Origin: Chloroflexota bacterium
Lineage (GTDB): Bacteria; Chloroflexota; Anaerolineae; Aggregatilineales; Phototrophicaceae
NCBI GenBank assembly: GCA_028873975.1
Contig: JAPPMO010000101.1
Coordinates: 115,083-179,082, forward strand
Direction of reading: 5' to 3'
DNA: 64,000 nucleotides
The position numbers were made by a program, and so were the translations under genes. A model generated the notes under the pieces. The model was not told the origin of the DNA. It searched no databases and was given only the letters and a program-made list of their open reading frames with translations. The stretch's first letter is position 1. Each line of letters starts with the position of its first letter. Shown here in pieces: positions 1 through 64,000 of this stretch.

Positions 1-839
1 GTTATTTTCATCTGGATGTGATCAGAGATTATACGCAGCGCATTGGGTTGGCTCTAGGCATCAAGGGTCTGTTTAACATACAGTTTGCGGTCAAGGATGA
101 TGAAGTATACGTGCTGGAAGTGAATCCACGCTCCAGCCGGACGGTGCCTTTTATCAGCAAGGCTATTGGGCGTCCGCTAGCGCGCTATGCCGCGGAAATC
201 GCCGCAGGCAGAACGCTGCAAGGGATTGGATTCGTTTCGGAACCCGCTATAGACGGCTTTTTTGTTAAGGAAGCGGTATTTCCCTTTCAGAAGTTCCCGG
301 GGGTCGATACGCGTTTGGGACCGGAGATGCGCTCGACGGGAGAGGTGATGGGCCACGCATCGTCATTCGGTCACGCCTATGTTAAGGCGCAGGCGGCTGC
401 GGGCACACCCTTGCCGGTGGATGGCGTCGTGTTCATCAGCGTCAACGACTTTGACAAAGCGGTTGTCGCCAAGATTGCCAGAGACCTGTTTCAATTTGGC
501 TTTCGACTGCTTGCAACGGATGGCACCGCCAGGTGGCTAAACAGCCTGGGAATCGACGCCAAGCCCGTGAAGAAGCTGTCGCAAGGCGCGCCGAACGTAT
601 TGGACCTGATGCAAGCGGGCGGCGTCGATCTGGTGATCAACACCCCCAGGGGCGGCCAGGCGCACGAAGACGGCATCCGGATTCGCAGCCAGGCTTACGC
701 TTTGGGCGTAGCGATAATCACGACCATGAGCGCGGCGGCGGCTTCAGTGCAGGGCATTCGACGCCTGCGCGAAAGCCCGCTCAGCGTGCGTAGTTTGCAA
801 TCACATTACCGGGAAACCGGCATGACAAACGAGAATTGA
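1..839 (+). CDS. carB: Carbamoyl-phosphate synthase large subunit, C-terminal part (5' end outside window)
   Basis: The reading frame is open from the first bases of the window, so this is the 3' end of a longer gene; about 279 codons are visible out of roughly 1,070 normally. CarB makes carbamoyl phosphate from bicarbonate, ammonia (delivered by CarA) and two ATP for pyrimidine and arginine synthesis. The visible part starts in the second ATP-grasp domain (NIQFAV, then VLEVNPRSSRTVPF, a textbook CarB block). It ends with the allosteric MGS-like domain (ATDGTARWL, VINTPRGG). hpt follows 15 bp downstream on the same strand, so a nucleotide-metabolism operon is likely. The GTG at 18 is internal, not a true start. 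Confidence 0.96.
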   Translation, partial: YFHLDVIRDYTQRIGLALGIKGLFNIQFAVKDDEVYVLEVNPRSSRTVPFISKAIGRPLARYAAEIAAGRTLQGIGFVSEPAIDGFFVKEAVFPFQKFPGVDTRLGPEMRSTGEVMGHASSFGHAYVKAQAAAGTPLPVDGVVFISVNDFDKAVVAKIARDLFQFGFRLLATDGTARWLNSLGIDAKPVKKLSQGAPNVLDLMQAGGVDLVINTPRGGQAHEDGIRIRSQAYALGVAIITTMSAAAASVQGIRRLRESPLSVRSLQSHYRETGMTNEN

Positions 840-854
840 GAGGACGAACAACCA

Positions 855-1415
855 ATGGCGCCCGCATACAAAAGGTATCTCGAAGAGATTCTTATTGATG
901 AAGATCGCCTGCAAGCCCGAATCGCCGAACTGGGCAAGACGCTTAACCGCGATTATGCGGATTGCGAAGATCTGCTTCTGCTGTGCATTCTAAAGGGCGG
1001 CGTCATGTTCCTGACGGATCTTTCGCGCCATATCCAGGTCCCGCATATGATTGATTTCATGGCGGCCAGCAGCTATGGGGCGGGGGCCCGAAAGTCGGCC
1101 GGATCCGTACGCATCGATATGGATCTGAAAACCGATGTCCGGGGCAAACACGTCCTCGTTGTTGAGGACATCATTGATAGCGGGCATACCCTGAGTTTCG
1201 TCATAAAAACGCTCAAGAGCCGCGTTCCGGCCAGCTTAAAGCTGTGCGCCTTGCTCAACAAGCAGTCGCGCCGGGAAATCGAGATTGACGTCGATTATGT
1301 CGGTTTCGATATCGAAAACAAGTTCGTATTTGGATATGGGCTTGATCTGGATGAACGATTCCGCAACCTTCCCTTTGTCGGGGTGGCGCGGCAGGATGCC
1401 CCGCTAGATGAGTGA
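855..1415 (+). CDS. hpt: Hypoxanthine(-guanine) phosphoribosyltransferase
   Basis: A 186-residue protein of normal length for purine-salvage phosphoribosyltransferases, which join hypoxanthine or guanine to PRPP to give IMP or GMP in the cytosol. The PRPP-binding loop is clear at residues 103-112 (VEDIIDSGHT). The upstream LKGGV block (residues 46-50) and the later FVFGYGLDLDE segment also match the family. A purine-rich AGAGGA precedes the ATG. The last 8 bp overlap the next gene, suggesting translational coupling. Gram-positive-like genomes often place hpt next to tilS or ftsH; neither is here. Confidence 0.93.
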   Translation: MAPAYKRYLEEILIDEDRLQARIAELGKTLNRDYADCEDLLLLCILKGGVMFLTDLSRHIQVPHMIDFMAASSYGAGARKSAGSVRIDMDLKTDVRGKHVLVVEDIIDSGHTLSFVIKTLKSRVPASLKLCALLNKQSRREIEIDVDYVGFDIENKFVFGYGLDLDERFRNLPFVGVARQDAPLDE

Positions 1416-2871
1416 CGCTGGTCTCCTCCTGGAATGGAGCGAATTTGTATACGACTTGCAGCGCTTGCTTCGCGACAAGGGAGTCGCAACACCGCTATAC
1501 GTCGTGGGGGGCGCGGTACGCGACGCTTACAAGCGCGCGGAAATTACCGATGTCGATATCGCCGTAGACGGCGATGCTTTGAAGATCGCCAAGCAAGTTG
1601 CCGACTGGCTGGATGCCGACATTTATATCATGGATCGCGAGCGCGGCGTCGCGCGTGTCTTCGTCAAGCGCGGGTCGGAGGCGATTTTGCTCGATTTTGC
1701 TCGATTTCGCGGCGCGACCCTCTACGACGATCTCATTAAGCGCGACTTCACCGTGAATGCCTTGGCCGCCGACCTGCTCGGCGAGCTGTCAAATTTGATA
1801 GACATGCTTGGCGGCGAGCGCGACCTGCGCGAACGCGTGTTGCGCCGCTGTTCGCCAAATGCGATCAAAGAAGATCCTGTCCGCGCCCTGCGAGCCGTGC
1901 GGCAAAGCACCCAGTTGGGTTTGAAGATCCACCCGGCAACCTTGTCCGATGTTCGTCAGTTTGCCCCCGGTCTCGCTCAGATTTCGCCCGAAAGAATACG
2001 CGACGAGTTTTTTAAGTTGTTGGCTCTGGACAAGGCAGCGCGCGGGCTGCGCGTTTTGCAGCACCTGGGGATACTCCAGCGCATTTTCCCGGATCAGTTT
2101 GGCTTGAAGCAGGCGTCGGAGAAATCGCCGCAGCAGTCGGATGCCTGGTCTCGCAGCCTGCGCGTCACCGAGCGCATGTGCGCCATTTTGACCGCTGTTA
2201 GCGAGCGGCGCACAGACAACAGCGCAGCAGCCTTTGATCTCGGCATGCTTGTCATTCAACTTGATCGCTTTCGCGGGCAATTGCAGGGGCGCTTGAGCCG
2301 CAGCTATGGCAACGGGAGACGACATAAAGAATTGTTAGTTCTGGCCGCGCTCTTGAGCAACCTGGGCGCGCTGGATTCTTCAAGAGATGGAGAGCGCTTG
2401 TCCTTGTCGGCAAAAGCTGTTTCCGGATCTCTGCGGCTAACGCAGGAAGAGGGTCGTCATCTGTCGCTGGTCCTGTCCAAATATCGCGTCATACTCGATG
2501 AATCAGAGTGGCCGCCTTTGGCGCGCCATCGCTTCTGGTTTGGCTTGGGCGAAGCGGGGATTGACGCCATTTTCCTCGCGGCGGCGGACTATTTGGGCGG
2601 GCAAGGCGCGGAGATGAGACAAGCGGATTGGCTTGCTTTTGTCGACATCGCAATTGAGTTGCTGGATACCTGGTTCAACCAATATGAAGACGTCGTCAGT
2701 CCTCCGCCCCTGCTGGATGGCAATGATATTATGAAAACGCTCGGCATCAAAAGCGGACCGAGGATAGGCTGGCTTTTGAGCGCCTTGCGCGAGGCGCAGG
2801 TCCTCGGCACAGTGCGCAGCGTTCCCGAGGCGCGAGCGTTCGTCGCCCGCAGACAGTCTGAATCAAGCTAG
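1408..2871 (+). CDS. CCA tRNA nucleotidyltransferase / poly(A) polymerase family
   Basis: A 487-residue class II nucleotidyltransferase, the family that adds or repairs the 3' CCA of tRNAs (or, in some members, adds poly(A)). The nucleotidyltransferase signature is VGGAVRDA (33-40) followed by the DVD metal ligands (48-50). KRDFTVNALA (111-120) is the basic/neck motif, and ISPERIRDEF (192-201) is the ERxxxE-type helix. The C-terminal 280 residues are helical without a recognisable HD domain. It overlaps hpt by 8 bp. The tRNA-His gene in this window lacks an encoded CCA, consistent with the need for this enzyme. CCA-adding versus A-adding specificity cannot be decided from the sequence. Confidence 0.88.
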   Translation: MSDAGLLLEWSEFVYDLQRLLRDKGVATPLYVVGGAVRDAYKRAEITDVDIAVDGDALKIAKQVADWLDADIYIMDRERGVARVFVKRGSEAILLDFARFRGATLYDDLIKRDFTVNALAADLLGELSNLIDMLGGERDLRERVLRRCSPNAIKEDPVRALRAVRQSTQLGLKIHPATLSDVRQFAPGLAQISPERIRDEFFKLLALDKAARGLRVLQHLGILQRIFPDQFGLKQASEKSPQQSDAWSRSLRVTERMCAILTAVSERRTDNSAAAFDLGMLVIQLDRFRGQLQGRLSRSYGNGRRHKELLVLAALLSNLGALDSSRDGERLSLSAKAVSGSLRLTQEEGRHLSLVLSKYRVILDESEWPPLARHRFWFGLGEAGIDAIFLAAADYLGGQGAEMRQADWLAFVDIAIELLDTWFNQYEDVVSPPPLLDGNDIMKTLGIKSGPRIGWLLSALREAQVLGTVRSVPEARAFVARRQSESS

Positions 2872-2887
2872 GTCCGACTCGCCTTCA

Positions 2888-3478
2888 TCAATCAGCGCGC
2901 TCTTCGATTCCGTTCGCTGGGTTGGCGAACTCAAAAAACAGCAGCATCGTCCTTCCATAGACGCGCCGATCATATTCGAGCAAATAGCGCAAGCAAATAT
3001 CATCTTCAAGTTCACGCGGATCAAGCTGTACGATTACAAGCGAATCCGGGTGGTGCCAAGACGGGTTTCTGTCGAGGGCTTTTAACATTGCCAACCACTG
3101 GCCCCGGTATTGCGGCGGCGCAACGTAAATGAAATCAAATCGTCTTTCCGGCGGCCGCTTGATCACATGAAAAGCGTCGCGTTGCCGCAGGACCGCGCGC
3201 GCTTCGAGCCGCGTATGCTTGAGGTTTTCGCGAAGGGTCCTGAGCGCAGCGCGATGGCGGTCGACAAAGTGGACCTGTTCGGCGCCTCGGCTAAGCGCTT
3301 CGATGCCGACGCTGCCTGTGCCGGCAAACAAGTCGAGCATGCTCGCGCCCATGATGTCATCGCCGATGATGCTGAAGAGGGCTTCTTTGACCCGGTCCAT
3401 GATCGGGCGCGTGGTATCCCCGGGTACGGCTTTTAGCCGAGCGCCGCGGGCGCTGCCAGCGATGACGCGCAGAGACAT
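2888..3478 (-). CDS. rsmD: 16S rRNA (guanine(966)-N(2))-methyltransferase, RsmD family
   Basis: A 196-residue SAM-dependent methyltransferase that would modify the N2 of a guanine in the 30S decoding region. The N-terminus (RVIAGSARGARL) and TRPIMDRVKEALFSII are diagnostic for RsmD, and LDLFAGTGSVGIEALSRGA (48-66) is the SAM-binding motif I. The catalytic motif, usually (D/N)PP(Y/F), reads VAPPQY (119-124), so the polar first residue is Ala and the aromatic is shifted by one. It is convergent with the CCA-type gene, with only 16 bp between stop codons and no obvious terminator. Family assignment is firm; the exact target base is inferred. Confidence 0.9.
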   Translation of the reverse strand: MSLRVIAGSARGARLKAVPGDTTRPIMDRVKEALFSIIGDDIMGASMLDLFAGTGSVGIEALSRGAEQVHFVDRHRAALRTLRENLKHTRLEARAVLRQRDAFHVIKRPPERRFDFIYVAPPQYRGQWLAMLKALDRNPSWHHPDSLVIVQLDPRELEDDICLRYLLEYDRRVYGRTMLLFFEFANPANGIEERAD

Positions 3479-3590
3479 CAGACCGCCAGGTTTTCCATGA
3501 TATTGCGGGTGGTCTTACGCGGAAAGCGGCTGCTGTATCGCCGACCAGTCAAGGGAACGTTGAATGAAGCGCTTCTGCGTTTGCGCATGA

Positions 3591-3606
3591 CGGGGGCTAG
3601 CCCCCG
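3591..3606. other. Perfect 16-bp GC-rich palindrome over the stop of the small TPR gene
   Basis: CGGGGGCTAGCCCCCG is a perfect palindrome that can fold as a 6-bp stem with a CTAG tetraloop. It contains the TAG stop of the reverse-strand TPR gene. No T-run follows on either strand, so it is not a canonical intrinsic terminator. It may act as a transcript-end stabiliser. Confidence 0.5.
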
Positions 3607-3947
3607 ACGTCCTCGAGACGCTGCTTCAGCATGCGCGTTAGCATCATAAATCGGTCATCGTCGTTGGAATCCAGATCGTTGGCGCCGTGATGGCCCTCGA
3701 TGTGGGACGTCGTCTGCACGGCATCGAGAGCCTGCTGCGCGAAGTTCAGGGCTTTTTGGAAAGCGGCGGCTGAGGCGCTGTTATTTCCATCCGCTTTATG
3801 CGCCAGACCGAGGCCATAATACGCATCAACATTCTCGGGATTGGCGCTGATGACTTCTTCAAACAATCTGATCGCTTCGGAGTTATTGCCATCGCGATGA
3901 GCGCGCCATGCTCTGCCAACTCGTTCTGTCGTGGGTAGGGTAGACAT
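3597..3947 (-). CDS. Small TPR-repeat protein
   Basis: A 116-residue soluble protein with about two tetratricopeptide repeats (GRAWRAHRDGNNSEAIRLFE, then AYYGLGLAHKADGNNSASAA). These form helical hairpins used for protein contacts, so a partner-binding role is likely but the partner is unknown. The ATG at 3947 is preferred over an in-frame GTG 15 bp upstream because AGGAG sits 7 nt before the ATG and would lie inside the coding region if the GTG were used. The tail is acidic and ends close to a GC-rich palindrome. It sits upstream of rsmD on the same strand with a 118-bp gap. Confidence 0.8.
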   Translation of the reverse strand: MSTLPTTERVGRAWRAHRDGNNSEAIRLFEEVISANPENVDAYYGLGLAHKADGNNSASAAAFQKALNFAQQALDAVQTTSHIEGHHGANDLDSNDDDRFMMLTRMLKQRLEDVGG

Positions 3948-4102
3948 GTGAACTCCTATCACTGTATTGCTCGCCTATCGACATAGGGCATTTTTGCTTA
4001 AGCATATTCTACTTCATAATCATCGGTCTGTACCAATCGGCTTTGGCTTGGGTGTCATCTTGTCTTGCCGCTAAACTAGGCGAATGATATGCTATCGTCG
4101 AC

Positions 4103-4594
4103 ATGAGACTGAACAAGACAAGCCAATTGGCGATACGTTTTGCAGTTGAAGGAGACTTGAAGGGGGCGGCTCTCATTTGGAACGAGCGCGCGTCGTTATT
4201 ACAGCAGTCGGATGGTCTTCAGCCACTGACCCCGGAGCGGATTCTCGACTGGCAACGACAAGCCAGATCCTGGCTGACGAACGACGACTGCGGTTTCTTT
4301 GTAGGGGAGGCGAACAAGCGGATAAGCGGCTACATGGCGATCATGATCCGCGAGGGACCAGCCGGGCTGGGTCCGGCCGTCGTTGGGAAAGTGATTGATA
4401 TGGCTGTTGACCTGCATGTATCTCATCCCGGTCTCAGTAGCGCATTGTTGGATGAAGCGCGCAAATGGCTCAAGGCGCGCGATATTGCTTATTTGACCGT
4501 GGACGTACCGGCGCATTATCCCGTTGAAGAGGCTTTCTGGCGGGCGCAAGGCGCGCGTACACGATTTCATCAGAATTGGTTAGCTCTGTCTTAA
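4103..4594 (+). CDS. GNAT-like acetyltransferase, divergent
   Basis: A 163-residue protein with the layout of a GNAT N-acetyltransferase: an N-terminal helix-rich part, a central strand (CGFFVGEANKRISGYMAIM), VGKVIDMAVDLHVSHPGLSSALLDEA at about 95-120 in the acetyl-CoA-binding region, and a C-terminal YLTVDVPAHYP...AFWRAQGA segment. The usual Q/RxxGxG/A loop is degenerate (HPGLSSAL), so activity is uncertain. A second GNAT gene follows 79 bp downstream, suggesting an old tandem pair. Substrate unknown. Confidence 0.7.
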   Translation: MRLNKTSQLAIRFAVEGDLKGAALIWNERASLLQQSDGLQPLTPERILDWQRQARSWLTNDDCGFFVGEANKRISGYMAIMIREGPAGLGPAVVGKVIDMAVDLHVSHPGLSSALLDEARKWLKARDIAYLTVDVPAHYPVEEAFWRAQGARTRFHQNWLALS

Positions 4595-4678
4595 TAACCC
4601 CCTTGCTCAGGCAAGGAGAAGGCTTGTTATTTTGTGTGAGCGCGCTAGACCTTATCTCCGCCCCCGAGCGGCTGTGAT
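4595..4678 (+). repeat. Dispersed intergenic repeat R1, copy A
   Basis: One of five copies of a dispersed element (others at 28532, 36424, 36651 and 53241). It begins with a small stem-loop (CCTTGC-TCAG-GCAAGG, 4601-4616), continues AAGGCTTGTTATTTTGTGTG and ends with CGAGCGGCTGT. Copies A and B share the whole layout including the leading hairpin. This copy supplies the sequence right before the second GNAT gene and overlaps its GTG start. Confidence 0.8.
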
Positions 4679-5141
4679 ACGATTGGCGAATGAAGCCGAC
4701 GCGGATCGAATCGGCCGTTTGTGGTTGGAAATGGTGGAATACCATCAAGCCTTCGATGCGCTCACGTTCCGCGCGGCCGACAATGGGGCCGACTTGTACG
4801 CGCAGCGGATCCTGCAGCGCTTGTCCGATCCCTGGACTCGTATTCTGGTCGCCGAAGTTGACGGCGACATTGTCGCCTATGCGCTTGGATTGGTGGCCGA
4901 TATCACGACTGAGATGTTCCAGCCGCTGCGCAGCGGATTGCTGGCTGACATTTACGTCACGGCCGAACACCGCCGCCAGGGGCTGGGCCGAGAGCTGGTG
5001 ACAAAAATGTCAGACTGGTTTCAAACGCAGAAGGTAAGCCATTTTGAATGGCATGTCAGCGCGCGGAATCCAGCGGCGATTCAGTTTTGGAAGGCAATTG
5101 GCGGTAAAGCGACGATGCTGCGCATGCGCGCCGAGATTTGA
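4674..5141 (+). CDS. GNAT family N-acetyltransferase
   Basis: A 155-residue GNAT protein. Clear motif A is at LADIYVTAEHRRQGLGRELV, with the RRQGLG pyrophosphate-binding loop of acetyl-CoA. HVSARNPAAIQFWKAIGG is the usual C-terminal motif B. The frame stays open back to 4632, but those first 14 codons lie inside the dispersed repeat R1. The GTG at 4674, giving an IRLANEADAD start typical for the family, is therefore the better start. The stop is followed closely by the alaX ribosome site. Substrate unknown; small-molecule or protein amines are both possible. Confidence 0.85.
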   Translation: MIRLANEADADRIGRLWLEMVEYHQAFDALTFRAADNGADLYAQRILQRLSDPWTRILVAEVDGDIVAYALGLVADITTEMFQPLRSGLLADIYVTAEHRRQGLGRELVTKMSDWFQTQKVSHFEWHVSARNPAAIQFWKAIGGKATMLRMRAEI

Positions 5142-5152
5142 AGGAGTTGACA

Positions 5153-5860
5153 GTGACGGAAGAACTGTATTTGCGAGACAGTTATCTGCGGGAGTTTGAA
5201 GCCAAGGTCCTAGCGCATGATAGCGAGAGCAATGGCGTACAACTGGACAGGACCGCCTTTTATCCGGGCGGCGGCGGCCAGCCTTGCGACATCGGCAAGC
5301 TCTGCAACGGGCGGAACGAACACGATGTCCGCAAGGTAATGCGAGGGAACTTGCACATCATCAATGGCTCGCTGCCGCCCGTTGGCAGCGTCGTAAAAGG
5401 CGAGATTGATTGGGAGCGGCGCTACAAGCTGATGCGCACGCACACCGCGATGCATGTTTTGTGCGGCGTTGTATGGCGGGACTACCAAGCCAGTGTTACC
5501 GGCGGCAATATGGATATTCTCTCGGGCAGGATGGACTTCGAATTCGAAAGGCTGGCGCCGGAAGTCGTGGCGGAAATTGAAGAGAAGATCAATTTGGAAG
5601 TGGGCGCAGCCCGCGACGTCAAGATCCAGATATTGCCGCGCAGCGTCGCCTTTGAGATTCCCGATCTGATTCGCACCAAAATCAATTTGCTGCCGGAGGC
5701 TATCAAGAAAGTGCGTACGGTGGAAATCGTTGGACTGGATCTGCAGGCGGATGGCGGAACGCATGTTGCGAATACTTGCGAGGTCGGCTCTATAAAGATC
5801 AGCAAGTACAAGAGCAAAGGCGGCATCAACAAGCGGCTCTATGTGGAGATCGGCGGCTAA
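5153..5860 (+). CDS. alaX: Free-standing alanyl-tRNA editing protein, AlaX type
   Basis: A 235-residue protein matching the editing domain of alanyl-tRNA synthetase that occurs as a separate trans-editing enzyme, hydrolysing Ser- or Gly-charged tRNA-Ala. The zinc ligands are visible as HTAMH (HxxxH) near residue 97-101 and as THVANTCEVG near residue 200. DRTAFYPGGGGQPCD at the N-terminus is a hallmark of this domain. Its length suits the medium class (AlaX-M). The GTG at 5153 is chosen over an upstream TTG because AAGGAG lies 6 nt before it. It follows the GNAT gene by 11 bp and abuts the next gene through a TAATG junction. Confidence 0.9.
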   Translation: MTEELYLRDSYLREFEAKVLAHDSESNGVQLDRTAFYPGGGGQPCDIGKLCNGRNEHDVRKVMRGNLHIINGSLPPVGSVVKGEIDWERRYKLMRTHTAMHVLCGVVWRDYQASVTGGNMDILSGRMDFEFERLAPEVVAEIEEKINLEVGAARDVKIQILPRSVAFEIPDLIRTKINLLPEAIKKVRTVEIVGLDLQADGGTHVANTCEVGSIKISKYKSKGGINKRLYVEIGG

Positions 5861-6564
5861 TGCGCTATTTGCATCCGGTGCAGGCGCACGAAAGTTTTGT
5901 CGCCAGTGGAGATTACTCCTTCGCCAAAGATGGCCGAAGGCTGAGCAAGACAGAATCATGGACCATTCATGAGTTGGGCGATGGCAGCAAGTTCCTTCGT
6001 GTTGACAGTGACGCGCGCGAAGAAGAAGGCAAGTCGCTTCTGGCGGAGCTGTTGATCGGCCGCGACGACGAAGTAATTCGATTTGACCTTCGCTATGACA
6101 ATGATCAGTTTGAAGGCGGTATAAGGACATTGTCCGCTACCTACACCCTGGTTGACCGGGTCATGCAGGTTGGCTACCGCATGAATGGGGCGACGCGCAG
6201 CTATCTTGAACGAGAGATCGCGCCCGAGGTTTTGCTGGATATCCCGCTTCTGATCATGCGCGGGAGGACGCTCTTCGCGCTGTCAGAATGCCAGGGGAAA
6301 GCGGTCTCTGTTTTTGTGCCGATGTTTGAACATGCGCAATTGTTCCCCGGCGTAACGCGCGTCGTGGAATCGCCGGTGGAGCGCCTGGGCTGCGAGCGCC
6401 TGAGCTTGGGCAAGCGGGAAATCGCGACGCAGCGCTTCCGCTACGTCGATAAAGCGTCGTCCTATTGGGTGGACGAGCAGGGCATTGTCATCAAAAGAAT
6501 CAACGCATTCAAGCAGCATGAATTCACAGTAACTGTCAGCAATTATGCGCATCGTTCGTGCTAG
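5860..6564 (+). CDS. Conserved-looking protein of unknown function
   Basis: I do not recognise this 234-residue protein. It starts at an ATG sharing one base with the alaX stop (TAATG), which supports co-translation. It has no membrane segment or signal peptide. The pattern of alternating strands (TESWTIHEL, KFLRVDSDA, VIRFDLRYDN, QVGYRMNG) suggests a beta-rich fold of the antiparallel barrel or lipid-binding type, but no catalytic motif is evident. Its stop overlaps the possible GTG start of the downstream TPR gene. The position between a tRNA-editing enzyme and TPR membrane proteins gives no firm functional hint. Confidence 0.75.
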   Translation: MRYLHPVQAHESFVASGDYSFAKDGRRLSKTESWTIHELGDGSKFLRVDSDAREEEGKSLLAELLIGRDDEVIRFDLRYDNDQFEGGIRTLSATYTLVDRVMQVGYRMNGATRSYLEREIAPEVLLDIPLLIMRGRTLFALSECQGKAVSVFVPMFEHAQLFPGVTRVVESPVERLGCERLSLGKREIATQRFRYVDKASSYWVDEQGIVIKRINAFKQHEFTVTVSNYAHRSC

Positions 6565-7607
6565 CGGCGGCAAAGGCAAGCGTTCTCGGAAAGCAATGGC
6601 GAATGCTTAGACGCTTTCGAATTTTCCTCGGACCAGCCAGATTCAAGGCTTTTGTTGTCCTGCTTGGACTTACGGGTATTGCCAGTCTATTGCTGAATAC
6701 CCTGGCGGACAGGCTCGAATGGGCTACAGCAGCGCAGAGTTTACTGCTTGCTGTTTTTCTCGCCGGCGCGTCCTATCTGATTCTAAGCCGTTTAACGCGC
6801 CAGGAACGTCTTCGCTGGCTGGCTGTGATCCTGCCGGCGGTTTTGGCTATCGTCATTGCTTCGGCCATTCTGCCTCACCTAACCGGTCTGTTTGCAGGCG
6901 CCGGCATCGGCTGGATCGTGGCTGGAATCTTCGTATTTAACAGCACGGGGGGACCTCAGAATTACAAGCGCGCCGTGCGCGCCATGCGCAAGGGAGATTA
7001 TGCGGCTGCCATCAAGTCAATCACCGCGCAGATCAAGCTCGAACCTGCGCGAGGCGAGCATTATCGATTTCGGGCGGAACTCTATCGCTTGGCGGGAAAG
7101 CTTGAAGCCGCGAAGCAGGACTATCGCAGGATGATCAATTTGGAGGAGCAAACTGCGGTCGCATATAATGGCTTGGCGGAAGTGGAATTGCAGGGGGGGA
7201 ACTATCTGAAGGCTTTTGAGGCGGCGGAAACCGCATACGAAATGTCCCCGCAAGAGTGGGTAGCCGCCTACAACCTGGGCATGATCGAAGACCGCTTGGG
7301 ACGCAGTGAAGGTGCGATTGAACACCTGCGCTCCGCCCTGGCGCTAAAGATGCCTGATTCTCGACACCGGCTGCTTGCTCATCTATACTTATTAAGAGCC
7401 TATCTGCGGCTGGGCGATTCAGTTGCGGCGGCACAGGCTCTGGATGCGATGAGGAGAGAAAAATCCGGCTTGGAAGAGTGGCAGGTCATTATGAGCGCCG
7501 ATGAGGCGCATGCGCTGAGGGACGTGCTAAGCGAAGATATTGAATACGCCCGCGATCTGATTCAGGATGAAAAAGACCTGGAGACAACGCGGGTTGGAGG
7601 AGTGTGA
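6558..7607 (+). CDS. Membrane-anchored TPR protein 1
   Basis: A protein of about 349 residues (335 if the ATG at 6603 is the start). Residues 25-125 hold about four hydrophobic segments (FVVLLGLTGIASLLL, LLLAVFLAGASYLIL, and so on). Residues 130-330 carry TPR repeats, for example DYAAAIKSITAQIKLEP, KLEAAKQDYRRMI and EWVAAYNLGMIEDRLGRSEG. The TPR part is likely cytosolic and binds unknown partners. It is the first of three consecutive genes with the same design; its TGA overlaps the ATG of the next gene. The start is uncertain: GTG 6558 overlaps the previous gene, and ATG 6603 has only a weak GGAAAG upstream. Confidence 0.8.
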   Translation: MLAAAKASVLGKQWRMLRRFRIFLGPARFKAFVVLLGLTGIASLLLNTLADRLEWATAAQSLLLAVFLAGASYLILSRLTRQERLRWLAVILPAVLAIVIASAILPHLTGLFAGAGIGWIVAGIFVFNSTGGPQNYKRAVRAMRKGDYAAAIKSITAQIKLEPARGEHYRFRAELYRLAGKLEAAKQDYRRMINLEEQTAVAYNGLAEVELQGGNYLKAFEAAETAYEMSPQEWVAAYNLGMIEDRLGRSEGAIEHLRSALALKMPDSRHRLLAHLYLLRAYLRLGDSVAAAQALDAMRREKSGLEEWQVIMSADEAHALRDVLSEDIEYARDLIQDEKDLETTRVGGV

Positions 7608-8491
7608 TGTCGGTCCGGCGGTTGATCGCCTGGATAGCGGTCTTCGTATCCGTTGCGCTGGCGCTGCTGGGAATTGTCGTTTTTGTCCTGGGCGTGGCGA
7701 TCGAATTCGCCAGCGGGATGACGCAGCCCCTTGATCCCTACCTGTCGCCTGTAGCGCAATTGTCGCTGGCGGGTCTTTGCTTGTCCGCGAGCATGATCGT
7801 GCTCGGCTTCCTGCTCGTCGGCATCTTGTTGGCGCGACAGTCCCGCCAGTACGGCGCGGGCTATGGCGAAGCTTATCGTCTAATCCAGAAACTGCAATTT
7901 CCGCAAGCAATACAATTATTGGAACGCGTTTTGGCCGGCGGCAAGATCACGCCGGATCTGCTCATGCTCTTGACAAGCGCCTATGCCTACAACGGGCAGC
8001 TAGCGAAAGCCCAGGCGACGGCAGATCAAGCTGTACAAATGTTCCCGCAGAACGCCGCCGCCTACATGACTCTGGCAAACGGCTATCGCATGCAAGCCAG
8101 CTACGGCGAAGCGGCCATGGCGCTGCAGACCGCCGCGCAACTGTCGCCCGATCAGCCGATTATCTGGGCGGAACTGGGCTTCATACAGCAGCTGGCCGGC
8201 GAGCATGATTCAGCCCTCGAGTCCTTCAAGCATGCGGCTTTGTATTCGATGCCATCGATGTACAGCGTGCGTGTCAATTATTATCTTTCGCAGCACTACT
8301 TGACTGTCGGGGATTTGACGAGCGCGGACCGCGCGACCGAGCGCATGATAAGCGCCAAGCACGGGCTGAAGGCATGGAAGTCCACGCTGAGCGCGCTGGA
8401 AGGCACCGCCTACGGCAGTTTGCTCAATTACGAAATCGAAAAAATCGAGCGAGCGATCAGCGATACCGAAGAGCAGCAGCATAAGGCATGA
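7607..8491 (+). CDS. Membrane-anchored TPR protein 2
   Basis: A 294-residue protein with two N-terminal transmembrane helices (IAWIAVFVSVALALLGIVVF and LSLAGLCLSASMIVLGFLLVG). Several TPR units follow (FPQAIQLLERVLAGGKITPD, AYAYNGQLAKAQATADQAV, GEAAMALQTAAQLSPD). GGAGGA lies 5 nt before the ATG, which shares its A with the upstream TGA. It resembles its two neighbours in layout, so a local duplication followed by divergence is likely. Function unknown; such proteins often scaffold membrane complexes. Confidence 0.82.
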   Translation: MSVRRLIAWIAVFVSVALALLGIVVFVLGVAIEFASGMTQPLDPYLSPVAQLSLAGLCLSASMIVLGFLLVGILLARQSRQYGAGYGEAYRLIQKLQFPQAIQLLERVLAGGKITPDLLMLLTSAYAYNGQLAKAQATADQAVQMFPQNAAAYMTLANGYRMQASYGEAAMALQTAAQLSPDQPIIWAELGFIQQLAGEHDSALESFKHAALYSMPSMYSVRVNYYLSQHYLTVGDLTSADRATERMISAKHGLKAWKSTLSALEGTAYGSLLNYEIEKIERAISDTEEQQHKA

Positions 8492-9318
8492 TCTTCGGTC
8501 ATTTCCTGCGCGATCTGTACAAGCGCCTGCCCGAGTGGGACAGGTCTTCTCGGCTCTCGCTCTATTTGGCAGTCATTCTCCTCGTCCTGTTGCTGCTCGC
8601 CGGCTTTTTGGGTCCAGAAGAGATCAGATTGCCGAGTCGCTTTGGCGCCTTTGCTTTGCTCTTGACGCTGCAATTGTTGTTCTTTTGGGGCAATCGCCGC
8701 GCTATTTCGCCTTATCACGAAGCCCAGCAGCACTATGTCCGCGGCGAATATGAATCCGCGCGTGATTTGCTCGAGCTGATCCCGGATACCCAGCGAGGGT
8801 CTGTTGACGCTCTGGCGCTCTTGGGCAATTGTTACCGGCAGTTGGGACAATTGGACAAAAGCCGAGCGGCGATTAATCGGGCATTGGAATTAAAGCCGGA
8901 TTATCATTACGCGCTTTACGCCGCCGGCAAGTTAAGCCTGGTCGGCGGGGAATACCATGATGCCAGAGCTTGTTTTGAAGGCGCCTTGGCAGCAGGGACG
9001 CCAGACTTGGTTCATTTTGATTTGGGCCAAGTTTGCTATTACCTGGGCAGCCCCGACGCGGAATCACATCTCCGCAAGTTCAAAGCCGCGTCGCGCGACG
9101 AGCCGGCCAAAGCGATTATGGCGACATATTATCTTTTGGATATCAGCAAAGCGGGGGCTTGGGCGCCGCTGTTGACCCCAGAAGCCTCCGCTTATTGGCT
9201 GGACGAAGCCAAGCGATATCAGCAAACGGAATATGGCAAACGCTTGCACGAAGACATCGAAGGAATTCAAAAACTGATGCAGCCCCAAGAAGCAAAAGCG
9301 GACGCTCTCCTCGACTAA
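8488..9318 (+). CDS. Membrane-anchored TPR protein 3
   Basis: A 276-residue protein with two N-terminal membrane helices (LSLYLAVILLVLLLLAGFLG and FGAFALLLTLQLLFFWG) followed by TPR repeats (HYVRGEYESARDLLELIPDT, LGNCYRQLGQLDKSRAAINR, KLSLVGGEYHDARACFEGAL). The ATG overlaps the preceding TGA (ATGA). This is the last gene of the TPR trio. After it comes a 105-bp stretch with no gene leading into the ileS leader ORF, so this is probably the end of the transcription unit that starts at the GNAT/alaX genes. Confidence 0.82.
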   Translation: MIFGHFLRDLYKRLPEWDRSSRLSLYLAVILLVLLLLAGFLGPEEIRLPSRFGAFALLLTLQLLFFWGNRRAISPYHEAQQHYVRGEYESARDLLELIPDTQRGSVDALALLGNCYRQLGQLDKSRAAINRALELKPDYHYALYAAGKLSLVGGEYHDARACFEGALAAGTPDLVHFDLGQVCYYLGSPDAESHLRKFKAASRDEPAKAIMATYYLLDISKAGAWAPLLTPEASAYWLDEAKRYQQTEYGKRLHEDIEGIQKLMQPQEAKADALLD

Positions 9319-9423
9319 ACCTGCCACGCATCGCCCGAACAGACGAAGTATTTCACCCTATCGAAATCGCCAGCGGTAAGCCATAATTTCTTCGTTATTC
9401 GCAGCCCAAGAGGAGGTGGAAAC

Positions 9424-9483
9424 GTGGTGTCGCTGCGCGTAGTGCTCGCACCGCGGGTCATTGCCATAGTGATGCGAACATAG
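9424..9483 (+). CDS. Putative ileS leader peptide (19 codons, rich in Val/Leu/Ile)
   Basis: A short ORF starting GTG-GTG with AGGAGG 7 nt upstream (9411-9416), a stronger ribosome site than most genes here. The product MVSLRVVLAPRVIAIVMRT is 19 residues, of which nine are Val, Leu or Ile, with two Ile codons (ATT 9460, ATA 9466) close together near its end. Codons 15-19 form the left arm of a 13-bp hairpin whose right arm lies directly before ileS. This is the layout of leader-peptide attenuators, in which stalling at the codon of the scarce amino acid opens the downstream structure. The ORF and hairpin are seen directly; the regulatory role is inferred. Confidence 0.6.
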   Translation: MVSLRVVLAPRVIAIVMRT

Positions 9484-9528
9484 GGCTAGTAGTCCGATTC
9501 TTTGCAAGTCGTCGATTCGTATCACTAT
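9466..9528 (+). promoter_or_regulatory. Leader hairpin preceding ileS (candidate attenuator)
   Basis: ATAGTGATGCGAA (9466-9478) pairs with TTCGTATCACTAT (9516-9528) over 13 base pairs with one G-U wobble and no bulge, enclosing a 37-nt loop. The loop contains the leader-ORF stop (TAG 9481-9483) and a smaller stem (GGGCT/AGTCC, 9483-9495). The right arm ends 3 nt before GGAGA, the likely ileS ribosome site. A ribosome paused at the leader Ile codons would cover the left arm and free the ileS start region; one that finishes the peptide would let the hairpin form. There is no T-run, so a translational mechanism fits better than transcription termination. Confidence 0.6.
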
Positions 9529-9547
9529 CATGGAGAGAAAAGTCGTC

Positions 9548-12500
9548 ATGTTTAGGGCAGTAAACTCGAAGATCAATAGCGAGAGCATCAACAAACTCGA
9601 ACAGAGGCAATTGGATTTCTGGCGCTTCAACCGCGTATTTGAGCGCACCACCGAAGGGCGCGAAGATGCTCCTCGATATGTATTTTATGAAGGACCGCCG
9701 ACGGCGAACGGCAAGCCGGCCAGCCATCACGTTTTGGCGCGGGCTTTCAAGGATATGTTCCCGCGCTACAAGGTGATGAATGGATATTATTGCCTGCGGC
9801 GGGGAGGATGGGATACGCACGGCCTGCCGGTAGAAATCGCGGTCGAAAGGGAGCTCGGCTTCGACAACAAGAGCCAGATTGAAGAATATGGCATCGCGAA
9901 ATTCAACGAACGGTGCCGTTCCACCGTTTTCCGCCACATCATCGAATGGGAAAAGTTCACTGAGCGCATCGCATTCTGGGTGAACATAGACGACGCCTAT
10001 GTGACATTCTCGAATGAATACATTGAAAGCGTCTGGTGGATCCTCAAGGAGTTCTGGAACAAGGGCTTGCTCTATCGCGGCTACAAAGTCGTGCCATACA
10101 GCCCCACCTCCGGCACGCCCTTGAGCAGCCACGAGGTTTCGCTCGGCTACAAGACCATCGTTGATCCCAGCATATTTGTACGTTTTCCGCTCAAGGACCA
10201 GCCGGGTGTCTATCTGCTGGCTTGGACGACCACGCCTTGGACCTTGCCGGCCAATGCCGCGCTGGCGGTTGGCGAGGACGTTGACTATGTGCAAGTTGCC
10301 GGACCTGCCTCGGATGGCGAAGGCGCTGAGCAGCTCATCCTGGCCGAAGCGCTCATGGAAAAGGTACTGGACGGAGACATCAATTACAGAGTGGTCCGGC
10401 GGCTCAAGGGCAGGGACATGCTAGGCTGGCGCTATCATCCGCTCTATACATTCTTGCCCGTGGAAAAGGATTACGCCTATGTGGCGCCTGCGGACTACGT
10501 GAGCACGGCTGACGGTACAGGCATTGTGCATACCGCGCCGGCTTATGGCGTGGACGACCTGGAAACGGGAAGAAAACACGACTTGCCGGTTCTGATCACG
10601 GTTGACGAGACCGGGTGCTTTGTTGATGCCTGCGCCAATTTCCGAGGGATGTGGTTCAAAGATGCCGACAAGGAAATTATCGCGGATCTGGTCGAACGCG
10701 GCTTGATGTACCGCAACGAGAAATACGAGCATACTTATCCCCACAACTGGCGCGATGATACGCCGCTGATGTACTTCGCGCGCGAGACCTGGTTCATCGA
10801 CACGCTGAAATACAAACAGACTATGATTGATCTCAATCAGACCATCAACTGGGTGCCCGAACACCTGAAGGATGGCCGCTTTGGCAACTGGCTTGATGAT
10901 CTCAAGGAGTGGTCCTTGGGGCGGGAGCGCTATTGGGGCACGCCCTTGCCGGTCTGGGTTGACGACGAAACCGGGGAAATGCTCTGCGTTGGCAGCGTGG
11001 CGGAATTAAGCGAACTGGCCGGGGAAGACTTGAGCGAGCTGGATTTGCATAGACCCTATGTCGACGAAGTCAGTTTCGACAATCCCAGCGGCCAAGGCGG
11101 CGCCATGCGCCGCGTGCCGGAAGTGATCGACGTCTGGTTCGACAGTGGAGCGATGCAGGTAGCGCAGTGGGCTTATCCACAGAAGAACAGGGATTTGCTT
11201 GAAGAACAGCATCCGGCGGATTACATCTGTGAAGCCGTCGACCAAACGCGCGGCTGGTTCTATAGCCTGCACGCCATCGGCGCCATGTTGTTCGATTCAG
11301 TCGCCTTCAAAAACGTCATCTCGCTTGGGCACATCCTCGACGAAAAAGGGCAAAAAATGTCGACGAGCAAGGGCAATGTCGTCGACCCCTGGGAGGTGCT
11401 GGAAGAAGCGGGGGCAGATGCCTTTCGCTGGTACCTCTATACCTCTGGACCGCCGGGCGAACCGCGTCGTTTTTCCAAAAACCTGGTGAGCGAAGTCATT
11501 AAGAAGTTTTGGTCCACCCTGTGGAATACCTACAGCTTCTTCGTCACTTACGCCAACATCGACTCATGGACGCCGGCGATGAAGGCGCCCCCGCCTGCCG
11601 ATCGGGAATTGCTGGATCGCTGGGTTTTGGCGGAATTGCACAGCCTGATCAAGACCGTGACCGATGCCTATGAGAACTACGATGCTGTTGCCGCGACGCG
11701 CCCCGTGGAAGAGTTTGTAGAGCGATTGAGCAATTGGTACGTTCGGCTGAGCCGTGAACGGTTCTGGAAGAGCGATGTAGACGCGAGCAAACGCGCGGCT
11801 TACGCCACTTTGTACGAGGTGCTGACAACCTTGGCGAAATTGCTGGCGCCGACGATGCCCTTCTTGAGCGAAGAGCTGTATCGCAATCTGGTTGGCGAAC
11901 AAGACGGCTCTCCGGCAGACAGCGTGCATTTGTCCGCCTGGCCGAATTGCGATGAAACGCTGATCGTCGACGAGCTCATATCGGAAATGGCGCTGGTGCA
12001 GCGCTTGGTGAGCTTGGGATTGTCGGCGCGCAACGCAGCGCAAATAGGCGTTCGGCAGCCTTTAGCGGGGGGACGATTCGCGACTCGCGATGTCGCGGAG
12101 TCGGAGACAATTGAGCGTTATGCAGAGTTGATCAGGAGCGAGTTGAATTTGAAAGACATCCGGGTCATGGGCGCGGACGATGTGGGTCGATTCGCGGCGA
12201 CCAACGTCTACAGCCTCAATCCATTGCCGCGTTTCCTGGGTCCGAAATTCGGCAAGGGTTTCAAAGCGCTGCAGTCGGCGCTCAAGTTCGGTGAACAGGA
12301 CTATGTGCGACCCTTTGCCGAGCGTCTGCTAGCGGGGGAGGACATCGCCGTCGAGCTCGACGGGGAGACCTATGACATCGCCAATGCCGAATGCGAGGTT
12401 AAGGTCACGGTCGAGACGCCGGAAGGCGCAGTTGAAGACGGCGGCTATATGGTGGTCCTGGATACGCGTTTGTCCTCCGACCTGGTGGAAGAAGGACTGG

Positions 12501-12751
12501 CGCGAGAATTGGTCAGACGGATCCAGAACCTGCGCAAGGTCGCGGATTTTGAATTGGACGACCGGATCAGCATTGTCTATTGTGATGCGTCGGAGGCCAT
12601 TGATGCTGTTATGCAACTCTTCAGCGGTTATATCAGCCAAGAGACCTTGGCAGACGATTTGCGGCCAGGGACTCCCTCCGGCGATTTCGTCAGCGAAAGC
12701 GTAGAAATCAAAGGTGAAACGCTGACAATCGCCGTAAGATTGTCCAGTTGA
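9548..12751 (+). CDS. ileS: Isoleucyl-tRNA synthetase, type-2-like, with altered HIGH motif
   Basis: A class I synthetase of 1,067 residues that charges tRNA-Ile in the cytosol. The start MFRAVNSKIN matches the family and GGAGA lies upstream; an ATG at 9530 would add six residues. GPPTANG is followed by ASHH (bases 9719-9730) where HIGH is expected, so positions 1 and 3 of the motif are changed (H to A, G to H). KMSTS replaces KMSKS (about residue 603). GGWDTHGLPVE, SSHEVSLGY and DVWFDSGA are typical. The CP1 segment PYSPTSGTPL lacks the two Cys of zinc-binding versions. Length and the SKGNVVDP ending of the KMSKS loop fit the eukaryote-like type 2 group. It is preceded by a putative leader-peptide attenuator. 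Confidence 0.95.
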   Translation: MFRAVNSKINSESINKLEQRQLDFWRFNRVFERTTEGREDAPRYVFYEGPPTANGKPASHHVLARAFKDMFPRYKVMNGYYCLRRGGWDTHGLPVEIAVERELGFDNKSQIEEYGIAKFNERCRSTVFRHIIEWEKFTERIAFWVNIDDAYVTFSNEYIESVWWILKEFWNKGLLYRGYKVVPYSPTSGTPLSSHEVSLGYKTIVDPSIFVRFPLKDQPGVYLLAWTTTPWTLPANAALAVGEDVDYVQVAGPASDGEGAEQLILAEALMEKVLDGDINYRVVRRLKGRDMLGWRYHPLYTFLPVEKDYAYVAPADYVSTADGTGIVHTAPAYGVDDLETGRKHDLPVLITVDETGCFVDACANFRGMWFKDADKEIIADLVERGLMYRNEKYEHTYPHNWRDDTPLMYFARETWFIDTLKYKQTMIDLNQTINWVPEHLKDGRFGNWLDDLKEWSLGRERYWGTPLPVWVDDETGEMLCVGSVAELSELAGEDLSELDLHRPYVDEVSFDNPSGQGGAMRRVPEVIDVWFDSGAMQVAQWAYPQKNRDLLEEQHPADYICEAVDQTRGWFYSLHAIGAMLFDSVAFKNVISLGHILDEKGQKMSTSKGNVVDPWEVLEEAGADAFRWYLYTSGPPGEPRRFSKNLVSEVIKKFWSTLWNTYSFFVTYANIDSWTPAMKAPPPADRELLDRWVLAELHSLIKTVTDAYENYDAVAATRPVEEFVERLSNWYVRLSRERFWKSDVDASKRAAYATLYEVLTTLAKLLAPTMPFLSEELYRNLVGEQDGSPADSVHLSAWPNCDETLIVDELISEMALVQRLVSLGLSARNAAQIGVRQPLAGGRFATRDVAESETIERYAELIRSELNLKDIRVMGADDVGRFAATNVYSLNPLPRFLGPKFGKGFKALQSALKFGEQDYVRPFAERLLAGEDIAVELDGETYDIANAECEVKVTVETPEGAVEDGGYMVVLDTRLSSDLVEEGLARELVRRIQNLRKVADFELDDRISIVYCDASEAIDAVMQLFSGYISQETLADDLRPGTPSGDFVSESVEIKGETLTIAVRLSS

Positions 12752-12780
12752 ATTGGCATATTTGGCTAAGCAAAAGCCTG

Positions 12781-12817
12781 GGGTGACGGTGCAAGCGGCC
12801 TTCGCCCTATTTTTTTG
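12781..12817 (+). terminator. Intrinsic terminator after ileS
   Basis: GGGTGACGGT (12781-12790) pairs with GCCTTCGCCC (12798-12807) with two G-U pairs and one mismatch. The loop is 7 nt and TATTTTTTT follows. It lies 30 bp after the ileS stop and before the PucR gene, so ileS is probably monocistronic with its leader. Confidence 0.7.
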
Positions 12818-12842
12818 CCTGGCAATATGTTAAGTTATTGGT

Positions 12843-12863
12843 TATAAGGTACAAATTAGTACC
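12843..12863 (+). promoter_or_regulatory. Possible -10 element and operator palindrome upstream of PucR gene 1
   Basis: TATAAG (12843-12848) resembles a -10 hexamer and runs into a perfect inverted repeat, GGTAC-AAATTA-GTACC (12848-12863). The palindrome lies 77 bp before the preferred ATG of the PucR-type regulator. A palindrome touching a regulator's own promoter suggests autoregulation, but no good -35 is visible, so this is tentative. Confidence 0.35.
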
Positions 12864-12939
12864 GCCGATTTGTCGATTCTGCCAGTCAGATATTGCTCGG
12901 GCGCTATTTGTCTATATTCAGGCGCGCAGGAATCTAGCC

Positions 12940-14595
12940 ATGTCAGATAAGAACACCGCTTCAATTCAGTCCTTGCTTAGGTATTCTTTACCATTGGGCG
13001 CGAGCATTGTAGCCGGTGATCCGGAAACGCAAGTGAATTGGTCGGTCACTATTCGCGCGCAACCGCCCGTTTTCCCTGATATTTATGGTGGGGAGCTGGC
13101 GCTGGTATCGATGGACGTTTTGCGCAGCTTCGATGATCGGCTGCGTTTGGCGGGCGTGATTCGCCTCTTGTCGGATATCGGAGTCAATGCGGTGCTCGCG
13201 ACGGGCGAAACTAGCCAGAGCGCTAAAGATGCCGCTAACGAATGCGGGACGGTTTTGGTATCAGTGCCCCTGGATACCAGCTTGACGACCGTTGAGCGCG
13301 CGGTCAATTCTCTGCTATTGAACCAATCCGCGCGTCTGACGGAGAGAGCGATCGAGATCCAGCGGCAATTGACGCGCTTGGCTGCCGAGAATCGTGATCT
13401 TGGCAGTCTCTTGCAGGTTATGGCGCGTTCGACGGGAAAGCCCATTGTCATTCACGACGATGCTGGTCTGATGATTTCCCAGATCTATCCCAATATGGGT
13501 CGCCGCAGCCTAAACGGACGCTATCCACCCGCAGAATTGCCTTTGGGAGATTTTCAAACCTGGCTGGGTAAGGAAGCGCCCTCCAGCCAAGGGTTGATCA
13601 CCCCAAGCCCCTTGGGTTTCACAACAGTGCTAAAGGTGGAAAAGCGGGTGGCGGGTTATCTGTCGCTGGTGGATCAAAAGAGTGAACTGGATGAATTCGG
13701 CCGCTTGGTCTTGGTCTATGGCGCCGACGTTTGCGCGATAGAAATGGCCAAGAACCGCGCCATCGCTTCGGCTGTTGAGCAAGCGCGAGGCGACTGGATC
13801 CAGATGTGGCTGAGCGGCACGCCGGCAGATGAGGACTTGTTGCGCACTCGCGCGCAGCAGGCGGGCTTTGAACCCGGTTCTTCCTACGTTGTGTCTGTGT
13901 TCCGCGCGATCACGGAGTCCGGTCAGTCGCTTTCCCTGGAGCCATTAATTTCGCTGGCGCGCGATGATATGTCGCGCCGCCAGATCAACGGCGCTGTCGG
14001 ACAATATGTGGATGTGATTGTGGTCTTGTATCCACTGGACGGAGATGAGGCCGCGGGCCTGTTGAGAACGCGTGCGATTATCGAAAATGTACGCGGACAA
14101 ATCTCAAGCCGCCTTTCAAATGGTCTGATTGCGGCGGGCATAAGCCGCCCCGCGACCGGTCTTTCCATGTTGCGAGACGCTTACCGCGAGGCCAAGGACG
14201 CTGTTGGCATTTCCTACCAGCTTAGCGACCGCGATACGACGACATTCTACGGCGATCTCAAATTGTTTCAATTGCTTCTGGCCTTGAAAGAACGGAACCT
14301 GGACAATCTTCATCAGTTCTACGACGACGCCCTGGGCCCGCTAGTTGAGCACGACAAACGCAAACAAAGCGACCTGATTCGGACCTTGAGCGGATTCTTT
14401 GAAGCGAACGGAAATCTGGCGAAGGCGGCGCAAGCCCTCGATGTGCACCGCAATACGTTGGTCTATCGGCTGGAGCGCATAGCCGAACTCACGAAAATGG
14501 ACCTGGACGACGCGGACAATCGACTAATTTTGCATTTGGCGCTCAAAACCCAGCGCGTGTTGGCAACGATTCCCGGGCAGGCGTCGACGGCATGA
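12940..14595 (+). CDS. PucR-family transcriptional regulator 1
   Basis: A 551-residue regulator with the PucR architecture. The N-terminal domain (about residues 5-130) is of the purine-catabolism-regulator type, and the central part (about 180-340) resembles a GAF-like or GGDEF-like CdaR sensor region. The C-terminal helix-turn-helix has the family hallmark: SGFFEANGNLAKAAQALDVH, then RNTLVYRLERI. Such proteins activate nitrogen or purine catabolic genes in response to metabolites. The ATG at 12940 has AGGAA about 8 nt upstream and is preferred over a far-upstream GTG. It is convergent with gltB; a second PucR gene lies on the other side of gltB. Ligand and targets unknown. Confidence 0.88.
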   Translation: MSDKNTASIQSLLRYSLPLGASIVAGDPETQVNWSVTIRAQPPVFPDIYGGELALVSMDVLRSFDDRLRLAGVIRLLSDIGVNAVLATGETSQSAKDAANECGTVLVSVPLDTSLTTVERAVNSLLLNQSARLTERAIEIQRQLTRLAAENRDLGSLLQVMARSTGKPIVIHDDAGLMISQIYPNMGRRSLNGRYPPAELPLGDFQTWLGKEAPSSQGLITPSPLGFTTVLKVEKRVAGYLSLVDQKSELDEFGRLVLVYGADVCAIEMAKNRAIASAVEQARGDWIQMWLSGTPADEDLLRTRAQQAGFEPGSSYVVSVFRAITESGQSLSLEPLISLARDDMSRRQINGAVGQYVDVIVVLYPLDGDEAAGLLRTRAIIENVRGQISSRLSNGLIAAGISRPATGLSMLRDAYREAKDAVGISYQLSDRDTTTFYGDLKLFQLLLALKERNLDNLHQFYDDALGPLVEHDKRKQSDLIRTLSGFFEANGNLAKAAQALDVHRNTLVYRLERIAELTKMDLDDADNRLILHLALKTQRVLATIPGQASTA

Positions 14596-14628
14596 GCGAG
14601 AAATTTGCGCGCTCATCCTGATGAAATG

Positions 14629-14654
14629 CTGTCGGCAGGGCACCGGCAGTTTTT
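14629..14654 (+). terminator. Intrinsic terminator after PucR gene 1
   Basis: CTGTCGG (14629-14635) pairs with CCGGCAG (14643-14649) with one G-U pair and a 7-nt loop, followed by TTTTT. A second small stem (TGAGCG/CGCTCA, 14593-14616) overlaps the stop codon. The terminator separates the PucR gene from the convergent gltB gene, whose stop is 8 bp further on. Confidence 0.6.
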
Positions 14655-14661
14655 GATTCGA

Positions 14662-17600
14662 CTAGCTTTCATTGACGATGTCGCGCGCGACCGGGGGCGC
14701 AATCTTTACGAAGTGAGCTTCGGGGCGTTTCAGCAGGGCATAGAGCGGCTCCGCGGCCTGCGATTGATGATTCTCCTCGAGCGTGCGGATATAGGCATTC
14801 AAGAGTTCGCGCACATCCTGGCGTCCCTCGTCATCCAAGGGTTGCGCCACGACCACTGATCCAGGGGCGATACGGCGTCTGATAGCGTCTATGGTCAGAT
14901 TCATTTCCGGCTGAACGCGCTGGTATACGACGCCACCGGTCATGCCGGCGCACATCCAGGGTCCGGGGTCGCCCAAGACGACCGCGCGCCCGGATGTCAT
15001 ATACTCGAAGGCATATCCTTTTAGGTTCGAGCGCGCGCCCAAACCCCCGAGACCATCTTGCAATGGTTCGGTGATTTCGCCTCCAAAAACCACGTCGGCG
15101 CCGCTCATGCGGATGCAAGCGCGTGTATCGGCGTTGCCTTGCACGATAAACAAGCCGCCTTGCGCGCCATAAGCGAAGCTCTTGCCGACCGAGCCATCCA
15201 AACGACGACCATTATGGTTCAAGCCTTTCAAAATGGAGATTTTGCTGCCAACAGCGCATTTCCCCACGCCGTCCTGCGCGCCGCCTTCGACCAGAACGTT
15301 TACTGGATCATCCAGAAATGCGGCGAGGCCATTTCCTGGAATCGCCGAATTACTGAAGCTAAGATTAATGGCGCGTATCCGCTCCCCATGTGGAATGGAC
15401 TTCCGCTGGATGGCGCCCGCGAGATGCGTGCCCAGGGCTCGATCCATCGCCATGACTTGTTCATCATCATAGGTGAGTTCGTATTCTCCCTTGCTGACGT
15501 ACTCGGCAACGATATCGGTAATTTGCTTGCTGACCGTGTTACGGGGCCGTGTGACACGACGCCCGCCCGGCTGCGCGCGACTCTTCTGCACGCCCGGTAC
15601 CGAACGCAGCAAGTGCGTAAGGTCGATCCTGTCATGGTGCGAGCGCTGTACCAGCAGGTCGGCGCGACCGACTATATCCTGCAAGTTGCTAATGCCCATC
15701 TTCGCCAGCCACTTGCGGATGTCATCACCCAGGGCGTCAAACATGGTGACAATGCTTTCCGCCGATCCGCGTTCCTCAAAGGGGCGGAATGCCTTGAAAT
15801 TGCGCTTTTCGGCTTCTTCCTTGGTTTTGACGTGCGTTGTAATGCCGACATGGCAGGTTCCGTCGTGGCAACCGCGGCAAATGGTGCAACCGACCGCTAC
15901 CATGGCCAGCGTGGCGAAGCCCACGCGATTTGCGCCCAGGCAGACCATCTTTATCACATCGCGGCCGCTTTTCATGCCCCCGTCAACCCAGATTTCCACA
16001 TCGTCGCGCAGTCCACTGTGGATGAGATGACGATGCGCCATCCAGACACCGATCTCGGCGGGCAAGCCAACATGGCGCAAGGCGTGCGCGCGCGCGGCGC
16101 CGGTGCTGCCCGTATAACCCGTGATGGTGATGATGTCGGCGCCGGCCTTGGCCACGCCGACCGCGATAATGCCGATGCCGGGCACCACTGGCAGCTTGAC
16201 CGAGACCTTGGCGTGTGGATTCGCGGTCTTGAGCTCATCGATCAATTGCGCCAAGTCTTCAATTGAGTACAGATCGTGATTATTGCTGGGAGAGATCAAG
16301 CCGATACCCGGTGATGTGCTGCGGACGGCGGCAATCTGCTCGGTAACCTTGTAGCCCGGTAAGTGACCGCCTTCGCCCGGCTTGGCGCCTTGTCCAATTT
16401 TGATCTCGATATAATCCGCGCTGTTCAAGAAGGCGATATTGACGCCAAAACGGCCTGATGCCACTTGCTGCCCGCGATTGCGAGGATATTTGCCCATCAA
16501 GTCGTGAATCTCGCCACCTTCGCCGTTCATGCAGATAATGTTGAGCTGGTGAGCCGCTTCAAAATAGGCGCGATAGGCGAGTTCGCCCTGCGACCCAAAG
16601 GACATGGCGCTGATCAAAACCGGCATGTCATATCCCTTGATGCTGATATCGACATCGTCCGGGTTTAAGGGGGTTGGGCTCTCTTTCAATGACATAATGT
16701 GCCTGATAGACACGGGCATTCTGTCTTCCAGACCCAAGAGCGCGTCGGTGTATTCTTCAAATGCCAATTCGCCGTGAGCGACCGCCTCCGCTTTCTTCCA
16801 CATCTTTGGATAAAAGCGTTCGGGGTTTTTCAAGCGGGCGCGCACCTCGCCCCGAAATTCCTTGGCGCGCTCTTCGGCGTCATTCATCAGCGCGGTCCAG
16901 GTTAAGCCTCGACCAGTCGAACCGAAGTAGTTCGGCGTTCCCAGCAAGTTGACCAGGTTCCTGGATAAACCGATGGAACTGAAGCTATGCCCGTACCCGC
17001 GCAATTCATGACAGCCTACAGTGGAGGTGATCTTCTGGAGCGCGGCATGGATCGCCTTCAGCGAATTGCCGAGATAAGTCTTGATATGGTCATTTGTCAG
17101 CGGATTCTTGCTGCCGCGGGGGGCTGTGCCCAAGCAAACGGCGTACATCGCATAAGGCAATATGGCGTTGGCGCCGAGGCTGAGGCAAATTGACAGGTCG
17201 TGCATGTCGCGCAGCGCGCCCGAGCGAACCACCAATCCGACCCGCCTGCGAAGGTTCGGCGAATGGTCCGCCAATCTCAAGGCTTTGTCTACAGCAGCAG
17301 TCGCCAGCAATGGATCAATGAACAATTGCTCGCCCGACGCCACCTTATTATCGTCGAGAATGATACATTGAATGCCAGCCAGCACATCCTCAACCGCCCG
17401 CTGTTGAAGCATTTCGATGGCTTGGTCGAATGGCGTGTCGGCCGGGCAGCCCATAGACAGGCAACTGACGCGATCTTCAAAGACCTCGGCAAGATCTTCG
17501 ATCATCATGGTGCCATATTGCGACGCGATATCGCGGACCAGCGCAGTGTCTTCAAAGTCGGGTATTGTTTCAAGAAGAAGCGGGATTTCCAGGCGGATCA

Positions 17601-19356
17601 AGGTCCCTTCGTCGTTTCGTCCCAGCGCGATTTCGGGGCGGGCGCCAATGAGTACCTGTGACGAAAACTGTGATTGCTCGCGTTCGCGGTCAATTGACGG
17701 GTTGGTCACGACAGCGATTGTCTCTTTGAAATAATCTGCCAAATTGACGCGCAGGTTGCTGAGGGCAGCCACAGGACCGTCCCAACCGAGGCTGCCGATT
17801 TGTTCCTTCGCGTTTTCAGCCAGCGACGACATGACTTCAACGTGATAACGCTCCCAACCGAAGCCGGACATGACGGCGGCATTGACTTTGACCGGTGAAT
17901 CCGACCAAGGCAACTTGGCGGCGGTCTTGCGGGCTGCGGGCGCTTTCTCCAACACGGCTACCGGCGCCGACTCCATTTGCAACTGTCGGCCGCCGTCCGG
18001 TATCGGGGGCATCGGGTAGCTGCTGCTTGGCGATGTGAGACCATAGTCCGAACCGGAAATCCAAATGTCGGCCTCGGGCGGTCCGCCGGGCTTGCGGTCC
18101 CGATACTTGTTGTAGACATATCGCTGAATAGCGGGATAGTCGAGAACCTGAATTGAGTGACCGGTGTTGATCTCAAGCGCGATCTTTTCGCCGGGCGCCA
18201 TCGGTTTGGGGCTGACAGACATGGAATCCAGGGGATAAACGCCGCGTTCCGACGAAACAAAATATTCTTTTTCGGTTTCCCCGAACCAGAGCGGCCGCAA
18301 TCCCAGCGCGTCAACGCTGAATACCGCCAGATTGCCCAATCGAGAGGCGACAGCAGCCGGACCCTGAGCGAAGGGGCCAAATGATTGCCGGATTTCGTCG
18401 TACATATCGTGGATTTCCGGCGCGTCCTGAATCAGGTCGTGGCTGAATGGAGGGAAAACATGTTCCATGGCTTCAATCAGGTCGAGGCCGTGGCGCATAC
18501 ACAATGCGTAGATAGTCCGGTCGACATCCTGGGAGTCCGATCCGTTTTCCACCATAGGTATCTTCAGCATTTCCGATTCCAGCCGGAATCGGGAAATGGT
18601 ATTGAATTCACCATTGTGTCCAATCAGGCAGAAGGGCTGCGCGCGTTCAAAAATCGGATTGGTATTTGTGCTGTATCGAGCGTGCCCCATAGTGAGCGAC
18701 GAAGCGTAGTCAGGGTCGCGCAATTCCGGGTAGTAGCGTCGCAGAATCTCGATGGTGCCTTGCACTTTGTAGACCACGCTGTGCGAGGAGAACGATGGAA
18801 AATGCACGCCCAGATCGGCCTCCAACTGGACTTGCAGTTCGAAAAGCGTCGCATCCAGCTTGGCAGACGGGACTTGACCGTTGATGCCGGCGATCTGCCA
18901 AAAGACGGGTTCATTCTTTTCCGCATTAGGTCCAAGAACCTGGGAGTTCACCCGGCTGCTGCGGTCAATCAATATGTGCAGCCCCGCTTCGCTGATATGA
19001 CGGCAGATCTGATCAATGATGTTCTGAGACCGCGCGCGATCGGTGGCGGGGATCATCACATGGGCAACCCAGAAATTGCGGTCAGTCGCCAATGAAGATC
19101 TTAGCCCGGCTTCCGCCAGCCACTTCGTCCAAAGCTGACGCGGGATATCCGTCAATACGCCGACGCCATCGCCTTCGCCATTGATGTAACCTGTGCGATG
19201 GCCCATGCGCGTCAAGGCTTCTATTGTTCGTTTTACGTTGCCATGCGTGGCCTGTCCGCCTTTACGCACGGAACAAATAAGCGCGCAGGCGTCACGATGA
19301 TCGCGATCAATGCGATGCAGGTCGGCAAAGTTATCGTTCCGGGAAAGAGTCATCAT
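14662..19356 (-). CDS. gltB: Glutamate synthase, large subunit type
   Basis: A 1,564-residue fused glutamate synthase. An N-terminal class II glutaminase domain follows a short propeptide; the likely nucleophile is Cys24 in RDACALIC, and GDGVGVLTDIP matches the family. A central domain is followed by an FMN-binding synthase barrel (ISPSNNHDLYSIEDLAQLI, VDGGMKSGRDV). Then come the 3Fe-4S cysteine cluster GCTICRGCHDGTCHVGIT near residue 1155 and a C-terminal GXGXG beta-helix domain. It converts glutamine plus 2-oxoglutarate into two glutamates. AGGAGG is 7 nt before the ATG at 19356. No gltD is nearby, so the electron donor may be ferredoxin or a distant small subunit. It is flanked by two PucR-type regulators. 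Confidence 0.93.
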   Translation of the reverse strand: MMTLSRNDNFADLHRIDRDHRDACALICSVRKGGQATHGNVKRTIEALTRMGHRTGYINGEGDGVGVLTDIPRQLWTKWLAEAGLRSSLATDRNFWVAHVMIPATDRARSQNIIDQICRHISEAGLHILIDRSSRVNSQVLGPNAEKNEPVFWQIAGINGQVPSAKLDATLFELQVQLEADLGVHFPSFSSHSVVYKVQGTIEILRRYYPELRDPDYASSLTMGHARYSTNTNPIFERAQPFCLIGHNGEFNTISRFRLESEMLKIPMVENGSDSQDVDRTIYALCMRHGLDLIEAMEHVFPPFSHDLIQDAPEIHDMYDEIRQSFGPFAQGPAAVASRLGNLAVFSVDALGLRPLWFGETEKEYFVSSERGVYPLDSMSVSPKPMAPGEKIALEINTGHSIQVLDYPAIQRYVYNKYRDRKPGGPPEADIWISGSDYGLTSPSSSYPMPPIPDGGRQLQMESAPVAVLEKAPAARKTAAKLPWSDSPVKVNAAVMSGFGWERYHVEVMSSLAENAKEQIGSLGWDGPVAALSNLRVNLADYFKETIAVVTNPSIDREREQSQFSSQVLIGARPEIALGRNDEGTLIRLEIPLLLETIPDFEDTALVRDIASQYGTMMIEDLAEVFEDRVSCLSMGCPADTPFDQAIEMLQQRAVEDVLAGIQCIILDDNKVASGEQLFIDPLLATAAVDKALRLADHSPNLRRRVGLVVRSGALRDMHDLSICLSLGANAILPYAMYAVCLGTAPRGSKNPLTNDHIKTYLGNSLKAIHAALQKITSTVGCHELRGYGHSFSSIGLSRNLVNLLGTPNYFGSTGRGLTWTALMNDAEERAKEFRGEVRARLKNPERFYPKMWKKAEAVAHGELAFEEYTDALLGLEDRMPVSIRHIMSLKESPTPLNPDDVDISIKGYDMPVLISAMSFGSQGELAYRAYFEAAHQLNIICMNGEGGEIHDLMGKYPRNRGQQVASGRFGVNIAFLNSADYIEIKIGQGAKPGEGGHLPGYKVTEQIAAVRSTSPGIGLISPSNNHDLYSIEDLAQLIDELKTANPHAKVSVKLPVVPGIGIIAVGVAKAGADIITITGYTGSTGAARAHALRHVGLPAEIGVWMAHRHLIHSGLRDDVEIWVDGGMKSGRDVIKMVCLGANRVGFATLAMVAVGCTICRGCHDGTCHVGITTHVKTKEEAEKRNFKAFRPFEERGSAESIVTMFDALGDDIRKWLAKMGISNLQDIVGRADLLVQRSHHDRIDLTHLLRSVPGVQKSRAQPGGRRVTRPRNTVSKQITDIVAEYVSKGEYELTYDDEQVMAMDRALGTHLAGAIQRKSIPHGERIRAINLSFSNSAIPGNGLAAFLDDPVNVLVEGGAQDGVGKCAVGSKISILKGLNHNGRRLDGSVGKSFAYGAQGGLFIVQGNADTRACIRMSGADVVFGGEITEPLQDGLGGLGARSNLKGYAFEYMTSGRAVVLGDPGPWMCAGMTGGVVYQRVQPEMNLTIDAIRRRIAPGSVVVAQPLDDEGRQDVRELLNAYIRTLEENHQSQAAEPLYALLKRPEAHFVKIAPPVARDIVNES

Positions 19357-19481
19357 CTCATTTCCTCCTAACGACCGGTGTCGTCGCACAACAAAACAAG
19401 CGCCCTTGAGGACTTGTCATGAATCCAGATCAGTAAAACTATTGTTTAATTCTTTGTCACTTTGCACATTTTGCATGCCAC

Positions 19482-19490
19482 ATTATACCA
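19482..19490 (-). promoter_or_regulatory. Extended -10 promoter for gltB
   Basis: On the reverse strand TGG-TATAAT forms an extended -10 element about 126 bp upstream of the gltB ATG; the -35 region is weak. The 293-bp gap 19357-19649 holds no gene. It also contains a repeated TGCAAAATGTGCA-like stretch just downstream of the -10, and an inverted repeat ACGAC-ACCG-GTCGT (19371-19384) immediately before the AGGAGG site. Either could be a binding site for the flanking PucR proteins. Confidence 0.5.
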
Positions 19491-19649
19491 GAATTGATTG
19501 CTGGCACTATTGCTAGAAATTATGGACAATTCCGCCAAAGGGCTGGGCAAAATATACAAAGAGCGCAGGTCCAATCTTGTTATGGACAACCAGAAACCGG
19601 GCTGAAAAGATGAGGCATTGCGACGGAAACGAACTCATTGCCGAGTGAA

Positions 19650-21296
19650 TTAACTGAGAGCGAGCAAGCGCCTGATGGTCAGCGCCAGGTGCAATGCCAG
19701 GCGCGTTTCGGGCCTGTTCAGGTCAATACTGGCTATTTCGTTAATGCGATTCATGCGATAAAGCAGCGTGTTGCGATGGACGATAAGGGATTCCGCCGTT
19801 TGCGACAGATTGCCGTGGCAATTGAAAAAGGCCTCCAATGTCTTGATCAAGTCCGCATTCTGGCGCATGTCATAATCCATTAGGGGACCGAGCGTATCCT
19901 CGCAGAAGTCGCTTAGCTTGTCTCTGTCGGAGAGGCTGAGGATGAGTTGATATACGCCCAGGTCGCCGATATAGAGCGGCGAATCGGTTTGCAGGCGCTC
20001 GGCCAATTCCATGGCTTGCACGGCGTCGCGGTAACTGCTGCGCCAGCCGTTGATATCCCGCGCGATCTGGCCCAAGCCGATGGCAATGCGGTATTGTGGA
20101 TACTGTCGGTTTAACTCTCTACTGAAGGCATTGGACAGTTCCATGCTATGATCGACAGGGTCGGTATAATCGGTCGCATGGAAGACAACGACTTGGCCCT
20201 CTTTTTCTCTCGTCCAGACAAGCGCGGAACAATTGCGACTTGCGATGATGGTGTTCACCGTTGTTTCCAAACGCCGCAGCGAGGGACGGCTTTCGCCGCG
20301 CCAAGACAAAACAAAGGCGATATGTGTTTGTGTCATCTCGTGATTGAAGCGCTCGCCCTGGCGAACCGCCTCCTGCTGACTCACGTCGCCGAGCAATAGT
20401 CGATCAAGGAAGGTGCCGCGCAGACGCTTCTCCGTTTCATTTACTGCTTTCTGCTTCGCCATTTCCAAAGCACAGGCGGCCGCGCCGTGCTCGCAAACCA
20501 ACTGGTCAATTTCATCGAGATCGCCTTCGCGCCCGATGATTGACAAGTAGCCGCGGCCAACGCCCTTGTTGATCACCGGCGCGACCAAGCGCGCAACGCC
20601 GGATATTGGCAGCGCTTGCATGAGCACTGGCGGATCGACCTCGACGACGCGGTGCCGATCATGCAATTCGACCGGCAGATTGTCCTGCTTTTTCAAAAAG
20701 AACTCGATGTCATCCCAAATTTCAACGAATTCGGGCTGGATCTTATGAGAAAGCGGATGCAAGCGCTTGTCGTGAATGACAACGGCTTTCTTGGTCAAAC
20801 GCGCCATAGCGGCGATTAATTCGTCCATCCCTTCATTGCGCGAAGAAATCTGTGTCAATTGGCGATAAATCTGGGTCGCGCGGCGTTCAACTTGCCCCTT
20901 GCGATTAACCAGCAAGCTGATAATCGTCTTCTCGATGTCGCGAATGCGCACATTGCTGGTGACGTTCAAGACTGGAAGCTTGCGGGCTTTTGCCTCGGCC
21001 AGGGCGGAGGCGCTAACCGCGCCGCAGAACGCAACCGCGGAGGCTTGCACCCCGGCGCACCACTGAATCAGTTCGGTGTCCCCATGCGCTTTGGGCGGAT
21101 TGTTAACCGGCGCTATCAAGACAAGCTCGCGCTTTTGCAATTGCTTGGAGGAGATGTCGTCTTCAGGATGGATGACCGTTGTCCAGGTCACCGGGCGATC
21201 CAGCAGACCTTCGCCCGACAAAATATACGTGCTCAACGGCAGCGCCAGCTTGCGAATTTCTTCTACCGTGATCTCTTGCGCGCCAGGTCTACTCAT
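19650..21296 (-). CDS. PucR-family transcriptional regulator 2
   Basis: A 548-residue homologue of the PucR protein encoded on the other side of gltB, with the same order of domains. The N-terminal purine-catabolism-regulator domain runs from ITVEEIRKLALPLSTYILSG. A sensor region follows around residues 140-350. The C-terminal helix-turn-helix is LEAFFNCHGNLSQTAESLIV, then HRNTLLYRMNRI. GGAAGG lies 4 nt before the ATG at 21296; an upstream TTG at 21326 is less likely. It is transcribed in the same direction as gltB and lies upstream of it, with 293 bp between. The context suggests control of glutamate or nitrogen metabolism; this is inference. Confidence 0.88.
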   Translation of the reverse strand: MSRPGAQEITVEEIRKLALPLSTYILSGEGLLDRPVTWTTVIHPEDDISSKQLQKRELVLIAPVNNPPKAHGDTELIQWCAGVQASAVAFCGAVSASALAEAKARKLPVLNVTSNVRIRDIEKTIISLLVNRKGQVERRATQIYRQLTQISSRNEGMDELIAAMARLTKKAVVIHDKRLHPLSHKIQPEFVEIWDDIEFFLKKQDNLPVELHDRHRVVEVDPPVLMQALPISGVARLVAPVINKGVGRGYLSIIGREGDLDEIDQLVCEHGAAACALEMAKQKAVNETEKRLRGTFLDRLLLGDVSQQEAVRQGERFNHEMTQTHIAFVLSWRGESRPSLRRLETTVNTIIASRNCSALVWTREKEGQVVVFHATDYTDPVDHSMELSNAFSRELNRQYPQYRIAIGLGQIARDINGWRSSYRDAVQAMELAERLQTDSPLYIGDLGVYQLILSLSDRDKLSDFCEDTLGPLMDYDMRQNADLIKTLEAFFNCHGNLSQTAESLIVHRNTLLYRMNRINEIASIDLNRPETRLALHLALTIRRLLALS

Positions 21297-21332
21297 AATG
21301 CCTTCCAGTGCTGACAGCAAATTCAATATTGC

Positions 21333-21683
21333 TTAAGTCTCATCGGCAAAAATGCCAATCCCGATCACAAAAACAGCGAGCAGGACAACTGGCAATGTCA
21401 TGTCCAGTTCCGGTCTTTCCAGCAAGCTGTAAATTGCTATCCCAAAACTTATTGTTCCCGCCACCCAAGTCGAGAAACCGACAGTCCATTTTTGCCGATG
21501 CTGGTATATTCCAGAGGCGATTAGCACGAATCCGGCAAAAAAGGGCGTAAGCGCGTTATGCAGCGTTAGCCAATCTGGCAGGATGCCAGGGATGACCAAC
21601 GCACCGACCAATCCAAACCAGGTCAGGCGCTCTACCCGCAATTCTGCGCTGGTCTTCGCCAGAACAGTGTCTTGTGCAGCCAT
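21333..21683 (-). CDS. Small integral membrane protein
   Basis: A protein of about 116 residues with four hydrophobic segments (LTWFGLVGALVIPGILPDWL, ALTPFFAGFVLIASGIY, FSTWVAGTISFGIAIYSLL, LPVVLLAVFVIGIGIF). It resembles the small four-helix SPW-repeat type of membrane proteins, though no SPW motif is complete (DWLTLHNALTPF is nearest). It ends just upstream of the PucR gene 2 start. The ATG at 21683 is chosen because upstream codons are very basic and have no ribosome site. Function unknown. Confidence 0.65.
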   Translation of the reverse strand: MAAQDTVLAKTSAELRVERLTWFGLVGALVIPGILPDWLTLHNALTPFFAGFVLIASGIYQHRQKWTVGFSTWVAGTISFGIAIYSLLERPELDMTLPVVLLAVFVIGIGIFADET

Positions 21684-21899
21684 GACAAGCCTAGCCCTAC
21701 GACGGTTTGCATATTGACGACGGGCGCCACTCTGCTTCAATTTGAATTATATAGTATCTACAAAGCTTTGTACATATTGCCCATATAATCACGTTTCGCT
21801 AAGGAAACAGAAACGAGTTCAGTTCCCGTTTTCAGGGATGAATGGCGGATTATCTTGCGATTGCCTGGCCGGCGGGGAAGTCTGAGAGCTGAGAGTTGC

Positions 21900-22322
21900 T
21901 CAGCGCGTCTTCTCGCGCATGAGCTTGCTGTACATGCCGATCCAGTCGCTTGGATCGCGCGTAAGTCTGTTGATCTTGATATCGGAAAAATGCGGGAAAA
22001 GCTTGACCATGGCTTCCGGGATCTGTTGCCAATTGTCACTTCTGACCAGTTTTTCCAAGGAAGTCGATGAAAGCGAAGCCCACCACCATTTTTGCTGGAA
22101 GTCATCGGCTTTTTTCCAATAACCGCGTTTCTCCCAGGCGACGGCCGATTCCTCAACCGTAGACTCAATAGCTCGCAAGCTGAAAATGACTGCAGCTACC
22201 ATATCCTTGGAACTGTCATCTAGTGTTGTCTTTTGCCCAAGGCGCCGCAGAATCTCGGCGACGGTTCTCATGTGCGCGTTGCGACGTTTGCCAGGGCTGT
22301 TTGTGTTGATCACCCGCGCCAT
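21900..22322 (-). CDS. Uncharacterised protein, third gene of a three-gene operon
   Basis: A 140-residue protein with no membrane segment. It opens with VINTNSPGKRRNAHMRTVAE, a basic patch that could contact nucleic acid. A helical body follows (ESAVAWEKRGYWKKADDFQ, KWWWASLSSTSLEKLV), then PHFSDIKINRLTRDPSDWIG. The ATG lies 3 bp after the stop of the preceding gene, so the two are almost certainly co-translated. I recall similar sequences only from Chloroflexota genomes, with no assigned function. No catalytic motif is seen. Confidence 0.75.
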   Translation of the reverse strand: MARVINTNSPGKRRNAHMRTVAEILRRLGQKTTLDDSSKDMVAAVIFSLRAIESTVEESAVAWEKRGYWKKADDFQQKWWWASLSSTSLEKLVRSDNWQQIPEAMVKLFPHFSDIKINRLTRDPSDWIGMYSKLMREKTR

Positions 22323-22325
22323 GGA

Positions 22326-22760
22326 CTATTCCCCGGCTGCCGGGTGATGGGGGCGGATGCCGCGGTAGATGCGCAGGCCGCCTATGGTCTTGAGAATCGT
22401 GGCGGCGTCCCTTCCGGTGATTTCCGCCAGCTCGAGCGGGTTCAGGGGTTGGTTGCCGTTGACAAGCAGGGCGCGAAAAACGCTGTCAATGAGGCCAATG
22501 TGCTCGCTAATGAAATCGTCCCTTTGCGATGACTCCCTGATCGCCAAGCCTAATGCGTCCAACTGGAAAACTTCTCCAGTTTGCGGGTCGATGTAGTCAA
22601 AGCACTCGTGCAAGTCTTTCTGCTCCAGCTCTGTCTGTTGCTCGCGCGTCAGGTGCGTAAGCAGATAGATATGCAAATCGTCTCGGCTTGACTCCCACCA
22701 ATCATAGTCGATGCGGAATTTGGTTTTTATGCTGGGCTTGATCAGATAGTTGAGAGACAT
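22326..22760 (-). CDS. Uncharacterised protein with C-terminal winged-helix-like segment
   Basis: A 144-residue protein, second of the three-gene operon. The N-terminal part has a striking IKTKFRIDYDWWESSRDDL block. The C-terminal 45 residues (LLVNGNQPLNPLELAEITGR, DAATILKTIGGLRIYRGIRP) read like a winged helix-turn-helix in which a helix of the form PLELAEITGRDAATI precedes a basic wing. It starts 16 bp after the upstream gene stop, with AAGG about 8 nt before the ATG. A regulatory or DNA-binding accessory role is plausible but unproved. Confidence 0.75.
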   Translation of the reverse strand: MSLNYLIKPSIKTKFRIDYDWWESSRDDLHIYLLTHLTREQQTELEQKDLHECFDYIDPQTGEVFQLDALGLAIRESSQRDDFISEHIGLIDSVFRALLVNGNQPLNPLELAEITGRDAATILKTIGGLRIYRGIRPHHPAAGE

Positions 22761-22776
22761 CTGGATGGCCTTGGGA

Positions 22777-24360
22777 TCACTCGCTGAGTTTCCAGTAGTT
22801 GCCGCCGACATACTCAAATTCGGGATTAGCAACGAGCGTGGCGCAAATGGGACCGGGCGGACAGCGGCGCAAAATGTTTATCGTACTGTAAAGCACCTTG
22901 GCGTGTACCGACTTTTGCGGGTTCTGTGCGCTTAATTCGGAAATCAGGCTGCGCAAAAGCTTCGCAAGCGGCAGTTGCTTGTTTTGCACATCCTTGCCCA
23001 GGCGATCGACTTCGGAAAGCACGTTGACGCCAACAATAACCATGTCATCGTAATCAGCGCCGATAGCGCGCTTCGCCGTGCCGAAATGAAGTTGGTCGTT
23101 GTCTGTGCTTTCGACCACGGGAATCCATTCGGTGCGCGGACGATAATTGTCAAACTCAATTTCGAATCGGCTGGGGTCTTTGGTCCGGTTTAGATAAACG
23201 TAGGCGCCGACGGGCAGATGATGCTTTTGATAAAGCGCGGCCAAGCCATAAACATATTTGAACCTATGGACAACCCAGCAGGGGTATTCCTCTTTATCCA
23301 GGGTGTCAACGATCGTGATCGCTATGCGAGGTGTCTTGGCATCCGGGAAGACGTGCCTGGTTTCCGAATTGATGGGCAATGTGCCTACGCGTCGATGCGG
23401 ATAAGTCAAGGTAATGCTGACTTCGTCGTCGGGTGGGGCGGATTCCAAGGGCGAATGCTCGTCGTCCAAATCATATTCCAGTTGCAGCATTTCGTTCTTG
23501 AGCAGACTCCGATCATACTCGACCGGGAGGTACTGCAGAATCTTGGGTACCTGCCGCACCATCCGGGGCAGCAGGCGGGTCAAATGCCAAAGTATGATGC
23601 CGGCGGGTCCCACTTCGTCAAATCGTTCATCCTGGTTCATGGCGTAATTCAAGGAAAAGACTTGCAGGGGTTTGGGTGAATCCCCAAGTCCGCCAATCTG
23701 TTCCAGGATTTCATCGGCTCCCAATGGTCCTCCCCCGTGCATGTCCAAGACTGCTTCCGACAAGTGCATGTGTCCGATGTCTACCTCTTGCATCAGTTCA
23801 CGCACAAACCAGGTTCCCGCGATCCGCACAAGATCGGGGTTCTTTTCCAAAGCGTCATTCACTTGTTGGATAATCGTCACTTCCGGGGCATTGACAATGT
23901 CTTCTACGGTCAATTCGCTGTGTGAATTGCCGGGGTGATGGTTGTTTTCGGGTTCGTTGAGGGGGTGCTCGCCACTGTACTCCGTGGCAAATTCACGCGA
24001 TCGCGCATCCGGCAAAGAAGCTGCGTCGTCAAATGCAACTGTTGCGACTTTGAATGGGCCCACATTGTTGTTCTTGCCGTCTCGCAATCCGACAACGGTG
24101 GCAGTGCGGTAGTTCATTTGCGAGAAGGTTAATCGATCACCGACTGCGAAGATCCCGCAAGGCTGGTAGACCTTGGCGCCTTGATATTGTTGCTCAAGCT
24201 GTCGTTTGATGTTTTCTTCGCGCTGTTTGATTATCGCGGTAGCGAGCTCTACGCTGGACAAGGGCATCTCTTTTTCCAGCAGGAGGTTGGTGATGCTATC
24301 TATGTCTTCAGCACCGATTGAGAAGCTGTAGGCCCAATGTTGTGCCGGTAACAAGGTCAT
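22777..24360 (-). CDS. Uncharacterised 527-residue protein, first gene of a three-gene operon
   Basis: A large soluble protein without a known enzymatic motif. Residues 18-60 (DSITNLLLEKEMPLSSVELA) look like an N-terminal winged helix of the HARE-HTH sort. Residues 65-125 (GIFAVGDRLTFSQMNYRTAT, VVGL) suggest a small beta-barrel. Residues 180-270 (LVRIAGTWFVRELMQEVDIG, HMHLSEAVLDMHGGGPLGAD) form another helical repeat resembling a second winged helix. The C-terminal half is beta-rich. A strong AAGGAGG lies just before the ATG. The two smaller genes behind it form a tight operon. Function unknown; a nucleic-acid-associated role is inferred only from the helix-turn-helix-like parts. Confidence 0.8.
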   Translation of the reverse strand: MTLLPAQHWAYSFSIGAEDIDSITNLLLEKEMPLSSVELATAIIKQREENIKRQLEQQYQGAKVYQPCGIFAVGDRLTFSQMNYRTATVVGLRDGKNNNVGPFKVATVAFDDAASLPDARSREFATEYSGEHPLNEPENNHHPGNSHSELTVEDIVNAPEVTIIQQVNDALEKNPDLVRIAGTWFVRELMQEVDIGHMHLSEAVLDMHGGGPLGADEILEQIGGLGDSPKPLQVFSLNYAMNQDERFDEVGPAGIILWHLTRLLPRMVRQVPKILQYLPVEYDRSLLKNEMLQLEYDLDDEHSPLESAPPDDEVSITLTYPHRRVGTLPINSETRHVFPDAKTPRIAITIVDTLDKEEYPCWVVHRFKYVYGLAALYQKHHLPVGAYVYLNRTKDPSRFEIEFDNYRPRTEWIPVVESTDNDQLHFGTAKRAIGADYDDMVIVGVNVLSEVDRLGKDVQNKQLPLAKLLRSLISELSAQNPQKSVHAKVLYSTINILRRCPPGPICATLVANPEFEYVGGNYWKLSE

Positions 24361-24756
24361 CGGCCTCCTTATCTTTTTGCTGCCAGTCCGATATCAAGCA
24401 TAGCAATTGCCGGGGAGTTGCTGAAAATCTCGATAACGCTGCAATCGTACTGTAAGCGGGCGCTTGTCGTCAAGCGCAACTTGTAACAATCTAGGGCAAT
24501 TGCATCAAATTTTTTCAACACAGAGCGCGCAGAGTTACTTGGTGTTCATACGACATTTCTTCTATAATCCGAGATAAGCATAAGAAACGGTTATAAGCGA
24601 AACGTGATTTTTCACTCGGAAACACAGTTGAAATAAGACATTTTCTGTTTTTCTCTGTGCCCTCTGTGTTCTCTGTGGTTAATATTCAGTTTAGATTCCC
24701 GCCATTTCAGCCGCTATCATTTTGATGCGATTGCCCTGATGTGAACGAGGCGACTG
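24361..24756. other. Gene-free interval with hairpin and repeats
   Basis: No coding region is seen in this 396-bp stretch between the divergent three-gene operon and rpmH. It holds a perfect hairpin GCGCTTG-TCGT-CAAGCGC (24460-24477) without a T-run, a TATAAT (24563-24568) reading rightward, and an inverted pair of the CACAGAG-type dispersed repeat (24517-24683). This interval is where dnaA or an origin might be sought next to rpmH; I see no convincing cluster of DnaA boxes. Confidence 0.5.
24517..24683. repeat. Inverted pair of CACAGAG-type dispersed repeats
   Basis: The left part reads AACACAGAGCGCGCAGAG (about 24522-24539). The right part (24645-24682) reads as the complement of CCACAGAGAACACAGAGGGC followed by ACAGAGAAA. 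The two face each other around about 105 bp of AT-rich sequence. The same type recurs at 37187-37224, 37325-37356 and 63820-63850. Such CACAGAG/CACAAAG strings are common intergenic repeats in several bacterial phyla. Confidence 0.6.
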
Positions 24757-24785
24757 TTGACCTGCAATTCTTGCTCGACTATACT
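24757..24785 (+). promoter_or_regulatory. sigma70-type promoter for the rpmH cluster
   Basis: TTGACC (24757-24762), a 17-bp spacer and TATACT (24780-24785) make a near-consensus promoter. The expected transcription start is about 40 bp before the rpmH start. It would drive rpmH-rnpA-yidD and probably the PQQ lipoprotein-yidC-jag genes behind it. Confidence 0.8.
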
Positions 24786-24829
24786 TGCCCTTTGTGGATT
24801 GATAAGCAGCAAATGCAAAGGCAAGTGTG

Positions 24830-25009
24830 ATGTCTACCAAACGAACATGGCAGCCCAAAGTACGACGCCGTAAACGCGTGCATGGATTCCGCAAGCGAAT
24901 GAGTACCAGCAACGGTCGGCGTGTCCTCAAGGCAAGGCGGCGGCGCGGACGTCATCAGCTTGCCGTCACACCCAACCATGTCAAGAAAGTCAACTGGAAT
25001 GCAAGTTAA
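24830..25009 (+). CDS. rpmH: 50S ribosomal protein L34
   Basis: A 59-residue very basic protein of the large ribosomal subunit. [20 protein letters not shown] and [17 protein letters not shown] are diagnostic. It is longer than the usual 44-46 residues because of a C-terminal tail [18 protein letters not shown] directly before the ATG could also serve as the start. A strong promoter lies just upstream, and rnpA begins within a few bases of the stop, the classic rpmH-rnpA arrangement found near many bacterial origins. Confidence 0.96.
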
Positions 25010-25012
25010 GTG

Positions 25013-25354
25013 ATGAGAGCTGCCCTAAGACTGCGGCAGTCTAGCAATTTTGCTCGTGTGAGGCAAGAAGGCAAAGTTTTTCGTCATTCTGTAATGCTGC
25101 TCAGCTTGCGCGACAACGGCTTGCCCCGCAATCGCTATGGCTTCGTCGTTGGCAAAAGCCTAGGCGCCGCCGTATCTCGCAACCGGTGCAAACGCCGCCT
25201 TCGAGCTTTGATTGACGGCATTCACGATTGTTTGGGGCAGGGCTACGATATCGTGATTATTGCCAAACCCGCGATGCTTCAGCAACCTTATAGCGAATTG
25301 CGGCGTATAGTGAATGTCTTGTTTCAGCGCGCGCGCCTGTTGAAAGTCGGCTGA
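25013..25354 (+). CDS. rnpA: Ribonuclease P protein component
   Basis: A 113-residue basic protein that binds the RNase P RNA and helps process tRNA 5' ends. The RNR-type signature is present as [14 protein letters not shown] (about 60-73), preceded by [27 protein letters not shown] is the usual N-terminal block. The ATG is preferred over the GTG at 25010, which would begin directly after the rpmH stop. It lies between rpmH and yidD in the conserved order. Confidence 0.95.
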
Positions 25355-25355
25355 A

Positions 25356-25583
25356 GTGCTCAAGTGGATTTTGCTGCGAGCGATCCGCGTCTACAAGCGA
25401 ATTTTGTCGCCTGTACTGCCATCCGCTTGTCGATTCACGCCAACATGTTCCGCGTATGCTTACGAGGCAATTGAAGTCTATGGACCTGCGCGAGGCATGT
25501 GGATGGGATTGCGGCGGATCTTGAGATGCCATCCGCTTAATCCAGGTGGGTATGATCCCGTTCCCCCAAGGAGTGATGTTTGA
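25356..25583 (+). CDS. yidD: Membrane protein insertion efficiency factor YidD
   Basis: A 75-residue protein of the YidD family, a small membrane-associated factor thought to assist YidC-dependent insertion. [15 protein letters not shown] (about 25-39) and [14 protein letters not shown] (about 58-71) are the two conserved blocks. It has a GTG start 1 bp after the rnpA stop. Its TGA overlaps the TTG start of the lipoprotein gene behind it. Confidence 0.94.
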
Positions 25584-26755
25584 ACTTGACGACAGGCAGG
25601 CGAATTCGCTTAAGCATAATCATGCTGCTTCTTGCGCTGGCCACGACGTCTTGCGTCGGCACGCGCATGGGCGTCAGTTGGCCATCGGTCGGACTGGTTG
25701 AACTCAATGGCCAGGAACATATATCGCTTTCATACAACGACCAGGTCGCAATTTTGAGCCCGGCAAACGGCGTGCCGGCCAGATTGATCAATCCCGAAAG
25801 TGGCAATCCAATACGCGATAGCGAGAACAACCCGCGCAGTTGGGTGCTTTCGGGCGCAGCGTATGAAAACGCGCAGTTTTACGCTTTGCCTATTCGCCTG
25901 GACGCGGAAACGCTTTTGGCCGCCGACCATAACAAAAGACTGCTGAAGGTCGATAGCGTCGTGGCGGAAGTACAGCGCGCCATACCTGTTGCGGATCAGG
26001 TCGTCGCCAACATTCTCGAGGTCGGGGACGTCATCTACGTTCCCTATCAGAATGGGGGTCTGAGAGCGACTTCAAAGATCGACTTCAGCGAACTGTGGAC
26101 CTTCCCCACAAGCGGAGGCATTTGGGCGCGGCCGCTATTGGTGGACGATATGATCGTTGTACCTTCGATGAATCATCAATTGTACGCGATTGACCGGGCA
26201 AGCGGCGTACAGTTGTGGTCGGCGGACCTGGGCGGGAGCGTCGCCTCTACTCCCTTACTGGCAAATGGCCGCCTCTATGTCGGGAGCTTCAACAAGTCCT
26301 TTTTTGAGATATCGCTCGACGGCCGGATCCTGAGTAAATATGACACGCAGAATTGGGTCTGGGGGACCCCGGCGATTGACGAGATCGGCATCATATACGT
26401 CGCGGATCTCAGCGGGTATGTGCATGCGCTTGATACGCGCAACGCCTTGGCCGAACGCTGGTCCGTGCAGGTGGCGGAAAGGGGCATTCAAGCGGGTCCG
26501 CTATTTTATGATCAGCGCGTGATCGTTTCTTCGCGTGATGGCAAGGTCTATTGGCTAGACAGCCGTGACGGCGAGTTGATTAACGCGCGCGAAATTGAAG
26601 GAGCGCCTGAGTTGCTGGGCAATTTGCTATTATTGGAGCCAAGCGAGACCTTGAATATCGATGAACCTTTGATCATCGTAAGTTCAGTTGATCCTGGCAA
26701 GCTGTTAATTGCGTTTGGAGTCGATGGGCGCCAAACCTGGGTTTACCCTCGTTAG
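25580..26755 (+). CDS. PQQ-repeat beta-propeller lipoprotein
   Basis: A 391-residue exported protein. The N-terminus has Arg residues, a hydrophobic stretch ([15 protein letters not shown]) and a lipobox-like ATTSC, so it is probably a lipoprotein. From about residue 150 it has PQQ-type beta-propeller blades ([63 protein letters not shown]). BamB-like propellers of this kind act as scaffolds at membranes. AAGGAG lies 6 nt before the TTG start. Its place between yidD and yidC is unusual and hints at a role in membrane protein insertion or quality control; that link is inference. Confidence 0.87.
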
Positions 26756-26778
26756 CCTTTCGACAGGAGCACTGTGGC

Positions 26779-27684
26779 ATGTGGGATATCATCCTAAACC
26801 CCTTCGTGACAATCCTGACCTGGTTGTACGCGCTTCTTAATCAGGATATCGTTCTTGCGATTGTCGTCTTGACAGTGATTATTCGTTTTTTGACTTATCC
26901 TTTGCTGGCAAAACAGCAAGAGTCTTCGCGCAAGATGCAACAGATTCAGCCACAACTGAAGAAGTTGCAGGAGAAATACAAAAACGATAAGGAAAAACTC
27001 TCTCAGGCTCAAATGAAGTTGTATCGGGAGAACAAAGTTAATCCGGTTGGCGGCTGCTTTCCTCTGGTGATCCAGTTCCCGATATTGATCGGTTTGTATC
27101 AGGCGATCTTCTTTGCCTTGGCGGCGACGCCGTTCCAGTTGATTGATCTGTCCGAGCGCTTGCTCATCCCAGGATTGGATGCCTTGATTCCGCTGCAAAG
27201 AATGTGGAGCCCAATCCCGGGGCTGACGCAGTTTCTGCCCGAAATGGATCTGACGCTGCCGCCAACGGCGAACCCTTCTTACGCGCTGGTATTGCCGCTC
27301 CTGGTCCTCGTTACGACCTGGGCGCAGTCCAAATTGACGATGGCTACCACCAAGGGAAAGAGCGAGCAGAAAGATGACGACGATGATGACGACAGCGGCA
27401 GTGGCGTAGGCGGCCAAGCGCAAGCCATGACAAAGAGCATGACAACGATCATGCCCATCATGTTTGGCGCCTTTTCGCTGTCGTTTTCGGTCGGGTTGTC
27501 GATCTATTTCGTCACTTCCAATTTGATTGGCATAGTTCAATATAGTCCGCAAGGGCGGCAATTGCTGGATAGAGTGTTTAGGAAAAAGCAGACCGACGAT
27601 GTGATTGTCGATGTTGAACTAGAGGATGACCAACCGGCAAAGAAACCGCGCCGGTCAAGAAAAAAGAAGCCTCGCAAGAAGTGA
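26779..27684 (+). CDS. yidC: Membrane protein insertase YidC/OxaA
   Basis: A 301-residue YidC without the large periplasmic domain of proteobacterial versions, as in monoderm-type bacteria. Membrane segments lie at about 5-30, 88-115 (FPLVIQFPILIGLYQAIFFA), 165-185 and 225-260. NPVGGCFPLVIQFPI is the core signature before TM2. An Asp-rich cytosolic loop (about 200-210) and a Lys/Arg tail (KKPRRSRKKKPRKK) that can bind ribosomes are visible. It inserts membrane proteins alone or with SecYEG. jag follows 40 bp behind, as in many bacteria. Confidence 0.95.
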   Translation: MWDIILNPFVTILTWLYALLNQDIVLAIVVLTVIIRFLTYPLLAKQQESSRKMQQIQPQLKKLQEKYKNDKEKLSQAQMKLYRENKVNPVGGCFPLVIQFPILIGLYQAIFFALAATPFQLIDLSERLLIPGLDALIPLQRMWSPIPGLTQFLPEMDLTLPPTANPSYALVLPLLVLVTTWAQSKLTMATTKGKSEQKDDDDDDDSGSGVGGQAQAMTKSMTTIMPIMFGAFSLSFSVGLSIYFVTSNLIGIVQYSPQGRQLLDRVFRKKQTDDVIVDVELEDDQPAKKPRRSRKKKPRKK

Positions 27685-27723
27685 GCGGTTCCATCGGGCG
27701 CGTCGACGACAGAGGATGACAAT

Positions 27724-28464
27724 ATGGAAATGATAGAAGTGACCGGCAACTCGGTCGAATCAGCGATCAGCAAGGGATTGGCCGAATTGAACGCGGCGCC
27801 CGCGGACGTGATGATCGAAGTCCTGGAAGAACCGAATACGGGCCTTTTCGGTTTTGGCGCGCGGGAAGCGCGCGTCCGTATGGTACTGATTGGAAGACGA
27901 AAGACGGCTGAGCCGGAAATTGCCAGCGAAGACGAAAGTCCCGGCGACGATTTACCCGCCGAGGCTGCGCTAAAAACAGTATCCGAGGAAGACCTCGGCG
28001 AAGATGCCAGCGTCGGCAAGCAGGTTCTCGAAGAATTGCTCGATAAAATGGGGATTCACGGACGCATCAGCGTACATTTGGCGGATGATGATGCGGATGG
28101 TGAAGCCCCCCACTGGATGCTGAACGTGACGGGCGAAGGCATCAACCGCTTGATTGGCAGACGTGGAGAAACCTTGTCGTCCTTGCAATATATTGTTCGG
28201 CTGATTAGCAGCCGCCGCTTGCAGCGGCGCGCGAACATTATCGTGGACGCCGCAGGGTACAAAGCGGGCCGCTCAAAGCGACTGCGCGGTTTGGCTAATC
28301 GCATGGCTAAGCAGGCGGTACAGCAGGGCCGCACCATTACGCTCGAGCCGATGCACCCGAACGAACGCCGCATCATCCATTTGACGCTTCGGGGACGTCA
28401 AGATGTGTCTACGCGCAGCATCGGAGAGGGACGTACCCGCAAAGTTACCATCGTTCCCAAATAA
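27724..28464 (+). CDS. jag: Jag (KhpB/EloR) RNA-binding protein, SpoIIIJ-associated
   Basis: A 246-residue protein with the three Jag parts. Residues 1-55 are the Jag-N domain (VTGNSVESAISKGLAELNAA, then PNTGLFGFG). An acidic linker follows at about 65-100, then a KH-II domain near 105-180 (GINRLIGRRGETLSSLQYIV). The C-terminal part is an R3H domain (ITLEPMHPNERRIIHLTLRG). It binds RNA and in Firmicutes influences cell elongation and division. Placement behind yidC is conserved. No T-run terminator is seen after it; the R1 repeat copy B follows. Confidence 0.94.
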   Translation: MEMIEVTGNSVESAISKGLAELNAAPADVMIEVLEEPNTGLFGFGAREARVRMVLIGRRKTAEPEIASEDESPGDDLPAEAALKTVSEEDLGEDASVGKQVLEELLDKMGIHGRISVHLADDDADGEAPHWMLNVTGEGINRLIGRRGETLSSLQYIVRLISSRRLQRRANIIVDAAGYKAGRSKRLRGLANRMAKQAVQQGRTITLEPMHPNERRIIHLTLRGRQDVSTRSIGEGRTRKVTIVPK

Positions 28465-28531
28465 TAGGCTGCGGCAATCAAGTCCGATATCATCTGGAGG
28501 CGCAGTCCCTGCGTCTTTATTCTCTTGTGAT

Positions 28532-28628
28532 AAACCTCCTTGCTATTGCTAAGGGGAAGGCTTGTTATTCTGTGTGAGCGCGCCATGCCCGTGACCTTGT
28601 CGCCGGTTGCGCGCCGAGCGGCTGTAAT
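28532..28628 (+). repeat. Dispersed intergenic repeat R1, copy B
   Basis: The layout matches copy A at 4595: a small hairpin (CCTTGC-TATT-GCTAAGG with one bulge), AAGGCTTGTTATTCTGTGTG, then a variable part and GCGCCGAGCGGCTGT. It lies between jag and the PfkB gene and ends 13 bp before that gene's ATG, in the same orientation. Confidence 0.8.
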
Positions 28629-28641
28629 AGCCTGAAATCGA

Positions 28642-29496
28642 ATGACCGCGACTTCTGAAATCGATGTCTTGGTGCTTGGCCACATGACGGCTGACCTCGT
28701 GCCTGGCGGCAAGATGCTCGGCGGCACGGTTTCTTATGCCGCGCCGACGTACGCGGCTTTTGGACATCGCGTCGGCGTTTTGACCAGCGCCGCCTATGAC
28801 GAGGCTTTGCTTGGTCGCCTTCTGCAATTTGGCAAAGTAGTTTCGCTGCCAGCATCCTCCTCGTTGACTTACGAAAACGTATACAGCGGCCGCGGGCGAC
28901 AGCAGTTTGTCCGCGCGAGTGCCTGCAATATCCGCTTCGGCGACGTGCCCAATGCCTGGGTTCATGTTCCCTATGTGCACCTGGGTCCCCTGGCGGCCGA
29001 GCTTGACCCGCTGGAAATGGCGCGCAACTTTCCAGATGCCAGAGTGATGCTGACCTTGCAGGGATTGATGAGACAATGGGGCGAAGACGGTTTGGTTCGC
29101 TTCCGACCCTGGTTTGACGCTGAAGCGTTAAGATTGATTGATATCGTCGTCTATAGTCAGGAAGATATACAGCAGTTTCCTCAGTTGACAGAGAAAATGC
29201 GCGGCGCATGCAAGCACCTGATCGTTACGAACGGTCGCAACGGAGGCGCGTACTACAACTCGGGAGGGGCGATTCGCTACGCGAGTTCAGAGGTTATTCC
29301 GCTGGACTTAACCGGCGCCGGCGATGTCTTCGCCGCATCGCTGCTCGGCGTCCTGCCCTTCGTCGAGGACGACATGTATAAGGCAGTGCGGATTGCCGGG
29401 CGCCTGGCCGCGCACTCTGTAACCCGCAGCGGACTTGACAGCGCGCCCACTGCGGATGAAATCGCCGGTGAAATCAAGCGCTTTCAGGGAGGGTGA
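28642..29496 (+). CDS. PfkB-family carbohydrate/nucleoside kinase
   Basis: A 284-residue ribokinase-like enzyme that phosphorylates a sugar or nucleoside with ATP. The N-terminal block (LVLGHMTADLVPGGKMLGG, then TVSYAA) supplies the substrate-binding glycines. The C-terminal signature DLTGAGDVFAASLLG (about 218-232) contains the anion hole and catalytic Asp. LIVTNGRNGGAYY is the usual preceding strand. Substrate cannot be told from sequence. No clear ribosome site precedes the ATG; repeat R1 copy B ends 13 bp before it. It is followed 3 bp later by an amidohydrolase gene, so the pair is probably co-transcribed. Confidence 0.88.
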   Translation: MTATSEIDVLVLGHMTADLVPGGKMLGGTVSYAAPTYAAFGHRVGVLTSAAYDEALLGRLLQFGKVVSLPASSSLTYENVYSGRGRQQFVRASACNIRFGDVPNAWVHVPYVHLGPLAAELDPLEMARNFPDARVMLTLQGLMRQWGEDGLVRFRPWFDAEALRLIDIVVYSQEDIQQFPQLTEKMRGACKHLIVTNGRNGGAYYNSGGAIRYASSEVIPLDLTGAGDVFAASLLGVLPFVEDDMYKAVRIAGRLAAHSVTRSGLDSAPTADEIAGEIKRFQGG

Positions 29497-29499
29497 GCT

Positions 29500-31101
29500 T
29501 TGATTGATATGATTCTCTTTAACGGAAACATTATCACACTCGACGCGCGACAGCCGAGAGTCACTGCGCTGGCGACGGCTTATGGGCGCATAGCAGCCCT
29601 CGGCGATGCGCGGGAGGTCCGCCGCTTGGCTGAGGATGGTACGATCGAAATCAATCTGGATGGAAAGACTGTACTGCCCGGCTTGGCGGACGCTCATCTC
29701 CACTGGGAGTGGCAAGCGCGCGCCTTGCGCTCTGTCGATGTATTTGAGGCACCCAGCAAAGCAATCGCAGTGGAGCGGGTTCGCGAACGCGCGGCCGCGA
29801 CCCCGGCCGGCGAATGGATTACTGGACAGGGTTGGGCTCAAGATATGTGGGCGGATCGCGCCTTCCCGACCAGATTCGATCTGGATGCCGTCGCTCCGGA
29901 GAATCCGGTGGTCTTATTCGCGAAGAGCGGACACGCGGACTGGGTCAATTCAAAAGCGCTTGAAGCGGCCGGCATTACGGCGTCAACGGCGGATCCCGAG
30001 GGCGGGCAGATAATGCGCGATAGCGCGGGCGAAGCTACCGGGATCCTTCTCGAAACGGCCGGCGACCTGGTAAAGGCGGCCGTACCCGACCCCACAAGCG
30101 CGCAATTGGCGGATATGATGGCGGAGGCGCAGAAAGAGGCGATTGCCTGTGGCATTACAATGATCCATGATTTTGACGACCCGTCCTGTCTGGTTGCGCT
30201 GCAACTGCTGCGCGAGCAAGGCCGGCTGGGCTTGCGCGCGCTCAAGCACATCAATCTGAACTGGCTGGACGCGGCGATTGAATCGGGAATCCGCAGCGGT
30301 TTCGGCGACGACTGGATCAGGTTCGGCGCGCTGAAACTCTTTGCGGACGGCGCATTGGGACCGAAGACCGCGCTCATGTTCGAGCCATACATTGGCGAAC
30401 CGGAAAATTACGGCATGGCTTTGGTGGACAAGGAAGAGATGGTCGAACATGTCAGCCGCGCCAGCGCGCTCGGTCTCTCGTCGACGATTCATGCGATAGG
30501 CGACAAGGCCGTTCACGACGTGTTGGACGTTTACGAAAGTGTCCGACGAGAGGAAAAAGCGCGAGGCGAAGCGCGAACAAGTCGCCGACACCGAATCGAG
30601 CACGTTCAGATTATTCACCCGCAGGACGCGGGGCGCTTGGCTGAACTGGATATTATCGCCTCGATGCAGCCGATTCATGCAACTTCGGATATGATCACTG
30701 CGGATCGATACTGGGGCGATCGCAGTGACTACGCCTACAATCCCCGCATACAGTTGGATCATGGAGCGCGGATCGCATTCGGTTCGGACGCGCCGGTGGA
30801 ACCCTTTAATCCCTGGCTGGGGATCCACGCGGCTGTTACCCGTCAGCGCAATGACTTGCCGTTAGAGGGCTGGCGCCCGGAGGCGAGACTGGGCTTGCAC
30901 GAGGCTTTGCTCGGTTTCACACAGGGACCAGCCTACGCCGCCGGCATGGAAGACAGACTTGGCAGGCTGGCGATCGGCTATCTTGCAGACCTGCTCGTTA
31001 TAGATTGCGATCCCTACCAACTCCCACCGCAGGAATTGGCTTCAGTCAAGGTACTAGGCACAATTGTTGACGGGAAATGGCGCCATCGAGTTTTCGATTG
31101 A
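29500..31101 (+). CDS. Amidohydrolase, YtcJ-like
   Basis: A 533-residue metal-dependent hydrolase of the amidohydrolase superfamily. VLPGLADAHLHWEWQARAL carries the first HxH metal ligands. Later blocks STIHAIGDKAV, RRHRIEHVQIIHP and IAFGSDAPVEPFNPWLGIHA fit the YtcJ/NfdA-like family, which hydrolyses amides or formamides. The C-terminal LGRLAIGYLADLLVIDCDP is the small beta-domain return typical of these enzymes. It starts at TTG with GGAGGG about 7 nt upstream. It lies behind the PfkB kinase. Substrate unknown. Confidence 0.88.
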   Translation: MIDMILFNGNIITLDARQPRVTALATAYGRIAALGDAREVRRLAEDGTIEINLDGKTVLPGLADAHLHWEWQARALRSVDVFEAPSKAIAVERVRERAAATPAGEWITGQGWAQDMWADRAFPTRFDLDAVAPENPVVLFAKSGHADWVNSKALEAAGITASTADPEGGQIMRDSAGEATGILLETAGDLVKAAVPDPTSAQLADMMAEAQKEAIACGITMIHDFDDPSCLVALQLLREQGRLGLRALKHINLNWLDAAIESGIRSGFGDDWIRFGALKLFADGALGPKTALMFEPYIGEPENYGMALVDKEEMVEHVSRASALGLSSTIHAIGDKAVHDVLDVYESVRREEKARGEARTSRRHRIEHVQIIHPQDAGRLAELDIIASMQPIHATSDMITADRYWGDRSDYAYNPRIQLDHGARIAFGSDAPVEPFNPWLGIHAAVTRQRNDLPLEGWRPEARLGLHEALLGFTQGPAYAAGMEDRLGRLAIGYLADLLVIDCDPYQLPPQELASVKVLGTIVDGKWRHRVFD

Positions 31102-31124
31102 TTTCGATCTCCTGGGCTGGCGCA

Positions 31125-31763
31125 TTAGGAGAGCGCTGCCGAGCTGAAGATTACGCGAAACGGCCGGCAGTATATCACCACGCTCCGATACTGGCTTAAA
31201 TCGACTTCCGTTGGAATCTCGTAGTTTTGGTTGCCCACGTTGCCCTTGAGCGCGCCCAGGTGTATTTCATTGTTGCCCAGACCGGCAAAGGTGCTCGTCG
31301 GGTTCTCGGTTGATAAATAGACATGCAGATCCGGTCCATTCTTGGAGCGGAAGTCCTCAAACCGCAAGACGCGATCACCGTCGGGCAATTCGTAGATCGT
31401 GGCTGTACCCACAGCGCCATGGACGGGATCAATGTCGATGAAGGAGCCCGATGAATGTACCAGCGGCTCGGCGGGCATATCGGTCGGCATCGCTTGCTGC
31501 GCTTGCGGCACGACAACATCAGCCCCGGTCTGTGCGATGGCGACTTCTTTCGCCATATCCTCGTTTTCCTTCGCCATGGCCACGAGCGCGTCCTTTTCCT
31601 CTTCAGGCATGTTGCGTACGGCATCGCGCTGTTCGGTCGTCAATCCGGGGAAAGCCTCATCTACTTCGTTGGTTACGAAGTAGAGCCAGGGTTGTGTGAT
31701 AAGCAGCCCCGCGACAATTAGGATGATCACGACTATGCCGATGATGGCCCGATTCCGTCTCAT
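31125..31763 (-). CDS. Membrane-anchored DM13-domain protein
   Basis: A 212-residue protein with one N-terminal membrane anchor (IIGIVVIILIVAGLLI), a spacer rich in acidic residues and Met/Ala, and a C-terminal DM13 domain (about 108-212). That domain has GSFIDIDPVHGAVGTATIYE, FRSKNGPDLHVYLS, LGALKGNVGNQNYEIP and VVIYCRPFRVIFSSA. DM13 domains are proposed redox or electron-transfer modules with a conserved Cys, here in the YCRPF block. The gene diverges from tpx through a short region with two inverted repeats, and a shared oxidative-stress link is plausible. Confidence 0.87.
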   Translation of the reverse strand: MRRNRAIIGIVVIILIVAGLLITQPWLYFVTNEVDEAFPGLTTEQRDAVRNMPEEEKDALVAMAKENEDMAKEVAIAQTGADVVVPQAQQAMPTDMPAEPLVHSSGSFIDIDPVHGAVGTATIYELPDGDRVLRFEDFRSKNGPDLHVYLSTENPTSTFAGLGNNEIHLGALKGNVGNQNYEIPTEVDLSQYRSVVIYCRPFRVIFSSAALS

Positions 31764-31806
31764 GTAGATTCCCCCCTTAGCTCACGCGAAAACAATGGCG
31801 ACTATA

Positions 31807-31860
31807 GTATCACCTTGATACAGATGACTATCGGTCTATAATTCTCATAATAACCGATAG
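31807..31860 (+). promoter_or_regulatory. tpx promoter with two inverted repeats
   Basis: TTGATA (31815-31820), a 16-bp spacer and TATAAT (31837-31842) form a good promoter toward tpx. GTATCA-CCT-TGATAC (31807-31821) is a perfect inverted repeat covering the -35. CTATCGGT (31828-31835) and ACCGATAG (31853-31860) are perfect 8-bp arms flanking the -10 with 17 bp between. Both could be operators, and the region also serves the divergent DM13 gene. The second repeat shares its TCGGT...ACCGA core with the suf leader. Confidence 0.7.
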
Positions 31861-31900
31861 AAAGTAAATATCCCATTAGCAGAACAAAGGAGCAAGGGAA

Positions 31901-32413
31901 ATGGTACGCAAAGGATTAATGGTTGGCGATAACGAGCATCCCGTTCAACACGAGATGCTGCAAACCGGCGCCAGCGCGCCGGAATTCAACCTGATTGCCA
32001 ACGACCTGAGTTCAAAGTCCCTCGCAGACTATGGCGATCAGGTCAAGGTCATCAGTGTGATTCCATCCATCGACACCGGCGTTTGTTCCACCCAGACGCG
32101 GCGTTTCAACGAAGAAGCGGCGGCTCTTAACAACACCGTGATCTTGACGGTGAGCGCGGATATGCCCTTCGCGCTGGGCCGCTTCTGCAGCGCGGAAGGC
32201 ATCGAAAACACGGAGACGCTATCAACGCAGCGCGATATGAAGTTTGCCGATGACTACGGTGTCCACGATACGGAATGGCGGATCTGTCAGCGCGCTGTGT
32301 TTGTGATCGATCAAAGCAACGTCTTGCGGCACGCGGAATACGTCGATGTCATTGGAGACGAAGTCGATTACGACGCTGCCCTGAGGACGGCGCGCGCGTT
32401 GGCGTCTGGCTAG
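31901..32413 (+). CDS. tpx: Thiol peroxidase (Tpx-type peroxiredoxin)
   Basis: A 170-residue atypical 2-Cys peroxiredoxin that reduces hydrogen and alkyl peroxides using thioredoxin. The peroxidatic cysteine is Cys62 in SIDTGVCSTQTRRFN and the resolving one Cys96 in RFCSAEGIEN. Spacing and context are typical for Tpx. AAAGGAG lies about 8 nt before the ATG. A promoter with two inverted repeats stands upstream. The M29 aminopeptidase gene follows 25 bp downstream and may be co-transcribed. Confidence 0.96.
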   Translation: MVRKGLMVGDNEHPVQHEMLQTGASAPEFNLIANDLSSKSLADYGDQVKVISVIPSIDTGVCSTQTRRFNEEAAALNNTVILTVSADMPFALGRFCSAEGIENTETLSTQRDMKFADDYGVHDTEWRICQRAVFVIDQSNVLRHAEYVDVIGDEVDYDAALRTARALASG

Positions 32414-32438
32414 GTCGACAGAGAACAGTGGAAAAATC

Positions 32439-33542
32439 ATGAGCGATACAAGACGTCGAAAGCTGGCGCGCTTGCTGGTTGAATACTCGACCCAGGTGCA
32501 GCCGGGAGATTGGGTAGGCATACTTGGCAATTTTGGAGCCTTGCCGATTTTGCGCGATATCTATGAAGCGGTCATCGACGCTGGCGGCTTCCCCAGCCTC
32601 TTTGTCGAGGATGATCAGATGGGGCGCTATTTCTTGCGCAATGCCAACGACGATCAGATGCAATGGATTGATCCGCGCATGCGCTTGTATGTTGATGAAG
32701 CGGATGTATACATCCGGGCGTTGGCGGAAGAAAATACGCGAGCGATGACGGACATTGACGCGGCGCGATTGCAGATGCAGCGCGCCGCCCAAAGCGGCAT
32801 CCTTCAAACCAGATTGAAGCGCGCCGCGGAGGGAGAATTCCGTTGGGTGGGAACGCTCTACCCGACGCAGGCGTCCGCCCAGGAAGCCAATATGAGCTTC
32901 GAGGAATATGAAGACTTCGTCTACCGCGCCTGCTTCTGCGATCATGAGGACCCGGCGGCGGAGTGGCGCAAGCTGAGCGCAATGCAGCAGCACAAGGTCG
33001 ATTACCTGGCTGGCAAGAAGCATATTCAGTTGCATGGGCCCAACATTGAACTTGAATTGAGTATTGAAGGCCGGCGCTTTATCAATAGCGACGGCAAGCG
33101 GAATATGCCCAGCGGCGAGATTTTCACGGGTCCTGTTGAAAACAGCGTCAACGGTTGGGTGCGCTTTAGCTATCCGGCGATTGTCAGTGGTCGAGCCGTC
33201 AGCGGCATTGAGTTGACCTTTGATGGCGGCAAGGTGACCCGAGCCTCAGCCGAAATGAATGAAGATCTGCTCCAGGCCCAGTTAAACACTGACGACGGCG
33301 CGCGCTACCTGGGCGAATTCGCGATCGGCACAAATTTCGGAATCGACCGCTTTACCGGCAGTATTCTCTATGACGAGAAGATTGGCGGTACTGTTCATAT
33401 GGCGATCGGCATGGGCTACCCGGAGACGGGCAGCCGCAATACCAGCGCCGTCCATTGGGACATGATTTGCGATATGCGGACGGATAGCTCAATCGCCGTC
33501 GATGGCGAACTCTTCTACGAGAACGGCGCCTTCATGGTTTAG
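32439..33542 (+). CDS. M29-family aminopeptidase (AmpS-like)
   Basis: A 367-residue metallo-aminopeptidase of family M29, which removes N-terminal residues from peptides in the cytosol. The metal-binding blocks are visible: NMPSGEIFTGP (about 222-232), LGEFAIGTN (about 288-296), GGTVHMAIGMGYPET (about 316-330) and HWDMICDMR (about 339-347). The N-terminal Rossmann-like half (GDWVGILGNFGALPILRDIY) agrees. It directly follows tpx. The stop is followed by 240 bp without a recognisable gene. Confidence 0.93.
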   Translation: MSDTRRRKLARLLVEYSTQVQPGDWVGILGNFGALPILRDIYEAVIDAGGFPSLFVEDDQMGRYFLRNANDDQMQWIDPRMRLYVDEADVYIRALAEENTRAMTDIDAARLQMQRAAQSGILQTRLKRAAEGEFRWVGTLYPTQASAQEANMSFEEYEDFVYRACFCDHEDPAAEWRKLSAMQQHKVDYLAGKKHIQLHGPNIELELSIEGRRFINSDGKRNMPSGEIFTGPVENSVNGWVRFSYPAIVSGRAVSGIELTFDGGKVTRASAEMNEDLLQAQLNTDDGARYLGEFAIGTNFGIDRFTGSILYDEKIGGTVHMAIGMGYPETGSRNTSAVHWDMICDMRTDSSIAVDGELFYENGAFMV

Positions 33543-33784
33543 TCCCCCCAATAACATATCGAGATTGGCGACAGCGACGAAAGAGCCGCTGTCACCGGTT
33601 TCCTTTGACCGATTTCACATTCCGTTTCCGCGTCTCGCCCGTGCAGCCAAGCGACTGGATTTGCGTCTGTCCACGGCCGATTTATGCTGGTCTTGGCTTG
33701 CGAGTTTCACGAGATTCGCTCATTATCGGTAGCTATATATTGAGCCGTTGAAGACAAAACCATCAACTGCCAGGGGAGCGCCGC

Positions 33785-35941
33785 ATGTCCAGTATTGTAT
33801 CGATGCCAAAACCTGCCCAGCCAGGTAATCCGGTGGTCGCAATCGCCAATACCAAGTCGGCATACAGCAACGTCCGCCGCGGTCCCGGCATTAACTATCA
33901 AGATGTTGGAGATCTGATGGATAACGCGCTGATCGTCTATTATCCGGATACGAAAACGCCGGGCAATTGGGTCTGGGTGGAGAAGGCGGGTTTGCGCGGA
34001 TGGGTTTACGCGGGCTATATCGAATTCATTCCGGCTATTGGAGCGAAGCCCTCTCCACATCCACCGACGCCATACGATGGCAAAGTCGCGCTTTGGCACT
34101 GGAAGGGAACAGCCATTCCCGAGGATTCAATCAAACAACTGCTCGACAACATCAAGTCTCGCACGCCAAACGTGAACCAAATCTGGGTCAAGATCACCGA
34201 GGGCAGTGACTGGATGGGAGAGTTCGATAGCAGCGCGCTGGCGATATCAGGCGCGAGCGCCATCGATACATGGGTAAGCGCCTGTCAAAGCGCTGGACTC
34301 GAGTTTCATGCCTGGTGCGTGCCACATGGCTTGGATGCGGATGCGGAAAGCGCGATTTTGATCGAAGCCTGCAAGCGCCCCGGCGTCCATTCGCTGATAC
34401 TGGACATTGAGCAGCCGCCAGGCTATTGGCAGGGCGGGGAAGCGGGTGTCCGTCCCTTCATGCTCGCGCTTCGACGCGCGTTGGGCGCGAACTTTCATAT
34501 TGGCATAAGCGTTGATCCGCGTCAGCACAACAAAGCGGCGATTTTCCCCGACGCCTGGAGTCCCTTTGTCGATAGCGTACATCCACAGACCTATTGGACG
34601 ACCTTTCGCAAGTCGGTAGAAAACACGCTAAGCGATATGTATGCCGCCTGGGGCGGATACGGCAAACCGATAATCCCGGCTTTGCAGGGCAAGGCGCCCG
34701 CCCAGGAACAAACGGAGGCGCATACGCTTGCGACGCAACAGCACGGCGCAAAGGGATTGAGTTGGTGGCGCTACGGCGTGATTTCTCAGTGGACGGGGGT
34801 CAATACGGCAATTGAACTGACGCAGTCCCCAGCCGACCCGAGCCTCGAAAACATTGAGAACTTCACGGATGAGGTCACTATTTTGCCCTCCGGTCAGGGA
34901 TTTCGCAGCGGCACCTATACGGGCAGACCTGAGTTCAATGTGCGACAAAATACTTGGGGCTGGGACTACCTGCATACAACTACGGAAATCCGGACGAGCA
35001 AAGTTTGGGCGGAATGGCGGGACGATCTGCCACAGTCCGGGCTGTACGAGATTTCCGCCTTCATTCCCAGCCGCTATTCAACTACCACACGCGCGCGTTA
35101 CAAAGTGCATGGCATCGTTGGCACTGACACCGAAGTTGTTGTCGACATCAACCAGAATATCAACCGCAATACCTGGACGCCTCTGGGCATTTTTGATCTG
35201 GATCGCCGCATGCCTAATGCCGGGCGCGTCTTCTTGAATGACGTGACTGGCGAGGAGGGCAAATCGATCGCTTTTGACGCGGTGCGCTTTCGGCGAATTG
35301 TTTCAACACCGCCGGGTTATACGCCGGCCCCGGACTCCGACAACCAGCCTTCTCCGCCACCATCCAGCGGCGGAGACAAGCCCAGCGTGGTCAACGGCGT
35401 AAATGTCGCCGATGGGTACGACTCGCCCATTGGCACCAGCGAACAGCGCGCGGGGCGCGATGTATGGCCCCGCGGTTGGCGGGACGCCTCTCCCTTTGGC
35501 AAGCTGTATTTCATCGGCACGCCCAGCGAAGCATATCACACCGGCGCCGACTTGAATTTCGGTCGCCCGTATGAAGACAAGGGAATGTCCATTTATTCTT
35601 GCGCCAGCGGCGTCGTCACATTTGCGGCGCGGCTAAGCATTTGGGGGAATCTGATCGTAATCAAGCACGACCCATTGCACCGACCCGGCGGGGCGGTGAT
35701 ATACAGCCGCTATGCGCACGTACAAAATATGCGAGTGGTAGTGGGCCAGCGGGTTGCGCGCGGGGAACGGATCTGCGAGGTTGGCGACGCTTTCGGGCGC
35801 TTTGTGCCTCACTTACATTTTGATCTCAGCCCAACCACGATGTTCGAGAATCGTCCCGGGAATTGGCCCAAGCTCGATTATGACATGCTGATGAGGCATT
35901 ATATCGATCCCTTGCAGTGGATCCGCAGGAACAGACCCTAG
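33785..35941 (+). CDS. Multidomain SH3 / TIM-barrel / golvesin-like / M23 peptidase protein
   Basis: A 718-residue protein with four parts. An SH3-like domain (15-85) opens with SNVRRGPGINYQDVG. A glycoside-hydrolase-like TIM barrel follows (about 100-345: VNQIWVKITEG, SLILDIEQPPGYW, DSVHPQTYW). Then comes a beta-domain resembling golvesin C-terminal modules (about 360-510: GLYEISAFIPSR, FDAVRFRRI), a Pro/Ser linker and an M23 metallopeptidase (about 550-718). The M23 zinc ligands are in HTGAD (584-588) and HLHFD (676-680). M23 enzymes cut peptidoglycan cross-links or act as LytM scaffolds. No signal peptide is visible at the ATG, although GGGGAG precedes it; export may be non-classical or the protein released by lysis. 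Confidence 0.85.
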   Translation: MSSIVSMPKPAQPGNPVVAIANTKSAYSNVRRGPGINYQDVGDLMDNALIVYYPDTKTPGNWVWVEKAGLRGWVYAGYIEFIPAIGAKPSPHPPTPYDGKVALWHWKGTAIPEDSIKQLLDNIKSRTPNVNQIWVKITEGSDWMGEFDSSALAISGASAIDTWVSACQSAGLEFHAWCVPHGLDADAESAILIEACKRPGVHSLILDIEQPPGYWQGGEAGVRPFMLALRRALGANFHIGISVDPRQHNKAAIFPDAWSPFVDSVHPQTYWTTFRKSVENTLSDMYAAWGGYGKPIIPALQGKAPAQEQTEAHTLATQQHGAKGLSWWRYGVISQWTGVNTAIELTQSPADPSLENIENFTDEVTILPSGQGFRSGTYTGRPEFNVRQNTWGWDYLHTTTEIRTSKVWAEWRDDLPQSGLYEISAFIPSRYSTTTRARYKVHGIVGTDTEVVVDINQNINRNTWTPLGIFDLDRRMPNAGRVFLNDVTGEEGKSIAFDAVRFRRIVSTPPGYTPAPDSDNQPSPPPSSGGDKPSVVNGVNVADGYDSPIGTSEQRAGRDVWPRGWRDASPFGKLYFIGTPSEAYHTGADLNFGRPYEDKGMSIYSCASGVVTFAARLSIWGNLIVIKHDPLHRPGGAVIYSRYAHVQNMRVVVGQRVARGERICEVGDAFGRFVPHLHFDLSPTTMFENRPGNWPKLDYDMLMRHYIDPLQWIRRNRP

Positions 35942-35987
35942 TCGCTGCATGTTTGCGGGATTCCTTCACGGCTGGGGCACGACAAGC

Positions 35988-36293
35988 TCAGAACAAGCCC
36001 CAGTCGCTGGCCGCGCCCTCTTCCATCATGCTGGGGTCCCACATCTCCATACCCATTTCGATGGTCGTTGGCAAGCCCAGGAAGTCTTGGGCTGTGCGGC
36101 GCGTTTGCTCCAACAATTGCGGCGCGTATGGGCAAAATGGCGTGGTCATGATCATGTTGACATGCGCGCGGTCTTCTTCTATGTCGACGCCGCGGACAAG
36201 ACCCAACTCAATGATGTTCATGCCGATTTCCGGATCTATGACGGATCGCAAGGCTTCATAGAGTCCGGCTTCCTTATCAAGCGTTTCCTGCAT
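35988..36293 (-). CDS. DUF59/MIP18-type Fe-S cluster assembly factor (SufT-like)
   Basis: A 101-residue protein of the MIP18/PaaD/SufT family, which helps mature iron-sulfur proteins. The block VIDPEIGMNIIELGLVR (18-34) and the Cys-containing MTTPFCPYAPQL (about 49-60) are diagnostic. GGGAG is 7 nt before the ATG at 36293, preferred over longer in-frame starts. The suf operon begins 1.2 kb away on the opposite strand, so this gene belongs functionally with it although a repeat-rich region separates them. Confidence 0.88.
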   Translation of the reverse strand: MQETLDKEAGLYEALRSVIDPEIGMNIIELGLVRGVDIEEDRAHVNMIMTTPFCPYAPQLLEQTRRTAQDFLGLPTTIEMGMEMWDPSMMEEGAASDWGLF

Positions 36294-36423
36294 AGTTCTG
36301 CTCCCTTGCACGTTAAGACAGCAAGTCCTCGAAAGATTGCTCAATTCAACCAGATATCACTAGCTGTGAAGGCATGGAAAAATCACTCTTTTTAGAACGC
36401 GCCGCTCATGCGACGGGAAAGCT

Positions 36424-36485
36424 AATTTTTTTGCGCGAGCGCGACATTCCCGGACGCTTTCGTCGGTTACCCGCCGAGCGGCTGT
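36424..36485 (+). repeat. Dispersed intergenic repeat R1, copy C
   Basis: A diverged copy reading TTTTTTTGCGCGAGCGCGAC at the left and GTCGGTTACCCGCCGAGCGG-CTGT at the right, lacking the leading hairpin of copies A and B. It faces copy D, 166 bp away in opposite orientation. Confidence 0.65.
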
Positions 36486-36586
36486 AGATGCTTCCTGCGT
36501 TCAACGAACCTAGCATAGTACAGCGTCTCCCAGTTGTCAATCAGGTCGGAATTTGAGGGATGCATTTCAATATTATGGCGGATGTC

Positions 36587-36652
36587 CACAGGGCAATCAC
36601 TCAAAATGGCATCTAGTGGAACGATACAACGAACAAACTGAAATTCACCACA
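36587..36652 (+). repeat. Direct repeat R2, copy 1
   Basis: Shares about 66 bp with 37127-37194, including AAAATGGCATCT and ACGAACAAACTGAAATTCAC. It ends at CACCACAG where the inverted R1 copy D begins, while the second copy ends at the same CACCACAG before a different repeat. Confidence 0.75.
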
Positions 36653-36707
36653 GCCGCTCGGCGCGTAACCGGCGATATTGGGCTACCTCGCTCACACAAA
36701 ATTATAA
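36651..36707 (-). repeat. Dispersed intergenic repeat R1, copy D
   Basis: An inverted copy. Read on the reverse strand it runs TTATAATTTTGTGTGAGCGA, then GGTAGCCCAATATCGCCGGT, then TACGCGCCGAGCGGCTG. It is the closest relative of the second half of copy E (53241-53338). Confidence 0.8.
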
Positions 36708-36850
36708 ACTTGCTCGACTACCGCAAATCGCGGAAATAAATATGAGGTGAAGCAGTAAAACCAGGCAAGTCATGTTAGTCCGGATCAACATCTAGGTGCA
36801 GGGGCGAGCTTTGGCATGACTTGGTCTGCGAAAAGCGGCGAAAAACGGCA

Positions 36851-36937
36851 GTAAGATGGCATTGGTCGGCAAGAAACGGCTGCAAGATGGCATTGGTCGG
36901 CAAGAAACGGCGCAAGATGGCAAGTCTCGGCAAGCAA
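36851..36937. repeat. Short tandem array, about 30-bp unit, nearly three copies
   Basis: Units start at 36851, 36882 and 36912 and share AAGATGGCATTGGTCGGCAA followed by GAAACGGC; the last copy is shortened and diverged. Units abut directly with no spacers, so this is a minisatellite and not a CRISPR. The ATGGCAT core also occurs in repeat R2. Confidence 0.8.
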
Positions 36938-37126
36938 TATGTATACAGTATCGATACAGCGGCAAATTTTGCCTCGCGCGATTTGAGCGGGCGCGAGCCG
37001 AGGCGGCATTTGAAGCGATTGATGGAGACGAGAGTCCTTGCGCAGGTGGTTGAGCGTAACATAAGGAAGGCGGGCATGGGGCGACCGAATGTTCGCGTTT
37101 TGCCGATATCGGCGTCAGGGATAAGG

Positions 37127-37194
37127 CAGGGGAATCGCTTCAAAAATGGCATCTTGCGGAGCAATGCAACGAACAAACTGAAAATTCACCACAG
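37127..37194 (+). repeat. Direct repeat R2, copy 2
   Basis: The second copy of the R2 element, 540 bp after the first, with AAAAATGGCATCTTGCGG and AACGAACAAACTG. It continues straight into a CACAGAGGCACAGAG string of the family also seen at 24.5 kb. Confidence 0.75.
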
Positions 37195-37239
37195 AGGCAC
37201 AGAGCGCACAAAGAAATACAAAAGATCATTTCTGTTTGC

Positions 37240-37260
37240 GGGCGTTTCAGCGAAACGCCC
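37240..37260. other. Perfect 9-bp inverted repeat
   Basis: GGGCGTTTC-AGC-GAAACGCCC is a perfect hairpin with a 3-nt loop. It sits between a CACAGAG string and repeat R3 in the noncoding region before suf. No T-run follows, so termination is unlikely. Strings of this GGCGTTTC type often occur in bacterial intergenic repeats. Confidence 0.65.
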
Positions 37261-37266
37261 CTACAT

Positions 37267-37412
37267 CCGCCCTATTTCTAGGAATTGCAGGACTTACTTG
37301 CACTTACTGAGAAATGCCTCATTTACTTTGTGTTCTTCGTGTCTTTGTGGTTGGTCCTGCTTTCGACCGGGCAATAATCGCTTGACTTGCCAATAATCTG
37401 AAATGCACCCGC
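37267..37412 (+). repeat. Dispersed repeat R3, copy 1
   Basis: About 146 bp that recur in reverse complement at 63718-63908, beginning CCGCCCTATTTCTAGGAATT and ending near AATAATCTGAAATGCACCCG. The match is nearly complete except for an insertion of about 44 bp in the other copy. It contains a TGTGTTCTTCGTGTCTTTGT string of the CACAAAG type. It ends 15 bp before the suf promoter. Confidence 0.85.
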
Positions 37413-37427
37413 GCAGCTTCTATCGCA

Positions 37428-37456
37428 TTGACATGCTGAAAGGGCGCTGCTATACT
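37428..37456 (+). promoter_or_regulatory. sigma70-type promoter of the suf operon
   Basis: TTGACA (37428-37433), a 17-bp spacer and TATACT (37451-37456) form a near-perfect promoter. The expected transcript starts near 37463, about 67 nt before the preferred sufC ATG, leaving room for the inverted repeat at 37471-37497 in the leader. Confidence 0.82.
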
Positions 37457-37470
37457 GCGAGCAAGTTCGA

Positions 37471-37497
37471 GTCGGTTATAGAGTAAATTTAACCGAC
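37471..37497 (+). promoter_or_regulatory. Inverted repeat in the suf leader (operator candidate)
   Basis: GTCGGTTA (37471-37478) and TAACCGAC (37490-37497) are perfect 8-bp arms around 11 bp. The repeat lies about +8 to +35 relative to the predicted start, a good place for a repressor site or an RNA hairpin. The core TCGGT...ACCGA is shared with the repeat flanking the tpx -10 box, with a spacing of 15 bp between GTCGGT and ACCGAC instead of 17. Confidence 0.65.
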
Positions 37498-37529
37498 ATT
37501 AAACTAGAGTGAGAGGAGATATGCTAGGA

Positions 37530-38321
37530 ATGGTAACGACGTTGGAAATACGCAATCTCCATGCGAGCGTGGACGCGGAAGACGATCTGATCTTGAATGG
37601 GGTCAATCTGACGATACGGCAGGGCGAAGTCCACGCGCTTATGGGACCAAACGGCTCCGGCAAAAGTACGTTGGCCAACGTTTTGATGGGCAATCCCGCC
37701 TATGTTGTGCGCGAAGGGCAAATACTGCTCAATGGCGAAGATCTCTTAGAGATGGAAGCCGACGAACGCAGCCGCGCTGGCTTGTTTCTGGCGTTTCAGT
37801 ACCCGGTGGCGATACCTGGTGTGACGTTGGGCAACTTCTTGCGCCATGCCATAAACGCGCGTTTGAAAGAAGAAGATCCGGAAAGCAAAGGCATCCCGAT
37901 CCCGCAGTTCGCGCGCATGATGCGCCAAAAGATGAGCGCCCTGGAGATTGATCAGTCCTTTGCGGGCCGCTACCTCAACGAAGGCTTTAGCGGCGGAGAA
38001 AAGAAACGCGCGGAGATCTTGCAGATGGCTGTGCTCGAACCCCGGATCGCCGTGCTTGACGAGACCGATTCGGGCCTGGATATTGATGCTCTGCGAATCG
38101 TCGCTGACGGGGTCAACTCGCTCACCGGTCCGGATATGGGCGCCTTGGTGATCACACATTATCAACGCATTCTCAATCACATAAAGCCGGACTTCGTTCA
38201 CGTCCTGTATGGTGGTCGCATCGTGGAAAGCGGGGGACCTGCGCTTGCGCTCGAGCTGGAAGAAAAAGGCTACGAATGGGTGCGGGAAAAGCACAGCATG
38301 CTGCAAGCTGCCGAAGCGTAA
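37530..38321 (+). CDS. sufC: Fe-S cluster assembly ATPase SufC
   Basis: A 263-residue ABC-type ATPase of the SUF system. Walker [11 protein letters not shown], signature [10 protein letters not shown] and Walker [13 protein letters not shown] are all intact. SufC drives conformational change of the SufBD scaffold on which Fe-S clusters form. AGGAG lies 11 nt before the ATG at 37530; an ATG at 37521 is too close to that site and a GTG at 37509 is upstream of it. It is the first gene of the operon, behind a strong promoter and an operator-like inverted repeat. Confidence 0.95.
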
Positions 38322-38345
38322 AATTAGCCCAATGAGGTAAGCAAC

Positions 38346-39794
38346 ATGTCCGAAGTAATCAGAAGCGATAAGCAGCTCACTTTCGAGGAAGAGGCGCTGA
38401 AGGAAGTCGGCTTAACCTACGCGGAGAAGTACGGTTTCCATGACGACGATGTCGAGTACTCCTTCAAGAGCCAGAAGGGCGTCAACGAGGAGATTGTCCG
38501 CCAAATCAGCGCGATGAAAGAAGAACCGCAGTGGATGACTGACCTGCGGGTCGAGGCATACCATATCTTTATGGATAAGCCGACGCCGCAATGGGGCGGG
38601 GATCTCAACAAGATCAACTACGACGACATCTATTATTACGTGCGCGCCACGGACAAGACCGAGCAAGATTGGGATGAGGTGCCGCAAGAGATCAAAGAGA
38701 CCTTTGACAAGCTAGGCATTCCCGAAGCCGAGCAAAAGTTCTTGCATGGCGTCTCCGCCCAGTACGACAGCGAATCGGTCTACCACAAGATCCAGGAAAA
38801 CCTGGAAGAACAGGGCGTCATTTTCCTCGATATGGATTCGGGCTTGCGGGAACATCCTGATATTGTGAAAGAGTATTTCACGACCGTGATCCCATCCAAC
38901 GATAACAAGTTCGCCGCCTTGAATACGGCAGTATGGTCGGGCGGCAGCTTTATCTATGTGCCGCCGGGCGTGCATGTGGAAATGCCGCTGCAAGCTTACT
39001 TTCGTATCAATACCCAGAACATGGGACAATTCGAGCGCACGCTGATCATCGTGGACGAGGGCGCTTATGTGCACTACGTCGAAGGATGTACAGCGCCAAT
39101 CTATAGCTCGGACAGCTTGCACAGCGCCGTGGTCGAGATCATCGTCAAGGAAGGCGGCCGCTGCCGCTATACCACGATCCAGAATTGGTCCAACAATGTT
39201 TACAATCTGGTCACCAAACGCGCTGTCGCCGAGAAGAACGCTACAATGGAGTGGGTTGACGGCAATCTTGGCAGTCGACTTACCATGAAGTATCCCGCGG
39301 TGATCTTGCGCGGCGCTGGCGCGCACGGCGAAGTCTTGTCGATCGCATTTGCCGGCGAAGGGCAGCACCAGGACGCCGGCGCCAAGATCACCCATCTTGC
39401 GCCCAACACGACCAGCCAGATCATCAGCAAATCAATTAGCAAGGATGGCGGGCGGGCCAGCTATCGCGGATTGCTCAAGATCGCCGAAGATGCCCGCAAC
39501 AGCAAGAGCAACGTGGTCTGCGACGCCTTGCTGCTCGACGATTTCAGCAGGTCGGATACCTACCCGACCATCGAGATCGACGCCCGGGACGTGACCATGG
39601 GCCATGAAGCTTCCGTGAGCAAGGTCGGGGAAGATCAACTCTTTTACCTGATGAGCCGCGGCATGGGCGAAGACGAAGCCAATGCGATGATCGTGAATGG
39701 TTTCCTCGAGCCTTTGGTCAAGGAGCTGCCAATGGAATACGCGCTGGAGTTGAATCGACTGATTCAGATCCAGTTGGAGGGTTCCATCGGCTAG
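38346..39794 (+). CDS. sufB: Fe-S cluster assembly protein SufB
   Basis: A 482-residue SufB, the scaffold partner that accepts sulfur and holds the nascent cluster with SufC and SufD. Recognisable blocks are [50 protein letters not shown] (conserved Cys), [17 protein letters not shown] and the C-terminal [20 protein letters not shown] type (here [12 protein letters not shown]). It starts 24 bp after sufC. The length is usual for the family. Confidence 0.96.
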
Positions 39795-39863
39795 TTATTT
39801 CCAGGCGCGTCAGGCGCAAATCGAAATCATACCCAGATACGAAGTCACAGAAGGAGACTATTT

Positions 39864-41198
39864 GTGGCTGTTGTGAGACGACGGTCTACACTCCCGCAAG
39901 CGCCGGTATATGCCAAAGCGGATGTCGTAGCGCTGAGCGACGAACATGATGAACCGGGTTGGATGCGCGAACGGCGCGTCAAAGCCTGGGAACTGTACGA
40001 AAACACGCCCATGCCTTACATGGAAGAGGAGTGGCGGCGCACAGATTATCGACACATCCGTTGGGATCAAGCGTCGACGATGGTCGCAGCCAACGGCGCC
40101 GGCGCGGAACAAGTGCCCGCAAAACATTTGGCGCCACTCACCGGAGACGAGCAGGGTGGCTTGCTGGTATTGGTCGACGGTAAAGCAGTGCGGCGCGAGT
40201 TCGCCGACGAGCTGCGTGATCAGGGCATCGTATTTGCCGACCTGCGCACAGCGCTGCGTGAACATGAAGAGCTGGTACGCAAGCACTTCATGACGGCGGC
40301 CGTCAAAGCGAGTGAAGGCAAGTTTGCCGCGCTGCACGCCGCGCTTTGGGATCATGGCGCCTTCATCTTTGTTCCGCGCCATTGCCAGGCGACGCTGCCG
40401 CTGCACGTCGTCTGCTACAATTCGAGGTCTGGCGCGGCAATGGGTCACGTTTTGGTGGTCCTGGAAGAAAACGCGGCCGCGACTGTGCAGGTTGAATATG
40501 CCTCTAGCCCTGGCGATGAGCATGCAGCGTACATTGGCGCCACCGAATTGATAGTTGGCGATGCGGGCAATCTGCGTTTCGTTTCCTTGCAAGACTGGAA
40601 TCGCGAAACTTTTGAGTTCAGTCATCAACGGGGCCTGGTAGGCCGCGACGCGCAGTTGGATTGGGTCAACGGCGTGATGGGCAGCCGGCTTACCAAGGCT
40701 TTTATTGAGGTGGACGCTGTCGGCACGGGCGCCAACGCGCGCGTGAGCGGGTTCTTTTTTGCCGATCACGGCCAATTCTTTGACCTCGATACGCAGCAGA
40801 ATCACAATGCGCCGCTGACAAATACGGACCTCTTGTTCAAGGGCGCGGCGCGCGACAGCGCCCGTACGCTTTGGCAAGGCATGATCAAATCTTTGCCGAA
40901 AATGCAGAAGATTGATGGCTACCAGGTCTGCCGCAACCTGATGCTGAGCGACGAAGCGCGAATGGATAGTATTCCAGGCTTGGAAATCGAGGCGGATGAT
41001 GTGGCTTGTTCCCATGCCGCTACCTTTGGCACACTGGAAGAAGAACCGATCTATTATTTGATGAGCAGGGGCATAACGCGGCCGCAGGCTCAGCTCATGA
41101 TCATCGAGGGCTTCTTTGACGAACTGCTGCAACGTATTCCCTTCGACCAGGTGCGGCAGCGACTGATGGACGAGATCGAAGCGAAAATCATCGGCTGA
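39864..41198 (+). CDS. sufD: Fe-S cluster assembly protein SufD
   Basis: A 444-residue SufD, homologous to SufB in the C-terminal beta-helix part (AALWDHGAFIFVPRHCQATL, GSRLTKAFIEVDAVGTGANA, SHAATFGTLEEEPIYYLMSR) with a divergent N-terminus. It pairs with SufB and SufC in the scaffold complex. The GTG start has AAGGAG 7 nt upstream. The complementary strand also has a long open frame (39858-41132) that mirrors this gene; it is judged a shadow. Confidence 0.94.
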   Translation: MAVVRRRSTLPQAPVYAKADVVALSDEHDEPGWMRERRVKAWELYENTPMPYMEEEWRRTDYRHIRWDQASTMVAANGAGAEQVPAKHLAPLTGDEQGGLLVLVDGKAVRREFADELRDQGIVFADLRTALREHEELVRKHFMTAAVKASEGKFAALHAALWDHGAFIFVPRHCQATLPLHVVCYNSRSGAAMGHVLVVLEENAAATVQVEYASSPGDEHAAYIGATELIVGDAGNLRFVSLQDWNRETFEFSHQRGLVGRDAQLDWVNGVMGSRLTKAFIEVDAVGTGANARVSGFFFADHGQFFDLDTQQNHNAPLTNTDLLFKGAARDSARTLWQGMIKSLPKMQKIDGYQVCRNLMLSDEARMDSIPGLEIEADDVACSHAATFGTLEEEPIYYLMSRGITRPQAQLMIIEGFFDELLQRIPFDQVRQRLMDEIEAKIIG

Positions 41199-41290
41199 GC
41201 AGTCAGCTGGCAGTCCCGCTTATGTCTTGGCTCCCCGTCTGCAATCCTGTAAGACCTGACTATGGCAGCGCATCAAAGTGATGCGCTTCT

Positions 41291-41737
41291 GTGTTTAATG
41301 ACCGATTTGGACGCGCGCAATTCATGGAAGACATGTATCGCGAGATCATTTTGGATCACGCCCGAAACCAACGTCATTGGAGCTTGCTCGATCCAAATGA
41401 TCTGGATCACGAAGAATCGCTTCCGCTCTGTGGCGACCGGCTGCGCCTGACGCTGCGCCTCAATGCGGACAATGTCATTACCGCAGTAGGGTGGGATGGC
41501 GAGGGCTGCGCTATTAGTCAAGCGTCGGCGTCGATGTTCGGCGAGCGGATTCTGGGCATGAGGCTTGATGAGGCGAGGGCGATCAGCAAGCAGGATCTCC
41601 TGGACAACATAGGCTTGCCCTTGAGCATCAATCGTGTCAAATGCGCGTTGCTCCCGCTGAAGGTACTGGTTATAGGCACCTTTGGCCAGCAAGGAAGCGA
41701 ACGCTGGATCTTGATCGAGACCGGAGACGACAGCTAG
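41291..41737 (+). CDS. sufU: SufU-type Fe-S scaffold/zinc sulfur-transfer protein
   Basis: About 148 residues, or 137 if translation begins at the ATG at 41324 (MEDMYREIILDH), which matches the usual SufU start better. The three Cys and one Asp that bind zinc are present in LPLCGDRL, GEGCAISQAS and RVKCALLPLK. SufU passes sulfur from the desulfurase SufS to SufBCD in Gram-positive-type systems. sufS, usually located just before sufU, is absent. It follows sufD by 92 bp with no clear ribosome site, so the start is uncertain. Confidence 0.9.
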   Translation: MFNDRFGRAQFMEDMYREIILDHARNQRHWSLLDPNDLDHEESLPLCGDRLRLTLRLNADNVITAVGWDGEGCAISQASASMFGERILGMRLDEARAISKQDLLDNIGLPLSINRVKCALLPLKVLVIGTFGQQGSERWILIETGDDS

Positions 41738-42069
41738 TGGCCAAGTGGGTGGCGCTTTGCCCGAGCGACGAACTAGACGACGGTCAGCGCGAGGTCTTTG
41801 GCGTTGATGGACTATGGATCGCGGTCTTTAACGTTGGCGGGCTACTCTATGCGATAGAAGATCTGTGTACCCATGATGGCAATGTGCTGGCATTTGACCG
41901 CGATGATCGCCCCAGCGCGATTGTTGGCCACGAAATTGAATGTCCAAGACACGGCGGGCGCTTCGACATTCGCAGCGGCAAGGCGACCAGAAGCCCGGCG
42001 GACATTGATGTTCGCTGGTTCCAAACCCGCGTAATGGAAAATCAAATACAGGTACGGATTGACGCCTAA
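41737..42069 (+). CDS. Rieske-type [2Fe-2S] ferredoxin
   Basis: A 110-residue soluble Rieske protein. The cluster ligands are Cys44-x-His46 (CTHDG) and Cys69-x2-His72 (CPRHGG). GLWIAVFNVGGLLYAIEDLC is the usual first strand pair. The GTG start overlaps the last base of the sufU TAG. Rieske ferredoxins often accompany SUF genes, and this one may deliver electrons for assembly or for an oxygenase encoded elsewhere. Its own cluster would be made by the operon it sits in. Confidence 0.93.
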   Translation: MAKWVALCPSDELDDGQREVFGVDGLWIAVFNVGGLLYAIEDLCTHDGNVLAFDRDDRPSAIVGHEIECPRHGGRFDIRSGKATRSPADIDVRWFQTRVMENQIQVRIDA

Positions 42070-42071
42070 GT

Positions 42072-42839
42072 ATGTCGGCTAAGTTCGCGTCAATTCAAGA
42101 GGCGATGGCATCGGGCGAAACGCTGGTTTTGGCGCACCGTGGCGCCATGGCGTCGGCGCCCATGAATACCTTGGCGGCATTTGAGCTGGCGCTTGAGCAA
42201 GGCGCTGACGGCATTGAGCTGGATGTACAGCGTTCGGGAGACGGTCACGCGGTGATCATGCACGACTTTTCGGTCGATGCCACCACCGACGGCAGCGGTC
42301 CTGTTGCCGAGAAATCCTTGTCGGAATTGCAGGACTTGGATGCGGGGGGGTGGTTTTCCAGCGATTTCACTGGCGAAGGAATCCCTTCATTGGATCAAGT
42401 TTTTGCGTCGCTGGGGGACAGAACGCTATTCAATGTCGAAATCAAGTCTGGCAGCGACGGCTCGGGCAATGTCGAAGAGCAAGTCGCGGCCTGCGTCCGG
42501 CGTTTCTCCCTGCAAAACCGGGTTGTCATTTCATCTTTCGATCCCACCGTTTTGCTTAACTTCCGATTGCTGATGCCAAAGGTCATGATTGGATTCTTGT
42601 ACGATCCGAAGCTGCCATCCAAATACTATATTCCCCTAAGAAAACTGTCGCACGAGGCAAGGCATCCCCGGCACGATATGGTCGATGAAGCCTACATGCG
42701 CTGGGCGCGGGAAAACGACTATTATGTCAATACTTGGACCGTCAATGAACTAGAGCGCGCCGTGGAACTCCGAAGACTCGGCGTGAACGCGATTATCTCG
42801 GACGACCCCAAGATGCTGGTCGACGCGCTCTCGTCATGA
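42072..42839 (+). CDS. Glycerophosphodiester phosphodiesterase
   Basis: A 255-residue GDPD-family enzyme that releases an alcohol and glycerol-3-phosphate from phospholipid head groups. Catalytic motifs are HRG (22-24), ELDV (49-52) and MHDFSVDATTDGSG (63-76). The C-terminal YYVNTWTVNELERAVEL and GVNAIISDDP are typical barrel ends. There is no signal peptide, so it acts in the cytosol. The start is 2 bp after the Rieske gene stop and the end overlaps the next gene by 4 bp. Confidence 0.92.
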   Translation: MSAKFASIQEAMASGETLVLAHRGAMASAPMNTLAAFELALEQGADGIELDVQRSGDGHAVIMHDFSVDATTDGSGPVAEKSLSELQDLDAGGWFSSDFTGEGIPSLDQVFASLGDRTLFNVEIKSGSDGSGNVEEQVAACVRRFSLQNRVVISSFDPTVLLNFRLLMPKVMIGFLYDPKLPSKYYIPLRKLSHEARHPRHDMVDEAYMRWARENDYYVNTWTVNELERAVELRRLGVNAIISDDPKMLVDALSS

Positions 42840-43531
42840 AGCGCGGTATCCGAAATCGCCTGCTGCAGTTGGCGTTTCAGCTCTTATACAACGAATTCGC
42901 CTTCACTTACGACATTGTTAGCCGGCTGGTTTCATTGGACAAGTGGCGCGACTGGCAACGCTCTGTATTGCCATACCTGGATGACATCGGTTCCGGCGTC
43001 ATTTTGGAGCTTGCGCACGGTACCGGAGCGCTGCAAGTTGATTTGCTTCGCGCGAACTGTTCAACAGTGGCATTTGACCTGTCTCCGCAGATGAGCCGTA
43101 TCGCCCGAAAGCGTTTGTCACGAGAAGGTCTCTCAACAGATTTCCTTCGCGGCGACGCTCTCTCGCTGCCTTTCGCAAAGGGCTCCTTTGCTGCGGTCGT
43201 TTCTACTTTCCCGGCACCGTTCATACTAAACAAGGACTGCCTTGCGGAAATCTATCGCGTCCTTGAGTCGCAAGGAAGAGCCATAATTGTCATGTCCGCT
43301 GGCCTCGAGGGGCGGGGATTGCGAAAGGCTTTTATTCGCTTCTTGTATCGAATCACGGGACAGTCGACCGGCGGGGCTTTCAAGCGCCCTTTCGAAGGCT
43401 ATGGATTGTCGGTCGAGCTGAGGCATGTCGAATGCAAGGGCAGCGTCGTTCAGTTGATATTGCTTCGAAAACCGATACCAGAAGTCTCAAATCGCGGCTG
43501 TAACGGTCTGGCAATTGCTGCGCAAGCATGA
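42836..43531 (+). CDS. Class I SAM-dependent methyltransferase
   Basis: A 231-residue protein with the Methyltransf_11-type fold: motif I ILELAHGTGALQVDLL (about 55-70), TVAFDLSPQMSRIARKRL for motif II, GDALSLPFAKGSFAAVVSTF for the acidic/post-motif, and EIYRVLESQGRAIIV. It resembles quinone/phospholipid methyltransferases (UbiE-like) in length. It overlaps the GDPD gene by ATGA and ends 22 bp before tRNA-His. Target unknown. Confidence 0.85.
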   Translation: MKRGIRNRLLQLAFQLLYNEFAFTYDIVSRLVSLDKWRDWQRSVLPYLDDIGSGVILELAHGTGALQVDLLRANCSTVAFDLSPQMSRIARKRLSREGLSTDFLRGDALSLPFAKGSFAAVVSTFPAPFILNKDCLAEIYRVLESQGRAIIVMSAGLEGRGLRKAFIRFLYRITGQSTGGAFKRPFEGYGLSVELRHVECKGSVVQLILLRKPIPEVSNRGCNGLAIAAQA

Positions 43532-43537
43532 TATATT
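43529..43537 (+). promoter_or_regulatory. Possible extended -10 promoter for tRNA-His
   Basis: TGA-TATATT lies about 16 bp before the 5' end of the tRNA-His gene, overlapping the stop codon of the methyltransferase. It fits an extended -10 (TGN-TATATT), but the -35 region (TGGCAA) is poor. The tRNA could also be transcribed from the upstream operon. Confidence 0.4.
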
Positions 43538-43552
43538 GGTCGCTATTGCCGC

Positions 43553-43625
43553 GGTGGATGTAGCTCAATGGCAGAGCGCCTGATTGTGGTTCAGGTGGTT
43601 GAGGGTTCGAGTCCCTTCATCCACC
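43553..43625 (+). tRNA. tRNA-His (anticodon GTG)
   Basis: A complete cloverleaf: acceptor GTGGATG (43554-43560) pairs with CATCCAC (43618-43624), the D-arm is TAGCTCAATGGCAGAGC, and the anticodon stem CCTGA/TCAGG carries loop TTGTGGT, giving anticodon GTG. The T-arm is GAGGG-TTCGAGT-CCCTT (one wobble). The base before the acceptor is G at 43553, the identity element G-1, opposite discriminator C73 at 43625. The following CACC is not CCA, so the CCA end must be added enzymatically. Confidence 0.96.
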
Positions 43626-43706
43626 CACCTTCGCAAGAAACTCCCGGTTGAATTGAAAAGCTAATTGCAAATGGTTGCTGGCGGCGGGGGACTTGACCGC
43701 CTTCAA

Positions 43707-44897
43707 TCAGTTGTGACTGCGAAGCGGGCAGCTTAGCCTGCGGGTCAAGCGGCGCAGTCCCGTCACTTGAGCTGCCTGCATTGACGCCGCTTCCAGTGTG
43801 GCGGAACTTCCAGAAATATGGCTGCTGTCGGGGTATTCGGGCCGGTCAAGAGACGGCGCGTCTTCTTCATCAAAGAATAGCGATAGATCTCCGATTCTCT
43901 CGCTCAAAACACCGTCATCTCGCTCCGCGGAAGACGGCGACTTGAGGGACTCGCCTGGGCCCGCATCTCCGGTCTCGCTGGGCTTGGGCAGGCCAAAAAT
44001 CTCAAAGACACTCAGCGTCGACGTGTCCACAGCGCCTCGCTGCGAGCGGGCTGGCACAGGACGGTCGATTGGGATGGCTTCGAAAGGTTCTTCCGGCGCT
44101 TGTGGTTCTTCGACGATTGCTTCCCGAATATCAGGTTCAATACTGACCACTTTGGTATCTATCGGTTCTGTAGCTGCCTCTATCTCATTCTTTTGCAATT
44201 CCATGTCCAGCAAGCCATCGCCGCCGAGGACTACGGGATTGGGCTTGGTGTCGCCGTCGGTTTGCCCGCTCAGGGGACTTGGCTCTTCGTCGAGCGCAAA
44301 AGCGATGGGCTGCAAGTCTTCGGCCAAGCCATCCTCGTCAGCTGCTTCGGGCGCTGTCTCAACAAAGTTTGAGGGATGCCGCGGCTGGTAGCTGGATCGC
44401 TCTTCGACGCCCGGCGCTTCGCGGACGGTTGCGCGCGCGGAGTGCGTGGAGATCCCGCCGGATTCCTTTTGGACCAGATTGTGCAAGTTGCGCAGGCTGT
44501 CTTGAATCTGCCTGGTGGTCTTCCGCTTCAGGCGCATCGCATTGCGCAAGCCGCCTAACATGCCGCCCGCTTCATAGTTGAACGTCCAGCGAACCAAGGT
44601 GCCGTCATTGACTTCCTGGAGGCGAATCCGGCCTTGATTGTTGCCATAACCCGCGCCGTCGACGATGGAATACTCGTATCCCAAGGTGTCATACCAGGCG
44701 GCCGCTTCAATGATGACATCGCTGCCCTTGGCATAAGAATAGCGCCAGCGCGCGCCTTTGCCTTCGTGTTGTGTGGTGAGGAAGGATACTGCGGTTACAC
44801 CTGCTTGCCAGTCCGCAGATGAGGCGATGTCGCCGAGAAAACGCCATATAAAATCCGGCGATGCAGGAATCATGATCTCCAGATCGATAACGTGCAT
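43707..44897 (-). CDS. SRPBCC-domain protein with long acidic disordered tail
   Basis: A 396-residue protein. Residues 1-145 form an SRPBCC (START-like) domain used for binding hydrophobic ligands: DLEIMIPASPDFIWRFLGDI, GKGARWRYSY, VRWTFNYEAGG. From about residue 155 the sequence is of low complexity, rich in Glu, Asp, Pro and Ser, and probably disordered. The ATG at 44897 has AAGG 7 nt upstream; a TTG 15 bp earlier lies on that site. It diverges from a cluster of small membrane-protein genes. Function unknown; a coenzyme Q-binding or cyclase-like role is only a family possibility. Confidence 0.8.
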   Translation of the reverse strand: MHVIDLEIMIPASPDFIWRFLGDIASSADWQAGVTAVSFLTTQHEGKGARWRYSYAKGSDVIIEAAAWYDTLGYEYSIVDGAGYGNNQGRIRLQEVNDGTLVRWTFNYEAGGMLGGLRNAMRLKRKTTRQIQDSLRNLHNLVQKESGGISTHSARATVREAPGVEERSSYQPRHPSNFVETAPEAADEDGLAEDLQPIAFALDEEPSPLSGQTDGDTKPNPVVLGGDGLLDMELQKNEIEAATEPIDTKVVSIEPDIREAIVEEPQAPEEPFEAIPIDRPVPARSQRGAVDTSTLSVFEIFGLPKPSETGDAGPGESLKSPSSAERDDGVLSERIGDLSLFFDEEDAPSLDRPEYPDSSHISGSSATLEAASMQAAQVTGLRRLTRRLSCPLRSHN

Positions 44898-44984
44898 CTT
44901 TCGCGCCTTCAAGACGTGACTGTAGCGTAGCTTTATGCTACACTAACCTTGGATTTTACCACTGGATGATTGAATAGCAACCAC

Positions 44985-45263
44985 ATGCCCAACCCTGTAT
45001 TTGTTTTCGGCTTTGTACTCGCGACCTTGTATGGACTTGGTTTCCACGTCGCCATGGGGGGTTCGGCTCGGCGCATGGTCTTGTTTGTCACGACAAGTTG
45101 GGTGGGCTTCCTGCTTGGTCAATACATTGGCAACTTCATAAGAATTGACCTTTTCCGAATTGGCATCGTCCATCTGTTGCCTGCTACTGTCTGTGCCTTT
45201 GTGTTTCTGATATTCGCGCGCCTGATTACGACCGAAACGCAGGGCAGGGTGACGCGGCGTTAA
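44985..45263 (+). CDS. Small three-helix membrane protein
   Basis: A protein of about 92 residues with three hydrophobic segments (VFVFGFVLATLYGLGFHVAM, VLFVTTSWVGFLLGQYIG, IVHLLPATVCAFVFLIFARL) and a basic C-terminus. It is the first of three small genes on the same strand with short gaps (3 bp) or overlap. Start chosen at the ATG 44985; a TTG at 44970 is also possible. I do not recognise the family. Confidence 0.7.
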   Translation: MPNPVFVFGFVLATLYGLGFHVAMGGSARRMVLFVTTSWVGFLLGQYIGNFIRIDLFRIGIVHLLPATVCAFVFLIFARLITTETQGRVTRR

Positions 45264-45266
45264 GCC

Positions 45267-45767
45267 ATGGCGGAAAACGACAACGGCAGCTTAGCGCCCC
45301 CGCCAGAGGACAGCGGCAGCTCTGGCAGAAGCATTTCCCTGATAATCAAGTTGTCGGCCGCCATCCTCATACTGTTGATCCTGGCTTTGCTTGCTTTTGC
45401 CCTGGTTGCCGCGCTTACTGCCGCGGAGACTTGGGCTCCATTCGTTCAGATCTTCCGAGACGTTTTGATAATTATCATAGTCGTAGAATCGGTCTTGATC
45501 GTCACCGCTTTTGCAATCCTGATTTTGCAAGCAGCCGGATTCATAATCATGCTGAAAACCGAAATCAAGCCGATCCTTGACAATGCCAGAGAAACCACCC
45601 GACTGACCAAAGCAACTGCCGAATTCGTCAGCCAAAACAGCATTGATCCCCTGATACAGATAAAGAGCTTCATTTCCGGCTTGTTAGGCTTTCTGCGTGA
45701 AATAATTCGCATCCGCGCTCTCTTGCAGACAGATCCCGCCGAGGGGCAAGATGACGAAGTCTCGTAA
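45267..45767 (+). CDS. Two-helix membrane protein
   Basis: A 166-residue protein with an acidic, Ser/Pro-rich N-terminus and two long hydrophobic helices (LSAAILILLILALLAFALVA and DVLIIIIVVESVLIVTAFAI). An amphipathic C-terminal part (IKPILDNARETTRLTKATAE) resembles the coiled region of DUF948/YtxH-type stress-associated envelope proteins. It is 3 bp from the gene before it and overlaps the one after by 17 bp. Function unknown. Confidence 0.75.
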   Translation: MAENDNGSLAPPPEDSGSSGRSISLIIKLSAAILILLILALLAFALVAALTAAETWAPFVQIFRDVLIIIIVVESVLIVTAFAILILQAAGFIIMLKTEIKPILDNARETTRLTKATAEFVSQNSIDPLIQIKSFISGLLGFLREIIRIRALLQTDPAEGQDDEVS

Positions 45768-45981
45768 CAGTGCGGCGCTTGATCAAAATGCGACATGCCT
45801 GGCGATTCTGCTGGGGATGATCTTGGGGGCGCTATACGCGCTCACGCATATCAACAAGAGTGGCGCGGTGCGGCGGAAAGATGTCGCTCAAATTGGCGGC
45901 GGCAGCCTCGAACTGGAGATCGAAGCCAGCCTGCGCGATGCCAAAGCGAAGGCCAGGCAGCGTCTGAACGATGACAGTTAG
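45751..45981 (+). CDS. Small single-helix membrane protein
   Basis: A 76-residue protein with one membrane helix (CLAILLGMILGALYALTHI) and a charged C-terminal helix (LELEIEASLRDAKAKARQRL) ending in Asp/Ser. The single anchor plus charged helix is reminiscent of YtxH-like proteins. It overlaps the two-helix protein gene by 17 bp, so the three small genes appear to be one unit, and its stop overlaps the end of the convergent nnr gene by 4 bp. Confidence 0.7.
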   Translation: MTKSRNSAALDQNATCLAILLGMILGALYALTHINKSGAVRRKDVAQIGGGSLELEIEASLRDAKAKARQRLNDDS

Positions 45982-47588
45982 AGGGCTTCAATCTGATTGA
46001 AAGCCCAGCCGAGAGCCTCCAATACATCGCCCGCGATGACGCTTCGGCTGCTGCCGACTCTGTCGACGGCGATAATTCCCGCGAGCGCGTGCGCGTAAGC
46101 TCCCAAACCAGCGGAATCGTACGGGTCCATTCCTTGAGCGCGCAAGCCGGCGATCAAGCCTGCCAAGACGTCGCCAGTGCCAGCGGTACTGAGCGCGTCA
46201 GTCTTGAACGGGTTGACCGATACCTTGCCGATCGGGTCCGCAATCAGGGTGTGGGCGCCTTTTAGCAGGACTACAAGGTTCCAGTCGGTCCCCGCGGCAG
46301 CGGCGAGTTCCCAGCGATTGGCGTTAACCTCCGCAGTGGATGATTTGCTCAAGCGCGCCATCTCGCCGGCATGAGGCGTGATAATGGTCGTCGCCGGCAG
46401 TTTTTCCCACCAATGGGGAATCTCGCTTAATATATTGAGCGCATCGGCGTCTACAACCAGCGGAGGCAGGACCGTTGCTTCAAGCAGTTTTTCAATAAAG
46501 GCCTTTGTGGAAGGATGCCTGCCAATTCCGCAGCCAAGAAGCAGCGCGTCATAGCCCCGGGAATGCTCGACTATCAGGTCGGCAGCCGCTTCGTTGATAG
46601 CTCCATCAGTATCCGGCAGCGTCAGGTATGTGGGTTCGCGCAAGCGGCTGGCGACAGCGCGGGCTAGATCTCCGGTCGTGGCTGCGGTTACCAGCCCGGC
46701 GCCTGAGCGATATGCGGATTCGGCAGCGAGGGCAAGCGCGCCGATGTAGTTTGGGGACCCCGCGACCGCCATCAATTTGCCGAAACTGCCCTTGTGGCCG
46801 TCGAGAGGGCGCGGAGGTAAAATTGACCGCGCCGTATCTTCGTCCAATACAGACTTGCTTATCGCTTTCAAGGCCGGAAAGGCCTCGGGAATGCCAAGCG
46901 GCGAAATGATGAGTTCGCCTACATATCTTGCGGCAGGAAAGGTGAACAGCCCGGGTTTGGCGGCGATAAACGTAATGGTTTCGTCGGCAAAGAGCGTATT
47001 AATGTCCGCTGCCCCGCTATCGCAATCGACGCCGCTCGGGCAATCGAGGGCGAAGACGAAGGGACGGGCGCTTTTCCGATGTTCGTCACTGGCTTCCGCG
47101 CCGGCTGCGCCGGAAGACGCGGAACGATGGATCATCAGATTGACGGCGCGCAAGGCTTTGGCAGGGACGCCGCGCAGCGGCAAACGCAGTCCGATGCCGA
47201 AGAGGGCGTCGACAATGACATCGGCGCTCGCGATCAGGCTCTTGAGCAATCGGAAGTCATGGTCGTCGGAGGCTTTGGCGATAAAAAGTCCCGCTTCCAG
47301 CGCCCGGACAAAAACATCATCGTTTTCAGGGCGAGGCTGCAGAAGGTAAATGCGAATCTGCGCGGATGAATGCCGCGCCATGTCAAGCGCCATGACCAAT
47401 CCATCGCCTCCGTTGTTGCCCTTGCCGATCAGAAAGGTGACCCGGGTCCCGTCGTCGATGTCGATCCGCCGACGCAAATGCCTTCCCGCTGCGCCGCCGG
47501 CCTTCCGCATCAGCTGGTCATAACTGAACAGCGTGGCGTCGACCGCGGCTTCAATCTGCCGCATTTCTTCAACTGAAACTACCTTCAT
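45978..47588 (-). CDS. nnr: Bifunctional NAD(P)H-hydrate epimerase / ADP-dependent dehydratase
   Basis: A 536-residue fusion that repairs hydrated NADH and NADPH. The N-terminal epimerase (about 1-215) has VTFLIGKGNNGGDGLVMA and ADVIVDALFGIGLRLPLRG. The C-terminal ribokinase-like dehydratase (about 240-530) has GHKGSFGKLMAVAGSPNYIG, PLVVDADALNIL, TIITPHAGEMARL and DALSTAGTGDVLAGLIAG. The length is normal for the fused form. It is convergent with the cluster of small membrane-protein genes, overlapping the last one by 4 bp. The polyprenyl synthase gene lies 88 bp upstream on the same strand. Confidence 0.95.
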   Translation of the reverse strand: MKVVSVEEMRQIEAAVDATLFSYDQLMRKAGGAAGRHLRRRIDIDDGTRVTFLIGKGNNGGDGLVMALDMARHSSAQIRIYLLQPRPENDDVFVRALEAGLFIAKASDDHDFRLLKSLIASADVIVDALFGIGLRLPLRGVPAKALRAVNLMIHRSASSGAAGAEASDEHRKSARPFVFALDCPSGVDCDSGAADINTLFADETITFIAAKPGLFTFPAARYVGELIISPLGIPEAFPALKAISKSVLDEDTARSILPPRPLDGHKGSFGKLMAVAGSPNYIGALALAAESAYRSGAGLVTAATTGDLARAVASRLREPTYLTLPDTDGAINEAAADLIVEHSRGYDALLLGCGIGRHPSTKAFIEKLLEATVLPPLVVDADALNILSEIPHWWEKLPATTIITPHAGEMARLSKSSTAEVNANRWELAAAAGTDWNLVVLLKGAHTLIADPIGKVSVNPFKTDALSTAGTGDVLAGLIAGLRAQGMDPYDSAGLGAYAHALAGIIAVDRVGSSRSVIAGDVLEALGWAFNQIEAL

Positions 47589-47676
47589 GCGCGGTCACCG
47601 CTCATCCAGCGAGATTAGGAGATTCGAAGCTACGGAACAGTCTGCCGCGGTGAAACACTCGCGAGAAATGGCTGCC

Positions 47677-48633
47677 TTAGTAGTCGCGTTCGATGACTAG
47701 ATTGGCTAGACCGACCAATTCTTCTTTGTAGTGCGAATCGGGAATGACGGCAAGCTGGGCAATGGCGTCTTGCACAAGCAATTCAGCCTGTTCGCGCGCC
47801 TTTGCAATGGTGTTGCCTTCCAATAACCGGCGCATGATTCGATCCATGGGATCGTCGATATTATGACTGCCGTTGCCCGAACTGTTCCCGGCATCATTCA
47901 AGGCGACCGCGACGCCTCGTCCTTGTTCAAGATCGATGCCGGTAGATTTGCCAAGCGTGGATTCGTCGGCGACCAGATCCAATATGTCATCAACAATCTG
48001 AAAAGCCATGCCAAGGTTGAAGCCGAAATGAGACAGCGCGGCTACTGCATCGCTGCTGCCGTTGGCCAGCTTGGCGCCGATAGTTCCCGCCGCGCGGAAG
48101 AGCGCCGCGGTTTTGAGCGCGATAATGCGCATGTAGATGTCGCGGGTGAAAATATTGTCTTTCACGGCGCTTGCTTGGAGGGTTTCGCCTTCAACAAGGG
48201 CGGTCGCTGCCCGTGCCAGGTCAACATTAAGATCCTGATAAGGCGCCATCAATTCGTAGACGGCGGTGAACAGAAAGTCACCGGTCAAAAGCGCGAAGGT
48301 GCGCCCCCAAATGGAATTCACCGACGGACGTCCACGGCGTACGATGCCATGATCATTGATGTCATCGTGCACCACGCTCGCCGTGTGCATAAGCTCGACT
48401 GCCGCCGCGGGCTTGGCCGCGAGTTCCAGGTCATTGCCGCCCAGCGCAAGATATGAAAGCAGCAAGAGGCGCGGGCGAATCCGTTTGCCTCCGGCGCTCA
48501 AGATATGTCGGCTGGCGTCTCTTAAGACGTCGACCTCGCTGCCCGTCGCCTGATACATGGCTTGTTCGATAGATGCCAGTCCCGCATCGACAAGCTCGCC
48601 AAGGCTTGCTTGATCCACCGCCCAAGCTGTCAT
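47677..48633 (-). CDS. Polyprenyl (isoprenoid chain) diphosphate synthase
   Basis: A 318-residue trans-prenyltransferase that extends allylic diphosphates with IPP, for quinone or carotenoid chains. The first Asp-rich motif is HDDINDHGIVRRGRPSVN (DDxxD as DDIND) and the second is QIVDDILDLV. GGKRIRPRLLLL is the usual IPP-binding block. The residues before the first motif are small/polar (ASVV), favouring a long product, but chain length cannot be fixed by eye. GGAG lies 6 nt before the ATG at 48633; an ATG 12 bp upstream is less likely. Confidence 0.9.
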   Translation of the reverse strand: MTAWAVDQASLGELVDAGLASIEQAMYQATGSEVDVLRDASRHILSAGGKRIRPRLLLLSYLALGGNDLELAAKPAAAVELMHTASVVHDDINDHGIVRRGRPSVNSIWGRTFALLTGDFLFTAVYELMAPYQDLNVDLARAATALVEGETLQASAVKDNIFTRDIYMRIIALKTAALFRAAGTIGAKLANGSSDAVAALSHFGFNLGMAFQIVDDILDLVADESTLGKSTGIDLEQGRGVAVALNDAGNSSGNGSHNIDDPMDRIMRRLLEGNTIAKAREQAELLVQDAIAQLAVIPDSHYKEELVGLANLVIERDY

Positions 48634-48817
48634 GTCAGACTCCAAGTCAAGAATTGTGAATTTCAGAACTATCTAAATGTATTGTACAAAAAGAACGGAA
48701 TCAGTCAAGCAAATTACCTGTCACCCGCGCCTGATAGGGCGAGTTTGCCCGCTTTTGATGGTTTTTGCAACGGAATGATTGAAATTTTCGCCCCTGAGTT
48801 TAGCGAGAACGAGAAGG

Positions 48818-49987
48818 CTAGATCGGATCCAAACACTTGCCAAGCGTCTGGCACAATTGTGAAATATGCAGCCGGTCATGCTGCGCCGTGAAATAGGCCA
48901 TTTCCAGCAAATTGGTTAGCCCGAAAATGCTATGCCGGGCTGGCCGCTGCCAGTCCTCTGGCGCCAACTCCGCGATCAGTTCGAGGGTAGACAGTCGCTT
49001 CTCTTTGAATTCCTCGGCTACCTCCCGGGGGCGGTCACTGCAGGTTGGCACGTCGGGTCCCGGCGGTGGAAGCGCGCGGATAAAGGGATTCTCGACTCTC
49101 AGGATCTTTTGCAAGCGCTTTTGATGAACTGCGGTTTCCGTTTCCGCCAAATGGCAAAGTATTTGCACGATAGACCATTCATTTGGATCCGGCTTCTGAT
49201 GCCATTGGCGCTCTTTCACTTCGCTCAGCAGGCCAAAAAGGGCGCCAAGATTGCCCAAAAACTGCGGCTTCAACATCGTTTCCCGCAGCGGGCGTCCAGT
49301 ATAGCGATGCTGCCACCCAGCAAATTGAACATGTTCAAGCAAGGCTCCTAAGTCGGTCGCGTCTTCAACCAGCCAAGTGTGAAGCCCAACGGTCTCGGCA
49401 GGCAGATGATCTTTTTGCTGGTTGCCGCCTACCAGCAGGGCTTCGTCGGGCTCAATGCCGATACGTGCGATCAGTTCGGCGTAAAAGGCCGGATCGGCCT
49501 TGGCGAAGTGCATATTCTCGCTGGAGCTAAGAAAAGCGAAGGATTCGATGAAATCGCCGAGCCCAGCCCAGCCCAGCCATTGAACGATAGCGGCTTCTCG
49601 ATAGATAGGATTGCTGACGACGGCAACCGCCAGGCCTTGGTCAAGCAGGGCTTCCACCAGTTGTCGCGCGTCTGGCGCAGCGCCCGCCGCACTGCGCGTT
49701 TGCTCATATGAGGATGGAAAGAGTGACCCAAGCTTGGACCGAATGTCACTGACGGGGGCATTCAGGTCCGCGGCGATGCTCGTCGTGATGACTTCGTCGT
49801 TCAAGGATACTATGTCGCGGCAGCCATTCAGCTTCTGAGTTGCCCTGTGGAAGAGGCCGTCCGCGCTTTGAATGCCTGTTTGCCCCTCCAGATGCTGTGC
49901 GAAGGCGCGTCGAAAAGCCGCGGCGAACAGATGGCTCGGGCAGTCCAGCATAATGTTGTCAAGGTCAAGCAATGCGGCCTTAATCAT
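48818..49987 (-). CDS. HAD hydrolase - DinB-like fusion protein
   Basis: A 389-residue two-domain protein. Residues 1-215 are a haloacid-dehalogenase-type phosphatase: motif I DLDNIMLD (7-14), motif II VVSNP, motif III Lys in FAKADPAFY, and motif IV LVGGNQQKDHLPA in place of the common GDxxxxD. Residues 225-389 resemble DinB four-helix metal-binding domains (NEWSIVQILCHLAETE, with a later HDRLHISQL His pair). Its start overlaps the end of the upstream Cys-rich protein gene by 8 bp. The joint activity is unknown; motif I has Asn-Ile where Gly-Thr is common. Confidence 0.82.
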   Translation of the reverse strand: MIKAALLDLDNIMLDCPSHLFAAAFRRAFAQHLEGQTGIQSADGLFHRATQKLNGCRDIVSLNDEVITTSIAADLNAPVSDIRSKLGSLFPSSYEQTRSAAGAAPDARQLVEALLDQGLAVAVVSNPIYREAAIVQWLGWAGLGDFIESFAFLSSSENMHFAKADPAFYAELIARIGIEPDEALLVGGNQQKDHLPAETVGLHTWLVEDATDLGALLEHVQFAGWQHRYTGRPLRETMLKPQFLGNLGALFGLLSEVKERQWHQKPDPNEWSIVQILCHLAETETAVHQKRLQKILRVENPFIRALPPPGPDVPTCSDRPREVAEEFKEKRLSTLELIAELAPEDWQRPARHSIFGLTNLLEMAYFTAQHDRLHISQLCQTLGKCLDPI

Positions 49988-50327
49988 CGCCGTTTTCCAA
50001 GGCTTTGCGGAAAATGTCCAAGCCTGGATGATCGTCCGGGCAACCTACATAGGGATCGACTTTTTCCCCATTCTTCAAGCAGATCGCGTCGACTTCCAGG
50101 CGGCGCATTAATCCCAGCAATCCAGATCGAATGGTCAGCGTCAGTTGCGTGTCGCGGCTGGCATTCGCCAAAAGGATATCCGGGACAGGGCACTTGGCGC
50201 AATCTTTAGGATGCCAATCCAGCGAGTCGGGGTTTTGTTTTGCCAGGCGGCACTCCTCTACATCGCGTGTATGTCGATTGTAATCGGCATAAAAATGCGG
50301 ACATTCGCGCCCTGCCGGGGTTATCAT
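49980..50327 (-). CDS. Cys-rich conserved-looking small protein
   Basis: A 115-residue soluble protein with six Cys: C9 (RECPHFYADYNR), C26 (VEECRL), C43 and C46 in KDCAKCPVPDI, C83 and C96 (VGCPDDHPGLD). The first four with adjacent His residues could bind zinc or an Fe-S cluster. Residues 60-115 look like a compact alpha/beta part. It lies 9 bp from dinG upstream and overlaps the HAD-DinB gene by 8 bp downstream, so the three probably form an operon. Function unknown. Confidence 0.78.
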   Translation of the reverse strand: MITPAGRECPHFYADYNRHTRDVEECRLAKQNPDSLDWHPKDCAKCPVPDILLANASRDTQLTLTIRSGLLGLMRRLEVDAICLKNGEKVDPYVGCPDDHPGLDIFRKALENGDD

Positions 50328-50336
50328 GGGAATCCC

Positions 50337-53105
50337 TCAGGTAAGGTTAAGCCATTGCCTGGCAGTTTGCGGCAAGTTATCCAGGGAACCATACCTCATT
50401 GCGCATTCTGGCAGCGATTCAAGAAAGCTGGCGCCATAATTCTTGCTGATGACCCGTTTGTCAAATACAGCGACGATGCCACGATCGCTGCTGCTGCGGA
50501 TCAAACGACCGAATCCTTGTCGAAAACGGAGTATAGCGTCCGGTATGGCAAATTGTTGAAAGGCGTTTTCGTATGCTTCCGAGCGCGCCGAGAAGATCGG
50601 ATCGGACGGTACCGCGAAAGGCAGCCGCGCTATGACGACTGCGCTTAGATCTTCTCCTGGAATATCAATACCTTCCCAAAAGCTTCTTGTACCCATGAGC
50701 ACGGCGCGTTTTGCCGACTTGAAGCTTTGCAAAAGCGCGTCGCGGCTCGTGCCGAAGCTCTGATCGTAGACCACAATATCGCCCAGTTTTAGCCTGGGCG
50801 TGATCGCCCTTGATGTCTCGCGCAATTGCGCGTAACTGGTGAAGAGCACCAGAACGCGGCCTTCCAATTCAGCGGCGAGCTCAACGATGCCGCGTTCTAC
50901 CATCTTTTGATAGGCGCTGCGCTGGCTCGGTTCCGGTATGTCATCCGGAACGTAAAGAAGTGTCGCTCGCGCGTAATCAAATGGCGACCCTAAAGCCACC
51001 TTCTCGTAGTGATCCGCATAGAGACGCTCCTGAATGTGATCGAAATTGCCCTGTGTCCTTAAGGTAGCGCTCGTCAGGATGATGCTCTCTTTCCGCTGAT
51101 TCAGGAACTCTTCCATCAAGGGTCCTACATGCAGCGGAGAAATGTGGATACGCAGTTTTTCCGCTTTGTCGCCGGGGGTGACGGAATAGACCATGTTGCT
51201 ATCTGGATCGAAAGTGAAATGTTCAAGCTGATCGTGCAGGGTATTCAGAAAATGAAGGTGCGAGCGAATTTCACTTCGGTAGTCGTCGAGATCAGGGGTC
51301 CGGTATTGTTCGTAATGCGGCAAGGCGCGGGCCAAACGACCCAAGGCGTCAGCGACGGCCAGAAAATACTCGGCGAGTTGCTTCCAGGCAGTCTGCGCGT
51401 TTGCGAAACTTCCGGAATCGCGATGTGAGTTCAGCAGGCGCATTTGATAGCGGCCGCCACGGTCGTGACTGGCAGCGAAATCATGCAATGCGCGAAAGTA
51501 CTTGCGCACCTTCGTATTCATGATGCCAAGCGTCTCGGCCGTATTGCCGACAAAACGCTCGAGCCGGGCGAGGTCCTCCGCCGGGACAGCGATTCTTGCC
51601 GCTGCCAGCAATTCTTTTAATGTGCTGCTTCTTCCGCCGCCGATTTCGCGCAGTCGGGCGAGTATCAAGTGTTCATCTATCCGTCGGCTGAGCCCGTCCG
51701 TGATCGCGCCTTCAAGATGATGCGCCTCGTCAATAACGAGGTTCAAGTATTCGGGCAGCACACGATTTTCGATGTTGGCGTCCGCAATCAGCAGGGCGTG
51801 ATTCGTAATCAGAATATGCGCCGTTTCCGCACGGCGACGCGCCCGGTAATAGGGGCAAAGTCCGTTCATTTCCGAAGCGCATCGGAAGGTCGTACAATCT
51901 TCGTCTTGGGCGCTCAGGCGCGCCCAGGTATTCCACTCGCCGGCTCTCAAGCTTAAGTCTCCGCGATCCCCGCTGCAACCATTCTGCATCCAGACCAGAA
52001 CCTTGGCCAGCGTTCGCAATTCTTCCAGGTTCGCTGGCTTGCGCCGGCGCAAAATATCAAGTCGGCGAGGACAGAGATAGTTGCCGCGCCCCTTCATAAT
52101 GGAGGCATGCAAGTCGCGATTGATAAGCGCCTGAACAATCGGCATATCTTTGTTTAATAGCTGTTCTTGCAAATTGATGGTATAGGTCGACACCACGACG
52201 CGTTGATCGTTCCGGGTCGCCCAATGCGCCGCCGGAATCAAATATGCCAGCGATTTGCCGGTGCCGGTGCCGGCTTCAATCAAAACCTGATCGCCTTCGT
52301 TCAGAGCAGTCGCAACTTGACAAGCCATTTGCGCCTGCGGTCGGCGCGGTTCGTAGCCAGACAAGCTCAATCCAAGAGCGCCGCTGGCGTCAAACATGCT
52401 TCGGACATGGTCCAGATCTACTTTGCTGTGGGAGGCTTGGGAGGGTTTCAGCGGCTTTCCGGGGGGTTCCTCCGTGAAAAAAGGCGAGTTTATGCGCCCG
52501 TTGATTCCTGACTGGAGCGATTCCGACAGCGCCGATTGGAACAAGGGCAACAGGTCCCATTGCTTTAGGCCGGCTGCGCTGATGATTTCGGCCAAAATCT
52601 TGCGGGGCAGCCGGAGCAACTTCTGCCACAAGGTCCAGTATAGCCGCCCGGTGGCGGTGGCGTCGTCCAGGGCGCGATGGGCGTTTTCAAGTTGGATGCC
52701 GGCAGCCGCAGCCAAGCTGCCTAGATTGTAACGAGGGGCGGAGGGCAATACGATGGATGCCAACTCGTAAGTATCAATGACAGCGTTTTCCGGGAGCAAG
52801 CCGTGTTTGTGCATGAAAGAGACATCAAAGCTGGCGTTGTGAGCGATTACCGGCGCGCTACCAAACTGGGCTTTAAGTTCGTCCAGGAGATGCGCGATTG
52901 GCGGCGCGTGCTGGACGTCTTCTTGCTGAATACCTGTCAAAACTGTGATTTCTGTTGGGATGGGTCCTTTAGGCTTAACAAAAGTCTGATAACTGTCGAT
53001 GAGTTCCCCGTCATCAAATCTGGCAATGCCAATCTCGATTATTTCACTTTTGGCGACGTCAAGACCTGTCGTCTCCAGATCAAAGGCGATCAATTCGCCA
53101 TGCAT
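50337..53105 (-). CDS. dinG: DinG-type exonuclease-helicase
   Basis: A 922-residue fusion. Residues 1-170 are a DEDD 3'-5' exonuclease (IAFDLETTGLD; HNASFDVSFMH; HRALDDATATG). The rest is an XPD/DinG-family superfamily 2 helicase: Walker A EAGTGTGKSLAYLIP, LVIDEAHHLE (DEAH), TSATLRTQG, and the final GFGRLIRSSSDRG motif VI. Four Cys of an Fe-S domain are visible (YLCPRR, NGCSGD, FRCASEMNGLCPYY). The fused layout is typical of Gram-positive-type DinG. It unwinds DNA or R-loops during repair. Confidence 0.93.
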   Translation of the reverse strand: MHGELIAFDLETTGLDVAKSEIIEIGIARFDDGELIDSYQTFVKPKGPIPTEITVLTGIQQEDVQHAPPIAHLLDELKAQFGSAPVIAHNASFDVSFMHKHGLLPENAVIDTYELASIVLPSAPRYNLGSLAAAAGIQLENAHRALDDATATGRLYWTLWQKLLRLPRKILAEIISAAGLKQWDLLPLFQSALSESLQSGINGRINSPFFTEEPPGKPLKPSQASHSKVDLDHVRSMFDASGALGLSLSGYEPRRPQAQMACQVATALNEGDQVLIEAGTGTGKSLAYLIPAAHWATRNDQRVVVSTYTINLQEQLLNKDMPIVQALINRDLHASIMKGRGNYLCPRRLDILRRRKPANLEELRTLAKVLVWMQNGCSGDRGDLSLRAGEWNTWARLSAQDEDCTTFRCASEMNGLCPYYRARRRAETAHILITNHALLIADANIENRVLPEYLNLVIDEAHHLEGAITDGLSRRIDEHLILARLREIGGGRSSTLKELLAAARIAVPAEDLARLERFVGNTAETLGIMNTKVRKYFRALHDFAASHDRGGRYQMRLLNSHRDSGSFANAQTAWKQLAEYFLAVADALGRLARALPHYEQYRTPDLDDYRSEIRSHLHFLNTLHDQLEHFTFDPDSNMVYSVTPGDKAEKLRIHISPLHVGPLMEEFLNQRKESIILTSATLRTQGNFDHIQERLYADHYEKVALGSPFDYARATLLYVPDDIPEPSQRSAYQKMVERGIVELAAELEGRVLVLFTSYAQLRETSRAITPRLKLGDIVVYDQSFGTSRDALLQSFKSAKRAVLMGTRSFWEGIDIPGEDLSAVVIARLPFAVPSDPIFSARSEAYENAFQQFAIPDAILRFRQGFGRLIRSSSDRGIVAVFDKRVISKNYGASFLESLPECAMRYGSLDNLPQTARQWLNLT

Positions 53106-53240
53106 GAAAGTCTCCCATCCAATGCCATCCTGAAGCGGCTAGAGTATAGCACAGGTACTGTCCAGCGCCTGCCATCCGGCGCTGCCATTCTCTACCGTCG
53201 GCGCCTCTTTTTAGACCGCGATCAGCGGTAGCAGAACGGG

Positions 53241-53338
53241 TTTATTATTTTGTGTGAGCACGGTAGCCCAAATTCGCTGTCGCCGAGCGGCAGTGAGCGC
53301 GGTAGCCCAAATCCGCCGGTGACGCGCCGAGCGGCTGT
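53241..53338 (+). repeat. Dispersed intergenic repeat R1, copy E (internally duplicated)
   Basis: The element is present as a partial tandem duplication: GTGAGCACGGTAGCCCAAAT at 53254 and GTGAGCGCGGTAGCCCAAAT at 53293, each followed by a CGCCGAGCGGC end. It fills the 252-bp gap between dinG and the phosphate-binding-like gene. It best defines the consensus core shared with copy D. Confidence 0.82.
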
Positions 53339-53357
53339 TCAGATTTGGTCGCAACAT

Positions 53358-55259
53358 TTACTCGGATGAGTCTTCTGCTGCTTCGTCATCGTCCGCTTGT
53401 TCCAAGGATTCTTCAGTTGGAGCGACGTTGGATTCCGCCTGCCTGAAGAGAGTCTCCAGTTGTCTGCGCCGGGCGGGCAGGTCAGCTCGTTCGATGCCAA
53501 GGAATTCTTCGCGTTCGAGGAGTTGCCAGTTATCGTCGGAGAATAAGCTCCAAAGCAGGGACTGAACATTAATGTCGGTCAATGCCGTTTCGCTTGCCAG
53601 CAGGCTGGCTGGACGCGACAGCGGGTATGTGCCGTTCATTATTGTATCGGGGCTTGGCGATACGCAGCCAGAGCCCGCGTCAACACTGACAAGACGCACA
53701 TTGGATTGTTGCTCGGCCAGCACTTCCTGGTAATCGAGCCAGGTCATATAGGTGAGCGAGCCTTCCACGTTCCCTACGGCGGCCGCCCGGTACAAGTGAT
53801 CGAAATCCTGTTCAGTATCGCGCCGGATCGGTGGCGCCGTTTCGTGGAGGCTTTGCAGCAGGATGTCCGCATAGCGATCGACCGACGGCAAGCCGAATAG
53901 CGTCATTGATTGTTCCGGCATAGCGGCGTCGATGTCGTTCCAAGCCATGATCGCGCCGGTAGAAGACGCATTCCAAACCGCATCAATTTGTTCGACGGTC
54001 AAGCACATCGTATGCCGATCGGCCTCATTACCTAGCAAGACCGTTGTGTGACTGCCGATATCGATGGAAACTGTATCAACTTCACTCGCATCGCAGGCGG
54101 TCATATCGAGCGTATGCGTCGGAGAGTCGAGGATCGCTAAATCAACTTCGCCAGCACAAAGGCTTGCGAGGCCGGCTGCCTGTCCAACTGCATTGATGCT
54201 GACTTGAAGTTGAACGCTATCCCCAGACAAGCGGGATGAGACGCGCTCCAGCAACTGATAGGCGTTAGCTGAACCGCTGATGTTGACAGCGCCGGTTAAC
54301 GCTTCCGGAATCTCGAATGCCGTCTCGCCAGCGCCAACGGCAAAGGTCGCATCGGGATTGCTTAGCATTCGCGCGTTTTGGTCATAGGCCTCTGGTGTGG
54401 CCGGGGTGAATCCAAATGTCGCGATCGTGTCGGCGGATTCCGGACTTATCAACACTTGTACGAAATGCTCGAGGGTTTCCTTGTCCGACATGCGCGCTCT
54501 ATTCACATACAAAAAATAGGATTGCGCGAAGGGATAAAGGCCGGCTTCGAGGTTTTCGGCGGACGGGCTGACACAATTGGAATCACCGGCGCTCTTGGTC
54601 TTTAGCGCTTTGATCGTCTCGTCGCTTGCCAAGTCGGGCGTAAAAGGCAGAATTGCCAGCGCACCTTCGGCGTCGCCGGCTCTTGCGACCGCGTCATCGG
54701 TCCAGTCATAAGTTTCGACATCATTGCGAAGCCGGTCGCCCACGATATTGCTGTCAGCAATGGCGTACTCAAGCGTATTCCTATGTGGCGCAAGAATCAC
54801 GACAGGAAGCGCGTCTGTTCCCGGGGCATAGTCTGCCCAATCGGAAGCTTGATTGCTGGAGGACGGTTTCAGAAGAGAATCCAGGTCGCTGCTGGAAATG
54901 CAAGAAAGCGGTACTGCAGGGTGCGCGGCGAAGGCAATGATTTTGTGGGCGAAAAGGAATTCGCTGTGGACAACTTCATTTGCCCCGCAGATCAGGTCTT
55001 CGGCAGCACTGATCGCTCGCGACGCCACAGCGATATCAATATCTCCGTTACAGAATATATCGATTCCTCGGGACGTGCCTTGCGCAGAAATACTGAGGGA
55101 CTCTATGTTTGCGGCTTCGCCCAAGGAAAGCAAGACTTCACTCATGATCCTCGAGCCGACAATCGAAATGGCATTGTCATCTTGAGCGATGGAGAAGTTT
55201 GCCGACCACAAGAGCGTAAGCAAGCAAAGCAAAGCGAGGCGATTGCGAAAATGTCTCAT
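53358..55259 (-). CDS. Exported protein with two tandem PstS-like binding domains
   Basis: A 633-residue protein with a signal peptide (LALLCLLTLLWSANFSIA). The mature part contains two copies of a PstS-type periplasmic-binding fold: the first from about 30 (ISIVGSRIMSEVLLSLGEAA, CNGDIDIAVASRAI), the second from about 320 (VNISGSANAYQLLERVSSRL, CAGEVDLAILDSP). Both include the same segment, NCVSPSAENLEAGLYPFAQS and GCVSPSPDTIMNGTYPLSRP, showing internal duplication. The C-terminus is acidic. No Pst transport genes adjoin. Ligand unknown; phosphate or another oxyanion is possible, and the protein may act as a sensor instead of a transporter part. Confidence 0.85.
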   Translation of the reverse strand: MRHFRNRLALLCLLTLLWSANFSIAQDDNAISIVGSRIMSEVLLSLGEAANIESLSISAQGTSRGIDIFCNGDIDIAVASRAISAAEDLICGANEVVHSEFLFAHKIIAFAAHPAVPLSCISSSDLDSLLKPSSSNQASDWADYAPGTDALPVVILAPHRNTLEYAIADSNIVGDRLRNDVETYDWTDDAVARAGDAEGALAILPFTPDLASDETIKALKTKSAGDSNCVSPSAENLEAGLYPFAQSYFLYVNRARMSDKETLEHFVQVLISPESADTIATFGFTPATPEAYDQNARMLSNPDATFAVGAGETAFEIPEALTGAVNISGSANAYQLLERVSSRLSGDSVQLQVSINAVGQAAGLASLCAGEVDLAILDSPTHTLDMTACDASEVDTVSIDIGSHTTVLLGNEADRHTMCLTVEQIDAVWNASSTGAIMAWNDIDAAMPEQSMTLFGLPSVDRYADILLQSLHETAPPIRRDTEQDFDHLYRAAAVGNVEGSLTYMTWLDYQEVLAEQQSNVRLVSVDAGSGCVSPSPDTIMNGTYPLSRPASLLASETALTDINVQSLLWSLFSDDNWQLLEREEFLGIERADLPARRRQLETLFRQAESNVAPTEESLEQADDDEAAEDSSE

Positions 55260-55437
55260 TGAGAGAGAACTCCTGGCCCGTTCCGTAAGTTATCCGAAGG
55301 ATTGTACAATTAGGGCTCTGATTGTAAAGTCATAGTTTGTGCGGGTCTTGACGCGGGTGGCGATAAGGACCGCGTCCGGCAGCGCCGTCGAGAAAGCCTC
55401 TTTCCAATAACGGACTGCGATACAAAGGTAGATTATC

Positions 55438-55839
55438 TTGAGCGCTGTAATTCAGAGTGTTTATGAAATGCTCGGCGGCGATGAACCGATCCGCAAAATG
55501 GTCGACATCTTTTACGCCAAGGTCTATCAAGACCCCGTACTGCGGCCCATGTTCCCCGACGATATGGAGGAGAGCAAGCGTCGGCAATTCTTGTTTCTGG
55601 TTCAGTTCTTTGGCGGTCCCCGCCTCTATTCGCAGGAGCGCGGACACCCGCGACTTCGTATGCGTCACTTCCCCTTTGCCATCGATCGCCGCGCGCGCGA
55701 TCATTGGCTGCGGCACATGTTGGAGGCGATTGATGAAGCCGGGATCGACGGACTGGCGCGAGAGCGGATGCGTGAATACTTCGATCGCTCCTCAGCTTTT
55801 CTGATCAACCGTCACGACGATATTCAGCCGCCAAAATAG
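55438..55839 (+). CDS. Truncated haemoglobin, group II (trHbO-like)
   Basis: A 133-residue globin. YEMLGGDEPIRKMVDIFYAK carries the family start and the B10 Tyr. DPVLRPMFPDDME is the CD region. MRHFPFAIDRRARDHWLRHM contains the proximal His (RHFPF) and the group II Trp in HWL. Such proteins bind oxygen or detoxify NO and peroxides. It starts at TTG with AAAGGTAG upstream, diverges from the binding-protein gene and is convergent with thyX (7 bp between stops). Confidence 0.9.
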   Translation: MSAVIQSVYEMLGGDEPIRKMVDIFYAKVYQDPVLRPMFPDDMEESKRRQFLFLVQFFGGPRLYSQERGHPRLRMRHFPFAIDRRARDHWLRHMLEAIDEAGIDGLARERMREYFDRSSAFLINRHDDIQPPK

Positions 55840-55846
55840 CTAAACC

Positions 55847-56566
55847 TTATTCGGCTTTCAAAACGTATTTCACGAAGGCTTCGGCCGTCCAGGGCAATGC
55901 CGGTTCAAAAAAATGTTCGTGGATGGCGGCAGCGAAGACTCTGATTTCATATTGAGCGTCGCGCGCCATGCGCAGGCGCAGGAAGCGCATGAGGTTGTGG
56001 GCGTCGATTTTGGCGACCCAAGTGTAATATACGCTGAAGCCGGGCAGGAATAGGCGAGCCATTTCCTTGGAAACGCCCTTGTCAAGCGCTTCGCTATACA
56101 GCCGGTATCCCTGATCATAATGCGCGAGAAGCTTGCCTGTCAGGGCGTTGTTTTCCAAGTCGTCGAGAACCCCCTCGCTCGCTTGCTTATTGTCTTTGCT
56201 TTGTCTGCGCCAGACATCAGGCACATAGAAGTCGCTCTCTTGGAAGGGGGTATATCGCCCCGATTGCGCATTCATGTTCCAGGTGCGATGACGGACCCAC
56301 TGCCACCAAGTTACCAGCGGCGCACGCACGCGAAACTTGAATTCGACCATTTCAAAGGGCGACGTATGCTGGTTCCGCAACAGGTAAAACAGCAGTTTCT
56401 TGTCGCGATCGGGTCCTTTGCTTTCGCCCAGGAAGCTGACGCGCGCGGCATTGACAATGGCTAGATCGCCGGAGATATCTGAATCGGGATGCGGCATCAT
56501 ATCGACAAGTTCTATCCATCCCTTGTCGAGGACGTCGACGCGCTTCCCGATTAAGTTTTTCGGCAT
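55847..56566 (-). CDS. thyX: FAD-dependent thymidylate synthase, divergent motif
   Basis: A 239-residue flavin-dependent thymidylate synthase that makes dTMP from dUMP with methylene-tetrahydrofolate and NADPH. Signature regions: RNQHTSPFEMVEF, and QWVRHRTWNMNAQSGRYTPF where the family motif RHRxxSxNExSxRY is expected, so Ser is Asn and Glu is Ala. LMRFLRLRMARDAQYEIRVF is the C-terminal dUMP-binding region. GGAG is 6 nt before the ATG at 56566. No thyA is seen in the window. The family is certain; the altered motif marks a divergent subgroup. Confidence 0.92.
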   Translation of the reverse strand: MPKNLIGKRVDVLDKGWIELVDMMPHPDSDISGDLAIVNAARVSFLGESKGPDRDKKLLFYLLRNQHTSPFEMVEFKFRVRAPLVTWWQWVRHRTWNMNAQSGRYTPFQESDFYVPDVWRRQSKDNKQASEGVLDDLENNALTGKLLAHYDQGYRLYSEALDKGVSKEMARLFLPGFSVYYTWVAKIDAHNLMRFLRLRMARDAQYEIRVFAAAIHEHFFEPALPWTAEAFVKYVLKAE

Positions 56567-56614
56567 TGGTCGCTCCATGCTTTTTACATGGCATCAAAAC
56601 ACGAACATGCAAAC

Positions 56615-57190
56615 TCAAGCGCCCAAGTATTGGAGCGCCAGAAAAACACGAGACTCCTCGTCTTCCGGGGCGTCAAGCGGCAGCGCCTGGACCGCAGTTT
56701 GGGCTTCAATCACACTGTAGCCGAGGGCTGTCAAGGCATCAATGACATCAGCGTTGATCGTACTGGCGTCGTCGACAGGAGCCGTATCCAGGACTGTAGC
56801 CAATTTGTCGCGCAATTCCAACACGATTTTCTCTGCGGTTTTCTTTCCGATGCCCGGAACCCGGCTAAGCACCTCGGGCCGATCGTTTGTCACTGCGCCG
56901 CGCACGTTGTCAACACTGAGCGAACTGAGAATTGCAATCGCCAACTTGGGACCAATGCCGCTGATCTTTATGAAGCTATCGAAAAGGTCGCGCTCGGCCT
57001 CGTGGGCAAAGCCATACAAGGTTAATGAATCTTCGCGAACCACCAGCCGTGTATAAAGAAAGACCTGGTCTCCGGTTATTTTCTCCAGCGTACTGAACGG
57101 CGCCAGCACTTCAAGACCGATGCCGCCTAGCAGGACAACGATTCGCTCCGAGTCCTTGAAGCCGACGCGTCCTTCCAGGGTGGCAATCAT
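56615..57190 (-). CDS. ruvA: Holliday junction branch migration protein RuvA
   Basis: A 191-residue RuvA that binds four-way junctions and loads RuvB. It begins MIATLEGRV as in the family, has helix-hairpin-helix segments (LFDSFIKISGIGPKLAIAIL; LSRVPGIGKKTAEKIVLELR) and a C-terminal RuvB-contact domain after an acidic linker (DVIDALTALGYSVIEAQTAV). ruvC lies directly upstream, with 14 bp between its stop and this ATG. ruvB is not in the window. Confidence 0.95.
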   Translation of the reverse strand: MIATLEGRVGFKDSERIVVLLGGIGLEVLAPFSTLEKITGDQVFLYTRLVVREDSLTLYGFAHEAERDLFDSFIKISGIGPKLAIAILSSLSVDNVRGAVTNDRPEVLSRVPGIGKKTAEKIVLELRDKLATVLDTAPVDDASTINADVIDALTALGYSVIEAQTAVQALPLDAPEDEESRVFLALQYLGA

Positions 57191-57204
57191 CGTAAAGCGA
57201 CGCC

Positions 57205-57699
57205 TCAAAGAGGGTGAACTGTGCGCAAGCGATAACTGTGAATATCCGTGATTGCGACCGCCAGCGCATCGGCCGCATCGTCCGGCTTCGGAACCGCTTC
57301 GAGGTTGAGCAGCAAGCGAACCATTTCCTGCATTTGCGATTTGTCCGCGCCGCCATATCCCGTTACCGCTTGCTTAACCATATTCGGCTTGTATTCGGCC
57401 ACTGGGAGGCCGGCGCTTTGCAAGGTCAAGAGAACCACCCCGCGCGCTTGCGCCACTGTCATTGCGGTCGTCACATTCCTGGAGAAGAACAATTCTTCGA
57501 CGCCGGCGCGGTCCGGCTCAAACTCGGCAATGAGTCGCCCCAGTTCCTGATAAATGTTGAACAGTCGTTCGGGCATGGCTGTGCCAGCGCGCGTTCGGAT
57601 GACTCCGAAACGCAGCGCCTCAAGCGTGCCGTCTTGATGCTCGCGAACGAATCCGTATCCCATGCTCGCCGTTCCAGGGTCTATACCAAGCGATATCAT
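57205..57699 (-). CDS. ruvC: Holliday junction resolvase RuvC
   Basis: A 164-residue resolvase that cuts four-way junctions. Catalytic acids are visible in SLGIDPGTASMGYG (Asp7), GVEELFFSRN (Glu near 67) and DDAADALAVAITD (two Asp near 138-141). The block GYGGADKSQMQEMV matches the family. It lies 1 bp behind yebC and directly before ruvA, the classic yebC-ruvC-ruvA order. Confidence 0.96.
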   Translation of the reverse strand: MISLGIDPGTASMGYGFVREHQDGTLEALRFGVIRTRAGTAMPERLFNIYQELGRLIAEFEPDRAGVEELFFSRNVTTAMTVAQARGVVLLTLQSAGLPVAEYKPNMVKQAVTGYGGADKSQMQEMVRLLLNLEAVPKPDDAADALAVAITDIHSYRLRTVHPL

Positions 57700-57700
57700 C

Positions 57701-58447
57701 CTAGGACTCGAAAGCCGCCAAAACGTCGTCGGTGATATTGAGATTCGAGGCTACGGATTGTACGTCGTCAGACTCTTCCAATTGTTCCATGAGACGCATG
57801 TTTTGCAGGGCCTTGCCGGTGGACACATCAATCTCGTTCTGCGGGAACCAGCGCAGCTCGTTGTCTTCAAATTCAAAGCCGGCGGCGCCAAGGGCTTGTT
57901 CAACGGCGCCAAACCCGTCGCGCGGCGTATAGACGGCGATGATTCCGTCTTCTTCAACCACGTCATCGGCGCCCGCATCCGCCGCCTGCATAAATACGTC
58001 GTCGAAATCCGCTTCGCCCCTGATTGTCAAGTAACCTTTCTGATCGAATTGCCACATGACAGCGCCGGAGGTGGCCAGGCTCCCTTCGTGCTTGCTAAAA
58101 GCATGCTTGATCTCTGCCAAGGCGCGATTCTTGTTGTCGGTCATTATCTCGACAATATAGGCGACGCCTTCGGGTCCATAGCCTTCGTATACGATTTCGA
58201 CGAGCTCGCCGCCGGCGATTTCGCCGGTCCCTTTTTTGATGGCGCGCTCGATATTGTCTTTGGGCATATTTGCGGCACGGGCTTTGCTTACCGCCAATTT
58301 GAGTCTCGGGTTTGTTCCTTCGTCGCCGCCGCCTTCACGAGCCGCCACCATGATGTCCCGCCCCAGACGGGTGAATATCTTGGCGCGTTTGGCGTCTTCG
58401 GCGCCCTTTTTGCGTTTAATGGTGGACCACTTGCTATGACCGGACAT
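57701..58447 (-). CDS. yebC: YebC/PmpR-family protein
   Basis: A 248-residue member of the YebC family, long annotated as a transcriptional regulator and more recently linked to translation through proline-rich stretches. MSGHSKWSTIKRKKGAEDAK is the family N-terminus, followed by IFTRLGRDIMVAAREGGGD and ANMPKDNIERAIKKGTGE. It is the first gene of the yebC-ruvC-ruvA unit. The length is usual. Confidence 0.95.
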   Translation of the reverse strand: MSGHSKWSTIKRKKGAEDAKRAKIFTRLGRDIMVAAREGGGDEGTNPRLKLAVSKARAANMPKDNIERAIKKGTGEIAGGELVEIVYEGYGPEGVAYIVEIMTDNKNRALAEIKHAFSKHEGSLATSGAVMWQFDQKGYLTIRGEADFDDVFMQAADAGADDVVEEDGIIAVYTPRDGFGAVEQALGAAGFEFEDNELRWFPQNEIDVSTGKALQNMRLMEQLEESDDVQSVASNLNITDDVLAAFES

Positions 58448-58576
58448 GCCCCGATTTCCCCAATATGTCCCTAACTATTCAGCATTATACATGAAATTTT
58501 CAGCGACAATACAGTTTGCAGATGCTATAATTATTCTGTTGCCGCAGCGCGGTTTTCGTCCTATCGAGGTAGAAAT

Positions 58577-59998
58577 TTGACTGAAGCAGAACAAGCGACG
58601 GTGACCCAGTCTCCCGAAGAATCGCTTGAAAATCGATCTGGCCAGGTTTACCGCTCCGCGATTTCGCCCGGACGAATGGCTTGGCTGGTTCTTTTGCTGG
58701 CTTTTGGGATGTTCTGCGCGCTTGGCATCACGACGGCTTTGGCAATTTACCTGTATCTGTTCCAGTCTACAGAAGCGATCCCGGCCGTTTTGCAAGTCTC
58801 GCAGGGCACAGTGGGCGTCACCGGTTCGGACTTCGTCGAAGCCGTGCAACGCGAACGTCAAAGCCTTGCAAATACTCAGACCAGCATCAGCACGGATTCC
58901 TTGTCACAGGCGACAATTCAATTCCGCGACGTGCCCGCATTTGAAGGCGCGGCGCCAAAGTTGCTGGCTGCTGTGGCTTTGCAGAGCAACACCTTCATCA
59001 CCTTCGAACGCGCTTCCCGACCGCGCTTTGACTGGAGCCTGAACCAACACAGCATCAGTTTTTCTAATTTGAAGGGCGAGTTGGATGTCTTTGTCACCGG
59101 CGCCATAGACAAACCATTCTTGCTAAGCGTGGGTACGGCGCAAGGCCTGTCAGTTCAGTTTCTTGGCGATGGCCGCTATCGCGTTTCGGCAACGGATGAC
59201 GAAGTGCGCATTCTCAATGTTATGGGCCGAGCCTCGGCCTATTTCGCCGATGACATGTCAAGCCTTAGGACTGTCCCGGAGGGACAGGAGTTGGTTGTCA
59301 GACTCGGTAATCGAACGATTGAAGCGCGCGCGACGATCCGCAATGTCTTGTCCAGCTCCTTGTTCAGCATACAAGATATTGATCAAAGTCCGCTCCAGGG
59401 TGAATTGGTCTTGCCAGCAGACTGGGCATGCCTTGTGGAGCAAGACAGCGACCCGCGCGGAAGGTTTTCGCTTGAAGTATTCGACGGCAGATTGGGTTTG
59501 CGCTTGCGCCGGCTTAACAATGCCACATCTCATGGCGAGGTCCGGTGCAGGCAATCCTTTGGCGAAGATGGCATAGATGTCAGCGACTACGATTCGATCA
59601 AGGTCATCGTAACGTTTTATGTGAGTTCCCAGTCTTTGAGCCAATGCGGGATTCTGGGCAGCGAATGCCCGCTTATGTTGCGTCTGAGACATGAAGATCG
59701 ATTGTCCGTAGGCCGTACTTGGATTCGCGGGTTCTACTTTGACAAAGAAGTCATCACCGACTACCCAACGCTGTGCAGCACTTGCATTCAGGAACACGAG
59801 ATCATAAATAAACAGGCTTGGTACACCTTTGAGTCAGAGAACCTGTTAAGCGTGATAGGCGCAAACGATCATCCCGAAAGTCTATTATGGTTCGCGCTTG
59901 AAGCCTCGGGACATCAGTTTGATACCATCATTAGCGAGATTCTGCTCCTAGTAGACAAAACGAACGGCAACGGGACCGAAGCCGAGGGCGAAAGCTAG
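58577..59998 (+). CDS. Single-pass membrane protein with FecR-like region
   Basis: A 473-residue protein with a short cytosolic N-terminus, one membrane helix (WLVLLLAFGMFCALGITTAL, 35-54) and a large extracytoplasmic part rich in beta strands. Residues 185-250 (SVQFLGDGRYRVSATDDEVR, VPEGQELVVRLGN) resemble the FecR/peptidoglycan-binding-regulator style of domain. Eight or so Cys occur in the C-terminal third (CGILGSECPL, CSTCIQEHE). It starts at TTG with GAGG upstream, diverging from yebC. Function unknown. Confidence 0.78.
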   Translation: MTEAEQATVTQSPEESLENRSGQVYRSAISPGRMAWLVLLLAFGMFCALGITTALAIYLYLFQSTEAIPAVLQVSQGTVGVTGSDFVEAVQRERQSLANTQTSISTDSLSQATIQFRDVPAFEGAAPKLLAAVALQSNTFITFERASRPRFDWSLNQHSISFSNLKGELDVFVTGAIDKPFLLSVGTAQGLSVQFLGDGRYRVSATDDEVRILNVMGRASAYFADDMSSLRTVPEGQELVVRLGNRTIEARATIRNVLSSSLFSIQDIDQSPLQGELVLPADWACLVEQDSDPRGRFSLEVFDGRLGLRLRRLNNATSHGEVRCRQSFGEDGIDVSDYDSIKVIVTFYVSSQSLSQCGILGSECPLMLRLRHEDRLSVGRTWIRGFYFDKEVITDYPTLCSTCIQEHEIINKQAWYTFESENLLSVIGANDHPESLLWFALEASGHQFDTIISEILLLVDKTNGNGTEAEGES

Positions 59999-60244
59999 CT
60001 GCAAGGTTCTTGCGCAGATTGCAAATCAGTAGGGGGCTATGTTTCTCAATCATTAACTGCGTTCGTCCGATCGATTATCTTTGCCACGTAGCGCTTGCCG
60101 CCCCAGCCAATTGAATTGCGCGTATATTGGGGCGCTGATATACTAAATTGTCCAAGGGACGACATTAAGGCGAGCATGGATGCGCTTGCCATTCAATGCG
60201 CCCGTACGGTTTCTGTACGATGCAGATTCCCGGAAAAAAACTAG

Positions 60245-60763
60245 ATGCCCGAAGGCTTCGACGACATCCTCCTGATCGCTGTTGTATTTGCCGCCGTATT
60301 TATTGCATCGATGTGGCTGTCCCTGGTAATGTGGGCTTACCGAGACATGCGTCAGCGCTCCCGCGATCCCCTGGCTCAAGCGCTGGTCGCCTTGCTGGTT
60401 CTCTTGCTAAACGTACCCGGTATATTTGTTTACATTTTACTCCGACCTAGAGAGACGCTTTCAGAAGTGTATGAACGGTCATTGGAAGAAGAAGCCTTGC
60501 TGCAGGAGATAGAAGAGAAGCCCAGCTGCCCAAATTGTACGCAGCGTGTGCAACACGACTGGCAGGCTTGCCCTTACTGCCACGCCCGGCTGAAAAAAGC
60601 CTGTGTAGAGTGTGATTATCTTCTGGACTTGGCTTGGAACATCTGCCCGCGCTGCACCACGAGCCAGGTGAGCTATACCTCGGATGGCACGATTGCGACG
60701 GGTTCCCGGCATGTACAGCCATCGGAGCCCCCGCCAATCGACGCCAAGTGGGTCGCATCGTAG
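60245..60763 (+). CDS. Membrane protein with double zinc ribbon
   Basis: A 172-residue protein. Two membrane helices lie at 7-32 and 44-65 (ILLIAVVFAAVFIASMWLSL, ALVALLVLLLNVPGIFVYIL). Four CxxC pairs follow from about 94: CPNC, CPYC, CVEC and CPRC, forming two zinc ribbons with an intervening aromatic-rich stretch. The tail is Pro/Ser-rich. Such zinc-ribbon membrane proteins are common in Chloroflexota and monoderms, with unknown roles. The 246 bp before it (59999-60244) contain no gene I can support. Confidence 0.8.
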   Translation: MPEGFDDILLIAVVFAAVFIASMWLSLVMWAYRDMRQRSRDPLAQALVALLVLLLNVPGIFVYILLRPRETLSEVYERSLEEEALLQEIEEKPSCPNCTQRVQHDWQACPYCHARLKKACVECDYLLDLAWNICPRCTTSQVSYTSDGTIATGSRHVQPSEPPPIDAKWVAS

Positions 60764-60791
60764 GCATTGCCAAGATTGCGGCGGTCCCGAT

Positions 60792-62261
60792 TCAAATTTC
60801 GCCTTCTTGCCCTACGGTATGAATCTTGATGAGGTTGGTCTGTCCATCAACGCCAAAGGGCACGCCAGCGATGATAACAAGGCGATCGCCGCGCGCGACG
60901 AGTTCCCGGTCGTGCGCCGCTCGAATGATGACGCTGATCATTTCGTCGATGGAAGCGAATTCGGGCACAAGCAAGGGAATCACGCCCCAGACAAGCGCCA
61001 TGCGCCTTTGCGTGGTAGGGCTGGGGGTCATGCACAGGATCGGCGTGCGGGGCCGTTCCTTGGCGACGCGCCGCGTGGTATAACCGGACAAGCTGGTTGT
61101 GACAATTGCGGTTGGATTGATGAAACGCGATATGTCAAAGGTCGCCCGGCAAATGGCATCGGAAATGAACTCGCGCGATTTGGCGCCATTAGCGCTGATC
61201 TTGGCTGGCGCCTTGGTTTTTTCGGCGATATTCTTCAGATGTTCTTCGGCAATCAAGGCGATTTTGGTCATCACTTCGACAGCCCGAACGGGATAGTTTC
61301 CGCTGGCGCTTTCCGCGCTCAACATGATGGCGTCGGTACCGTCAATGATCGCGTTGTAAACGTCGCTGGCTTCGGCTCTGGTCGGGCGCGGATTCTCCGT
61401 CATGGATTCCAGCATTTGTGTGGCTGTTATCACCGGCTTGGCGACGTCGTTGCATAAATTGATGATCCGCTTCTGATGGAAGGGCACCTCTTCCGCGGGG
61501 GTTTCGATGCCAAGATCACCGCGCGCGACCATGATCCCCTGGCATACGGCAATGATCTCTTCTATGTTTTCCAGCGCTTCTCCCATTTCGATCTTGGCGA
61601 TAATGGCAGCTTCTTCGCCCAACTCTTTCATCAAGTTCTGCATCTCTCGAATGTCATTTGCCGAGCGTACAAACGACATCGCCAAATAATCACAGTTCTT
61701 GGCCAAGGCAAACTGGACGTCTTCGCGGTCCTTATCCGTGATCGCCGACAGAGTCAGCCGCGCATTGGGCGCCGATACGCCCTTGCGAGATTTCAGCGCG
61801 CCGCCGACTACGACCTCGCAGACCAGTTCGCGCGAGCTGCTGTCATTCACCTTGAACTGTAAATTGCCGTCGTCAAGCAGCAAGTTCGCGCCCGCAGTTA
61901 TGTCTTTCAAAAACTCGGGATGGGGCAAGGACACCAGACCTTTGCTTCCCACAACCTCATCCAGGGTTAGGGTGATGGACTCCCCGGGAACGAGCATGGT
62001 CGGTTCTTGCGCCAGTTCGCCAATACGAATCTTGGGACCTTGAATATCGCAGAGGATGGCGACGACAGTATCCTCTTCTTCGGCGATTCGTCGGACCGTG
62101 TCGATGACATTGCCGTGGGTTTCATGATCGCCGTGCGAAAAATTGATTCGCGCCACATTCATGCCCGCTCTGATCATGGCGCGAAGCGTCTCGGCATCCT
62201 GCGAAGCGGGGCCGATCGTCGCTACAATCTTGGTATGTTTGCCATGTAGAGTCTGTCGCAC
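60792..62261 (-). CDS. pyk: Pyruvate kinase
   Basis: A protein of about 489 residues that makes pyruvate and ATP from PEP and ADP. GKHTKIVATIGPASQDAET is the start block. The active site has EAAIIAKIEMGEALENIEEI (catalytic Lys). VARGDLGIETPAEEVP and VITATQMLESM complete the TIM barrel, and the C-terminal regulatory domain is present to the end. The GTG at 62261 is chosen: AAAGG lies upstream in the 25-bp gap after eno, while the longer frame from 62315 would overlap eno. It is co-directional with eno, a lower-glycolysis pair. Confidence 0.94.
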   Translation of the reverse strand: MRQTLHGKHTKIVATIGPASQDAETLRAMIRAGMNVARINFSHGDHETHGNVIDTVRRIAEEEDTVVAILCDIQGPKIRIGELAQEPTMLVPGESITLTLDEVVGSKGLVSLPHPEFLKDITAGANLLLDDGNLQFKVNDSSSRELVCEVVVGGALKSRKGVSAPNARLTLSAITDKDREDVQFALAKNCDYLAMSFVRSANDIREMQNLMKELGEEAAIIAKIEMGEALENIEEIIAVCQGIMVARGDLGIETPAEEVPFHQKRIINLCNDVAKPVITATQMLESMTENPRPTRAEASDVYNAIIDGTDAIMLSAESASGNYPVRAVEVMTKIALIAEEHLKNIAEKTKAPAKISANGAKSREFISDAICRATFDISRFINPTAIVTTSLSGYTTRRVAKERPRTPILCMTPSPTTQRRMALVWGVIPLLVPEFASIDEMISVIIRAAHDRELVARGDRLVIIAGVPFGVDGQTNLIKIHTVGQEGEI

Positions 62262-62286
62262 GCCCCCAACCTTTCGCGGATTAGCG

Positions 62287-63642
<1,356 letters not shown>

Positions 63643-63717
63643 TTACATCATGTTGGTCAAACATAGCGCTAATCGTTGTTTGGGAAGGGATAAAGCTGAT
63701 CCCAGTCTTGCCTGGCA

Positions 63718-63908
63718 GCGGGTGCATTTCAGATTATTGGCAAGTCAAGCGATTCGTTGCCCGGTCGAAAGCATGATCAACCACAAGTCGCGTAGGTCGC
63801 GTAGACACTGACCGCCGACACTGACCGTCAAGACACGAAGAACACAAAGTAAATGAGGCATTTCTCAGTAAGTGCAAGTGAGTCATGCAATTCCTAGAAA
63901 TAGGGCGG
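63718..63908 (-). repeat. Dispersed repeat R3, copy 2, with insertion
   Basis: Reverse complement of 37267-37412 with near-identity at both ends. An extra stretch of about 44 bp (roughly 63786-63829) interrupts it between the CACAAG and AAGACACGAAG parts. The insert itself has short repeats: ACACTGACCG twice and GTCGCGTAG/GTCGCGTAGAC. Confidence 0.82.
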
Positions 63909-63967
63909 CTGTAGGGCTTGTCCGCTACTGACGCAAGCCACTACTGTATTCTACCCCATCCCCCCAA

Positions 63968-63998
63968 CCCCCTTGCCCCAGCGAGCTAGGGAAGGGGG
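63968..63998. other. C/G-rich hairpin at the window end
   Basis: CCCCCTTGCCC pairs with GGGAAGGGGG with one bulged G, loop about 10 nt. It resembles the CCTTGC...GCAAGG stem that starts the R1 copies A and B and may begin another repeat beyond the window. Confidence 0.5.
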
Positions 63999-64000
63999 AG

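Follow-up and report, generated by a model that had tools for sequence, protein, structure and literature searches.

The region upstream of ileS, the gene for isoleucyl-tRNA synthetase, raises the question of whether a short open reading frame and a hairpin located there adjust synthetase production to the supply of charged tRNA-Ile. The stretch of DNA analyzed here, referred to as the window, comprises 64,000 nucleotides (contig positions 115083-179082) of the 4.46-Mb genome of a Chloroflexota bacterium, and an earlier note made from its sequence alone had proposed a translational attenuator for ileS. Comparison with related genomes largely supports that interpretation, and we consider it likely that ileS is controlled by a translational leader-peptide attenuator which senses the charging of tRNA-Ile at a single codon. 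The features discussed are listed in Table 1.

The 19-codon leader ORF and its Shine-Dalgarno (SD) sequence could be read directly as claimed, with an AGGAGG core at 9411-9416 lying 7 nt upstream of the leader GTG at 9424. Two Ile codons had been pointed out near the end of the leader, and both are present in the window, but only ATT is conserved. A role for the second in-frame codon (ATA, 9466-9468) was dropped because ATA is not conserved across the order loci. The CATAAT motif further upstream is the likely promoter -10 element of the leader/ileS transcript; every one of the 28 same-genus loci with a leader has a [CT]ATAAT site 29-49 nt upstream of the SD core, and some have a second such site. 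The ileS gene itself most likely starts at ATG 9548 and not at 9530, where the mechanical ORF call begins, because in several same-genus relatives the frame is interrupted by stops shortly before the conserved MFR start.

Table 1. Coordinates of the features at the ileS leader locus, numbered from the first nucleotide of the window
Feature	Position	Strand	Basis
CATAAT, likely promoter -10 for the leader/ileS transcript	9382..9387	+	
Leader SD, AGGAGGTG	9411..9418	+	Direct reading; GGAGG invariant in 28 same-genus sequences
Hairpin 1, 5' arm (CGTGGTGT), holds the leader start codon	9423..9430	+	RNAalifold, 28 sequences
Leader ORF, GTG start, 19 codons, stop TAG at 9481-9483, peptide VVSLRVVLAPRVIAIVMRT	9424..9483	+	
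Hairpin 1, 3' arm (GCACCGCG), over leader codons 9-11, just 5' of the Ile codon	9448..9455	+	
Ile codon ATT, codon 13, conserved, putatively regulatory	9460..9462	+	Ile in 31/31 genus representatives
Hairpin 2, left arm (ATAGTGATGCGAA)	9466..9478	+	Direct reading, permutation test, within-genus covariation
Hairpin 2, right arm (TTCGTATCACTAT), ending 3 nt 5' of the ileS SD	9516..9528	+	
GGAG, ileS SD	9532..9535	+	Direct reading and alignment
ileS (isoleucyl-tRNA synthetase), start moved from 9530 to 9548	9548..12751	+	PF00133 match; relatives' stops

Conservation in close relatives, which the earlier note had named as a check, was examined in the same genus. A full ileS match was obtained in 33 of 34 genomes, that of the window included; in the remaining genome (G019) the sole hit was a weak one, to a region of another synthetase. 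Of the 33 upstream regions, 28 have kept the ORF, the stem and the Ile codon, which lies at codon 11-13 of the ORF, and conserved among these 28 leaders were GGAGG, the CGTGG..CCGCG arms and ATT or ATC. The five loci lacking a leader (L022, L026, L030, L033 and L034) have retained CATAAT in a much shorter 5' region. In a tree built from the first 270 nt of ileS they form a single clade with a support of 0.996, which indicates that the leader was lost once, and these five genomes amount to a natural knock-out.

The 13-bp stem described previously, here called hairpin 2, is present and exceeds chance expectation. It includes one G-U pair and is the longest stem with at most one G-U in positions 9411-9547; none of 500 dinucleotide shuffles of this region exceeded 11 bp, and when the 64-kb window was cut into 467 tiles of 137 nt each, only one of them reached 13 bp. 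The right arm indeed ends just before the ileS ribosome site. Folding of the whole 5' region gave a z of -2.10, with 4 of 200 shuffles being equally stable. RNAalifold analysis of the 28 same-genus sequences recovered hairpin 2 together with a second helix, hairpin 1, and found changes on both sides in 5 of 22 pairs. Within the genus, 92.7% of cells in the 20-pair structure and 99.1% of those in hairpin 1 pair. The covariation score was 0.223 compared to 0.137 (sd 0.011) after shuffling, a value not reached in any of 500 shuffles. Two of the five covariation measures were ordinary: for both-side-changed pairs 68 of 500 shuffles did as well, and for additional pair types 91 did.

Across genera, covariation between the arms was evaluated by partner permutation, in which the left arm of each of 31 genera (one representative each) was paired with the right arms of other genera in 20000 permutations; these statistics ignore kinship, and the genera are not independent samples. 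Hairpin 2 had an energy of -22.61 kcal/mol with its own partner and -17.30 (sd 0.62) with foreign ones, and hairpin 1 had -16.56 and -12.05 (sd 0.55), respectively; for neither helix was any of the 20000 permutations as low. By genus median, the own partner in hairpin 2 fell within the best 5% in 9 of 31 genera and within the best 10% in 13, and with so few genera individually in the best 5% the signal is collective rather than one carried by each genus. When hairpin 2 was split, the apical part gave z values of -6.8 to -7.5 and the pairing of the Ile-codon region with the SD and spacer gave -2.3 to -3.3 (matched or undercut by 2 to 54 of 4000 permutations), compared to -0.9 to +1.8 for three control pairings. 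The leader start codon is wholly paired by hairpin 1 in 25 of 31 genera, the hairpin 2 duplex contacts ileS SD bases in 26, and hairpin 2 ends at most 8 nt from the ileS SD or beyond it in 29. A helix located at the Ile codon therefore has covariation support both between genera and within the genus, in agreement with the expectation set out in the earlier note.

The distribution of the leader was surveyed in 118 ileS upstream regions of the same order, comprising the window and 117 others. The sample takes in part of 144 genomes with a match and is counted in eight families, with family f6 left out. Leaders were called by a rule based only on a strong SD and a start codon, and thus blind to Ile. 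An SD-led ORF so defined was found in 86 of the 118 regions (f1 68/77, f2 1/7, f3 8/15, f4 5/5, f5 0/1, f7 0/8 and f8 4/5) and was missing from 32; the same arrangement is thus seen in further genera and families of the order. Three more leaders outside the SD rule (L216, L218 and L140) were recognized by eye and are excluded from the counts. No stop interrupts frame 0 over 9 codons in any of the 86 leaders, whereas frames +1 and +2 are open over this length in 49 and 78, respectively, and ATT occurs at codons 9-15 in frame 0 in 79 leaders, in frame +1 in 2 and in frame +2 in 9. An in-frame ATT or ATC at codons 8-15, coding for the amino acid that the ileS product handles, was present in 82 of 86 leaders (79 ATT and 3 ATC). 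Its position differs by lineage (codon 9, 11, 12, 13 or 14) and is always in frame, and the peptides vary widely yet retain Ile, as in MATWHLPAQGPIGEPADA, MAVGELLTPRVIVGLLRIR and MVVRRERWLTSRVIASLI (first codon written as M). With one representative per genus, the codon was ATT in 30 genera and ATC in one.

The leader stop lies a median of 8 codons beyond the Ile codon over the 82 loci (9 and 23 in the other frames), and again 8 when counted by genus (13 and 14 in the other frames). The distance from the Ile codon to the ileS ATG ranged from 58 to 110 nt with a median of 84, and seven of the 82 leaders extend as far as the ileS start or past it. The leader had been described as rich in Val, Leu and Ile; for Ile this did not hold beyond the anchor codon, with Ile making up 27 of the 578 other leader residues, and there is a single regulatory codon rather than a run. 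All four leaders lacking an in-frame Ile belong to one f8 genus (L137, L139, L142 and L146), which has a conserved SD-led ORF with ATT nearby but out of frame and in which, by eye, the leader SD can form pairs with a segment immediately 5' of the ileS SD. Among the Ile codons in the N-terminal portion of ileS at the fetched loci, ATC outnumbers ATT by 213 to 84, whereas the leader Ile codon is nearly always ATT; pairing explains only some cases.

A search with the genus model, run with stricter filters under which weak matches may be lost, returned a match in 31 of 61 genomes, one in each, always at ileS and with none elsewhere at E<=1. The idea that the genome holds a whole family of leaders of this type was dropped, as the model matches at ileS only. 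Likewise, with gene starts chosen by rule, short ORFs preceded by an SD of at least 5 were not found within 230 nt upstream of the leuA-like, ilvB-like, thrS, serS, proS, hisS-like and metG loci.

Comparison of these loci revealed an SD-led ORF with one fixed Ile codon and hairpin 1 inside the ORF, and a hairpin 2 that joins the Ile-codon region and the bases following it to bases immediately 5' of the ileS SD and in part within it. In the attenuator that we propose, ribosomes would pass ATT and leave when tRNA-Ile is well charged, whereupon hairpin 2 would close over the ileS initiation region and synthesis of the enzyme would be low. Under a shortage of charged tRNA-Ile, a ribosome would stall with ATT in its A site, and its front edge (about +12 nt) would keep the SD-proximal half of hairpin 2, with the pairs between the Ile region and the SD, from forming, leading to more ileS translation. 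Hairpin 1 would fold again once the ribosome has moved on and would probably set an interval between successive leader initiations. With a footprint taken as +0 to +12 from the A-site codon, the stalled ribosome covers a median of 46% of the left-arm paired bases (range 29-75%), namely those nearest the SD. The claim that a paused ribosome would cover the entire left arm was therefore too strong under this assumed footprint.

Two simulations addressed the release of the ileS site. In the first, the gain in the probability of the SD being unpaired was 0.020 compared to 0.048 in controls with a shuffled middle (p 0.68), so that SD release in this form found no support. The second calculation, the cost of opening the ileS site under three site definitions, was used instead and fared only partly better. 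A ribosome at the Ile codon lowered this cost on average by 2.34, 3.53 and 3.55 kcal/mol, compared to 1.21, 2.57 and 2.55 kcal/mol in shuffled controls (p 0.026, 0.13 and 0.15), and the gain over the control was clear in only one of the three definitions. A ribosome at the leader start raised the cost by 1.67, 1.23 and 1.46 kcal/mol, and the difference between the two ribosome positions had a p of about 2e-4. For the window itself, the cost fell from 19.5 to 11.5 kcal/mol with a ribosome at the Ile codon (middle definition). Altogether, the folding models are equivocal and compatible with the mechanism.

Several observations weigh against the attenuator. Ribosomes passing along the seven leaders that run to or over the ileS start would open hairpin 2 themselves, the putative sensor is a single Ile codon, and the 32 order loci without a rule-defined leader and the four leaders of the f8 genus fall outside the scheme. 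A broader reading, which we advance tentatively and rate at slightly below an even chance, is that of a hitherto undescribed, order-wide regulator in which a single codon specific for AUU and not AUC, in an ORF of 9-20 codons, does the whole job of a T-box. Hairpin 1 would govern the leader start and hairpin 2 that of ileS, and ribosomes at the leader start and at the Ile codon would push the ileS site in opposite directions. This raises the question of how a single codon can suffice as a sensor, given that it is nearly always AUU although AUC is the commoner Ile codon.

Among the alternatives, a sensor consisting of RNA only, a shrunken T-box relative that binds tRNA-Ile with ATT as the specifier triplet and needs no leader translation, appears very unlikely. 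T-boxes upstream of ileS are common in relatives of the same class and phylum, with the Rfam T-box family (RF00230) detected at 8 of 14 scanned loci of other orders, and the T-box core of one such ileS locus (L152), GGGTGGTACCGCGGGTCATT, resembles the window's GTGGT..ACCGCGGGTCATT (9424-9462), where ATT is nearly invariant; chance or descent may account for the resemblance. However, RF00230 was found at 0 of 6 same-order loci and gave no match at 9200-9700 of the window up to E 10. The only match to any Rfam family in that interval was a chance-level eukaryotic snoRNA on the other strand (E 1.8), and the scan led us to reject a T-box or other Rfam family at the leader site. Additionally, the core GGTGGNACCGCG occurs within 350 nt of ileS at 29 of 63 Chloroflexota loci of other orders and at 0 of 118 in this order; for the 19 other-order loci in which no start codon was located, the start was set 150 nt from the end. 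The SD, start codon and frame of the leader are kept despite changes in length, and an untranslated sensor would need none of them.

The genome of the window has three T-box matches (L001, L002 and L003), two over the cut-off and one below, and the genes that follow look, by eye, like valS, trpE and pheS, so this cell uses T-boxes elsewhere. Given these matches and the contrasting core frequencies, the leader has probably replaced a T-box upstream of ileS in this order. The ileS T-boxes of Actinobacteria are described as translational (PMC1262725), and the one in Dehalococcoides, of the Chloroflexi, as being of the transcriptional type (PMC2494555). These elements serve the same gene and presumably respond to the same signal as the window leader, but the T-box RNA binds tRNA directly, whereas in the window element a reading frame is conserved and Rfam detects no T-box. 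If the attenuator reading is correct, a T-box and a translating ribosome serve the same gene in one phylum, and the order of replacement could be traced.

An arrest peptide, in which the nascent chain (..PRxI) would stall the ribosome on a small molecule or drug rather than at an empty A site, is likewise very improbable. Nascent chains of 9-14 codons can act on the ribosome, and the Ile codon lies 9-14 codons from the start. Arg occupies position -2 from the Ile in 24 of 31 genera, with four synonymous codons in use, and position -3 holds Pro in 19. However, both positions fall within the 3' arm of hairpin 1 and face the start codon, and the preference may thus stem from RNA pairing; the remaining peptide is highly variable, and family f4, with ATG starts, has Gly-Pro or Gly-Ser in these positions. 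Translational attenuation of the ermC type shares with our proposal the release of the downstream SD by a ribosome that has stalled within a leader ORF; it differs from the ileS leader in its drug-dependent arrest peptide, its resistance gene and its arrangement of arms.

The leader might instead be a constitutive translation aid feeding ribosomes to ileS by coupling or reinitiation, as in the "antenna" of Korolev et al. 2016 (PMC4833913), a reading to which we assign a very small probability. The leader SD is very strong and some leaders do reach the ileS start. Most, however, end well upstream of it, co-evolution maintains the intervening hairpin, and such an aid does not require a fixed Ile codon.

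Transcription attenuation coupled to leader translation, whether intrinsic or Rho-dependent, is the least probable of all: a leader ORF with a hairpin is the classical layout and Rho is compatible with the sequence, but the ileS SD rather than a U run follows hairpin 2, only 4 of 82 loci have a T run of at least 5 in the stretch from the Ile codon to the ileS SD, and the terminator hairpin with U run and competing antiterminator of the classical attenuator was not found. Known leader-peptide attenuators of synthetase genes, such as those of leuS and trpS in Streptomyces and of pheST in gamma-proteobacteria (PMC1262725), likewise place a leader peptide before a synthetase gene; they stop transcription at a U-run terminator, a layout the ileS leader lacks.

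The B. subtilis anti-TRAP (rtpA) leader peptide was reportedly described by Chen & Yanofsky in 2004. In that system the leader-peptide coding region tunes translation initiation of the next gene to uncharged tRNA (PMC4027176), as it would in our proposal. The rtpA leader uses Trp codons and regulates anti-TRAP, whereas the window has one Ile codon, a synthetase gene and two covarying helices, and the sequences are unrelated. In the actinobacterial LEU element of leuA, the SD of the gene that follows is paired with the regulatory codons of the leader peptide, and mutations in the S. coelicolor leader are reported not to have fitted classical attenuation (PMC1262725). Pairing of the regulatory codon region with a downstream SD is common to both systems; the LEU element differs from the ileS leader in its run of Leu codons, its pseudoknot, its biosynthetic gene and its phylum. 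An ileS leader peptide in Chloroflexota, or an attenuator of this sort for the gene or the phylum, was not found in the open-licence literature, and the present locus would, if the reading is correct, provide a leader-peptide translational attenuator for ileS.

Two minor observations were made alongside these analyses. Two genomes of other orders (G213 and G269) each encode two different IleS-like proteins, and the window contains a tRNA gene at 43554-43625 on the + strand.
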